Positions 1-43,396 of a DNA stretch of 43,396 nucleotides are shown here, one piece after another. The translations under genes and the position numbers were made by a program. Position 1 is the stretch's first letter; each line of letters begins with the position of its first letter. Under the pieces are notes generated by a model. The model made no database searches and was not told the DNA's origin. It was given only the letters and a program-made list of their open reading frames with translations. The DNA is taken from positions 1 to 43,396 of the forward strand of contig VAXB01000026.1 of NCBI GenBank assembly GCA_005883995.1, read 5' to 3'. The stretch is from Actinomycetota bacterium. Its GTDB lineage: Bacteria; Actinomycetota; Thermoleophilia; Gaiellales; Gaiellaceae.

Positions 1-429
1 AAGCGCGCGCGGTCGGCGTTCATCATCAGTGTCGGAGCCGCGACCCCGTAGCCAAACCGGCCGTAGATCGCGGCCTCCGACGCCCAGAGGATCGCGATCG
101 GCTCGCCGCGCTCGTGGACGTCGTCCAGCTGGCGGCGCATGAACTGGGTCAGGATCCCGCGCCGGCGGTGGGTCGGGAGGACAGCCACCCACGTCACTCC
201 CGCCGCGGGAACCTCGCCGCCCGGGATCGTCAGCGTGAACGGGTACGACGCCGCCGCGCCGACCGGCGCCGCGCCGTCGTATGCAGTGAGAAAACGGTCT
301 GGGGCCATCGTCTTCGAGTGCCGCTCGAAGTCGTCGTCCAGCAACTCGTCGCCGAACCCCCTCGTGCCCGCCGCCATTCCGGTGCGAAGCTCGTCAACTG
401 ACGCCGCGAATCGGATCTCGATCGTCATC
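1..429 (-). CDS. GNAT family N-acetyltransferase (Eis-like), truncated by window edge
   Basis: Reverse-strand translation MTIEIRFAASVDELRTGMAAGTRGFGDELLDDDFERHSKTMAPDRFLTAYDG...GVTWVAVLPTHRRRGILTQFMRRQLDDVHERGEPIAILWASEAAIYGRFGYG, typical of Eis-type GNATs. Confidence 0.85.
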
Positions 430-438
430 GCGTCGAGC

Positions 439-2506
439 CTATCCGGGGATCTTTTCGAGCGGTGCGTAGTCAAGCATCAGCCGCCGCTCGCTTCCGTCGG
501 CGAACCGTACCGTCACGACGCCGCCCGCCTCGATCGCCGTCACGACTCCTTCGCCGAGCGTTTCGTGGCGTACGGAATTCCCGGTGGAAAGCGACGGCGC
601 ATCCTCGCGTGGCGCGATCTCGCGCGGTGTTCCGTAGTCGGACCACGATGTCGGCCGCAGCCGCTCGCGCTCCACGGCCGCAGGAAGCTCGTCCAGGAAG
701 CGGGACGGAAGGTTGTAGCTCCGTGCGCCCCAGAGCGAGCGCGACGAGGCGTGCGTCAGCGTGAGCAGCTCCCGCGCACGTGTCATCCCGACGTAGCAGA
801 GCCGCCGCTCTTCCTCGATCCCCTGCTCCTCGATCGAGCGCGAGTGCGGGAAGATCCCCTCCTCCATCCCGATCAGGTGTACGGCGCGGAACTCGAGCCC
901 CTTCGCGTTGTGCAACGTCATCAGCGTCACCAGGCTTTGCTCGCCGCGGATCGCGTCCTGGTCCGAATACAGCGAGATCTCCTGCAGGAAGTGCGAGAGA
1001 GAGGGCTCGTCGGCCGTCTCCTGGTACTCCCGCGCGACGCCGACCAGCTCCTGAAGGTTCTCGGCCCGTCCCTGCGCCTCGATCGTTCGCTCGGCCTCGA
1101 GCGACTCGAGGTACCCGCTCTGGTCGAGGACGCGCTCGACGAGATCCGCGAGGGGGAACTCGAGCGCTCCTGATTGCAGCGAGAGCATCATCGTCCGGAA
1201 CCCCTGAATCGCGCGGGTCGGCGCGCCCCCCACGCCCGCTTCCTCCGGGAACTCGGTCGCCTCCCACAGCGAGCGGCCCTGCGCGTCAGCCCAGGTCTGC
1301 AGCCGCGCGAGCGACGTGTCGCCGATGCCGCGCCGCGGCCGGTTTGCGATCCGCGTCAGCGAGACGGAGTCGTACGGGTTGTCGATCGCCTGGAGGTAGG
1401 CGATCACGTCCTTGATCTCGGCGCGCTCGTAGAAGCGGGGCCCGCCGATCACCTGGTACGCGATGCCCTGGCGGACGAGCACGTCCTCCAGCACCCGGCT
1501 CTGCGCGTTCGTCCGGTAGAAGACCGCGACCTCGCTGCCGTTGTAGCCCTCCTCGACGAGCGCGGCGATCTCGGCGGCGACGAAGCGCGCCTCGGCGTGC
1601 TCGTCCTCGACCTCGAGCACGCGCACCGGCTCGCCCTCGCCGAGCTCCGACCAGAGGTTCTTCGGCTTGCGCTCGCGGTTGTGCGCGATGACGGCGTTGG
1701 CCGACTGGAGGATGGTGTTGGTCGAGCGGTAGTTCTGCTCCAGCGCGATGGTGCGCGTCTCGCCGAAGTCGCGCTCGAACTCGAGGATGTTGCGAATGTC
1801 GGCTCCGCGGAAGGCGTAGATCGACTGGTCCGGGTCCCCGACAGCGCAGACGTTGCGGTGCTTTTCCGCCAGGAGCTGGAGAAGGCGGTACTGCGCGTGG
1901 TTCGTGTCCTGGTACTCGTCGACGAGGATGTAGCGGAACGCCTTCTGCCAGCGCCCGCCGCTGGTACAGCTGGTACGCGTCCGCGACCGTCTGGTCGTAG
2001 AACGACTGGACGCGGTTCGAATACTCGTCGGGCGAGACGAGCTGGTTCTTCGCATTCGAGATCTGCGAGTGAATCCCGCGGGGCGTGAATCGCTTCGGAT
2101 CGCGCTCGAGCTCCTCGAGGCACTGCTTGACGAGCCGGACCTGGTCGGCCTGGTCGTAGATCGTGAAATTCGAGCGGTAGCCGAGCCGCTGCGCCTCGCG
2201 ACGGAGGATCCGGCCGCACGCCGCGTGGAACGTCAGCACCCAGAGGCCGCGTGCGCCGCGGCCGAGCAGGTGCTCGAGGCGCTCGCGCATCTCGCCCGCG
2301 GCCTTGTTCGTGAACGTGATCGCGAGGATCTCGTTCGGCTTCGCGCCGACGGCGTTGATCAGGTGCGCGACGCGGTACGTCAGGACGCGCGTCTTGCCGG
2401 AGCCCGCCCCGGCGATCACGAGCAGCGGCCCCTCCGTCGCGAGCACGGCCTCGCGTTGGGCGGGATTGAGGTCGGCGAGGTACTGCTCTGGCGAGGCGAC
2501 GGCCAT
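439..2506 (-). pseudogene. pcrA: UvrD/PcrA-type ATP-dependent DNA helicase, frame-disrupted with a missing internal segment near 1948-1965
   Basis: N-terminal part MAVASPEQYLADLNPAQREAVLATEGPLLVIAGAGSGKTRVLTYR in one frame (start 2506); C-terminal part WQKAFRYILVDEYQDTNHAQYRLLQ... in another frame to stop at 439. The conserved MDFDDL-containing stretch between them is absent. Confidence 0.85.
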
Positions 2507-2609
2507 CCGACCGATGCTAGCCGCCGCCCCCGCCGGGGTTCGAGCCGCCGTCCCCGTCGTCGATCGCAGGCGCGCGCCGCTCTCGCTCTTCCATAGGCTT
2601 CGGCCTTCC

Positions 2610-3548
2610 GTGCGCGTGGCGTTGATGATCGAAGGCCAGGAAGGGGTCACCTGGGACGACTGGGTGGCGCTCGCAGAGACGTGCGAGGCGAACGGAGTCG
2701 AGGCGCTGTTCCGGTCGGACCACTACGTCTCCGGCATCGACGAGTCGCGGCCGGTGCTCGACGCGTGGGCGACGATCTCCGGCCTCGCGGCGAGGACGTC
2801 GAGGCTCGAGCTCGGGACGCTCGTCTCTCCGGCGACCTTTCGGAACCCGGCCGTTCTGGCGCGCTCGGCCGCGACCGCCGACGAGATCTCCGAGGGACGC
2901 GTCACGCTCGGCCTCGGAGCCGGCTGGATGGAGCGCGAGCACGACGCCTACGGACTCGAGTTCTCGACGGCGGGCGAACGCGTCGCGCGCTTCGCGGAGC
3001 AGCTCGAGATCGCTCACCGCCTGTTCCGCGAGGACCGGGTCGACCACGAGGGGCGCTTCTACCGCCTGCACGACGCGCCGGGGCTGCACCGGCCGAACCT
3101 GAACCTGCTGGTCGGCGGCAGCGCGCTCCCCGGAACGGTCGCGCCCGCGGTGCGCTTCGCCGACGAGTACAACACGCTCTTCGCCACGATCGACGAGGTG
3201 CGCGAACGCAAGGGCCGTCTCGACGCAGCGTGCGAGCAGGCAGGGCGTGACCCTGCGACGCTGCGCTACTCGTTGATGGCGCCATGCGTCATCGGCGTCG
3301 ATGACGCGGCAGTACGCGCGTCGGCCGCGCGGATCGGCGAGCGGTTCGGACGCGATCCTGCGAACGTGCTCGAACGCTACGGCGAGCGGGGCCCCGTCGG
3401 AACGCCTGAACAGGTCGTGGAGCACCTCCGCAAGATCGAGGCGATCGGCTACGACCGCGTGATGCTCCAGCACCTCGTGCACTCCGACCTCGAGACGGTC
3501 GAGTTGATCGGCCGCGAGATCGCACCGGCGCTCGCGCGCGGCGCCTGA
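2610..3548 (+). CDS. LLM-class (F420-dependent-like) flavin oxidoreductase
   Basis: VRVALMIEGQEGVTWDDWVALAETCEANGVEALFRSDHY...RTSRLELGTLVSPATFRNPAVLAR...GRVTLGLGAGWMEREHDAYG; GTG start. Confidence 0.88.
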   Translation: MRVALMIEGQEGVTWDDWVALAETCEANGVEALFRSDHYVSGIDESRPVLDAWATISGLAARTSRLELGTLVSPATFRNPAVLARSAATADEISEGRVTLGLGAGWMEREHDAYGLEFSTAGERVARFAEQLEIAHRLFREDRVDHEGRFYRLHDAPGLHRPNLNLLVGGSALPGTVAPAVRFADEYNTLFATIDEVRERKGRLDAACEQAGRDPATLRYSLMAPCVIGVDDAAVRASAARIGERFGRDPANVLERYGERGPVGTPEQVVEHLRKIEAIGYDRVMLQHLVHSDLETVELIGREIAPALARGA

Positions 3549-3550
3549 CC

Positions 3551-4177
3551 GTGCGCGGGCCGCTCGAGCGCCTCTTCCCGAACCTCTCACGCCGGCAGCG
3601 AAGCGCGATCGACTGGATCGTGACGATCGTCGCCGCGGTCGCGATCGTCCTCGTCGTGAAAGCGTGGATCGTCAACCCGTACCGGATCCCGTCGTCCTCG
3701 ATGGAGCCCACGCTGCATTGCGCTCGACCGGCGCTCGGGTGCGCGGCGGGCAGCTCGGACCGGATCCTCGCGAATCGCTTCATCTACCACTTCCGCTCGC
3801 CGAAGCGCGGCGAGATCGTCGTCTTCAACCCGCCGCCGCGGTCGAAGCTCGAATGCCCGGGCGGGGGCGGCGTCTACGTGAAGCGGATCATCGGCGTGCC
3901 CGGCGACCGCTGGGAGGAACGGAAGGGCTACGTCTACGTCGACGGCAAGCGGCTGAACGAGCCGTACGTGCAGCCCGCCCGTCGCGACCACCGCTCGGTC
4001 ATCCTCAACCAGATCCTTCCGGGGGCGACCGTCGTGCCCAAGGACGACTACATCATGATGGGCGACAACCGCAGCCAGTCGTGCGACTCCCGCGACTGGG
4101 GGTTCGTGCCGCGGAAGAACATCATCGGCGAGGTCTTCCTCACCTACTGGCCGCTCGGTCGGATCGCAACGCACTGA
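3551..4177 (+). CDS. lepB: signal peptidase I
   Basis: TM helix then PYRIPSSSMEPTL, VKRIIGVPGD and GDNRSQSCDSRDWG motifs. Confidence 0.95.
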   Translation: MRGPLERLFPNLSRRQRSAIDWIVTIVAAVAIVLVVKAWIVNPYRIPSSSMEPTLHCARPALGCAAGSSDRILANRFIYHFRSPKRGEIVVFNPPPRSKLECPGGGGVYVKRIIGVPGDRWEERKGYVYVDGKRLNEPYVQPARRDHRSVILNQILPGATVVPKDDYIMMGDNRSQSCDSRDWGFVPRKNIIGEVFLTYWPLGRIATH

Positions 4178-4189
4178 CCCGGGAAAACA

Positions 4190-4215
4190 GAGAGCCCCGC
4201 TTGCGCGGGGCTCTC
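4190..4215. terminator. Intrinsic hairpin between convergent genes (lepB and DUF6458-like)
   Basis: gagagccccgc-ttgc-gcggggctctc, perfect 11-bp stem with 4-nt loop just after the lepB stop. Confidence 0.8.
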
Positions 4216-4237
4216 CCGAACGGAGGTGCTTTTCGGC

Positions 4238-4456
4238 CTAGTAGTCCTCGCGGATGACTTCACGCCGCCGGCCGGCAGGCCCGCCGACGCCGCCCCAGCT
4301 CGACCAGAAGATCAGCGACAGCAGCGCGCCGATCGCGCCGACGATCAGCAGGATGTAGCCGATCGTGTGCAGGTTGAAGCCGCTCGTCGAAACGTGCACG
4401 GCCCACGCGAGGATCGCGCCGACTGCAATTAGAAGGATGCTTACTCCCATACCCAT
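4238..4456 (-). CDS. small two-TM membrane protein, DUF6458-like
   Basis: 72 aa MGMGVSILLIAVGAILAWAVHVSTSGFNLHTIGYILLIVGAIGALLSLIFW...REVIREDY. Confidence 0.8.
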   Translation of the reverse strand: MGMGVSILLIAVGAILAWAVHVSTSGFNLHTIGYILLIVGAIGALLSLIFWSSWGGVGGPAGRRREVIREDY

Positions 4457-4539
4457 GTGTTGTCGTCTCCTTTCGTACCCAGCGCAGAGGGTTCGCCCTC
4501 TATGCAGGAAAAACGTGGAACGACGCCGATCGGATACGG

Positions 4540-6150
4540 CTAAACCGCGCCTGCGCGAGCCAGGTCGAGCGTACGCGAGGAGCGGAATCGCTCGAGGAAG
4601 CGGCGGTCGTGGGTGACGAGGACGACCGTTCCGTCGTAGCCGTCGAGCGCGCGTTCGAGCTCTTCGATCGCGGCGATGTCGAGATGGTTCGTCGGCTCGT
4701 CGAGCACGAGGCAGTTGACGCCGCGTGCGGCGAGAAGTGCGAGCACCGCGCGCGTCCGCTCGCCGGGTGATAGCGACTCCGGCCGGCGCAGGACGTCGTC
4801 GGCGCCGAGGCCGAACTTCGCCAGCAGCGTGCGCGCCGTCTCCGGCTCCGAGCCGGCACCGTCGACGAACGCTGCGAGGAGCGTTCGCCCGACGAAATCG
4901 GTCCGCACCTGCCGAAGCTCGCCGAGGGTCGTGCCGGGGCCGACCCACCGCTCGCCGTGCTCCAGCGGCAGACGCCCCATTAGCGCGTCGATCAGCGTCG
5001 TCTTGCCGCTCCCGTTCGGGCCGGTCACGGCGAGGCGATCCCCCCAGCCGAGGTCGAGATCCATCGGCCCGAGGACGAACGAGCCACGGCGCACGATCGC
5101 GTCATGGAGCCGGACGACGATGTCGCCTGCACGGCGCCCGCTTCCGAGGCCGAGCCGGAGCTCCCACGGCTCGTAGGGCTTCTCCGCAGCGCCGAGCCGG
5201 TCGATTCGTCCGCCGATCGCACTCTTGACGTCCTTCGTCTTCTTCTTCTTACGGCCCTGCCCATAGCCGCGACGCTCCCAGTCCTGCATCCGGTGCAGCT
5301 GCGTCTCGAGCCGCTGTTTCTCCTCGGCGTACGCGCCGTAGGCCTCGTACTGCTGCGCGCGCGCAAGCTCGCGCGCGCGTTCGTACTCGCTCCAGCTGCC
5401 CGCGTACTCGCGCGCGCCGCGTTTCCATTCGTCGAGCTCGACAACGCGGTTGACCGTCCGGTCGAGGAACTCGCGGTCGTGCGAGACGATCACCGCCGCG
5501 CCCGGCAGCTCGCGGACGAACCGCTCGAGCCGCGCGAGCCCGTCGTAGTCGAGATCGTTCGTCGGCTCGTCGAGCAGAAAAACGTCGAAGCGGGCGAGCA
5601 GAATCGCCGCGAGCTGCACGCGCGCCGTCTCGCCGCCGGACAGCGCGCGCAGCGGCGTGTCGAGCGGCGCGCGAAGGCCGACGTCGGCGCACACGGCCGA
5701 GGCGCGTGCCTCGAGGTCCGTTCCGCCGAGGTCGAGGAACTGTTCGAGTGCCGAAGCATGGACGTCGACGGCGGACCGGTCCGACTCGAGCCTCGTCGTC
5801 AGCAGATCGAGCCGCGCCGACGCCGCCGCGACGCCCGTTCGCCGCGCGAGCGATTCCCAGATCGTCTCGGACGCGTCGACGTCACGCTCCTGCGGCAGAT
5901 AGCCGACGGCAAGCTCCGGCGGCGATCGCCGGACGTTGCCGACGTCCGGCTCGTCCCGGCCCGCGAGGACTCGGAGCAGCGTCGACTTGCCGACGCCGTT
6001 CGGCCCGACGAGCCCGATCCGGGCGCCGGGCGCGACGACGAGCGTCACGTCGGCCAGGACGAGCTGTGCCCCGTGGTGCTTCGTGATGTTCGCGGCGACG
6101 AGCGTGCCGGACGATGGTGGCAAGACGGACCTCCTACGAGCGGGAGACAC
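4540..6150 (-). CDS. ABC-F family ATP-binding cassette protein (start codon uncertain)
   Basis: Two ABC domains without TM segments: GPNGVGKSTLLRVLAG, LSGGETARVQLA, LLDEPTNDLD; GPNGSGKTTLIDALMG, LSPGERTRAVLALLA, LDEPTNHLD. Confidence 0.9.
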   Translation of the reverse strand: MSPARRRSVLPPSSGTLVAANITKHHGAQLVLADVTLVVAPGARIGLVGPNGVGKSTLLRVLAGRDEPDVGNVRRSPPELAVGYLPQERDVDASETIWESLARRTGVAAASARLDLLTTRLESDRSAVDVHASALEQFLDLGGTDLEARASAVCADVGLRAPLDTPLRALSGGETARVQLAAILLARFDVFLLDEPTNDLDYDGLARLERFVRELPGAAVIVSHDREFLDRTVNRVVELDEWKRGAREYAGSWSEYERARELARAQQYEAYGAYAEEKQRLETQLHRMQDWERRGYGQGRKKKKTKDVKSAIGGRIDRLGAAEKPYEPWELRLGLGSGRRAGDIVVRLHDAIVRRGSFVLGPMDLDLGWGDRLAVTGPNGSGKTTLIDALMGRLPLEHGERWVGPGTTLGELRQVRTDFVGRTLLAAFVDGAGSEPETARTLLAKFGLGADDVLRRPESLSPGERTRAVLALLAARGVNCLVLDEPTNHLDIAAIEELERALDGYDGTVVLVTHDRRFLERFRSSRTLDLARAGAV

Positions 6151-6228
6151 ACGCGGTGCGTGTGCAAACGGCGCGGATATGAGCTCGTCAGTCCGTCATA
6201 CGACGGCGCCGGAGCGCCGCCGGCCATG

Positions 6229-6999
6229 CTAACGAATCGGAAACGATCGACGAGCGAGCGCGGGCAGCACCTGGGACGTGACCCATACGGGGGTGACGGC
6301 GTACCGCGCGCTGTAGCGGTAGCTGCCGTCGGCGCGCCGCAACCGCCCCAGGTACCGGTACGCCGCGCTGCCGGGGCGCTTGCCCGCGGCGAGGAACGCC
6401 TGGATCGCCCACGCCGACGACTGGGCGTCGGACCCGCGGCCGGCGGTCAGCTCGAACCCGCCGTCTTTGTTTTGGCGGTGGCGGAGGTACACGAGCGCCC
6501 GCCGGATCGGCAGGCCCGCCACGCGCGCAGCCCGCAACGCCTGCACGACGGCCGCGGTGTCGTTCGAATCCGGCGCCACGCCCGCAGCCCACCCCCAGCC
6601 GCCGCCGGGCGACTGGTGCGCGAGGAGGAACCTGACCGTCGTTCGCGGCAGCGGACGCCGGGCGCCCGCGAGCGCGAGAAGCTTCCAGGCGGCAGCGTTG
6701 ACCGCACCGCCCCCCGAGATGCGCTCGACGCGCGCCAGCAGCGCATCGGACGCATGGACTTCCGCCAACGCGCCGAGCGCGATCGCAGTGGGCGTCTGCA
6801 GCGCGTCCTCGTGGGCCCGGAGGTACGAATCGTCGACCGTCGCGCCGCTCGCGCGCAGACCGAGCAATGCCCACGCGGTGAGCGTGACGTCCGGTGTCCC
6901 GCCCGTCTCCGCAAACGCACCCGACGGCAAGTGGTGCGACGCGACGAATTGCTGCGGCGTCACGACCAGCGCTGCGGCTGCGGCGAACTCCGCGATCAC
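6229..6999 (-). CDS. prenyltransferase/squalene-oxidase-repeat (alpha6/alpha6 toroid) protein; candidate cobalamin-binding alpha-domain-like protein
   Basis: Repeats GAFAETGGTPDVTLTAWALLGL, GGGWGWAAGVAPDSNDTAAVVQAL, DGGFELTAGRGSDAQSSAWAIQAFL, DGSYRYSARYAVTPVWVTSQVLPAL; GTG start overlaps the TGA of the upstream ECF-S gene. Confidence 0.8.
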   Translation of the reverse strand: MIAEFAAAAALVVTPQQFVASHHLPSGAFAETGGTPDVTLTAWALLGLRASGATVDDSYLRAHEDALQTPTAIALGALAEVHASDALLARVERISGGGAVNAAAWKLLALAGARRPLPRTTVRFLLAHQSPGGGWGWAAGVAPDSNDTAAVVQALRAARVAGLPIRRALVYLRHRQNKDGGFELTAGRGSDAQSSAWAIQAFLAAGKRPGSAAYRYLGRLRRADGSYRYSARYAVTPVWVTSQVLPALARRSFPIR

Positions 7000-7670
7000 A
7001 CCCAGACTACCTCCGCGCGAAGGCGACGCCCGAAGCGCTCGAGCAGGCGTAGCAGTTCCGGGCCGGCGACGAGCGCGAAGACAACGTTGCCGACCGCGTG
7101 CGACACGTCGAACGGGAATCCGCGCACCTCGTTCGCGACGAACGTCGCCCAGGTGTGCTGCTCGTAGTAGGCCGACCAGCTCCAGATGTCCATCCCGGCG
7201 CTGAACGCGAGACCGAGGAGGCCCAACACAGCTGCGAACACGAGCCGACGGCGCAGGAGCGGCGCGAGCGCTGCGCCGATCGCGCCGCACGTGCCCCAAG
7301 CGAGCATCTGCCACAGCGTCCACGGGCCTTGCCCGAGCGCAAAGTTCGACACGAACGGCGCGACGAGCCCGACGCCGACGCCGGCGCGGACGCCGAGCGC
7401 CGCACCGGTCGCAACGGTGATCAGCGTGACCGGCTGCACGCCGGGCACCGGATGGAGGATGACATGGCCCACGGCGGCCACGGCGCCGAGCGTGGCGACG
7501 ACCGCGACCTCCTTCGCGCGATCGGGCCCGTGCTCGAGCCAGGCGAGCCCGCCTGCGACTATGGCGAGGGCCGCGAGGAGCATTGGCAGCGCGATCGCAT
7601 GCGGGTTCGCCGTGGCCACGCCGACCGCTGCGGCGGCAAGCGCGACGGCGGCGAGGGCCGCGTTACGCAT
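6996..7670 (-). CDS. ECF transporter S component (substrate-binding membrane subunit)
   Basis: Six-helix-type hydrophobic protein MRNAALAAVALAAAAVGVATANPHAIALPMLLAALAIVAGG...HPVPGVQPVTLITVATGAALGVRAGVGVGLVAPFVSNFALGQGPWTLWQMLAWG; next to EcfA/EcfT. Confidence 0.85.
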   Translation of the reverse strand: MRNAALAAVALAAAAVGVATANPHAIALPMLLAALAIVAGGLAWLEHGPDRAKEVAVVATLGAVAAVGHVILHPVPGVQPVTLITVATGAALGVRAGVGVGLVAPFVSNFALGQGPWTLWQMLAWGTCGAIGAALAPLLRRRLVFAAVLGLLGLAFSAGMDIWSWSAYYEQHTWATFVANEVRGFPFDVSHAVGNVVFALVAGPELLRLLERFGRRLRAEVVWV

Positions 7671-9024
7671 GGACGAGCTCCGCCGCGGCTCCAAGCTCGA
7701 TTCTGCGGTCTGCGACCGCGTGGGCGAAGCCGAGGTCGTGTGTGACGACGAGCGTCGCGCGTTCGTGCGCCTGTGCGCGCAGGAATGCGGCGAGCGCCTG
7801 CTTGCGCTCCGGATCGGCGCCCTTTGTCGGCTCGTCGAGGACGAGCAGATCGGGCTCGGGCGCGAGGACCGCGGCGAGAGCGAGCCGCTCACGCTCGCCG
7901 CTCGAGAGGTCATGCGGATGACGCTCCACGGCGCTGCCAAGGCCGACGCTCTCGAGTGCAGCGCGGGCGCGCCGCCGGTCGCCGCGGATGGCGAGGGCGA
8001 CTTCGTCCTCCGCACGGTCTCGGACAGAATGGCGCCCGGCGTCCTGCAGCAGCATCGTCGCCCGTCCGCGCCGCGTCACGGTCCCGCGCTGCGGCTCGAG
8101 CAGCCCCGCACAGAGCTTGGCGATCGTGGTCTTGCCGCTCCCGTTCGGTCCGAGCAGCGCGACGATCTCGCCGCTCCGGAGCTCGAGGTCGAAGCCGTCG
8201 ACGGCCGGAACGTCGCGGTACGCGTAGGAGGCGGCCCGGAGCGAGCAGACGACGTCGCCCGGCGACGGCGAGCCCGACGGCGGCTCCGGAGTCGCCACGT
8301 ATGCAGGACGATGTCGCTCGAGCCACGCAACAGCGTCCTCCACTCGGGCGTCGCACACGACGCGGCCGCCGTCGACGAAGAGGACACGGTCGGCGTGCTC
8401 GAGCGCATTCGCGGGACGCTGCTCCGACAGGACGACTGCGAGACCGTGATCGTGCGCCTGCCGCGTTGCGAGGTCGAGCAGCTCGCCTGCGGCGTCGGGA
8501 TCGAGTTGCGACGTCGGCTCGTCGAGGACGAGCAGCGTCGGCTCGAGGGCGAGCGCCCCTGCGAGGCACACGCGCTGCAGCTCGCCGCCGGAGAGATCGT
8601 GCACCCGTCGTCCGGCCAGGTGCGCGACGCCGAGCGCGTCCAGTGCGGCGTGGGTGCGCGCGCGGATCGCGTTTGCCGGGGCGCCTGTGTTCTCGAGCCC
8701 GAAGGCGACCTCTCCGTCGACGCGCTCGCGGACGAGCTGCTCCTCGGGATCCTGGAACACGTAGGCGATCGCACCCGCAAGCTCCGACGGCCGGTGACGC
8801 CGCGTATCGGCGCCGCCGAGCTCGACGCGGCCCGCGAACGTGCCGCCGTGGAAGTGAGGCACTAGGCCGCCGAGCGCCCTGAGCAGCGTCGACTTGCCCG
8901 ATCCCGACGGCCCGAGAACGAGCACGACCTCTCCCGCCTCGAACTCGAGCGATACGTCCGCAAGCGCCGGCCGCGCGGGGCCCGGATACGTGAACGACAA
9001 ACCGTCGACACGCGCTACAGCCAC
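7663..9024 (-). CDS. ECF transporter ATPase, two fused ATP-binding domains (EcfA1-EcfA2 fusion)
   Basis: [16 protein letters not shown]...LSGGELQRVCLAGAL...LLVLDEPTSQLD and GPNGSGKTTIAKLCAG...LSSGERERLALAAVL...LLVLDEPTKGAD in one ORF; GTG start. Confidence 0.92.
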   Translation of the reverse strand: MAVARVDGLSFTYPGPARPALADVSLEFEAGEVVLVLGPSGSGKSTLLRALGGLVPHFHGGTFAGRVELGGADTRRHRPSELAGAIAYVFQDPEEQLVRERVDGEVAFGLENTGAPANAIRARTHAALDALGVAHLAGRRVHDLSGGELQRVCLAGALALEPTLLVLDEPTSQLDPDAAGELLDLATRQAHDHGLAVVLSEQRPANALEHADRVLFVDGGRVVCDARVEDAVAWLERHRPAYVATPEPPSGSPSPGDVVCSLRAASYAYRDVPAVDGFDLELRSGEIVALLGPNGSGKTTIAKLCAGLLEPQRGTVTRRGRATMLLQDAGRHSVRDRAEDEVALAIRGDRRRARAALESVGLGSAVERHPHDLSSGERERLALAAVLAPEPDLLVLDEPTKGADPERKQALAAFLRAQAHERATLVVTHDLGFAHAVADRRIELGAAAELVHA

Positions 9025-9710
9025 AGCACTCCCAGTGCGACGACCGCGGCGGCGAACGCAACGGCGGCTCGATCCGCGTTGCTCCACGACGCCCGCGGCA
9101 GGCGTGTCGTCGCTCCGCGGCCGTAGCCTCGCGCCTCCATCGCCTCGGCGAGGTTGAGCGCGCGCTCGAGCGAGCCCGCGAGCAACGGCGACAGCAGGCG
9201 CGTGCGCGTGCGCACACCTCGCACCTCGATGCCACGCGCGCGCATCGCCTCGGCGAGGGCGCGCGCGTCGCGGTCGAGCGTCGGCGCGAGCCGTGTCGCG
9301 AGGACGACCGTGAGCACGAACCGCCGGGCGAACCGGGTGCCCTCGAGCAGGCGGTCATGATCGAGGACGAGCGCGTAGACCGCGAACGCGAGACCGACTG
9401 CAGCGAAGCGCAACGCGCCGTGTGCACCGCTCCACAGCTCTTCGCGCGTCACGTCGAGTTCACCCACCACCGGGACGATGGGACCAGTCCAGATCGGGTG
9501 CGAGCCGAGTGTCTCGACGAACGGCGTGATCACGAAGATCGTGGCTGCCGAAAATGCGATCCCGGCGACGTACACCCACGCGTGCCGCGCCGCCCGGACG
9601 GCGACGACGGTGAGGACGACGACGATCACCGCGAGCGATGCGGTGTGCGTCGCGAGCAGCGCCGCGGCGACGACGGCGCCGAGGAGTGCGAGCGCGGGGC
9701 CGGGGCTCAT
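9015..9710 (-). CDS. ECF transporter transmembrane component EcfT
   Basis: Multi-TM protein with EcfT signatures ARALAEAMRARGIEVRG and LNLAEAMEARGYGRG; ATGA overlap with upstream gene. Confidence 0.9.
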   Translation of the reverse strand: MSPGPALALLGAVVAAALLATHTASLAVIVVVLTVVAVRAARHAWVYVAGIAFSAATIFVITPFVETLGSHPIWTGPIVPVVGELDVTREELWSGAHGALRFAAVGLAFAVYALVLDHDRLLEGTRFARRFVLTVVLATRLAPTLDRDARALAEAMRARGIEVRGVRTRTRLLSPLLAGSLERALNLAEAMEARGYGRGATTRLPRASWSNADRAAVAFAAAVVALGVLWL

Positions 9711-10411
9711 CCGCCGACCTCGTAGCGGAAGCGTGCGAAGGTCAGGTGCGAGGCAAGCCAGGCCGCGTCGCCCGCGAAGCGGAACCGCACCGGATCGCCG
9801 GCGCCGTCCTGTGGCCGTTGCCGCGCGACCAACGAGGGTCTCTGTCCGTCGGCCCCCGAGACCAGAACGAGCGTGTTCGCCTTCGCCGGAGCCGCTCCGG
9901 CTCCGCGTGTCGCGCTGGCGTGAAGGAGCGACGCGAGGTGCTCCGCCGACGCGCGGTCGCGCGGATTCGAATAGACGACGCGCCCCGGCAGCCGCTTCCC
10001 GTCCCAGCCGTGGAGGAACGGCTCCGGGAACGCGCCGACCACCACCTGTTGGCGCAACGCGTACGACCAGTCGCGGAAGTCCCACCACTCGACGTCCCCC
10101 GGATGCAGGCGGTACTCGGACGCGCTGCGGTCGGCCTCGTAGCCGTTGACGAAGTAGAACCAGTCGTGGCGGCCGGTGAGCGATCCCGCGACCCCGTCGA
10201 TCGACTGCACGTACCGTCCGCCGTAGCGGGTGCTGATCTTCGCGACTCGGTCGAGTGCCTGCATCGCGGTCAAGCCTGCGGGGACGTGCCGGACGAGCAC
10301 CACGCGGGCGCCGCGGTCGCGCGTCACCCAGAGCGTCGCGCGACCGTGCGTGCTGCCGCAGCCGGCGAGCGCCGCAAGGGCGAGGCCGACCGCGATCAGA
10401 CGTGGGCTCAC
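9707..10411 (-). CDS. DUF4430 (transcobalamin C-terminal-like) lipoprotein
   Basis: VSPRLIAVGLALAALAGCGS lipobox; DUF4430-like MQALDRVAKISTRYGGRYVQSIDGV...HDWFYFVNGYEADRSASEYRLHPGDVEWWDFRDW; GTGA overlap with upstream gene. Confidence 0.8.
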   Translation of the reverse strand: MSPRLIAVGLALAALAGCGSTHGRATLWVTRDRGARVVLVRHVPAGLTAMQALDRVAKISTRYGGRYVQSIDGVAGSLTGRHDWFYFVNGYEADRSASEYRLHPGDVEWWDFRDWSYALRQQVVVGAFPEPFLHGWDGKRLPGRVVYSNPRDRASAEHLASLLHASATRGAGAAPAKANTLVLVSGADGQRPSLVARQRPQDGAGDPVRFRFAGDAAWLASHLTFARFRYEVGG

Positions 10412-11028
10412 GGCAGCGCGTTCGAGCGCACCGCTCCTGCGAGTGTCGCGCGGACGAGCAGCCCGCGGTGGACGCCGATGCATGCACGGCCATTCGGCAT
10501 CCGCACGGTCCGCAGCGACCCGACGCGAAGCGCCGCCCCCGCCGCCGGCGCGGTCTTCCCGGCGTCGTCCTGCGCGAGCGCGGTGTAGCACCGCCCCGTC
10601 CGCCGGAGCACGAGCGTCTTCGGGCCACCGGCAGCGCCGAACTGCGCCCAGTACCAGAGCACGGTGTCCCCTGCCGCGAGTTTCACCTGGTCGGCGCCGA
10701 CCGGCGGAGAGACGCCGTTCACCTTGAACACCCATCCGGTCTGTCCGGCGGACCCGTACCGCCCCACCTGGTCGACATACGGACCGAAGCCGGTCTGGGT
10801 CACGTGGTAGAAGAACTCGCCGACCGCGCTCGCGGTCTCGAGCGCGTCGAGCGCGTTCTCGGGCAGCGCATTCGCACGCGGCGAGGTGACGTCGAGGACT
10901 GGATCGCCGGCACCGAAGATCGTCCGGGTCTTGCCCTCGACGCGGACGTGGACGCGAACCGCGTACGCGGCAGGGACGGCGAGCAGCGCGGCCGCGAGCA
11001 CCACGAGAAGCGCGACAGGTCGAAACAC
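10408..11028 (-). CDS. DUF4430 (transcobalamin C-terminal-like) secreted protein
   Basis: Signal peptide VFRPVALLVVLAAALLAVPAAYA; ALDALETASAVGEFFYHVTQTGFGPYVDQVGRYGSAGQTGWVFKVNGVSPPVGADQVKLAAGDTVLWYW; GTG start with strong SD (ggagga). Confidence 0.85.
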   Translation of the reverse strand: MFRPVALLVVLAAALLAVPAAYAVRVHVRVEGKTRTIFGAGDPVLDVTSPRANALPENALDALETASAVGEFFYHVTQTGFGPYVDQVGRYGSAGQTGWVFKVNGVSPPVGADQVKLAAGDTVLWYWAQFGAAGGPKTLVLRRTGRCYTALAQDDAGKTAPAAGAALRVGSLRTVRMPNGRACIGVHRGLLVRATLAGAVRSNALP

Positions 11029-11049
11029 GAATCCTCCTTCCGCGAGGGG

Positions 11050-11222
11050 TTCGAATCGGTTCCGACGGCGGAGGTCTTCTGACTCGGGGCGCCCTCCCGA
11101 CGCCGCCTTCCCAGCCTGTTCGGCCAGTGGCACGTCGGCGCGGGAGCGTCTCCCCTCACAGCGGCGGGACCGTTCCGGACTCGCACCGGATTCCCTGACC
11201 GCTCGCCGGTTGTGGCCGGGAG
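11050..11222 (-). promoter_or_regulatory. Cobalamin (AdoCbl-class) riboswitch
   Basis: Minus strand reads ...GGGAATCCGGTGCGAGTCCGGAACGGTCCCGCCGCTGTGAGGGGAGA...GCCACTGGCC...CTGGGAAGGCGGCG...GAGTCAGAAGACCTCCGCC..., the canonical cobalamin riboswitch conserved elements, ending just upstream of the DUF4430 gene SD. Confidence 0.96.
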
Positions 11223-11238
11223 ACTAGCATCGCCGCCC

Positions 11239-11580
11239 GTGGCACGATCGCGCACGTTTGCACTCTGGGCACCGGTGGTCGCGTGGGCATGCGTGATCTT
11301 CGCGTTCTCCTCGATCCCCGCTCTCTCGAGCGGCCTCGGGACCTGGGACTTCGTGTTGCGGAAGTGCGCACACATCACCGAGTACGCGATCCTCGCGGCG
11401 CTGTTGATGCGCGCGATCGGCCGCGCCGGGCCGGCGTTCCTGACCGCGGTCGCGTACGCCGCGACGGACGAGTTCCACCAGCACTTCGTCCGGGGCCGAC
11501 ACGCGTCGCCGGTCGACGTCGCGATCGACGCATTCGGCGCAGCGCTCGGGCTCCTGGTGTGGACGCGGGCACGGCGCTGA
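11239..11580 (+). CDS. VanZ family protein
   Basis: MARSRTFALWAPVVAWACVIFAFSSIPALS...LRKCAHITEYAILAALLMRA...AYAATDEFHQHFVRGRHASPVDVAIDAFGAALG. Confidence 0.9.
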   Translation: MARSRTFALWAPVVAWACVIFAFSSIPALSSGLGTWDFVLRKCAHITEYAILAALLMRAIGRAGPAFLTAVAYAATDEFHQHFVRGRHASPVDVAIDAFGAALGLLVWTRARR

Positions 11581-11990
11581 AAGCGGTCGCGATCGACCTC
11601 GCGGCGCTCGGGGACACCGCGCGTCTGTGGAGCGACTGGCTCGCCGACGCAGGCCGCCGCGCACGCGTCGACGTCGAATCACTCGACGACGAGCTTCCGA
11701 ACTGGCGGCGCCTGCTCGAACGCTTCGCGGAAGACCATGCGCCTGTCTACCTCCGCCGCGATGCCGACACGGCAACGGCGCTGCGGCGCCTTCAATCGGC
11801 GGGCGTGCGAATCGGCGTCTTCACCGACGCGCCTGATGAGCTCGCTCGGGTCGCGCTTTCTCACCTCGGCGCCGCGCGCCGGATCGAAGCGCTCGAGACC
11901 GGCGAGGACGCGCTGGATCGGCTCCGCGAGCGGCTCGGCGCCGACGCGCGCGTCGTCCGGACCCGGAGCGAGCTCCTCGACCTAAAATGA
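11559..11990 (+). CDS. HAD-superfamily-like protein with non-canonical motif I
   Basis: VKAVAIDLAALGDTARLWSDWLADAG...ALRRLQSAGVRIGVFTDAPDELARVALSHLGAARRIEALETGEDALDRLRERLGADARVV; overlaps the vanZ end. Confidence 0.65.
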   Translation: MDAGTALKAVAIDLAALGDTARLWSDWLADAGRRARVDVESLDDELPNWRRLLERFAEDHAPVYLRRDADTATALRRLQSAGVRIGVFTDAPDELARVALSHLGAARRIEALETGEDALDRLRERLGADARVVRTRSELLDLK

Positions 11991-12217
11991 CCGCGATGGA
12001 CCGCCAGGAAGTTGGTGACCGCCAGCTCGACGCGCTGCTCGAACGGCTCGATCGTCTGTGCGACGAAGTCCACGGTCTGACCCGGCGGCTCGACACGCAG
12101 GAGCAGCTGCTCCGGATCTCTGGCGAGCTCGCCACGCTCAACGAGTCGCTCCAGGCGCTCGCGTACGCGGCGCTCGGGCACCAGCCCCCTTCGGTGCGGC
12201 GCCGTCGCGCCGGCTGA
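11987..12217 (+). CDS. small hypothetical (coiled-coil-like) protein
   Basis: 76 aa MTAMDRQEVGDRQLDALLERLDRLCDEVHGLTRRLDTQEQLLRISGELATLNESLQALAYAALG; coupled to upstream gene by ATGA overlap. Confidence 0.55.
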   Translation: MTAMDRQEVGDRQLDALLERLDRLCDEVHGLTRRLDTQEQLLRISGELATLNESLQALAYAALGHQPPSVRRRRAG

Positions 12218-12223
12218 CGCGGG

Positions 12224-13267
12224 CTACGGCGTCAGCTTGTAGATCTGGCCGCTGCCGGACGCGATGTAGAGCTCGCCGCTCGCATCGACGCCGAAGCTCG
12301 ACGGACGCGTCACATTCCCCTCGCTGCGGACGTCGACCGCTCGGCCACTCTCCATCCGGAGGCTCCAGACCGTCCCGCTGCAGTAGTCGGCGAAGAAGTA
12401 CCGGCCGGCGATGGCCGGGATCGCCTTGCCGCGATACACGTAGCCGCCAGTAACCGAACAGCCCTGGTCGTGCCCATACACGTACACGGGGAACACGAGC
12501 TCGCCGCGCTTCACCGGCGTGGCGTTGCGGTAGCGCGCGCGGCCCTCGTAGACGTTCCAGCCGAAGTTGACGAGCGACGCCAGCCGAGAGCGCGCCCGGT
12601 AGTCGATCTCCTCCCAGGCGCTCTGCCCGACGTCGGCGATGTAGAGGTCACCGTTTGCGCTGTCGAAGGAGAATCGCCACGGGTTGCGCAGCCCGTACGC
12701 CGCGATTCCCCAGGTCGGCTTTCTCGCGAGCGGGTTCGTGCGAAGGAGCTTCCCGAGGCGGATCGACAGGTTCTGCGCGCGGTTACCGGGATCCCCTGCG
12801 GAGCCGCCGTCGCCCATGCCGACGTAGAGGCGCCCGTCGGGGCCGAATTGCAACTGGCCGCCGTTGTGGTTGGCGTACGGCTGCTTCACGAACAGCAACT
12901 GGCGCGCGCTCGAGACGATCGCCTTCCCGTTGCGGGAGCGGAACTCGACGACGCGGGTGTTGCCGTTCACGTCGGTGTAGTCGACGTAGAAGCGATGGTT
13001 CTGCTTGTAGCGCGGGCTGAACGCCATCGAGAGCAGCCCGCGCTCGCCGCCACTGGCGACGCGTGAGCGGATGTCGAGGAAGGTCCCGGCGAGACGCCCC
13101 TGGACGAGGTACCGGATGCGGCCCGGCTGCTCGACGACGTAGAGGCGGTTCGGCTCGGCCGGCGTCGAGGCGACGTACGTCGGCGAGTCGAAGCCGCGCG
13201 CGTACGGGCGGATCGTCACGGGCGGTGCTGCCATTGCCACGGCGGCCCCGAGAACGGCCAGGATCAT
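12224..13267 (-). CDS. PQQ-dependent sugar dehydrogenase (glucose/sorbosone dehydrogenase family)
   Basis: LYVVEQPGRIRYL, GGERGLLSMAFSPRY, NHNGGQLQFGPDGRLYVGMGDGGSAGDPGNRAQN, LRNPWRFSFD, DVGQSAWEEID, NFGWNVYEG. Confidence 0.92.
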   Translation of the reverse strand: MILAVLGAAVAMAAPPVTIRPYARGFDSPTYVASTPAEPNRLYVVEQPGRIRYLVQGRLAGTFLDIRSRVASGGERGLLSMAFSPRYKQNHRFYVDYTDVNGNTRVVEFRSRNGKAIVSSARQLLFVKQPYANHNGGQLQFGPDGRLYVGMGDGGSAGDPGNRAQNLSIRLGKLLRTNPLARKPTWGIAAYGLRNPWRFSFDSANGDLYIADVGQSAWEEIDYRARSRLASLVNFGWNVYEGRARYRNATPVKRGELVFPVYVYGHDQGCSVTGGYVYRGKAIPAIAGRYFFADYCSGTVWSLRMESGRAVDVRSEGNVTRPSSFGVDASGELYIASGSGQIYKLTP

Positions 13268-14841
13268 ACGGCTGCCAGATCCTTCGACCGCACCCACGGG
13301 CCCGGCGGCATGAGCAGCTGCTCGACGTGCAGGTACGCGAGCCCCACTAGCGGCGCCTCCGTCCATCGCTCGATGCAGACGAACCGCGGCCGCCACTCCG
13401 GGAAGAACTTTGCGTTGAAGCTGTGGAGCCGCTCCAGCTGGAAGAAACCGTCGAACCGGAGCAGGAACGCGCGGGCGGTGCGCTGCCGAAGCGCCGAGCC
13501 GGCGTCCGCGCGCAGAACCCGCCCGAACACGGCGAAGTTCAGCGACAGCTCCGAGACGTGGTGCTCGCGCGCCCAGCCGATCGCCTCGACGATCAGGAAC
13601 TCCATCAGCCCGTTCGGCGTCTCGCGCCGGCGGCGCATCGTCGCGAGTGACCAGCCCCTGCATGCCGGCGACGGAACGAGGTGCAGGAAGCCGCCGACGC
13701 GCCCGTCGGGCCCTTCGGCGACGGCAACGACGCTGTCCGGGTAGTCCCACAACGCGTCCATCGTCATCGTGAAGCCGCGCTCGGGCCAGCGGCCGCGCCA
13801 CTCGGAAGAGACGCTCGCGATCTCGTTGCGAAGGTCGGCGTCGACGTCGCCGACCGTGAGCATGCGCACGCTGTAGCCCGCCTTCCGCAAGCGAGTCACC
13901 GACTGTCTCACCTTGCGGATCGGGCGCCCTTCGAGCGAGAACCCGCCGGGGCGCACGATCGCTTCGTCGCCGAGGTAGACCGCGTGGAAACCGAGCCGCC
14001 GGTAAAGCGGCAGTAGCTCTGCGCTCGTACCGAGCGCTGCGATCCGCCAACCCGAGGCGTGCGCGATCCGTCGGAATTCCTTCAACAGGTCCTCCATCTC
14101 GGCGCGGTCGCCGATCGGGTCGCCGCTGAGGAGCGCTGTGCCGTTGACGGCGCGGTACGCGACGAGTGTCCGGTGCGACGGCGAGAACAGGTACTGCTTG
14201 TCACCGCGGAGCGAGAAGTAGGCGAGGCTGTCGCGGCCGCGTTCGCGCACGAGGCGCCTCGCCCGCGCGCCCTCCTCCGCGGTGTGCTCGCCCTTCCCTG
14301 CGAGCGGGCTCAACCACAGGTAGAGCGCGCGGAAGGTGAGCAGCACGCCGAGCACCAACAGCGCCGACTCGATGTGGCTGGACGCGCCCGTCGAGTCGAA
14401 ATCGCGAAGCGCGAGGAGCGCAGCGACGGCAGTGAGCGCGACGAGGACCCGGGCGAGCGGTCGCAGGATCGCAGGCTCGCCGGGCGCGACGAACTCGCTG
14501 CGGTGACGCCAGAGCGCGAGCAGGAGCAGCGCACTCACCGTCGCCTCCTCGAAGTCGAGGCCCTTCACGAGATGAGCAACGGCCGCACCCGCGACAACGC
14601 AGACCGCGAGCGACCAGGCCCGGCGCTTGCGGCGGGCGAGCCCGCGCGAGAGCCAGATCAGCGCGAGGCCGAACGCGAGCGAGGCCACGCGTGCCGCCTC
14701 CGGCAGACCGGGCGGCAGGACGCCGCGGACGAGCTGGAACCGATCGGCGAATTCCGGCGTCAGCGCCGAGATCACGCCGATCAAGCCTGCGAAGGCGGCG
14801 CCGAGTCCGAGGAAGAGCGGTGCCCGCCGGTGCGGCCTCAC
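13264..14841 (-). CDS. phosphatidylglycerol lysyltransferase domain protein (MprF C-terminal DUF2156-like) with N-terminal TM region
   Basis: Multi-TM N-terminus; RGRDSLAYFSLRGDKQYLFSPSHRTLVAYRAVNGTALLSGDPIGDRAEMEDLLKEF...LSLNFAVFGR...FNAKFFPEWRPRFVCIE. Confidence 0.88.
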   Translation of the reverse strand: MRPHRRAPLFLGLGAAFAGLIGVISALTPEFADRFQLVRGVLPPGLPEAARVASLAFGLALIWLSRGLARRKRRAWSLAVCVVAGAAVAHLVKGLDFEEATVSALLLLALWRHRSEFVAPGEPAILRPLARVLVALTAVAALLALRDFDSTGASSHIESALLVLGVLLTFRALYLWLSPLAGKGEHTAEEGARARRLVRERGRDSLAYFSLRGDKQYLFSPSHRTLVAYRAVNGTALLSGDPIGDRAEMEDLLKEFRRIAHASGWRIAALGTSAELLPLYRRLGFHAVYLGDEAIVRPGGFSLEGRPIRKVRQSVTRLRKAGYSVRMLTVGDVDADLRNEIASVSSEWRGRWPERGFTMTMDALWDYPDSVVAVAEGPDGRVGGFLHLVPSPACRGWSLATMRRRRETPNGLMEFLIVEAIGWAREHHVSELSLNFAVFGRVLRADAGSALRQRTARAFLLRFDGFFQLERLHSFNAKFFPEWRPRFVCIERWTEAPLVGLAYLHVEQLLMPPGPWVRSKDLAAV

Positions 14842-14872
14842 CGCCCCAGGGTAGCCGGGGCCTCCGGCGGCC

Positions 14873-15535
14873 CTACCGCTTGAGGAGAACGCGCCGGAGC
14901 TCGTCCTCCTTGCCGGGCTCCAGGATCGCGAGCACCTGGTCGCCCTCGAGGAGCTCGGTCGACCCGACCGCGATCTCCGCCTGGCCGTCCCGCATCACCG
15001 AGATCAAGCGTGCGCCTTCCGGCAGGGCGAGCTTCTCGACGCGCTTGCCCGCCGACGGGGAGTTCTTGTCGATCTGCACCTCGACGATCTCGAGGTTTTC
15101 CTTGCGCAGCTCGAGCAGGTGGACGAGGTCGTGCTCCGGGACCTCGTGCTCGACGAGGCCGAGGATGCTCGACGTGGCGCAGACGGTCGGCGAGATCCCG
15201 AGCAGGTCGAAGTGCGGCTGGTTGCGCGGATCGTTGACGCGGGCGATCACCTTCTGGACGCCGTACTTCTCCTTCGCGAGCTGGCAGATGACCATGTTGT
15301 CCTCGTCGTCGCCGGTGAGCGCGAGGACGAGGTCCGGCGGCCGGCGGATACCCGCCTTCTCCAGCACGAAGATCTCCGTCGCGTCGCCGAGCATCGCCTG
15401 GTGCTCGAACTCGGCCTCGAGCCGCTCGAAGCGGTCGCGCTCCTGCTCGATCAGCGTCGCCTCGTGGCCGTTGCGGAGCAGCGTCCGCATCACGTTCGCG
15501 CCGGCCTTGCCTCCGCCTGCGATCAGGACGTACAT
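14873..15535 (-). CDS. TrkA-family K+ transport NAD-binding (RCK) protein
   Basis: MYVLIAGGGKAGANVMRTLLRNGHEATLIEQERDRFERLEAEF...GDATEIFVLEKAGI plus C-terminal RCK_C domain. Confidence 0.9.
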   Translation of the reverse strand: MYVLIAGGGKAGANVMRTLLRNGHEATLIEQERDRFERLEAEFEHQAMLGDATEIFVLEKAGIRRPPDLVLALTGDDEDNMVICQLAKEKYGVQKVIARVNDPRNQPHFDLLGISPTVCATSSILGLVEHEVPEHDLVHLLELRKENLEIVEVQIDKNSPSAGKRVEKLALPEGARLISVMRDGQAEIAVGSTELLEGDQVLAILEPGKEDELRRVLLKR

Positions 15536-15981
15536 CAGGGCCGGGCCACCTGGACCGATGCCTCTTTCGGGCCGCCGACCTCGCACGTCCGCACAGCCTC
15601 GGTCAGGACGTCGATCGCCGTCGACGTCGGACAGACGGTGCGAAGGCCGCGCTGCGCGTAGAAGTCCGCGCGCGCAGGGTCGAGGATCCTGACGACGGTG
15701 CAGTCGATGCCGAAGCGCTTCTGCGCGACCTGGCCGATCACGATGTTCGTGTTGTCACCGTCGGTGGCGACCACGACCCCGTCGCCCTCCTCGATTCCCG
15801 CTTCGCGCAGGACGTCGGTGTCCATCCCGTGCCCGACGACGAAACCCCCGGTCCAGTCCTCGCCGAGCCGCGACAGGGCCGATTCCTTCTCGTCGATCGC
15901 CGTCACGTGCCAGCCTTCGGAGGCGAGCCGCTTCGCCACCGTCGAGCCGACGCGGCCGCAGCCGATGATGATTGCCTGCAT
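15535..15981 (-). CDS. TrkA-N domain protein
   Basis: MQAIIIGCGRVGSTVAKRLASEGWHVTAIDEKESALSRLGEDWTGGFVVGHGMDTDVLREAGIEEGDGVVVATDGDNTNIVIGQVAQKRFG. Confidence 0.9.
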   Translation of the reverse strand: MQAIIIGCGRVGSTVAKRLASEGWHVTAIDEKESALSRLGEDWTGGFVVGHGMDTDVLREAGIEEGDGVVVATDGDNTNIVIGQVAQKRFGIDCTVVRILDPARADFYAQRGLRTVCPTSTAIDVLTEAVRTCEVGGPKEASVQVARP

Positions 15982-16009
15982 AGACGCAGCGTAGCGCTGC
16001 GCCTGGGCG

Positions 16010-17802
16010 CTATGCAGGTGCCGGCTCCGCTTCGAGCACGCTCTGCGGGAACGCGACGATCAGCACCTCGCAGGGCGCTTTCTTCAGGACGTACTCGACC
16101 GTCGGCGAGAAGAAGCGCGACTGGCGGCGCCACCGCGGCGACGAGCCGAGGACGATCAGGTCGGCGTCGAGCCGTTCGGCCTCCGAGACGATCGCCTGCC
16201 CGATCGAGCGCGCCCGCACGGTGTGGCCATGGACGTCGACGTTGTGGTCGGAGCCGAGCAGCTTCGCCTCTGCGAGTGAGGCATCGGCCCGTTCCTCCTC
16301 GTCCCAGAGCTCGGCCTCGAGCGCGTGCTCGAGTGGTACGCGGATCACGTGGAGCGCCTCGACCGAGGCATTTCGCTCCTCGGCCAGCTTCACTGCCGTC
16401 GCGACCATCTCCTCGCCGATCTCGCCGAGCTTCATCGGCACGAGGATCCGATTGAACTCCGCCTGCGCGAGATCTCGATGCTCGTCGGCGGAGGCGACGC
16501 GTTCCAGGAGGCCCTCGCCGCGGCTCTTTCGGACGACGACGTAGAGGACGAGCCCGACCGCAAGCCACGCCGGGCCGCCGTAGCGCGCGCCCTTGTGGGT
16601 GGCGAGGGCGTCGATCCAGATCGCGAACGTGAGCACTGCGCCGATCACCGACGGGATCGGCAGCCGGCCGACCGTCAGCGGGACGCGATACGGCCGTCGC
16701 CGCTCCGGCTCGGTGAAGCGAAGCTTGACGACGGCGATCTGCGTGGCCGTGAAGGCGAGCAGCACGCCGAAGCTGAAGAGGCTTGCGAGGAAGAAGACCG
16801 GATGGCCGAGTGACGCGGTGCCCGCGAGCAGCGCGATCGAGATCCCCGCCGCAGCGACGATCGACTGCGGCGACACGAGCGAGCGAGCGCTGAGCCAGCC
16901 GAACTTCCGCGGTAGCTGCCCGTGCTCGCCGAGCGAATAGGCGAGCCGGCCGAAGCCCGAGATCGCTGCCGCAGGACCTCGACGATGCCGACGAGCGGCG
17001 AGCGGAGCCACGACGAGCCGAGCTCGGTTCCGTGCGCCGGCGGGAACGCCGACAGGCCGACCACGGCGATCGCGACGTAGAGGACGACGACGAGGCCGAT
17101 CGCGGAGAAGAGGCTTCGCGGAAGCGTGCGACCCGGGTGGCGCGTTTCCTCGGCGAGGTTCGCAATCGTCTCGAGCCCGGTGTACGCGAGCATCGCGAGC
17201 GGCAGCGCGAACGCGATCGAGTGCCAGGACGGTGAATGGCCGAGGGAGGTTCCGCGCGTGAGCGCGTGCCGCGAGAACAGCAGTGCGAACCCGAGCGCCA
17301 CGAGCAGGACCTGCGTGCCGAGGTCGATCAGCGCGACGATCACCGCCCAGCGGTGCAGTCGCGTCCGGTGCAGCAGCCGGACCGTAGCGATCGCGGCGAT
17401 GACGCCGCACCCCGCGACGACGTCCCACGGCCGATGGATCTGCGTGAAGAACGCACCCGCGACGTAATGCGGCACGAACAGTGCCGAGAGCGCGATCACG
17501 ATCAGGTAGTCGAGGAAGAGCGCCCAGCCGGTCACGAACCCGGCGAGGTCGTTGTACGCGACGCGTACGAGTGTCGCGGCGCCGCCGGTCTCGCGGACGG
17601 ACGCGGTGCCCTCCGCGTACGACAGTGCGACGATGAAGAAGAGCCCGCCGACGACGAGAAGGACGAGCGGCGTCAGGCCGAGCGCGTGGAGCGCGATGAT
17701 CCCGAGCGCGAAATAGATCGACGAGGCGATCTCGCCGTACGCGATCGAGAACAAAACCGGCGCGTCGAGGACGCGCTCGAGCCGCGGCAGCTTCCGGGCC
17801 AC
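16010..17802 (-). pseudogene. APC-superfamily permease with C-terminal universal-stress (USP) domain, frame-disrupted with a missing segment near 16964-16982
   Basis: N-part MARKLPRLERVLDAPVLFSIAYGEIASSIYFALG...RSPLVGIVEVL (frame of 17802); C-part AAAISGFGRLAYSLGEHGQLPRKFGW...VLKKAPCEVLIVAF (frame of 16010). TM segment between them missing relative to the adjacent paralog. Confidence 0.85.
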
Positions 17803-17964
17803 GGCCTCAGCTTACGTCCGGCGGGACGTCGCGCCGTCAGGTTGGCGCGCGCGCGCGTCAACCGGTTCCCACCCACCCGCCCCCTCCCACCCTAGGGCGA
17901 GAAAGGTGACGGGACCGTGTCGGATCTGTGTCGAAAGCGACGCCGGTGGTGGGCGCTCAGGCGC

Positions 17965-18147
17965 TCACGGCCGACGTGCGCCGCCACGCCGCAGGACGTA
18001 CAGTCGACCCGCGCCGGCGCCGAGGAAGAGCAGCCCGAACAGATAACCGATGGCGCCGCCCACGATCGCGGTCTCGACGATCAAGGCGATCCCGAGCCCG
18101 ACGAAGACGAGCGCGAGCGCGGCCGTCGCCGCTGCGTACGCCCTCAT
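17965..18147 (-). CDS. small membrane protein
   Basis: 60 aa MRAYAAATAALALVFVGLGIALIVETAIVGGAIGYLFGLLFLGAGAGRLYVLRRGGARRP; ATG overlaps the end of the permease gene. Confidence 0.65.
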   Translation of the reverse strand: MRAYAAATAALALVFVGLGIALIVETAIVGGAIGYLFGLLFLGAGAGRLYVLRRGGARRP

Positions 18148-20030
18148 GCCGCCCGGCGTCCGGCAGCGACCATGACCCGGCATGGCGCGTGCTTCAGCAC
18201 GAAGTCCACCGTGTCGCTGAAGATCGAGCGCCGCGGCGTGTCCCGGCGCGGCGCACCCATCACGATGATCTCCGAGTGGCGCCGTTCCGCCTCGTCGACG
18301 ATCGCGCGCCCGGCGGTGCGAGCGCGAACCAGCCGCCCGATCACGTCGACGCCGTAAAGCTCGCCGATCGCCCGCGCTCCGTCGAGCACCTCGTTCGCGC
18401 GTTCCTCCTCCTCCTCGAGCCGCGTCGCGAGGGGCAGCTCCAGTGGAATCGTGACGACCGCGACGGCGGCGATCGAGGCGCGACGCTCGGCGGCGAGGCG
18501 GCACGCGACGTCCACTGCCTCCTGCGACATCCGGCCCGGTTTGACCGGCACGAGGATGCTGCGGTACTCGAGCGCCACCGCAGGGCCGATCAGCACCGGC
18601 GCGCGGAGCGTCTCGCGCAACGGCGCGCGCACGACGTACCGGCGGTAGGCGGCGTACGAAGCAAGCCCGAGCGCAAGCCAGCCGATGCCGGTCCAGCGTG
18701 CTCCCGGCTTCTGCACGACGACGACCAACCACGCCGCCCCCGTCCCGAGCGCACCGAAGATCGCGAACAGCGGCCAGTCGATTCCCCGGACGCGGAGATT
18801 CGGCCACGGACGGAATGCCACCTCCTCGCGCTTCGCGCGCAGCGCGATGATCGAGACGTGGGCGATCGTGAACGACAGCATCGCGCCAAACGCGTAGAGG
18901 TCCCCGAGGAAGTTCACCTGCCCAGGAAGCAGGACCGCAATCGAAGCGATGCCGGCAAACACGACGAGTGACAGCCAAGGTGTCTTGAACTTCGGATGCA
19001 ACCGCCGGAAGGCGCCTGGGATCTGCCGGTAGCTCGCCATCGCGTAGGTGATGCGCGACGCGCCGATAACGCCGGCGTTCGTCGCGATGAAGAGGATCGT
19101 CGCGGCGAGGATTCCGACGTAGATCTTCGCTGCGCTCAGGACGGAGCCGTGCAGGCCGAGGTTCTCGACGAGACCGAGGACGGGGTCGTTCGCGAAGCCG
19201 CCGCGATCAGGCGGAAGGCCGAGCAGCGTCTCGTAGCCGCCGCCGGCAGCGCGGTGCACCGGCAGCGCCGAGAGCGCGATCAGCGGGAGCGTGAAGTAGA
19301 TCGCGAACACCGCGATCGCGACCCAGCGGATCGACCGCGGAATGTCGCGCGGCGGGTCGCGCGCCTCCTCTGCGAGGTTCGAGACGGTCTCGATGCCGGT
19401 GTACGCGATCATCGCAATCGGGATCGCGAGGAAGAACGCCGACCACGTCGGCGCCACGCCCCAGTGGAGGTTCGTCGAGAAGACGATGTGCGGGTGGAAG
19501 ATGAGTGCGAACCCGATCGCGACGAGCAGCAGCTGCGTACCGAAGTCGACGACGGCGAGGAAGATGTTCAGCCGTGCCGCCTCCTTGATCCCGACGATGT
19601 TGAGGAGCACGAGGATGACGATCACCGCGACGCCGCCGATGATGTCCCACGGGTTCGTCTTCAACGGCTCCCAGAAGATCGACAGGTAGTGCGGCACGAA
19701 GAACGCGGAGATCGCGATCGTGACGACGTAATTGAGCATCTGCGCCCACGCCGCGGCGAACGAAACGAGCTCGTTGAAGGCATGGCGCGCGAATGACGAC
19801 GATCCCCCCGCCTCGGGATAGCGGACGGTTCCTTCCGCGTACGTCGCGGCGGTCGCGGCGAAGATCATGCCGCTGATCACGAAGACGAGCGGCGTCAGCC
19901 CGAGCGCGATGCCTGCGACGAGCCCGAGCGCGTAGTAGATCGACGAGCCGACGTTGCCGTACGCAGTCGCGAAGAGCGCCGGCGTGCCGAGGACGCGCTC
20001 GAGCCCTTGCTGACGCCGCCGCCGAGGCAC
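18144..20030 (-). CDS. APC-superfamily permease with C-terminal USP domain (intact paralog)
   Basis: MPRRRRQQGLERVLGTPALFATAYGNVGSSIYYALGLVAG...YTGIETVSNLAEEARDPPRDIP...ATILFIATNAGVIGASRITYAMA...SIFSDTVDFVLKHAPCRVMVAAG. Confidence 0.92.
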   Translation of the reverse strand: MPRRRRQQGLERVLGTPALFATAYGNVGSSIYYALGLVAGIALGLTPLVFVISGMIFAATAATYAEGTVRYPEAGGSSSFARHAFNELVSFAAAWAQMLNYVVTIAISAFFVPHYLSIFWEPLKTNPWDIIGGVAVIVILVLLNIVGIKEAARLNIFLAVVDFGTQLLLVAIGFALIFHPHIVFSTNLHWGVAPTWSAFFLAIPIAMIAYTGIETVSNLAEEARDPPRDIPRSIRWVAIAVFAIYFTLPLIALSALPVHRAAGGGYETLLGLPPDRGGFANDPVLGLVENLGLHGSVLSAAKIYVGILAATILFIATNAGVIGASRITYAMASYRQIPGAFRRLHPKFKTPWLSLVVFAGIASIAVLLPGQVNFLGDLYAFGAMLSFTIAHVSIIALRAKREEVAFRPWPNLRVRGIDWPLFAIFGALGTGAAWLVVVVQKPGARWTGIGWLALGLASYAAYRRYVVRAPLRETLRAPVLIGPAVALEYRSILVPVKPGRMSQEAVDVACRLAAERRASIAAVAVVTIPLELPLATRLEEEEERANEVLDGARAIGELYGVDVIGRLVRARTAGRAIVDEAERRHSEIIVMGAPRRDTPRRSIFSDTVDFVLKHAPCRVMVAAGRRAA

Positions 20031-20045
20031 CGGCCGAGTCTAGGC

Positions 20046-22091
20046 CTACGTGTGGATCGAGACGAGCAGCGGAATCATCAGGATCGCGACGATGTTCGTG
20101 ATCTTGATCATCGGGTTGATCGCCGGGCCGGCGGTGTCCTTGTAGGGATCCCCGACGGTGTCGCCGGTGACGGATGCCGCGTGCGCCTCCGAGCCCTTGC
20201 CGCCGTAGGCACCGTCCTCGATCAACTTCTTCGCGTTGTCCCACGCGCCGCCGCCGGAGGTCATTGAGATCGCGAGGAAGAGCCCGGTGACGATCGTCCC
20301 GATCAGCAGGCCGCCGAGCATGCGCGCGTTGATCACGCCGACGATGATCGGGAAAGCGATCGGGATCAGCGCGGGAAGCAGCATCGCCCTGATCGCCGAG
20401 CCGGTCACGATGTTGATCGCGTGGCCGTACTCGGGCCGCGACGTCCCCGCCATGATCCCCGGGTCCTCGCGGAACTGGCGCCGCACTTCCGTCACGACCT
20501 CGCCGCCGACTCGACCGACCGCCTGCATCGCGAGCGACGCGAACAGGAACGGCATCAGCCCGCCGATGAAGAGGCCGGCGATCACCCAGGCGTCGCTGAG
20601 GTTGAACGTCGCCGAGTAGCCGGCGTCGCCGAGGCCGTTGGTGTACGAGTCGAAGAGGACGAGCGCAGCGAGCGCCGCGGATCCGATCGCGTAGCCCTTC
20701 GTGACCGCCTTGGTCGTGTTGCCGACGGCGTCGAGGGGGTCGGTGATCGCGCGGACGTCGGCCGGGAGGTCGGCCATCTCGGCGATACCGCCCGCGTTGT
20801 CCGTGACAGGCCCGTAGGCGTCGAGCGCGACGATCAGGCCCGTCATCGAAAGCTGCGCCATCACCGCGACGCCGATCCCGAGCAGGCCGGCGAAGTGGTG
20901 CGCGACGAGGATTCCCGCGGCGATCACGACGACCGGCAGCGCGGTCGCCTGCATTCCCACCGCGAGCCCCGAGATGATGTTCGTCGCGTGGCCCGTCTGT
21001 GACGCGGACGAGATCGACTTCACGGGCCCCCAGCGCGTCCCGGTGTAGTACTCGGTGATCGCGACCAACAGGAAGGTCACGACGAGGCCGACGATCGCGG
21101 AGATGTAGAGGTCCGAGAACGAGAAGGCGCCGTTGTCGAACGCGAGCGTGACGGGGATGAAGCCGATCGCGGAGAGCACCGTGGCGACGATGATCGCCTT
21201 GTACAGCGCGTTCATGATCGAGCCGCCGCGGCCGACGCGGGCGAACATCGTCCCGATCACGGACGCGATGATCGAGATGCCGCCGATCGAGAGCGGGTAC
21301 AGGTAGAGCTTCGCGTCGGGATACCGCGTGCCGATCAGCATCACCGCGACCGCGGTGACCGCGTACGTCTCGAAGAGGTCGGCCGCCATCCCCGCGCAGT
21401 CGCCGACGTTGTCGCCGACGTTGTCGGCGATCACGGCCGGGTTGCGCGGGTCGTCCTCGGGAATACCCGCCTCGATCTTCCCGACGAGGTCGGCGCCGAC
21501 GTCCGCCGCCTTCGTGTAGATCCCGCCGCCGAGACGCGCGAACACCGAGATGAGCGAGCCGCCGAACGCGAGCCCGACGAGGTCGGTGATCGCGCTGCGG
21601 TACCCGTGTCCGAGCCAGCCGGTGAGGACCCAGTAATACCCGGCGACGCCGAAGAGGCCGAGCCCGACGACGAGGAGACCCGTCACCGAGCCCGCGCGGA
21701 ACGCGACGTTGAGCGCCGGTTTGAGGCCGTGCCGGGCCGCTTCCGCAGTGCGCACGTTCGAGCGGACGGCGACGTTCATGCCGATGAAGCCGGCGGCGGC
21801 AGAGAGGGTCGCGCCGATGAGGAAGCCGATGGCCGTTCCCCAACCGAGCTTGTCGTAGAAGCCGAGCAGGAGGAAGGGGACGATCGAGACGACGGCGATC
21901 GTCATGTACTGCCGCCGGAGATAGGCCGCTGCGCCCTCCTGCACCGCGCGCGCGATCTCCTTCATCCGTTCGTTGCCTTCGGGGCGCCCGAGCAGCCACA
22001 CCGTCAGCCCGATCCCGTACGCCACGGCGATGCCCGCGCAGATCAACGCGAACAGCACAGCGTGGTCGTTGAAGAAGCTCCCGACGATCAA
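20046..22091 (-). CDS. hppA: membrane-bound proton-translocating pyrophosphatase
   Basis: [99 protein letters not shown]. Confidence 0.97.
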
Positions 22092-22172
22092 GGCGTTTCT
22101 ACCCCCTCACAAAGTTGGCGCCGATCGGCTCGGCGCGACGCGAGTTTCTATCACAAGGTCGGGAAATCCGTC

Positions 22173-22475
22173 TCAGTCGCGAGCCGCGTCGGCGTACGCG
22201 AGCTGGAGGTTCGCGGTCACCTGGCGGAAGTCCCGAACCACGTCCTCGGCGACCGCCCCGTCGAGCACGGGGAGCAGCGCGCGGAGCGACTCGATCGCCA
22301 GGTGCGCCTGCTCGAGGTCGCGATCCTCGACCGAGAGCTTGCGGTAGCCGAGCGACGAGACGGTGTAGAGCGTCTGGACGAGCAGGTCGGCCACCTTCAG
22401 CCGCTTCAGCTCCTCCTCGACCTGCTTCAGCAGCTCTTCGTCGTCGGGGCCGGCCGGTGTCTCAGGCTCGCTCAT
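22173..22475 (-). CDS. DUF1844 family protein
   Basis: LLKQVEEELKRLKVADLLVQTLYTVSSLGYRKLS...LAIESLRALLPVLDG. Confidence 0.8.
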   Translation of the reverse strand: MSEPETPAGPDDEELLKQVEEELKRLKVADLLVQTLYTVSSLGYRKLSVEDRDLEQAHLAIESLRALLPVLDGAVAEDVVRDFRQVTANLQLAYADAARD

Positions 22476-23629
22476 GCCACCCGCTCGCGCGGCCGCCGCA
22501 CGAGCTCCGCGAACACCTCGCGCGGCGACCCGACCTCGCCGAGCCGCGCGTATTGACGCTCCGCGGCGTTCGCGTCGGGCACCGCGAGGAATCGCGCCGT
22601 GTCGAGGTCACGAGCGACCGGCTCGACCCACTCGATCAGCTGCTCGATTCGCCTGCGGGCCGGGACGACGTCGCCGCTCGCGAAGTCGATCATCCCGCCG
22701 GACATCCCGGTTCGGATCGCGCGCCAGAAGTTCTCTTCGATCAGCCGCCCGGGCAGCGACGGGAGCGGCTCGCCCTCGTCGATCGCGCGTGCGAACCGCG
22801 CCCCCAGCGAGAAGATGAGCGCGGCGAGCGACTGCGCGTCGCCGAGGTCCGGCTGCGCGTCGCAGATGCGCACCTCGACGGTCGGAAAGGCGAGGTGCGG
22901 GCGCACACTCCACCACAGCTGCGTGTGCTCGTCGATCGAGCCCGTCGAGTAGAGAAGACGGACGTAGCGCTCGAAGTCGGCCCATCCCTCGTACGCATCC
23001 GGGACGCCGCAGCGCGGGAACATCCGCGTAAAGATCTGCGTCCGCGCGGAGTGCAGCCCGGTGACTGCGTCCTCCACGAACGGCGAGCTCGCGGACAACG
23101 CGAGCAACTCCGGCAGGACGTTGCGATACGCGTTACAGACCGCGATCGCACGATCGGCACCGCGGACTGCGACGTGCACGTGGATCCCGAAGCTGTTGTT
23201 GCGCCAGACGACGTACTTGAGGATCTCTTCGTTGCGGCGGTAGTGCGGCGTGTCGATGATCCGCTGGTCCTGCCAGCGGCTCCACGGGTGAGTCCCGGTC
23301 GCCGCGAGTGCGACGCCCTGCGCATCGACGAGCTCTCCCAGTTGCGCACGCCGTTCTGCCATGCGCTCGAACGCCTCGGCAAACGTGTCGCAACGCCCGG
23401 TCTTGACCTCGATCTCGGACGCGATCAGCTCGCCGACCAGGTGCTCTTCGAGCTCGCTCCCGCCTGCGGCGTCTTGCAGCTCCTCGAACCGGTTCGTCAG
23501 CTCGAGCGTCGCAGGGTCGAGCAGTGCGAACTCTTCCTCGACCGCGACCGTGAGATCGTCGGCGTTCTCGAACGCGTCGCGCGCGAACGCGACCTGCTCG
23601 TCAGGCGTCAGCTTCTGCGCGTCACCCAC
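22472..23629 (-). CDS. carboxylate-amine ligase / glutamate-cysteine ligase family 2 (YbdK-like)
   Basis: TVAVEEEFALLDPATLEL...ATGTHPWSRWQDQRIIDTPHYRR...NNSFGIHVHVAV...FPTVEVRICDAQPDLGDA; GTG start. Confidence 0.9.
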   Translation of the reverse strand: MGDAQKLTPDEQVAFARDAFENADDLTVAVEEEFALLDPATLELTNRFEELQDAAGGSELEEHLVGELIASEIEVKTGRCDTFAEAFERMAERRAQLGELVDAQGVALAATGTHPWSRWQDQRIIDTPHYRRNEEILKYVVWRNNSFGIHVHVAVRGADRAIAVCNAYRNVLPELLALSASSPFVEDAVTGLHSARTQIFTRMFPRCGVPDAYEGWADFERYVRLLYSTGSIDEHTQLWWSVRPHLAFPTVEVRICDAQPDLGDAQSLAALIFSLGARFARAIDEGEPLPSLPGRLIEENFWRAIRTGMSGGMIDFASGDVVPARRRIEQLIEWVEPVARDLDTARFLAVPDANAAERQYARLGEVGSPREVFAELVRRPRERVA

Positions 23630-23633
23630 TCGA

Positions 23634-24881
23634 CTAGCGTATTTGAAGCGGCTCGAGCAGCCGTTCCCCGACGCTCGTCCAGCTCCAGCGCGAAACGGCG
23701 GCACGGCGCGCTGCCGCCGCGACCGCCGCACGGCCGTCGGCGTCGAGGCCGAGCAGCGCGTCGAGCTTGCGTGCAAGGTCCGCCGCGTCGCCGGTTGCGA
23801 AGCTCGCGAGGTGCGCGTACTCGGGTGGATATTCGGCCTCGAGCCCCTCGGCCACCTCGGCGAGGCCCGAGTGCCGCGCGACGAGCGGCGGCGAGCCCGC
23901 CGCGGCGGCCTCCGCCGCGACCATCCCGAACGCCTCCGGGAAGATCGAAGGAACGACCGTGGCGTCCGCCAGCGGCAGCAGGTGCACGAGATGCCGGTGC
24001 TCGAGCGCTCCCGTGAAGAGCGTTCCGTCAGGCGCCAGCCGCTCGAGTTCCTCTCGGTAGTCGCCGAAGCCGACGATCACTGCCCGCGCGTCGACGTTGC
24101 GTAGCGCCTCGAGCAGCACGTGGACGCCCTTGTTGTAGAGCAGCTTCCCGAAGTAGACGACGGTCGGCGCGTCCGTGGCGAAGAACGAAGCGAAGCGCTC
24201 GGCGTTGCTGTCATCCGGCAGGCGTTCGTTCGCGTTGTCCGGGTTCGGTGGATCTGCATGCGCTTCCTCGACGAGCCGCGCAAGCGCCTCGGCGCGCGGC
24301 TCCGGACGGAACTGCTCGACATCGACGCCCGGCGGCACTTCGTGCACGTGGTCGACGTGGCCCACGACGTCCTCGAGCACGGCGCGGATGTGCGCAGAGC
24401 CGACGAAGACCGCCTCGGCACCGGCGAGCGTCTCGCGCCCCCACGCCGACAGCTCGGCGTTGCCGCGCATCGAATACTCCAGCTCGGAGCCGTGCGCCTT
24501 GACAGCGAAACGCGCACCGCTGGCGGCCGCGACCGGACCGCCGAGCACGACATGATTCGCGAACACGACGTCGGCCGGCAGCTGTTCACGGATCGCCGCG
24601 GCGTTCAAGGCAACGTAACGGTCGCGTTCGGCGAACGTGAGCTCCGGCAGCGCCTTCGCCTCGACCCCCTCGTACCGGTCGAGCACGAACACCGGTAGGA
24701 GCCCGCCGATGTCGGGCCGGATGACGGTGGCGCCGCTCAGGTCGTAGACCTCCGGATGCGGTTCCTGACAGAAGACGACGACGTCGTGGCCGGCGGCACT
24801 CCATTCCCGGGCGAGCGAACGCGTATAGACGTTCGAGCCGGTGCCGCCGAGGAGGTAGCCGTGCCAGAGCAGGATCCGCAC
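23634..24881 (-). CDS. glycosyltransferase family 4
   Basis: MRILLWHGYLLGGTGSNVYTRSLAREWSAAGHDVVVFCQE...VPPGVDVEQFRPEPR...VVYFGKLLYNKGVHVLLEAL...VPSIFPEAFGMVAAEAAAAGSPPLVARHSGLAEV. Confidence 0.92.
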   Translation of the reverse strand: MRILLWHGYLLGGTGSNVYTRSLAREWSAAGHDVVVFCQEPHPEVYDLSGATVIRPDIGGLLPVFVLDRYEGVEAKALPELTFAERDRYVALNAAAIREQLPADVVFANHVVLGGPVAAASGARFAVKAHGSELEYSMRGNAELSAWGRETLAGAEAVFVGSAHIRAVLEDVVGHVDHVHEVPPGVDVEQFRPEPRAEALARLVEEAHADPPNPDNANERLPDDSNAERFASFFATDAPTVVYFGKLLYNKGVHVLLEALRNVDARAVIVGFGDYREELERLAPDGTLFTGALEHRHLVHLLPLADATVVPSIFPEAFGMVAAEAAAAGSPPLVARHSGLAEVAEGLEAEYPPEYAHLASFATGDAADLARKLDALLGLDADGRAAVAAAARRAAVSRWSWTSVGERLLEPLQIR

Positions 24882-24892
24882 GGCCGCAGGTT

Positions 24893-25513
24893 CTAGGTCA
24901 AGTGGAAATAGAGCGCGTAGAGCAGCTCGACGGCGGGATTCGACGTGTGAACCGCTACGTCCGACGGGACGTCGAGCAGCGCCTCCGAGTAGTTGAAGAT
25001 GATCTTGACGCCCGCGTCGGTGAGGTCGTTCGCGACCTGTTGCGCGTTGTCGGCCGGGACGGCGATCACGCCGACGATGATGTTCTTGTCGCGGACGGTG
25101 CCCGGCAGCTGGTCGTACTCGCTGACCGGGAGGCTGCCGATCGCGCGGCCGACCTTGTCCGGGTCCGTGTCGAAGGCCGCGGCGATGTTGATCCCGTGCT
25201 CGGCGAAGATCGGCGAGCTCGCGATCGCCTGCCCGAGCCGGCCGGCGCCAATCAGGGCGATGTTGTGCTGGCCCTGCGTCCGGAGGATCTTGCGGATCTC
25301 GCCGAGCAGCGAGTCGATGTTGTAGCCCACGCCGCGCTTCCCGAACTTCCCGAACGCCGAGAGGTCCCGCCGGATCTGCGTGGCGTTGATGTTGGTGTAG
25401 TCCGAGAGCTCCTGGGAGGAGATCCGGTCCTTCCCCATCTTCTTCGACTGCGTCAGCACCTGGAGGTAGCGGGACAGCCTCGCCGCCACCCCGACGGTCA
25501 AACGATCAGCCAC
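24893..25513 (-). CDS. rex: redox-sensing transcriptional repressor Rex
   Basis: RLSRYLQVLTQSKKMGKDRISSQELSDYTNINATQIRRDLSAFGKFGKRGVGYNIDSLLGEIRKIL...IALIGAGRLGQAI. Confidence 0.95.
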   Translation of the reverse strand: MADRLTVGVAARLSRYLQVLTQSKKMGKDRISSQELSDYTNINATQIRRDLSAFGKFGKRGVGYNIDSLLGEIRKILRTQGQHNIALIGAGRLGQAIASSPIFAEHGINIAAAFDTDPDKVGRAIGSLPVSEYDQLPGTVRDKNIIVGVIAVPADNAQQVANDLTDAGVKIIFNYSEALLDVPSDVAVHTSNPAVELLYALYFHLT

Positions 25514-25589
25514 ATGGCTCCCTATGTCGTCCCCTTGTAACAGCGCGCTCAGTTGTACCAGCCGCAACCAGAGCGACGCTTCGGTTACA

Positions 25590-25826
25590 TCAGCCCTGAC
25601 TTTGTGCCTGCAGTTTGCGCCGAAGCGCACCTGGGTCGACGTAGTAGACGAATGCACGAGCGCCGTCGATCTCGACCACCGGAAGCCATTCGCGATAGCG
25701 CGATTCGAGGTCGGGGTCGCCGGTGATGTCGACCTCGTCGAACGCCGCGCCGCTCGCCTCGAGCACCGACCGCGCGCGGTCGCAGAGGTGGCACCCGCGA
25801 CCCGCATAGAGGACGACCCGTGTCAT
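25590..25826 (-). CDS. glutaredoxin family protein
   Basis: MTRVVLYAGRGCHLCDRARSVLEASGAAFDEVDITGDPDLESRYREWLPVVEIDG; CxxC motif. Confidence 0.85.
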   Translation of the reverse strand: MTRVVLYAGRGCHLCDRARSVLEASGAAFDEVDITGDPDLESRYREWLPVVEIDGARAFVYYVDPGALRRKLQAQSQG

Positions 25827-25845
25827 TCCCGTGGCGGATTCTCCA

Positions 25846-25978
25846 CACCTGTCGATTTCCGGCACCACCCGGGGTCAGACCCAGGTTGGGGCCACAACGG
25901 CACAGGTCTGCACGGCACGTGTCGGTTTCCGGCCCCATTCGGGGTCAGACCCACGATGGGGTCGGAAAAAGGCAGGTC
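25846..25978. repeat. Two tandem REP-like nested palindromic units (about 63 bp, period 70)
   Basis: Units 25846-25908 and 25916-25978 share ttccggc.cca..cggggtcagaccca; each contains GGGTC-A-GACCC inside a longer inverted repeat (unit 2: ggccccat...atggggtcggaaa). Confidence 0.8.
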
Positions 25979-26001
25979 GGGCGCGGCCGCGGCGGGAGGG
26001 G

Positions 26002-27225
26002 TTACGGGTAGATACCGCGCGTCGTCGTCGGTTCCGCGACGCGCTGGACGGCCCAGGTCTCGTTGAACGCGCGCGTCACGATGTCGTTCAGCTTCGCGTT
26101 CACCTCGGCCTCCTTCCAGAAGTACTCCTGAAGGCCCTGCACCCATTCGAAGTACGACACGACCACGCCGCCGGCGTTCGCGAGGATGTCCGGTAGGACG
26201 AGGCAGCCTTTGTCCTCGAGGATGTCGTCGGCCATAGGCGTCACCGGCCCGTTCGCGCCCTCGACGATGATCTTCGCCTTCACCTGCGACGCGTTGTCCT
26301 CCGTGATCACCTGCTCGAGCGCGCACGGTGCGAGGACGTCGCACTCGAGCAGGAGCAGGTCGTCGTTGCTGATCGCGTCTGCGCCGCGGAAGCCCTCGAG
26401 CGTGCCGGTCTCGCGTTTGTGTGCGATCGCGGCGGCCACGTCGACGCCGTTGGAATTGTGCAGGCCCGACGTCGAGTCGGAGACGGCGACGACCGTGGCG
26501 CCGTCTTCGGTCAGGAAGCGCGCGAGGTACGAGCCGACGTTGCCGAAGCCCTGGACCGCGACGCGTGTCCCGGCGAGCGACATCTGCTTCTTCCGCACCG
26601 CCTCGCGCACGCAGTAGAGCGCGCCGCGCGCCGTCGCCTCCTCACGGCCGAGCGAGCCGCCGATCGTCAACGGCTTCCCCGTCACGACGCCGAGCACCGA
26701 ATGCCCCTTGTTCATCGAGTACGTGTCGAAGATCCACGCCATCACGCGGCCGTCCGTCCCGACATCCGGGGCGGGGATGTCGCGCTCGGGCCCGATCTCG
26801 TTGATGATCTCCGACGTGAACCGGCGCGTCATGCGCTGGAGCTCGCCCTCCGACATTTGCTTCGGACTGCAGACGATCCCGCCCTTCGCACCGCCGAAGG
26901 GGATGCCGGAAAGGGCGCACTTCCAGGTCATCCACATCGCCAGCGCCTTCACCTCGTCGAGCGTGACGTCGACGTGGTAGCGGATGCCGCCCTTCGAAGG
27001 GCCGCGCGCGATGTTGTGGGTGACGCGATACCCCTCGAAGACGCGCGTCGCGCCGTCGTCCATCGAAACGGGGACGGAGACGACGACCGCCTTCTTGCAC
27101 TCCTGCAGGACGTTGACGAGGTTGTCGTCGATCGCGAACGTCTGCGCGACCTTGCGCAGCTGCTGCTTCGCGATCTCGTAGGGGTTCTCGCGGAGGTGGG
27201 ACGCAGGCGCTTCGACGGTCGTCAC
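26002..27225 (-). CDS. Glu/Leu/Phe/Val dehydrogenase
   Basis: RVFEGYRVTHNIARGPSKGGIRYHVDVTLDEVKALAMWMTWKCALSGIPFGGAKGGI...VAVQGFGNVGSYLARFL...DILANAGGVVVSYFEWVQ. Confidence 0.93.
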   Translation of the reverse strand: MTTVEAPASHLRENPYEIAKQQLRKVAQTFAIDDNLVNVLQECKKAVVVSVPVSMDDGATRVFEGYRVTHNIARGPSKGGIRYHVDVTLDEVKALAMWMTWKCALSGIPFGGAKGGIVCSPKQMSEGELQRMTRRFTSEIINEIGPERDIPAPDVGTDGRVMAWIFDTYSMNKGHSVLGVVTGKPLTIGGSLGREEATARGALYCVREAVRKKQMSLAGTRVAVQGFGNVGSYLARFLTEDGATVVAVSDSTSGLHNSNGVDVAAAIAHKRETGTLEGFRGADAISNDDLLLLECDVLAPCALEQVITEDNASQVKAKIIVEGANGPVTPMADDILEDKGCLVLPDILANAGGVVVSYFEWVQGLQEYFWKEAEVNAKLNDIVTRAFNETWAVQRVAEPTTTRGIYP

Positions 27226-27277
27226 TCTTACTCCTTTTCCCTCGCAAATCGGGCCTTTTCGACCCGCCGCGCGGACC

Positions 27278-29845
27278 CTACTCGATCCGGAACCGCATCG
27301 TCCGGACAGTCGGCTTGCCGCCCGCCGTGGGATACGCGACGAGTCGCAGGACGTAGTCGGAGCTCGGGAGCAACTGCCCCGTCGGGTCACGGCCCGTGAC
27401 GCCGTACGAGTAGCGCCCCGGGAGAACATCGCGCATGCGCGCAAGGAGGCCGATGCGGCCACCGGTCGGGCTCCAGAGCTCGAGGTCGACGAGCGCAAGC
27501 GGCCGCACGTCCTGCCCGCTCTGCGTCCTCGGCACCGATCCTGCGACGAAGCTGAGGAGCGCCGGCTTCACGTCCGACGGCCTGAACGAATGGGACGAGA
27601 GCCGCACCGATGACAGCGCGGCCGTCAAGGGCCGGCCGAACGTGATCGCCCAGGGAACGCGGATCGCGGCGCCGGCGTACGGCTGGACACTGACCGTCCC
27701 CTCGACCGGCTCACCCCCGTCGATCGCACTCGTGACGTGGCCGCGGATGTGGACGTTGATCGTCCGCCCGGCGCCTAAGTAGAAGTGCGCGGGCCGAACG
27801 GAGAAGTCGGTCGCAGCCGCGCCCTCCTTCGTGACGGCGACGGAGACGTCGAGGAGCAAGCGGCGCACCGAGACATTCCGGAGCTGGATCCGCTGTCGGA
27901 GCCGCCAGCTCGTGCTCGTCGCCCGGCCGAACGCGAGTGACGACGGCTCCGCTGTCACCTCGGTCGCGGCCGCGCCGCCGACGTCGACCAGACCGGTTCC
28001 CTGCGCCGTGATCGGGTCTGTCGCGAGCGGCCGCGCCGACCCTGCGAGGAGACTCTTGAGCGACGGCGCGTCGAGATCGGGCCGCGCCTCTGCGAGCAGC
28101 GCCGCGTCGCCGCTGACGACCGCGGCCGCTGCGCTCGTGCCGTTGACGGTCGCGTACCGCGGCGACCCGTTCGCCTGCGTCCCGGGCTCTGCGGTTCCGA
28201 GACCGACCCCCGGCGCGACGACGTCCGGTTTGACGCGGCCGTCGAACGCAAGGCCCGTCGACGAGAACTCGGCGACGTGCTGTTCCTCGTCATTTACGCG
28301 GTCGCCCTTCGCGCCGATCGAAACCGACACGGGGACGTGCGCGCCGAGCCGCGCGAGGATCGTCTGCGCCGTGCCGACGGGAATCGACACCGCCGGGATC
28401 GACGCCGCCTGGTCGATGCCGAGCGCGCCGCCGGGGACGGCGCCGCCGTAGAACAGCACCGCGGTTGCTCCGGCACGCGCCGCGTTCTCCATCGTCGCCG
28501 CGGGATCGGAGCCGACCGGGACGAGGGCAGCCCGTCCGGCAACGAGATCGCGCCCGCGAGCGTCGAAGAAATCGAGGAGCGGGATCGCCGCGAGCGGCGC
28601 GCGCGCCGTCGGCGACCGTGGCACCACGACGGCCGCGTCGACCGGCGCGTGGCCCGAGAGCGAGTCGGCGAGCGGCACGACCCGGTCGAGCTCGACGGCC
28701 AGCCCTGCGCGAACGACCACGCGGGCGGCCGCGAAGCCGCTCCGAAGGTCCGCGGCGCCGACCGTCAACGCAGCCGGCGCGCCGCCGGGGCCCGAGATGC
28801 TGCCGAATGCCGGGCCGGCCGCCCCGTCGTTCCCCGCCGGTGCGACGACGAGGGTGTCCAGCCGCATTGCGCCGGCCGCGGCGCGCGCGATGGGGCTGTC
28901 GGTGAAGCCGCCGAACGGCTCCGAGAGTGCGACCAGGGCAACGCGCGCCGCGTCGTGCGCGTCGCCGTCGCCGTTGGGATCGACTGCGCGGTCCAGCCCC
29001 GCGAGCACCTGGTCGGTTCGCCCGTAGACCGCCCAGTTAGCCGACGCGTCGCGCTGCCAGCCGGCGACGCGGATCGGCAGGACCGAAGCGCCCGGCGCGA
29101 TGCCCGCCATACCGCCGGGTCCGCCGGAGCCGACGATGAGACCCGCCATTTCAGTGCCGTGACGCTCGAGGTCGGCAGGCGCGTCGGGGTTCGGGGCCGC
29201 GACGGCGCGCGGTGAGCCGCCGACGATGTCGACGCCGCCGGTGATCCGGCCGCGGAGGAACGGCTGCGCACGATCGACACCGGTATCGAGCAGCGCGACG
29301 GTGACGCCGCGCCCGTCGACCGACGAGAGGCCGAGCGCCGGAGGTCGGCCGAACGTCGGCGCCGGCTGCGTGGGCGCGCCGGTCGTCGCCGGGTACATCG
29401 GCCGCACCGGATAGACGCCGGCGACCTCGGGTGCGCGCTCGAGCAGAGCGAGCCCGTTCGCGTCAAAGGCCGCCGAGAACCCGTTGACGACACGGGTGTA
29501 GCTGTACTCGGGCTGGACGGGCACACCCTCGACTCCGAGTCGGGAGATCAAGAGCTTCTGCGCCGTGAGCGCGGATGCGGTCCAGGCCCGCTCTTGCTCC
29601 TCGGTTGCGAGCCCTCCGACCGGTCCGAGGCGGTCCGCGAGGGACGGCGCTTTGAGCAGGACAATCATCCGCTGACCGACGGCCACGTGCGGCCGCTGCT
29701 CGCCGGCGAGCCCCTTCCAGCTCGAGGCGCTCGCGTCGCCCGGCCGCGTGGCGCCGCGGCCGCCGGCCGCGATCAGGACGAGCGTGACGGCCGCGGCAAG
29801 CGCCGCGAGCGGGAGCGCATGGGGTGGCTCACGCCAGCGACGCAT
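27278..29845 (-). CDS. subtilisin-like (S8) secreted serine protease with PA-like insert
   Basis: VTVALLDTGVDRAQPFL, RHGTEMAGLIVGSGG, NGTSAAAAVVSGDAALLAEARPDL; N-terminal hydrophobic segment. Confidence 0.9.
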   Translation of the reverse strand: MRRWREPPHALPLAALAAAVTLVLIAAGGRGATRPGDASASSWKGLAGEQRPHVAVGQRMIVLLKAPSLADRLGPVGGLATEEQERAWTASALTAQKLLISRLGVEGVPVQPEYSYTRVVNGFSAAFDANGLALLERAPEVAGVYPVRPMYPATTGAPTQPAPTFGRPPALGLSSVDGRGVTVALLDTGVDRAQPFLRGRITGGVDIVGGSPRAVAAPNPDAPADLERHGTEMAGLIVGSGGPGGMAGIAPGASVLPIRVAGWQRDASANWAVYGRTDQVLAGLDRAVDPNGDGDAHDAARVALVALSEPFGGFTDSPIARAAAGAMRLDTLVVAPAGNDGAAGPAFGSISGPGGAPAALTVGAADLRSGFAAARVVVRAGLAVELDRVVPLADSLSGHAPVDAAVVVPRSPTARAPLAAIPLLDFFDARGRDLVAGRAALVPVGSDPAATMENAARAGATAVLFYGGAVPGGALGIDQAASIPAVSIPVGTAQTILARLGAHVPVSVSIGAKGDRVNDEEQHVAEFSSTGLAFDGRVKPDVVAPGVGLGTAEPGTQANGSPRYATVNGTSAAAAVVSGDAALLAEARPDLDAPSLKSLLAGSARPLATDPITAQGTGLVDVGGAAATEVTAEPSSLAFGRATSTSWRLRQRIQLRNVSVRRLLLDVSVAVTKEGAAATDFSVRPAHFYLGAGRTINVHIRGHVTSAIDGGEPVEGTVSVQPYAGAAIRVPWAITFGRPLTAALSSVRLSSHSFRPSDVKPALLSFVAGSVPRTQSGQDVRPLALVDLELWSPTGGRIGLLARMRDVLPGRYSYGVTGRDPTGQLLPSSDYVLRLVAYPTAGGKPTVRTMRFRIE

Positions 29846-30797
29846 AGGCATCGAGCCCAAGATATCCGGGATAGGAGATGGGGTCCGCGAAGCGGGCCGC
29901 GGATGCGATCATCGCCGCGTTGTCGGTGCAGAGCGGCAACGGCGCGAGGGCCGCGCCGGGAAGCGTCGCGCGCAGCTCCGTGTTCGCGGCAACCCCTCCG
30001 ACCACGGCGATCCGCTCCGTACCGATCTCGGCCGCCGCGGCCTGCGTGCGCTCCACGAGCGCACGCACGATCGCACGCTGGTAGCTCGCCGCAAGGTCGG
30101 CACGACGGCGTTCCAGCTCGTCGGGGGCGAGGCCTCGGACGGTGTAGAGCAGCGCCGTCTTGACGCCGGAGAACGAGAAGTCGAAGCCGGGAACGCGGGC
30201 GACCGGGAAGTCGTAGGCCGAGGGGTCGCCCTCGCGCGCGATGCGGTCGATCGCTGCGCCTCCGGGATAGCCGAGCCCGAGCAGGCGCGCGCCCTTGTCG
30301 AATGCCTCTCCCGCGGCGTCGTCGAGAGTCGATCCGAGCACGCGCGGCCGTCCGCCCCGGTCGCGCACGTCGAGCAGGAGCGTGTGACCGCCGCTCGCGA
30401 GCAGGCAGAGAAACGGCGGCTCGACCGCGTCCGGCTCGAGGAAGAGCGACGCGACGTGGCCTCGCAGATGGTCGACGGCTGCAAGCGGAATCCGTCGCGA
30501 CCAGGCGATCGCCTTCGCCGCGGCGAGGCCGACGAGCAATGCGCCGATCAGTCCGGGCCCGGTCGTCACGCCGACCAACTCGACGTCGTCGAGCGTCGCG
30601 GACGCCGAGTCGAGCGCGTCGCGTATCACCGGCAGGACGAGCTCGAGGTGCCGACGCGAAGCCACTTCCGGGACGACGCCGCCATAGCGCGCGTGCAGGT
30701 CGGCCTGCGACGACACCACATTCGCGAGGACTTCGCCTTCAGGCGTGATCAGCGCTGCGGCGGTCTCGTCGCACGAGGTCTCGACACCGAGGATCAC
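29829..30797 (-). CDS. tsaD: tRNA N6-adenosine threonylcarbamoyltransferase TsaD
   Basis: MILGVETSCDETAAALI...YGGVVPEVASRRH...FLCLLASGGHTLLL...DDAAGEAFDKGARLLGLGYPGG...FDFSFSGVKTALL. Confidence 0.96.
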   Translation of the reverse strand: MILGVETSCDETAAALITPEGEVLANVVSSQADLHARYGGVVPEVASRRHLELVLPVIRDALDSASATLDDVELVGVTTGPGLIGALLVGLAAAKAIAWSRRIPLAAVDHLRGHVASLFLEPDAVEPPFLCLLASGGHTLLLDVRDRGGRPRVLGSTLDDAAGEAFDKGARLLGLGYPGGAAIDRIAREGDPSAYDFPVARVPGFDFSFSGVKTALLYTVRGLAPDELERRRADLAASYQRAIVRALVERTQAAAAEIGTERIAVVGGVAANTELRATLPGAALAPLPLCTDNAAMIASAARFADPISYPGYLGLDAYASLA

Positions 30798-30846
30798 TTC
30801 ACGCGCAACGGCGGGACGAGCCGTGACCTCTCGCGTGCGGCGCGCT

Positions 30847-31326
30847 TCACGTCGCCTCGGCGCGCATGGGCTCGGGATCGCGCCACATGATCAACGCGTC
30901 CTCGCGATTGTCCGTGTAGTAGCCGCGCCGAATCCCGCGCGGCTTGAATCCTGCGCGCTCGTAGAGGCGGATCGCATGCTCGTTGGAGACGCGAACCTCG
31001 AGCGTGTAGCCGCGCCTGCCTTCACCGGCGGTCAGGCCGAACAGACGGTCGAGCAGCATCGTCGCGATCTTTCGGCGCCGGTGCGCGGGTGCGACCGCGA
31101 CGTTCATCACGTGCCACGCGTCGACGTACCGCGAGATGATCAGGTAGCCGAGCAGCTCGCGCGTGTCTGCGTCGAAAGCGCCGAGCGAGATCGACGACGG
31201 TTTGGCCAGCTCGCCGGCGAACATCGACCTCGACCAAGGCGTCGGGTACGAAGCACGTTCGATCGCCTCGATCGCGTTCAGATCGCGGAGCTCGAGCCGA
31301 CGGAAATCGACGCGTTCTTCGCTCAT
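30847..31326 (-). CDS. rimI: ribosomal protein S18-alanine N-acetyltransferase RimI
   Basis: FRRLELRDLNAIEAIERASYPTPWSRSMFAGEL...GYLIISRYVDAWHVMNVAVAPAHRRRKIATMLLDRLF. Confidence 0.92.
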   Translation of the reverse strand: MSEERVDFRRLELRDLNAIEAIERASYPTPWSRSMFAGELAKPSSISLGAFDADTRELLGYLIISRYVDAWHVMNVAVAPAHRRRKIATMLLDRLFGLTAGEGRRGYTLEVRVSNEHAIRLYERAGFKPRGIRRGYYTDNREDALIMWRDPEPMRAEAT

Positions 31327-31922
31327 CCCGCCGCCGTTCTATCAGCGTCCGGGAGACGGAGGTAGAGCGGCTCGACCGCCTCCGCGGAGCCGAAATCGTG
31401 TGCCAGCAACGCGTGGAAGCGAGCACGCGGCAGGTGCCGCTCGTCCGCATCCGGCGGCACCTCGGCACCTGCCGCTTCGAGCACCGAGCGGTAGCGGACC
31501 GCGCCGTTGCCGACGCACATCATCCCGCCCGATACGCGCACGTCCACCGGGGCGCAGGCACGCGGCTCGCCGTTCTCGAGCACGAACACCTCGCGTCGGC
31601 GCGCGTCGACGACCGGCAATGCCCCCGGTGCTCCGGCGGCGAGCGCTGCGAGTGTCGAGACGCCGGCGGCCGGAACGTCGAGCGCGAACGCAAGCGCGCG
31701 CGCAGTCGCGAGGCCGATCCGCACGCCCGTGAAGCTGCCGGGGCCGACGCCGACCGCCAGCGCTTCGACGTCGCGTGACCGCGCGCCGGCCTGGCGCAGG
31801 AGCGCGTCGACGTCCTCCATCAGGGTGACGGCGCGCGACACTCGCTCGGCCAGTACCTCCGCGCCGTCGACGAGGGCGCTGGTCGCAGTCTCAGTCGCGG
31901 TGTCGAACGCGAGGATCAACAT
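31323..31922 (-). CDS. tsaB: tRNA threonylcarbamoyladenosine biosynthesis protein TsaB
   Basis: MLILAFDTATETATSALVDG...VEALAVGVGPGSFTGVRIGLATARALAFALDVPAAGVSTLAALA. Confidence 0.94.
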   Translation of the reverse strand: MLILAFDTATETATSALVDGAEVLAERVSRAVTLMEDVDALLRQAGARSRDVEALAVGVGPGSFTGVRIGLATARALAFALDVPAAGVSTLAALAAGAPGALPVVDARRREVFVLENGEPRACAPVDVRVSGGMMCVGNGAVRYRSVLEAAGAEVPPDADERHLPRARFHALLAHDFGSAEAVEPLYLRLPDADRTAAG

Positions 31923-32331
31923 GGGCGATGCGCACGATTCTCGCATCGGCTCCAGCGTGTTCGATCGTGACCGCTGCCCGCAGCGGCGGCAGCGCAGCGG
32001 CGCCTGCTTCCGGCCACTCGACGAAGACGATGGCGTCGTCGAAGTACGGCTCCAGGTCGCCCCATTCCGCGGGCGAGAGGCCGCGGAAGCGGTACAGGTC
32101 GAGGTGCGAGACGGCGACGTCGTCGCCGGCATAGCGGTGGCCGATCGTGAATGTCGGGCTCGTGACGGGGCCCGTGACGCCGAGCGCGCGACATGCGCCG
32201 CGAACGAACGTCGTCTTCCCGGAGCCGAGCTCGCCGGAGACGGTCACGACGTCACCTGCACCGAGGCTGCGCGCGAGCTCTGCCGCGAGCGCCTCGGTCT
32301 CGGTTGGATCGTCCGTCCGGCGGTCGCTCAG
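31891..32331 (-). CDS. tsaE: tRNA threonylcarbamoyladenosine biosynthesis ATPase TsaE (start codon uncertain; CTG-like)
   Basis: SGELGSGKTTFVRGACRALGVTGPVTSPTFTIGHRYAGDDVAVSHLDLYRF...FVEWPEAGAAALP. Confidence 0.9.
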   Translation of the reverse strand: MSDRRTDDPTETEALAAELARSLGAGDVVTVSGELGSGKTTFVRGACRALGVTGPVTSPTFTIGHRYAGDDVAVSHLDLYRFRGLSPAEWGDLEPYFDDAIVFVEWPEAGAAALPPLRAAVTIEHAGADARIVRIAHVDPRVRHRD

Positions 32332-32969
32332 AAAAGGCCGAGCTGCACGGCCGGCTCGGCGCCGACCGGCGCCGCGTGCTGTTCGATCGGCGGCTCGGGC
32401 TCGCGCCCGAGAAGCTCCGGAATGCGTGCGAAATCCATTTGGAGCACCTCGAGCATCCGGGGCGTGTAGAGCGCGGCCGCCGGATGGTACAGCGGGTAGA
32501 GGAGGACGCGGCGCCCGCCGAGTGTCGTCTCCTGCTCTTGCCCGTGCACGCGCGTGATCCCCGTCGGCTTGCCGGAGAGGAGCTTCGTCGCGAAGTTGCC
32601 GAGCGTCGCGACGACGCGTGGGCGGATCAGCTCGATCTGGTGCCAGAGGTGCGCTTCGCACGCCTCGATCTCCTCCGGCTGCGGATCGCGGTTCCCCGGC
32701 GGCCGGCACTTGAGGACGTTCGCGACGTAGACGTCCGCGCGCGTGAGCCCGATCCCGCCGAGCAGCTGGTCGAGCAGTTTCCCCGCGGCACCGACGAAGG
32801 GCACGCCCTGCTTGTCCTCGTGGAACCCCGGCGCCTCCCCGACGAACATCAGGTCCGCAGCGGGATCACCGGACCCGAAGACGACCTGCGTCCGCCCCTG
32901 GGCGAGTGGGCAGCGCGTGCACGACGCGACCTCGTCGCGGTAGGTGAGGAGGTCAGTGGCCGCAGCCAC
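32328..32969 (-). CDS. uracil-DNA glycosylase family 4-like (Fe-S)
   Basis: [56 protein letters not shown]...[25 protein letters not shown]...[11 protein letters not shown]. Confidence 0.93.
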
Positions 32970-33159
32970 AGCTTCCGCCGCAACAGCCGCCGCCACCGAA
33001 TGCGCCGGTCTGCCCGGCGGTGCCCATCAGCGCGAACGTCGACATCTGCTTCGCCACCTTCGTCGCACCGCACTCGGGGCACGCCACGTCGGCGTCCCCG
33101 CGCACGAGCTCCTCGAAGTGCGCCTCACAGGTCATGCAGACGAACTCGTAGATCGGCAT
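32953..33159 (-). CDS. FmdB-family zinc-ribbon protein
   Basis: MPIYEFVCMTCEAHFEELVRGDADVACPECGATKVAKQMSTFALMG...[11 protein letters not shown]. Confidence 0.9.
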   Translation of the reverse strand: MPIYEFVCMTCEAHFEELVRGDADVACPECGATKVAKQMSTFALMGTAGQTGAFGGGGCCGGSCGCGH

Positions 33160-33214
33160 CGCCCCGGGAGTCTAGGCGCGACTCCGGACGCGCCGCAAAT
33201 GGTCCCGTTTGCGG

Positions 33215-35053
33215 CTAGAACGTGGCGGAGACGCGGCGCCCGCCGAGCTTCCCGACGAGGCGGTTGCCCTTGATCTGCAGCGTGCCCGCGGCTGCGGAGG
33301 CACCGCTGACGCGGATCGTCCCGGTGAAGTGCAAGGGCAGTCCACCGGGGACGGCGGTGACCTTTCCGGTGAGCGCGACGCCCGGTGTGTCGCTGTAACG
33401 CGTGAGCTTGAAAGCGAGGCTCTGGCCGAGTGTCAGCTTGCCGCCGTAGACGCCCGACGGGTTGAGCGGCGTGCCGGAGAACGCGAAGAGCGACTGGATC
33501 CAACTGGCCTCGGCCTCGCGCAGCCCCTTGCCGACGACGGCCGCCGTTGTCGCAGCTGCGCGCGAGACGCGCAGCTTCGGGAACGCGCCGAGGATCTTGA
33601 CGAACGGGGGGACGCGCGGGCACGTCGCCCGGACGGCGCCGCCCGACAGCCACTGCAAGACCGCGTTCTGCGCGCAGCCGGTGATGTCGGCCCCGAGCAC
33701 GCTGTGGCCCACGCCGGGAACGACGACGAGCTTCGACTGCGGGAACGCCGCCGCGACCGCCGCCGCGCTGTCGGTCGGCGTCCGCAGGTCGTATCCGCCA
33801 CTCAGCACCAGGACCGGGACGTTGGGGAGCGGACCGTTCGCGAGCGGCACGCGGCCCGAAGGCGAGGGCCACTGCTCGCAGAAGTACGCCGTCCCGAGTC
33901 GGGCCGCCCAGCTGCCGAACGGGCCGAACGAGCCCTGCGGCAGCGCGGCGATCGCCGCGTTGATCGCAGTGCGCCTCGACGACACCGGCGCGTCGGGTGA
34001 CCAGGGGAAGATCCCGTCCGCGCAGTTCGTCGCCGCGTTGAGGCCGATGCTGAGGTCTTCGGCCGTCAGCGCCGACAGGTGGCGGTCGAGGTCGAGCAGG
34101 CGCAGCAACGGTCGGGTCTGCCCGCCGAGCGCCGCGTGAACCGCAGCGGGCAACTCCACGGCGAGACCGGGGCTGAGGTCCGAATCGACGACGAGCGTGA
34201 GCAGGTCCTCCCCGTTCATATGGACGGCTCGCTTCACGCCGTTGATCGAGAACACGGTTCCGGAGACCGGCTTCGCCTCGAGCTTGTTCGCAAGGCGCGC
34301 CACGTCGCCGGCGAAATTCCGTGTCGCCGCGCGGCAGAGCGTTGCTCCGCAGAACGCATTGAGCGTCTTCGGCATCTGGCGAAGCACGTTCGTGTCGAAC
34401 GCGTCCGGATAGTCGGTCGGGACGACCGAGTCGAGCACCAGCCGGTCGACGCTCGCCGGGTGGGCAAGCGCATACGCGAGCGCAAGCTTCGTTCCGTAGG
34501 ACACGCCGTAGAGGCCGACGCGACCGAAGTCGAGCGCAGTGCGGACCGACTCGATGTCCTCGGCGTGATCGCGCGTCGCGTAGAACTGCCGCGTCGGCCC
34601 GATCGTCTGCGCGCAGGTCGCCGCGACCGCGGCGAAATCCTCGGCGCTGCCCTCGAGCTTCGACTGGAGCGGCGGGCAGTCGATCAGCCCGGACTTCCCG
34701 GTCCCGCGGTTGTCGAACGCGACGAGCGTGAAGCCGGGGAAGGTCTGCTGCATCAGCGTCGCCTGGTCCGGTGTCGTCAGACCGAACGCACCGGCCGAGC
34801 CCTGCCCGGGACCACCCGCGATCAGGAACATCACCCCGCGCACATTGCGGCCCGTCGCCGGAAGCACCTCGACGTGCAGCCCGATCGTCCCGGGCGTCGC
34901 GCCCGTCCGGTCGAGCGGGACGGCGACGGTTCCGCACTCGAGCCCGACCGTCTGCCCGCAATGCGCGAGCGGGATCGCCGCGTGTGCCGCGGCGGGACCC
35001 CAGAGGGCCGCGACGACGGCGAGGAGAACAGCTAGGCGGCGACCCACGGGCAT
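33215..35053 (-). CDS. secreted alpha/beta hydrolase (tripeptidyl aminopeptidase-like)
   Basis: Signal peptide; CGTVAVPLDRTG, FLIAGGPGQGS, LVAFDNRGTGKSG, VGLYGVSYGTKLALAYALAHP, VPVLVLSGGYDLRTPTDSA, VPGVGHSVLG. Confidence 0.92.
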   Translation of the reverse strand: MPVGRRLAVLLAVVAALWGPAAAHAAIPLAHCGQTVGLECGTVAVPLDRTGATPGTIGLHVEVLPATGRNVRGVMFLIAGGPGQGSAGAFGLTTPDQATLMQQTFPGFTLVAFDNRGTGKSGLIDCPPLQSKLEGSAEDFAAVAATCAQTIGPTRQFYATRDHAEDIESVRTALDFGRVGLYGVSYGTKLALAYALAHPASVDRLVLDSVVPTDYPDAFDTNVLRQMPKTLNAFCGATLCRAATRNFAGDVARLANKLEAKPVSGTVFSINGVKRAVHMNGEDLLTLVVDSDLSPGLAVELPAAVHAALGGQTRPLLRLLDLDRHLSALTAEDLSIGLNAATNCADGIFPWSPDAPVSSRRTAINAAIAALPQGSFGPFGSWAARLGTAYFCEQWPSPSGRVPLANGPLPNVPVLVLSGGYDLRTPTDSAAAVAAAFPQSKLVVVPGVGHSVLGADITGCAQNAVLQWLSGGAVRATCPRVPPFVKILGAFPKLRVSRAAATTAAVVGKGLREAEASWIQSLFAFSGTPLNPSGVYGGKLTLGQSLAFKLTRYSDTPGVALTGKVTAVPGGLPLHFTGTIRVSGASAAAGTLQIKGNRLVGKLGGRRVSATF

Positions 35054-35106
35054 GCGCAGGGTAGCAGTGAAGTTCCCCCTGGTAATTCCCCCGTTCTTGG
35101 TATTTG

Positions 35107-36324
35107 ATGAGCCGGCTCGTGCGCGCGCTCCGCCTCCCCCTCGCCGCGCTCGCCGCCGCCGTGATCGCCTGCGCCTCGGCGCCGTCTGCCGAGCCGACCC
35201 ACCTGAAGCTGATCGTCGGCGTGACCGACGACACGGCGAAATGGCTCGTGCGGCCGGACGGGATCGTCGCGTTCCACCGGGACCTGCGGCTGATGGCGGT
35301 GCGCGTAACCCTGCCGTGGCGGCCGGGCGATCGCGCGCCGCACGGGCTGCAGTCGATTTACCTGAAGCGGATCGCGCGAATGATCCGGCTGAACGAGCGG
35401 ATCGTTCTGTCGGTCTACAACACCGCGCCGTACGCACCCGTGAGCGACCTGGAGCAGGCGCAGTACTGCGGCTTCCTGCGGACGGTGACGAAACGGATGC
35501 CGTTGATCCAGGACGTCCAGATCTGGAACGAGGCGAACTCACCGGCGTACTGGCCGGCGCACGCGGGACCGGCGATGTACGAGCGGTTGCTCGCGCGCTG
35601 CTGGGACATCCTCCACCGGTATCCAGGGCGGATGAACGTGATCAGCTCGACCGCTCCGCACCACGATCCCGCCACGTTCATCGCCGCTGTCGGCGACACG
35701 TATCGGTCGACCGGCCGCGAGTTGCCGCTGTTCGACACGTTCGGCCACAACCCCTATCCCGAGAACGCAGCGGAGGCGCCGTCGGCGCGCCACGACGACT
35801 CGGACACGATCGCCGAGGGCGACTACGACAAGTTGATGGCCGTCCTTCACAAGGCATTCGACGGCACCGGCCAGCCGGTGCCGGGAACGAAGTGGGTCGG
35901 CCTCTGGTACGTCGAGACCGGGTTTCAGACCGTCCCGGCTGCGAACAAGCGGCGGTTCTACCGCGGCCATGAGAACGATCCGTATGCCCTCCCGGCGGTT
36001 GCGCCCGCATCGACCGACGGCACGGCGGTCGTCGACCAGTCGACGCAGCTGCGAAACGCGGTCCTGCTCGCGTACTGCCAACCGGCGGTGACGGGCTTCC
36101 TCAACTTCGAGCTCGTGGACGAGGACCGGCTCGGCGGCTGGCAGTCGGGGCTCCTGTGGCGCGACCGCACGCGCAAACCCTCGTACGGAACGTTCAGGGA
36201 CCTGGTCGCGCAGGTCCGCGCGCGCACCGTCGACTGCTCGAAGGTCCCCGGCGCGCCGCAGGCGGCTCCTCCGCCGTTGCCGCCGCCGACGACCACGACG
36301 GCGCCCTCACCCCCTACGCCGTAG
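35107..36324 (+). CDS. secreted glycoside hydrolase-like (TIM-barrel) protein
   Basis: Signal peptide; IQDVQIWNEANSPAYWP and KWVGLWYVETGFQT resemble acid/base and nucleophile regions of clan A glycosidases; Pro/Thr-rich C-terminus. Confidence 0.65.
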   Translation: MSRLVRALRLPLAALAAAVIACASAPSAEPTHLKLIVGVTDDTAKWLVRPDGIVAFHRDLRLMAVRVTLPWRPGDRAPHGLQSIYLKRIARMIRLNERIVLSVYNTAPYAPVSDLEQAQYCGFLRTVTKRMPLIQDVQIWNEANSPAYWPAHAGPAMYERLLARCWDILHRYPGRMNVISSTAPHHDPATFIAAVGDTYRSTGRELPLFDTFGHNPYPENAAEAPSARHDDSDTIAEGDYDKLMAVLHKAFDGTGQPVPGTKWVGLWYVETGFQTVPAANKRRFYRGHENDPYALPAVAPASTDGTAVVDQSTQLRNAVLLAYCQPAVTGFLNFELVDEDRLGGWQSGLLWRDRTRKPSYGTFRDLVAQVRARTVDCSKVPGAPQAAPPPLPPPTTTTAPSPPTP

Positions 36325-36372
36325 CTAAGCTCCCTTTCGCCCGGTATCCGCTACGGAACTGGAGCACGAAAG

Positions 36373-37029
36373 GTGTTCGAGAGCGTCAACGTCATCGGCA
36401 GGGGCCGCGTCGGTGCGGCAATTGCCGCCCGCCTGGCCGAGCGGGGCGTCGCGGTGGTGCCGGACGCGGATCTTTTCCTGCTCTGCGTTCCGGATACCGC
36501 GATTGCGGACGTTGCGAGCCGGATCGAGCCGGGACGGTGGGTCGCGCACGTCTCGGGTGCGACGCCGCTCGCCGCGCTCGACCCGCACGCACGTCGGTTC
36601 TCCGTCCATCCCCTTCAGACCTTCACGCTCGGCCGCGGCCCCGAGCAACTCGACGGCGCCTACGCAGCTGTCACCGCCGAGGGCGACGAGGCGCGGGAAC
36701 GGGGGATCTGGCTCGCGCGGACACTCGGACTCGAGCCGTTCGTCCTGCGCGACGAGACGCGCCCGCTCTACCACGCGGGTGCCGCCGTCGCGTCGAACTA
36801 CCTCGTGACGCTGCACCGCGTCGCGTCGGATCTGTTCCGCGCCGCCGGTGCGCCACCGGAAGCGCTCGTCCCGCTCATGCGGCGGACGATCGACAACGAC
36901 TTCGAGCTGACGGGGCCGATCGAGCGCGGGGACTGGGAGACGGTCGACGCGCATCGTCGTGCGATCCGCGCGACGGCGCCGGAGCTCGAGCCGCTCTATG
37001 ACGTGCTGGCGGAGGCGACGGCGAGGTGA
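36373..37029 (+). CDS. Rossmann-like / DUF2520 domain protein
   Basis: [22 protein letters not shown]...[36 protein letters not shown]...FSVHPLQTF; next to panC. Confidence 0.85.
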
Positions 37030-37738
37030 ACGTCGGCCGCACGATCGCGGAGCTCCGCGAGGAACGCGCGCGCGTCGCCGGCGGAGAGACGGTTGCGCTC
37101 GTGCCGACGATGGGCGCGTTCCACGAAGGGCATCTCGCGTTGTTCCGCGCGGCGCGCGCCGAATGCGACGCCGTCTTCGTATCCCTGTTCGTGAACCCGG
37201 CCCAGTTCGGCGCCGGGGAGGATCTCGAGCGTTACCCGCGCGACGAACGGCGCGACGCCGCGCTCGCGGAGGCCGCAGGCGTCGACGTCCTCTTCGTGCC
37301 GTCCGCGGACGAGTTGTATCCGCCGGGTTTCGCGACGTGGGTCGACGTCGCCGACACCGGCGCCGAGGGGGAGGCGCGGCCGGGGCACTTCCGCGGCGTC
37401 GCGACGGTCTGCCTGAAGCTGGTCAACCTGGTGCGGCCCGACGTTGCTTACTTCGGCCCGTCCCGACCGTCCGCGACCACGACGGCCTCGCGCTGTCGTC
37501 GCGGAACGCGTATCTCTCCACGGCCGACCGGACGCGCGCGCTGGCACTACCGCGCGCGCTCGAGAGCGCGCGCGGAGCCGCGGATCCGGTCGCAGCCGTG
37601 CGCGCCCAGTTGAACGGGCTCGCTCCGGAGTACGTCGAAATCGTCGACCTCGGGAGCGCGAAAGTGCTCGCGGCGGCTACACAGATCGGCACGACGCGCC
37701 TGATCGACAACATCGTCCTCGAAGGAGAAGTCCGATGA
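37026..37738 (+). pseudogene. panC: pantoate-beta-alanine ligase, frame-disrupted with a missing segment near 37454-37468
   Basis: N-part [51 protein letters not shown]...PDVAYFG in one frame; C-part [31 protein letters not shown]...VEIVDLGS in another. The conserved QKDxQQ... stretch is absent. Confidence 0.88.
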
Positions 37739-38595
37739 AACTGACGCTGACCCAGTTGGCCGACATGAAACGCCGCGGCGAGAAGATCGTGATGGTCACC
37801 GCGTACGACGCGCCGGGGGCGCGGTTTGCCGACGCCGCAGGGATCGACATCCTGCTCGTCGGCGACACGGCGGCGATGGTCGTCCTCGGCCACGAGTCGA
37901 CGGTTCCGGTCTCGATGGAAGAGATGTTGTTCATGACGCGGACGGTCGTACGGTCGGCCGAGCGGCCGCTCGTCGTCGGCGACATGCCGTTCGGCACGTA
38001 CCAGGTCTCGGACGACGACGCAGTTCGGAACGCGATCCGCTTCGTGAAAGAGGCGGGCGCCGACGTCGTGAAGCTCGAAGGTGCGGGGCCGTCGCTCTCG
38101 CGTGTCCGGGCGATCGTCGGCGCGGGGATCCCGGTCATGGGACACATCGGCCTCACACCGCAGTCGGCGACGATGCTCGGCGGGTACAAGGCGCAGGGCC
38201 GGACGGCGGCGAAGGCGCGCCAGCTGTTGCGCGACGCGCAGGCGCTGGAGGCCGCCGGGTGCTTCGCGGTGGTTCTCGAGGCAGTCCCGGCAGCGGTCGC
38301 CGCGCATATCACCGAGACCTTGACGATCCCGACGATCGGTATCGGCGCGGGCGCCGGCTGCGACGGCCAGGTGCTCGTGTACCACGACCTGCTCGGGCTC
38401 GAGGAGGGCACGTCGCCGCGCTTCGTGAAGCGGTACGCGAGTCTCGCCGGCGAGATCCGCGACGCGCTGCGCGCGTATGCCGACGATGTCCGGAGCGGCG
38501 CATTCCCGCAACCTGAGCACACGTATTCGATCCCGGACGACGAGCTCGCGCTGTTCGAAGCACAGCTACAGGAGCGCGGTGCCGAGCACGAGTAA
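37735..38595 (+). CDS. panB: 3-methyl-2-oxobutanoate hydroxymethyltransferase
   Basis: KIVMVTAYDAPGARFADAAGIDILLVGDTAAMVVLGHESTVPVSMEEML...VKLEGAG...GIPVMGHIGLTPQSA...IGIGAGAGCDGQVLVYHDLLGL. Confidence 0.96.
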   Translation: MKLTLTQLADMKRRGEKIVMVTAYDAPGARFADAAGIDILLVGDTAAMVVLGHESTVPVSMEEMLFMTRTVVRSAERPLVVGDMPFGTYQVSDDDAVRNAIRFVKEAGADVVKLEGAGPSLSRVRAIVGAGIPVMGHIGLTPQSATMLGGYKAQGRTAAKARQLLRDAQALEAAGCFAVVLEAVPAAVAAHITETLTIPTIGIGAGAGCDGQVLVYHDLLGLEEGTSPRFVKRYASLAGEIRDALRAYADDVRSGAFPQPEHTYSIPDDELALFEAQLQERGAEHE

Positions 38596-39204
38596 CGCCG
38601 CGGCCGCCGTCGCAACCGCTACCGCCGCGGTCGAGCGCGCCCAGGTCCAACCGTGCACCGTCCGGACGCCGATCAGCACGAGCACGATCGCCCAGACGAC
38701 GAACGCGTAGAAAAGGTTCGCGAAGACATGGTGGCCGCCGTCGCGGCCGCCGTACTCGAACAGCGCGCGACCCTCGACGGCGATCCGGATCGGCCAGAAC
38801 GTGATCAACGCAAGTGCGAGCGGCGCGACCGCGAATGCGAGCATATGCCGCGCGCGACGGAACGTTCCCTGCGACCCGAACGCGCGCGTGCAAACGTGCA
38901 GGACGCCCCCGAGCAGGAAGTAAGCGACGAGCCCGTAGATCCCGCCGGCGAAGAAGATGATGATCGCGACGACGACGGCGTCACGGGCGGGGTCGTCCAT
39001 CAGGTCGTTCATCGCCGGAGACGCGAGCACCGCGGCCATTCCCGCCAGCCAGACGAGCGCCAGCACCGGCTCCTGCCGCGCGTTCACATCGGCCTCCGAG
39101 TCGTCGCGGAGGGCCGCGAAGACACCGCGCGGACTCTGAAGCACGACGAGCGCACGGAGCAGCCACGCCTTCTCCCGTGAATGCGATTGCGCGTCCGACG
39201 CCAC
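38566..39204 (-). CDS. Yip1-like multi-TM membrane protein
   Basis: Five-TM-like protein, RALVVLQSPRGVFAALRDDSEADVNARQEPVLALVWLAG; convergent overlap with the panB 3' end. Confidence 0.7.
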   Translation of the reverse strand: MASDAQSHSREKAWLLRALVVLQSPRGVFAALRDDSEADVNARQEPVLALVWLAGMAAVLASPAMNDLMDDPARDAVVVAIIIFFAGGIYGLVAYFLLGGVLHVCTRAFGSQGTFRRARHMLAFAVAPLALALITFWPIRIAVEGRALFEYGGRDGGHHVFANLFYAFVVWAIVLVLIGVRTVHGWTWARSTAAVAVATAAAALLVLGTALL

Positions 39205-39225
39205 GAGCGCAGCGTAGTGCGCGAG

Positions 39226-39930
39226 CTACAGCTGGGGAATCTCGACCGGTTTGTCGATGTCGCGTGTCGCGAGCGAGATGTGCATGTGCGCGGTCTGCCC
39301 CTGCGCCTTGATGTCGAGGTCTGCGAACATGACCTCGACCAGGTGCGAGTCGCGCGGGACGAACAGCACCGCGCGAATGTCGCCGAAGTGCACGCCCGAG
39401 CTCCCGAGCAGGCTGCTCGCGAAACCTGCGTTTGCGAGCAGCGCCTGCGTATCGAGCTTGCCGACGATGCGGTCGGCCGGTCGGCCGTCGTACTGGCTGC
39501 TGTCCACCGAGACGGACGTCACGTAGCGGGCGAGGTCGAGCATTCCGACCGGTGAGCCGTACCGCCTCTCCGCCGTCGGCACCGCGAGCTCCTGCGTGCG
39601 GCCGTTCGCGCGAATCGCCGCCGTCGCGCCGTGCTTCACGATCGTCACCGTCATGTTCTCGAGCTCAGGCACGCCGGAGCCGTTGACGGTGAAGGCGAAG
39701 TCGCCGCGATGCGGCCCCTTGAGGTACGCGCCGCCCTGCATCGCGATCGAGACCTGGTGGCCCTCCGCCTCGACGTCGAAGCGCATCACGAACCGCTCCG
39801 AGCTCACGCCCGCCTGCGCATGCTGTGCCTGCTGGAGGAGCGCCTCCGCCTTCCGGCCGTCCGGTCCGACGCAGCCGGCGAGGCCGGCGGAGACGCCGAG
39901 CGCGGCGAGCAGGAGGGCGAAGCGGCGCAT
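39226..39930 (-). CDS. lipoprotein, LppX/LprAFG-like
   Basis: MRRFALLLAALGVSAGLAGCVG lipobox followed by beta-rich domain SSERFVMRFDVEAEGHQVSIAMQGGAYLKGPHRGDF. Confidence 0.65.
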   Translation of the reverse strand: MRRFALLLAALGVSAGLAGCVGPDGRKAEALLQQAQHAQAGVSSERFVMRFDVEAEGHQVSIAMQGGAYLKGPHRGDFAFTVNGSGVPELENMTVTIVKHGATAAIRANGRTQELAVPTAERRYGSPVGMLDLARYVTSVSVDSSQYDGRPADRIVGKLDTQALLANAGFASSLLGSSGVHFGDIRAVLFVPRDSHLVEVMFADLDIKAQGQTAHMHISLATRDIDKPVEIPQL

Positions 39931-39984
39931 CGGCTCAGTTGTCGGTCGCGGACGGCCGGCGCGACTCCCCCGGTGGAGTGAGCG

Positions 39985-42822
39985 TTACGCGGCGGCGACC
40001 GCTGCCTCGGGCAGCACGTGGCGCAGGAACTGGCCCGTGTACGACTCTTCGACGTCGGCCACGTCCTCGGGCGTCCCGACCGCGACGATGTCGCCGCCTT
40101 CCTCGCCGCCCTCGGGGCCGAGGTCGATGATCCAGTCGGCCTGCTTGATCACATCGAGGTTGTGCTCGATCACGAGCACCGTGTTGCCTGCGTCGACGAG
40201 CCGCTGCAGCACTTCGAGCAGCTTCTCGATGTCGGCGAAGTGGAGCCCCGTCGTCGGCTCGTCGAGGATGTAGAGCGTCCGGCCGGTCGCGACCTTGGAC
40301 AGCTCCGATGAAAGCTTGACGCGCTGCGCCTCGCCGCCGGAGAGCGTCGTGGCGGGCTGGCCGAGCTTGATGTAGTCGAGGCCGACGTCGTGCAGTGTCT
40401 GCAGGCGGCGCCGGAGCTTCGGGATCTTCGCGAAGAACCGCAGTGCCTCTTCCACCGACATCTCGAGCACGTCGGCGATCGATTTCCCCTTGAACCGGAC
40501 CTCGAGGGTCTCGCGGTTGTACCGCGCGCCCTTGCACGTCTCGCACGGGACGTAGACGTCGGGCAGGAAGTGCATCTCGATCTTGATCTGGCCGTCGCCC
40601 TTACACGTCTCGCAGCGGCCGCCGCGGACGTTGAACGAGAACCTCCCCGGCTTGTAGCCGCGGACCTTCGCCTCCGGCGTCAGCGAGTACAGCTCGCGGA
40701 TGTGGTCGAAGAGCTTCGTGTACGTCGCCGGGTTCGAGCGCGGCGTCCGGCCGATCGGCGACTGGTCGATGTCGATCACCTTGTCGTAGCACTCGATGCC
40801 TTCGCAGGCGGCGTGGTCGCCGGGCTTCGTTCGCATCCGGTGGAGCTTGTTCGCGAGTGCCTTGAAGACGATCTCGTTCACGAGCGTGGACTTTCCAGAC
40901 CCCGACACGCCCGTCACGCACACGAACTTCCCGATCGGGAACTCGACGTCGATGTCCTTCAGGTTGTGCATCGTCGCGCCGCGCACCCAGAACGAACCAT
41001 GGTCGTCGGTGCGCCGCTCCGGGATCGCGATCTGGCGCGTGCGCGACAGGAACTGTCCCGTGACGGAGTGCTTGTTGCGCTCGACCTTCCCGGCCGGCCC
41101 TTCGGCGACGACGTGACCGCCGTGCTCGCCGGCACCCGGCCCCATGTCCACCAGCCAGTTCGCTTCGCGCATCATCTGCTCGTCGTGCTCGACGACGAGG
41201 ACCGTGTTCCCGAGGTCGCGCAGCCGCATCAACGTCCCGATCAGCTTGTCGTTGTCGCGCTGGTGCAGTCCGATCGACGGCTCGTCGAGGATGTAGAGGA
41301 CGCCGACGAGCTGCGATCCGATCTGCGTTGCGAGCCGCAGCCGCTGCGCCTCGCCGCCGGAAAGCGTCGCCGACGCGCGGTCGAGCTGCAGGTAGCCCAC
41401 GCCGACGTTGTCGAGGAACGTCAAGCGCTCGCGGATCTCCTTGACGATCCGCACGCCGATCAGCTGCTCGGTCTCGGTCAGCTGCAGCTCGTCGAGGAAC
41501 TGGAGCGCGCGCGTGACCGACATCTGCGTGAACTGGTGGATGTTCTTGCCGCCGACGGTGACCGCGAGCACCTCCGGCTTCAGACGCGCGCCTCCGCAGA
41601 CCGGGCACGGGCGGAAGGACATGTACTCCTCGATCCGCTCGCGCTGCGTCGACGAGTCCGTCTCGCGGTAACGCCGCTCGAGCGATGGGACGATCCCTTC
41701 GAACGCGAGCATGTACGAGCGGCGGCGTCCCATCCGGTTGCGATAGCTGATGTAGAGGCGCTCGCCGTCGGTGCCGTAGAGGAAGAGGTCCTGTTCCTTC
41801 TCTGTCAGCTCCTCCCACGGCTCGTCGAGCGGAATCTCGTAGCGGTCGGCGATCGCCTGGATCACCGAGTCGTAGAAGCCGGAGTTGCCGACGGCCCAAG
41901 GGACGAGTGCGCCCTCGCCGATCGAGAGCGTCGGGTCGGGCACGAGCAGGTCGGGGTCGATCTCCTGCTGCGCGCCGAGGCCGGTGCAGCGGGGACAGGC
42001 GCCATGCGGCGAGTTGAAGGAGAAGATCCGCGGCTGGAGCTCGGGCAGCGAGACGCCGTGGTCCGGGCACGCGAACTTCTCGCTGAAGAGCATCGAGTCG
42101 CCTTCGACGACGTCGATCGCGACGAGGCCGTCCGCGAGCTGCGCCGCGGTCTCCACCGACTGCGCGAGCCGCGTGCGCAGATCCGGCTTCATCGTCAGGC
42201 GGTCCACGACCACTTCGATCGTGTGCTTGAACTTCTTGTCGAGGGTGATCTCCTCCTCGAGGAGGCGGAGCTCGCCGTCGACCTTCACGCGGGTGAAGCC
42301 CTCGTTTCGGAGCTCCTCGAAGACGTCCTTGTACTCCCCCTTCCGGTCGCGGACGACCGGGGCGTTGACGGTGAACCGCGTCCCGTCCGGGAGCTGCAGG
42401 ATCTGGTCGACGATCGACTCCTGACTCTGGCCGGAGATCGGCTTGCCGCAGACCGGGCAGTGAGGACGGCCTACGCGTGCGTAGAGGAGGCGGAGATAGT
42501 CGTAGATCTCGGTGACGGTTCCGACGGTCGAACGCGGGTTCCGGGACGTCGTCTTCTGGTCGATCGAGATCGCCGGGCTCAGGCCGTCGATCGAGTCCAC
42601 GTCGGGCTTCTCCATCATCTGGAGGAACTGGCGCGCGTACGCGGAGAGGCTCTCGACGTAGCGGCGCTGCCCCTCGGCATAGATCGTGTCGAACGCCAGG
42701 CTCGACTTGCCCGAGCCGGAGAGGCCGGTGATGCAGATCAGCTTGTTCCGGGGCAGCCGGACGGTGATGTCCTTGAGGTTGTGCTCCCGCGCACCATGAA
42801 TCACCAGCTCTTCGGCTGCCAT
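39985..42822 (-). CDS. uvrA: excinuclease ABC subunit A
   Basis: [67 protein letters not shown]...CPVCGG...[15 protein letters not shown]...[16 protein letters not shown]. Confidence 0.98.
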
Positions 42823-42853
42823 AACCGATGCAGTGTATCGGGGCTAGATCGGA

Positions 42854-42867
42854 CGAACAAGTGTTCG
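42854..42867. promoter_or_regulatory. LexA/SOS box upstream of uvrA
   Basis: CGAAC-AAGT-GTTCG, an exact match to the Gram-positive SOS box consensus CGAAC-N4-GTTCG, about 30 nt upstream of the uvrA ATG. Confidence 0.88.
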
Positions 42868-42889
42868 TTTTTGAGCCGCCGAAGCGTGG

Positions 42890-43315
42890 AGAAAGGCCGG
42901 TCCACGGCCATTGCTCGGGGCGCGCGCACAGACCGGCGCGGACCGGGTTGAAGCGGACGTAGTCGATGGCGCGGGCGAGGTATTCATCCGTCTCGAGCGC
43001 CGCGGCCCAGTAGCGGTCGCCGAAGAGGTGGCCGCGGCGCTTGTGCCGGCGGTTGAAGCGGCGCGCGTGGGTGCCGTTGAGCCGGTGCATGCCCCGCGCG
43101 AGATCGGCGACGCGTGTCCGGAGGACGAGGTGGTAGTGCGTCGTCATCAGGCAGTAGGCATAGAGCTCCCAGCCGTAGCGCTCGATCGAGTCGGTGAGGA
43201 GTGAGAGGAAGGACCGACGGTCGACGCCGTCCCGGTAAATCGGCGTGTGGTCGACACCGAGCGTCGCGACGTGGAAGAGGCCGTCCGGCATGACGGTGCG
43301 GAGCCGTCGTGGCAC
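42890..43315 (-). CDS. REP-associated tyrosine transposase-like (Y1_Tnp / RAYT); native 3' end unclear, probably degenerate
   Basis: MPRRLRTVMPDGLFHVATLGVDHTPIYRDGVDRRSFLSLL...LYAYCLMTTHYHLVLRT (HUH motif)...RRGHLFGDRYWAAALETDEYLARAIDYVRFNPVRAGL...WPWTGL; no stop codon before the uvrA start. Confidence 0.82.
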
Positions 43316-43396
43316 CGGCCGAACGTAGCGCCGTGCCGTCGGCGGTTAGGGCCGCGACAACCGTTCGGCACACTTTTGGTACGGCTGCCGTGTCCG

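Follow-up and report, generated by a model that had tools for sequence, protein, structure and literature searches.

The window, by which we mean the whole stretch of 43,396 nucleotides analysed here, is positions 1 to 43,396 of contig VAXB01000026.1 from the genome of an Actinomycetota bacterium of the Gaiellaceae (GCA_005883995.1; 2.68-Mb assembly, 85.7% complete). The source organism was described as a soil bacterium. A cobalamin riboswitch is followed by six minus-strand genes, neighbouring genes overlapping by 4-10 bases, in the order exported DUF4430a, DUF4430b lipoprotein, EcfT, fused EcfAA, S component and toroid (Table 1). Rfam, Pfam and the reading frames placed each of these elements where the preliminary description had put them. 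The aptamer scored above the RF00174 gathering threshold of 31.5 bits and was the only match to this family in the whole 2.68-Mb assembly. The gene array was found again in dozens of other genomes, which excludes a chance arrangement, and a cobalamin riboswitch was located ahead of the operon in 20/20 of the actinobacterial relatives with an intact 5' end that were examined.

Table 1 Features of the riboswitch-operon locus in the window
Feature	Position	Strand	Supporting evidence
Cobalamin riboswitch aptamer RF00174, ahead of operon	11072..11196	(-)	cmscan 86.5 bits, E 4.2e-20
Gene 1, exported DUF4430a, 206 aa	10408..11028	(-)	GTG start behind GGAAGGAGG; PF14478 1.2e-12; Sec-type N-terminus
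Gene 2, DUF4430b lipoprotein, 234 aa	9707..10411	(-)	PF14478 3.6e-11; lipobox LAALAGC
Gene 3, EcfT transmembrane coupling subunit	9015..9710	(-)	PF02361 CbiQ 1.8e-14
Gene 4, fused double ATPase EcfA-EcfA	7663..9024	(-)	PF00005 in two stretches, 3.9e-55
Gene 5, CbrT-like ECF S component	6996..7670	(-)	phmmer to 6FNP chain A, 6.6e-15
Gene 6, alpha/alpha toroid protein, 256 aa	6229..6999	(-)	PF13243 (SQHop_cyclase_C) 4.5e-7; AF2 model

The operon encodes EcfT, a pair of ATPase domains and an S component, the gene content of an ECF transporter. Walker A, signature and Walker B motifs are readable in both halves of EcfAA, whose best NCBIfam match was ECF_ATPase, with a score under that family's cutoff. 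In a phmmer search of the PDB the only real match of the S component, over residues 56-216, was 6FNP_A, which is CbrT, an S component with assayed Cbl and Cbi transport (PMC5997447). A profile of the S component gave 6.5e-26 for CbrT and 0.02 for the next S component, 4hzu; Pfam detected the protein weakly, whereas the CbrT match was clear. Since its homology to CbrT exceeds that to other S components, the protein is assigned by sequence comparison as a putative CbrT-type cobalamin S component.

The host genome encodes MetH, two CarH-like B12-binding regulators and an adenosyltransferase (match 5.8e-57), and neither CbiC nor the FecCD/BtuC permease family was found in the assembly, which is 85.7% complete. 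The CbrT-type S component, the riboswitch and the B12-using host make B12 the likely and well supported cargo, as had been proposed, and the operon probably forms a riboswitch-controlled ECF-type importer of corrinoids (vitamin B12/cobinamide). Import of cobalt, another metal or another vitamin instead of corrinoids would agree with the placement of EcfT with CbiQ in Pfam, with the occurrence of cobalt uptake under cobalamin riboswitches, and with one toroid clade that adjoins a CbiM cobalt operon; however, the S component does not resemble CbiM and has CbrT as its sole PDB match, and with no CbiC found in the host, a need for cobalt in de novo B12 synthesis is unexpected. We consider this reading highly improbable.

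The two operon proteins are the only DUF4430 proteins of the host genome, and with 48.5 and 43.8 bits both scored above the curated PF14478 cutoff of 23.8. Their suggested kinship with the transcobalamin C-terminal family held to that extent, but a profile of the window-type domains did not reach the transcobalamin beta domain in the PDB (best match 3u7z, 0.18), and PDB sequence searches gave no direct link from these domains to transcobalamin. The DUF4430 domain of relatives that are fused to a toroid did reach transcobalamin (5no0), at 1.8e-4 with a profile and 0.027 with a single sequence.

The AF2 model of the toroid protein (pLDDT 95.0, pTM 0.91) has helices alternating as in a toroid. 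The preliminary description had named a closer match to a terpene cyclase or prenyltransferase than to the cobalamin-binding superfamily as evidence against its proposal, and taken literally this was observed: squalene-hopene and drimenyl-PP cyclases were nearer than transcobalamin in fold and in sequence, and transcobalamin was absent among the 50 PDB matches listed for the window toroid. The window proteins were not assignable to the transcobalamin/intrinsic factor family itself, since toroid and beta-type domain are encoded by separate genes and the toroid is nearest to terpene cyclases. These top PDB matches and the Pfam SQHop_cyclase match would suit a working enzyme, either a class II terpene cyclase or a prenyltransferase, whose position in the operon is incidental. 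Against such an enzyme, the protein is a single 256-aa barrel, and the cyclase acid motif DxDD reads DSND, with Asn at the general-acid position; DSND also occurs in most separate-gene relatives and in 9/9 relatives fused to DUF4430, the longer motif DSNDTA being common to the window toroid clade and these fusions. In addition, relatives carry obvious signal peptides, and in 62/71 loci the toroid adjoins or is fused with an ECF S component. The enzyme reading was therefore rejected on motif and gene context, despite the fold matches that favour cyclases, and we regard it as barely credible. Toroids fused to an S component vary at the motif (DVDD in 13, others GIDD, SIDD, AVDD, DADS, DPDS and DSDM), and the idea that the cyclase motif had been lost throughout the toroid family was dropped because of the 13 DVDD relatives.

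The window toroid has a short N-terminus with no clear n-region; by reference to the relatives with signal peptides, it would be extracellular. Conserved polar residues (D144, N146, T148, Q193, S194, T236, T241 and Q243) are located at inner-helix starts. Conservation was 3.09 bits at inner-helix ends versus 2.96 bits at other ends, and since inner-helix ends are generally conserved, these residues give only a weak hint of a ligand mouth. At two loci with full flanks (L056 and L057) the toroid gene stands alone and the operon is absent.

Coupling of toroid and S component was counted over 71 loci, with the nine toroid-DUF4430 fusion loci left out. The S gene stands beside the toroid gene in 37 of the 71, and in 25 both lie in one open frame. 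A hydrophobic segment separates the two domains in 9/9 S-toroid fusions inspected, which would put the toroid outside the membrane. The 25 one-chain loci support a pairing, predicted from gene structure, of the toroid with the S component.

At nine loci, mostly in Patescibacteria, toroid and DUF4430 are joined in a single exported polypeptide of roughly 600 aa. The nrdR gene adjoins all nine, an AdoCbl-clan riboswitch lies upstream of each (six above the cutoff and three below), and NrdJ is present in 7/9 of the genomes. A CbrT-like S component was not found in the fusion-bearing Patescibacteria, in a search that had no positive control in that group, which makes this a weak negative. When a model of the fusion was compared by Foldseek with 350,542 chains, the first 15 ranks were all held by transcobalamin, intrinsic factor or haptocorrin, with E values from 7.6e-11 to 1.2e-8 over about 400-440 columns and an identity of about 12-16%. 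Confidence in the model was moderate (pLDDT 75, pTM 0.49) and the placement of its domains is unfixed (rmsd 27 A, TMt about 0.44); it gives no clamp geometry. In sequence, cyclases are the best matches for the toroid half of this transcobalamin-like fusion too, and the cyclase likeness of the window toroid is hence not decisive. The modelled Patescibacteria fusions support the view that toroid and DUF4430 do naturally combine into a two-domain protein resembling transcobalamin. The proposal of a split transcobalamin gained from both kinds of fusion (9 and 25 loci); the toroid alone is nearer to terpene cyclases.

On this evidence the most likely reading, to which we give a probability of about 0.7, is that of a corrinoid ECF importer in which B12 is sandwiched between the toroid and one or both DUF4430 proteins and delivered to the S component. 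A fall in AdoCbl would release the riboswitch block, and the gene set would be made. Outside the membrane would lie a DUF4430 protein of the transcobalamin beta-domain type, a DUF4430 lipoprotein and the catalytically altered alpha/alpha toroid. Most likely, the toroid and one or both of the DUF4430 proteins would hold B12 between them like the halves of transcobalamin. The toroid would dock on the S component and B12 would be handed over there; the CbrT-like S component would bind the vitamin within the membrane, with its release inside the cell driven by EcfT and the fused EcfA ATPases. The joint clamp, the hand-over and the choice of the participating DUF4430 paralogue are what we infer.

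It is also conceivable, but rather unlikely, that the DUF4430 proteins of a B12 ECF importer scavenge B12 or serve as tethers on their own, with the toroid doing something else, such as helping the S component to assemble or acting as a peptidoglycan or receptor adaptor, and with no joint clamp. Most complete loci (35/45 with EcfT) have two DUF4430 genes and one toroid, the toroid's fusion partner is often the S component and not DUF4430, and a DUF4430 lipoprotein of a predicted Lacticaseibacillus cobalamin ECF transporter lies near a B12-dependent reductase gene with no toroid mentioned (PMC9963975). Such a division of labour is opposed by the natural toroid-DUF4430 fusions, which stand behind AdoCbl-type riboswitches and have transcobalamin as their best PDB fold, and by the polar residues conserved at the inner-helix starts of the toroid.

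In the usual view of ECF transporters, the substrate is bound by the S component alone. Under the joint-clamp reading, ECF transporters can carry a substrate-capture module outside the membrane. The broader proposition is evenly balanced in our judgement: that there is a class of ECF transporter whose extracytoplasmic split-transcobalamin capture unit clamps B12 and passes it to an S component like CbrT, to which the toroid is either docked or fused, and that the Patescibacteria toroid-DUF4430 form is a bacterial relative, still extant, of the protein from which the animal B12 carriers descend. Specific gene fusions link a proven B12 S-component type at this locus with parts of the transcobalamin type, and suggest a way in which bacteria capture B12 as well as an origin for the animal carrier. 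These links open the predicted capture step, its docking partner and the bacterial ancestry of transcobalamin and intrinsic factor to direct tests on small soluble proteins.

Of the systems already known, that of Lactobacillus delbrueckii, ECF-CbrT (6FNP; PMC5997447), shares with the window a homologous S component (6.6e-15) and a B12-using host with a PduO-type adenosyltransferase and no BtuCDF-type permease found. Unlike ECF-CbrT, the window operon has its own EcfT, fused EcfAA, riboswitch, and toroid and DUF4430 accessories; CbrT needed none of these accessories in vitro, and as it transports in proteoliposomes without such proteins (PMC5997447), they should be dispensable for transport as such. 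The animal carriers transcobalamin, intrinsic factor and haptocorrin have the same two fold classes as the window proteins, and the Patescibacteria fusions match them in domain order within one chain. The window parts differ in being separate polypeptides, with delivery to an ECF transporter and not by endocytosis.

The preliminary description claimed too much novelty, as the core prediction was published in 2007: Burroughs et al. predicted B12 scavenging for toroid/SLBB proteins encoded with CbiO/CbiQ, and also a bacterial origin of the animal B12 carrier (PMC1796856). Those systems resemble the present one in their exported DUF4430/SLBB proteins, often two per operon, their CbiO/CbiQ-like transporter and their toroid partners; the 2007 toroid cases were SLBB-toroid fusions, mainly from low-GC Gram-positives (PMC1796856), and here the toroid is separate or fused to S. 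No description of the exact operon arrangement was found in the open-access literature. Three things appear to be new: a toroid that is a subunit of its own, the joining of a toroid to an S component like CbrT, and the Patescibacteria form under riboswitch control. In Lacticaseibacillus rhamnosus, the DUF4430 lipoprotein LGG_02295 was predicted to be an 'additional lipoprotein component of putative cobalamin ECF transporter', and a toroid is unreported there (PMC9963975). In Streptomyces, the NCBIfam families SCO2321 (NF053823), a toroid, and SCO2322 (NF040672), another exported protein, are encoded upstream of EcfT-EcfAA-EcfS. The SCO2322 partner has no DUF4430 match in Pfam; the SCO2321 toroid differs in its length of 405 aa and its C-terminal membrane anchor, and the window toroid scored 69.9 bits against NF053823, under the curated cutoff of 300. 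A sub-threshold AdoCbl-type riboswitch match was located upstream in two of three SCO2321/SCO2322-type loci.

The cobalamin riboswitch and six overlapping minus-strand genes named in the preliminary description were confirmed by riboswitch and domain searches. Neighbouring genes share 4-10 bases, and the riboswitch and genes form a putative single transcriptional unit. Domain searches identified two DUF4430 proteins, CbiQ/EcfT, a double ABC ATPase and a prenyltransferase-type toroid, and gave a weak ECF S signal for the S component. No terminator-like stem was found on the minus strand between the riboswitch and the start codon, and the aptamer ends about 40 bases from the start codon, with a strong GGAAGGAGG, which makes it likelier that the riboswitch acts at the level of translation. 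The riboswitch is the only one in the assembly, and the two DUF4430 proteins are likewise its only ones.

Features located in the window and in two related loci
Sequence	Position	Strand	Feature
Window	11196-6229	-	Cobalamin riboswitch and six-gene operon
Window	11212-11580	+	VanZ-like gene pointing away from the operon; its start and the aptamer end lie 16 bases apart
Window	4540-6150	-	Protein with two ATP-binding cassettes and no membrane part (ABC-F type), immediately following the operon; similar neighbour in related loci L038, L042, L047 and L090
Window	13264-14841	-	Phosphatidylglycerol lysyltransferase-type protein
Window	18144-20030	-	Amino acid permease fused to universal stress domain
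L056	6247-8753		Lone toroid of a related clade (also in L057), motif DAGDTA, without DUF4430
L096	5964-10247		ftsZ, nrdR, AdoCbl-type riboswitch, toroid/DUF4430 fusion, small membrane-anchored protein (eight more loci alike)

Among the parts of the operon, the S component is the informative one for the cargo. A single-sequence search of the PDB returned 6FNP chain A (6.6e-15) as the sole real match, and a profile of 22 relatives matched 6FNP at 6.5e-26, with the next S component at 0.02. This protein, ECF-CbrT, binds cobalamin and cobinamide and moves both with ATP (PMC5997447). The host assembly encodes the methionine synthase MetH, a PduO-type adenosyltransferase, two CarH-like B12-binding, B12-dependent light regulators (L113 and L115) and another domain that binds B12; CbiC and a FecCD-family permease were not found in it, absences tempered by its 85.7% completeness. 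The host is thus a B12 user, probably incapable of B12 synthesis, and no BtuC-type importer is apparent in the assembly.

Toroid searches gave 38 matches in 61 related genomes. Scanning 84,980 species genomes yielded 80 loci, of which 71 were counted after leaving out nine toroid-DUF4430 fusions. The S gene adjoins the toroid in 37 of the 71, shares one open frame with it in 25 and does neither in nine; in the last group the toroid lies at or near a contig end (L051, L070, L086, L089), the match covers only the toroid's end (L090), or the locus belongs to a separate motif group (L054, L056, L057, L060). In L056, a member of this motif group, the lone toroid gene and a CbiM cobalt ECF operon are transcribed divergently, and this clade may tie toroids to cobalt uptake. 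Two DUF4430 genes are present in 35 of the 45 loci with EcfT and three in four (L062, L075, L099, L101), ahead of the ECF genes. The neighbourhood survey proposed earlier found the operon recurring behind cobalamin riboswitches, with an RF00174 match (55 to 103 bits) upstream of the first gene in 20 of the 21 actinobacterial loci scanned for RNA; the remaining one, L084, is truncated inside gene 1.

Fusions of S component and toroid come mostly from Solirubrobacterales. A hydrophobic segment separates the two parts in all nine fusions checked and, given the usual six S-component helices, would place the fused toroid outside; it might conceivably serve as a cleavable internal signal. The cultured Svornostia abyssi (L078) carries the same genes, with the S reading frame split over two ORFs as translated.

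The toroid-DUF4430 fusions are single exported chains of about 600 aa (frame split in L091), and seven of the nine are titled as Patescibacteria lineages. All are preceded by ftsZ and nrdR, and because of this shared synteny they are counted as one lineage, not nine events. A cobalamin-clan riboswitch lies ahead of the fusion, in the same intergenic gap each time, over the curated cutoff in six and below it in three. Matches to NrdJ, the B12-dependent ribonucleotide reductase, occur in seven of the nine genomes (five above cutoff), encoded elsewhere than the fusion locus. The conserved fusion locus may be a B12 acquisition route for tiny genomes without recognisable CbrT.

Class II cyclases use the middle Asp of their DxDD motif as the acid. 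The corresponding position in the window toroid reads DSND, making enzyme activity unlikely; DSNDTA occurs in 28 separate toroids, this one included, and in all nine DUF4430-fused toroids. The motif is variable in S-fused toroids (DVDD in 13) and by itself would be compatible with enzyme activity. The toroid structure was predicted with high confidence (pLDDT 95.0, pTM 0.91) and matched small squalene-hopene-cyclase-like toroids, drimenyl-PP synthase and farnesyltransferase beta; the anticipated likeness to the transcobalamin alpha domain did not emerge, transcobalamin being absent among the 50 fold matches listed. The L096 fusion was modelled with moderate confidence (pLDDT 75, pTM 0.49), and its best 15 PDB matches were transcobalamin, intrinsic factor and haptocorrin (E 7.6e-11 to 1.2e-8), followed by cyclases at 2.9e-7. 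The alignment covers both domains with an rmsd of 27 Å, which shows that their relative placement in the model is wrong or not determined. Residues 290-381 were modelled as two strands, helix, hairpin and further strands, the pattern of the transcobalamin-like clade (PMC1796856). By sequence, the fusion profile matched the transcobalamin-2 beta domain at 1.8e-4.

In the proposed mechanism, low AdoCbl would open the riboswitch, DUF4430a would be secreted and DUF4430b lipid-anchored, and the toroid would be exported and dock onto the S component. The toroid and a DUF4430 domain would hold B12 between them and pass it to the S component, and EcfT-EcfAA would release it inside. Strong homology underlies the proposed regulation and the last step of transport; docking is read from the S-toroid fusion, and the clamp from the DUF4430 fusion and the modelled fold match. 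The split-transcobalamin reading put forward initially is supported in part: the B12 cargo is backed by the CbrT match and riboswitches and the partnerships by the two fusion types, whereas the hand-over is what we infer.

That idea is largely a rediscovery. Burroughs et al. (2007) defined a transcobalamin-like SLBB clade with members exported in Gram-positive bacteria, toroids fused on either side, paralogues in pairs and operons with CbiO and CbiQ, key B12 synthesis enzymes being absent; they suggested that such proteins scavenge B12 and that animals acquired the toroid-SLBB form by transfer (PMC1796856). In Lacticaseibacillus a DUF4430 lipoprotein is annotated within a cobalamin ECF transporter (PMC9963975). 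The split-transcobalamin idea is strengthened by the CbrT match, riboswitches, two fusion types and fold search. In the open-access literature, no earlier description was found of a toroid as a separate subunit, of its fusion to the S component or of the form seen in Patescibacteria.

More widely in the Actinobacteria, large Streptomyces-like genomes among them, the genes follow an order related to that of the window: SCO2321-family toroid, SCO2322-family protein, EcfT, EcfAA and EcfS. The ECF context suggests a corrinoid role for both families, which NCBIfam names by locus tag alone; in the three loci L146-L148 they lie upstream of the ECF module, and weak AdoCbl-type riboswitch matches, below cutoff, were found upstream in two.
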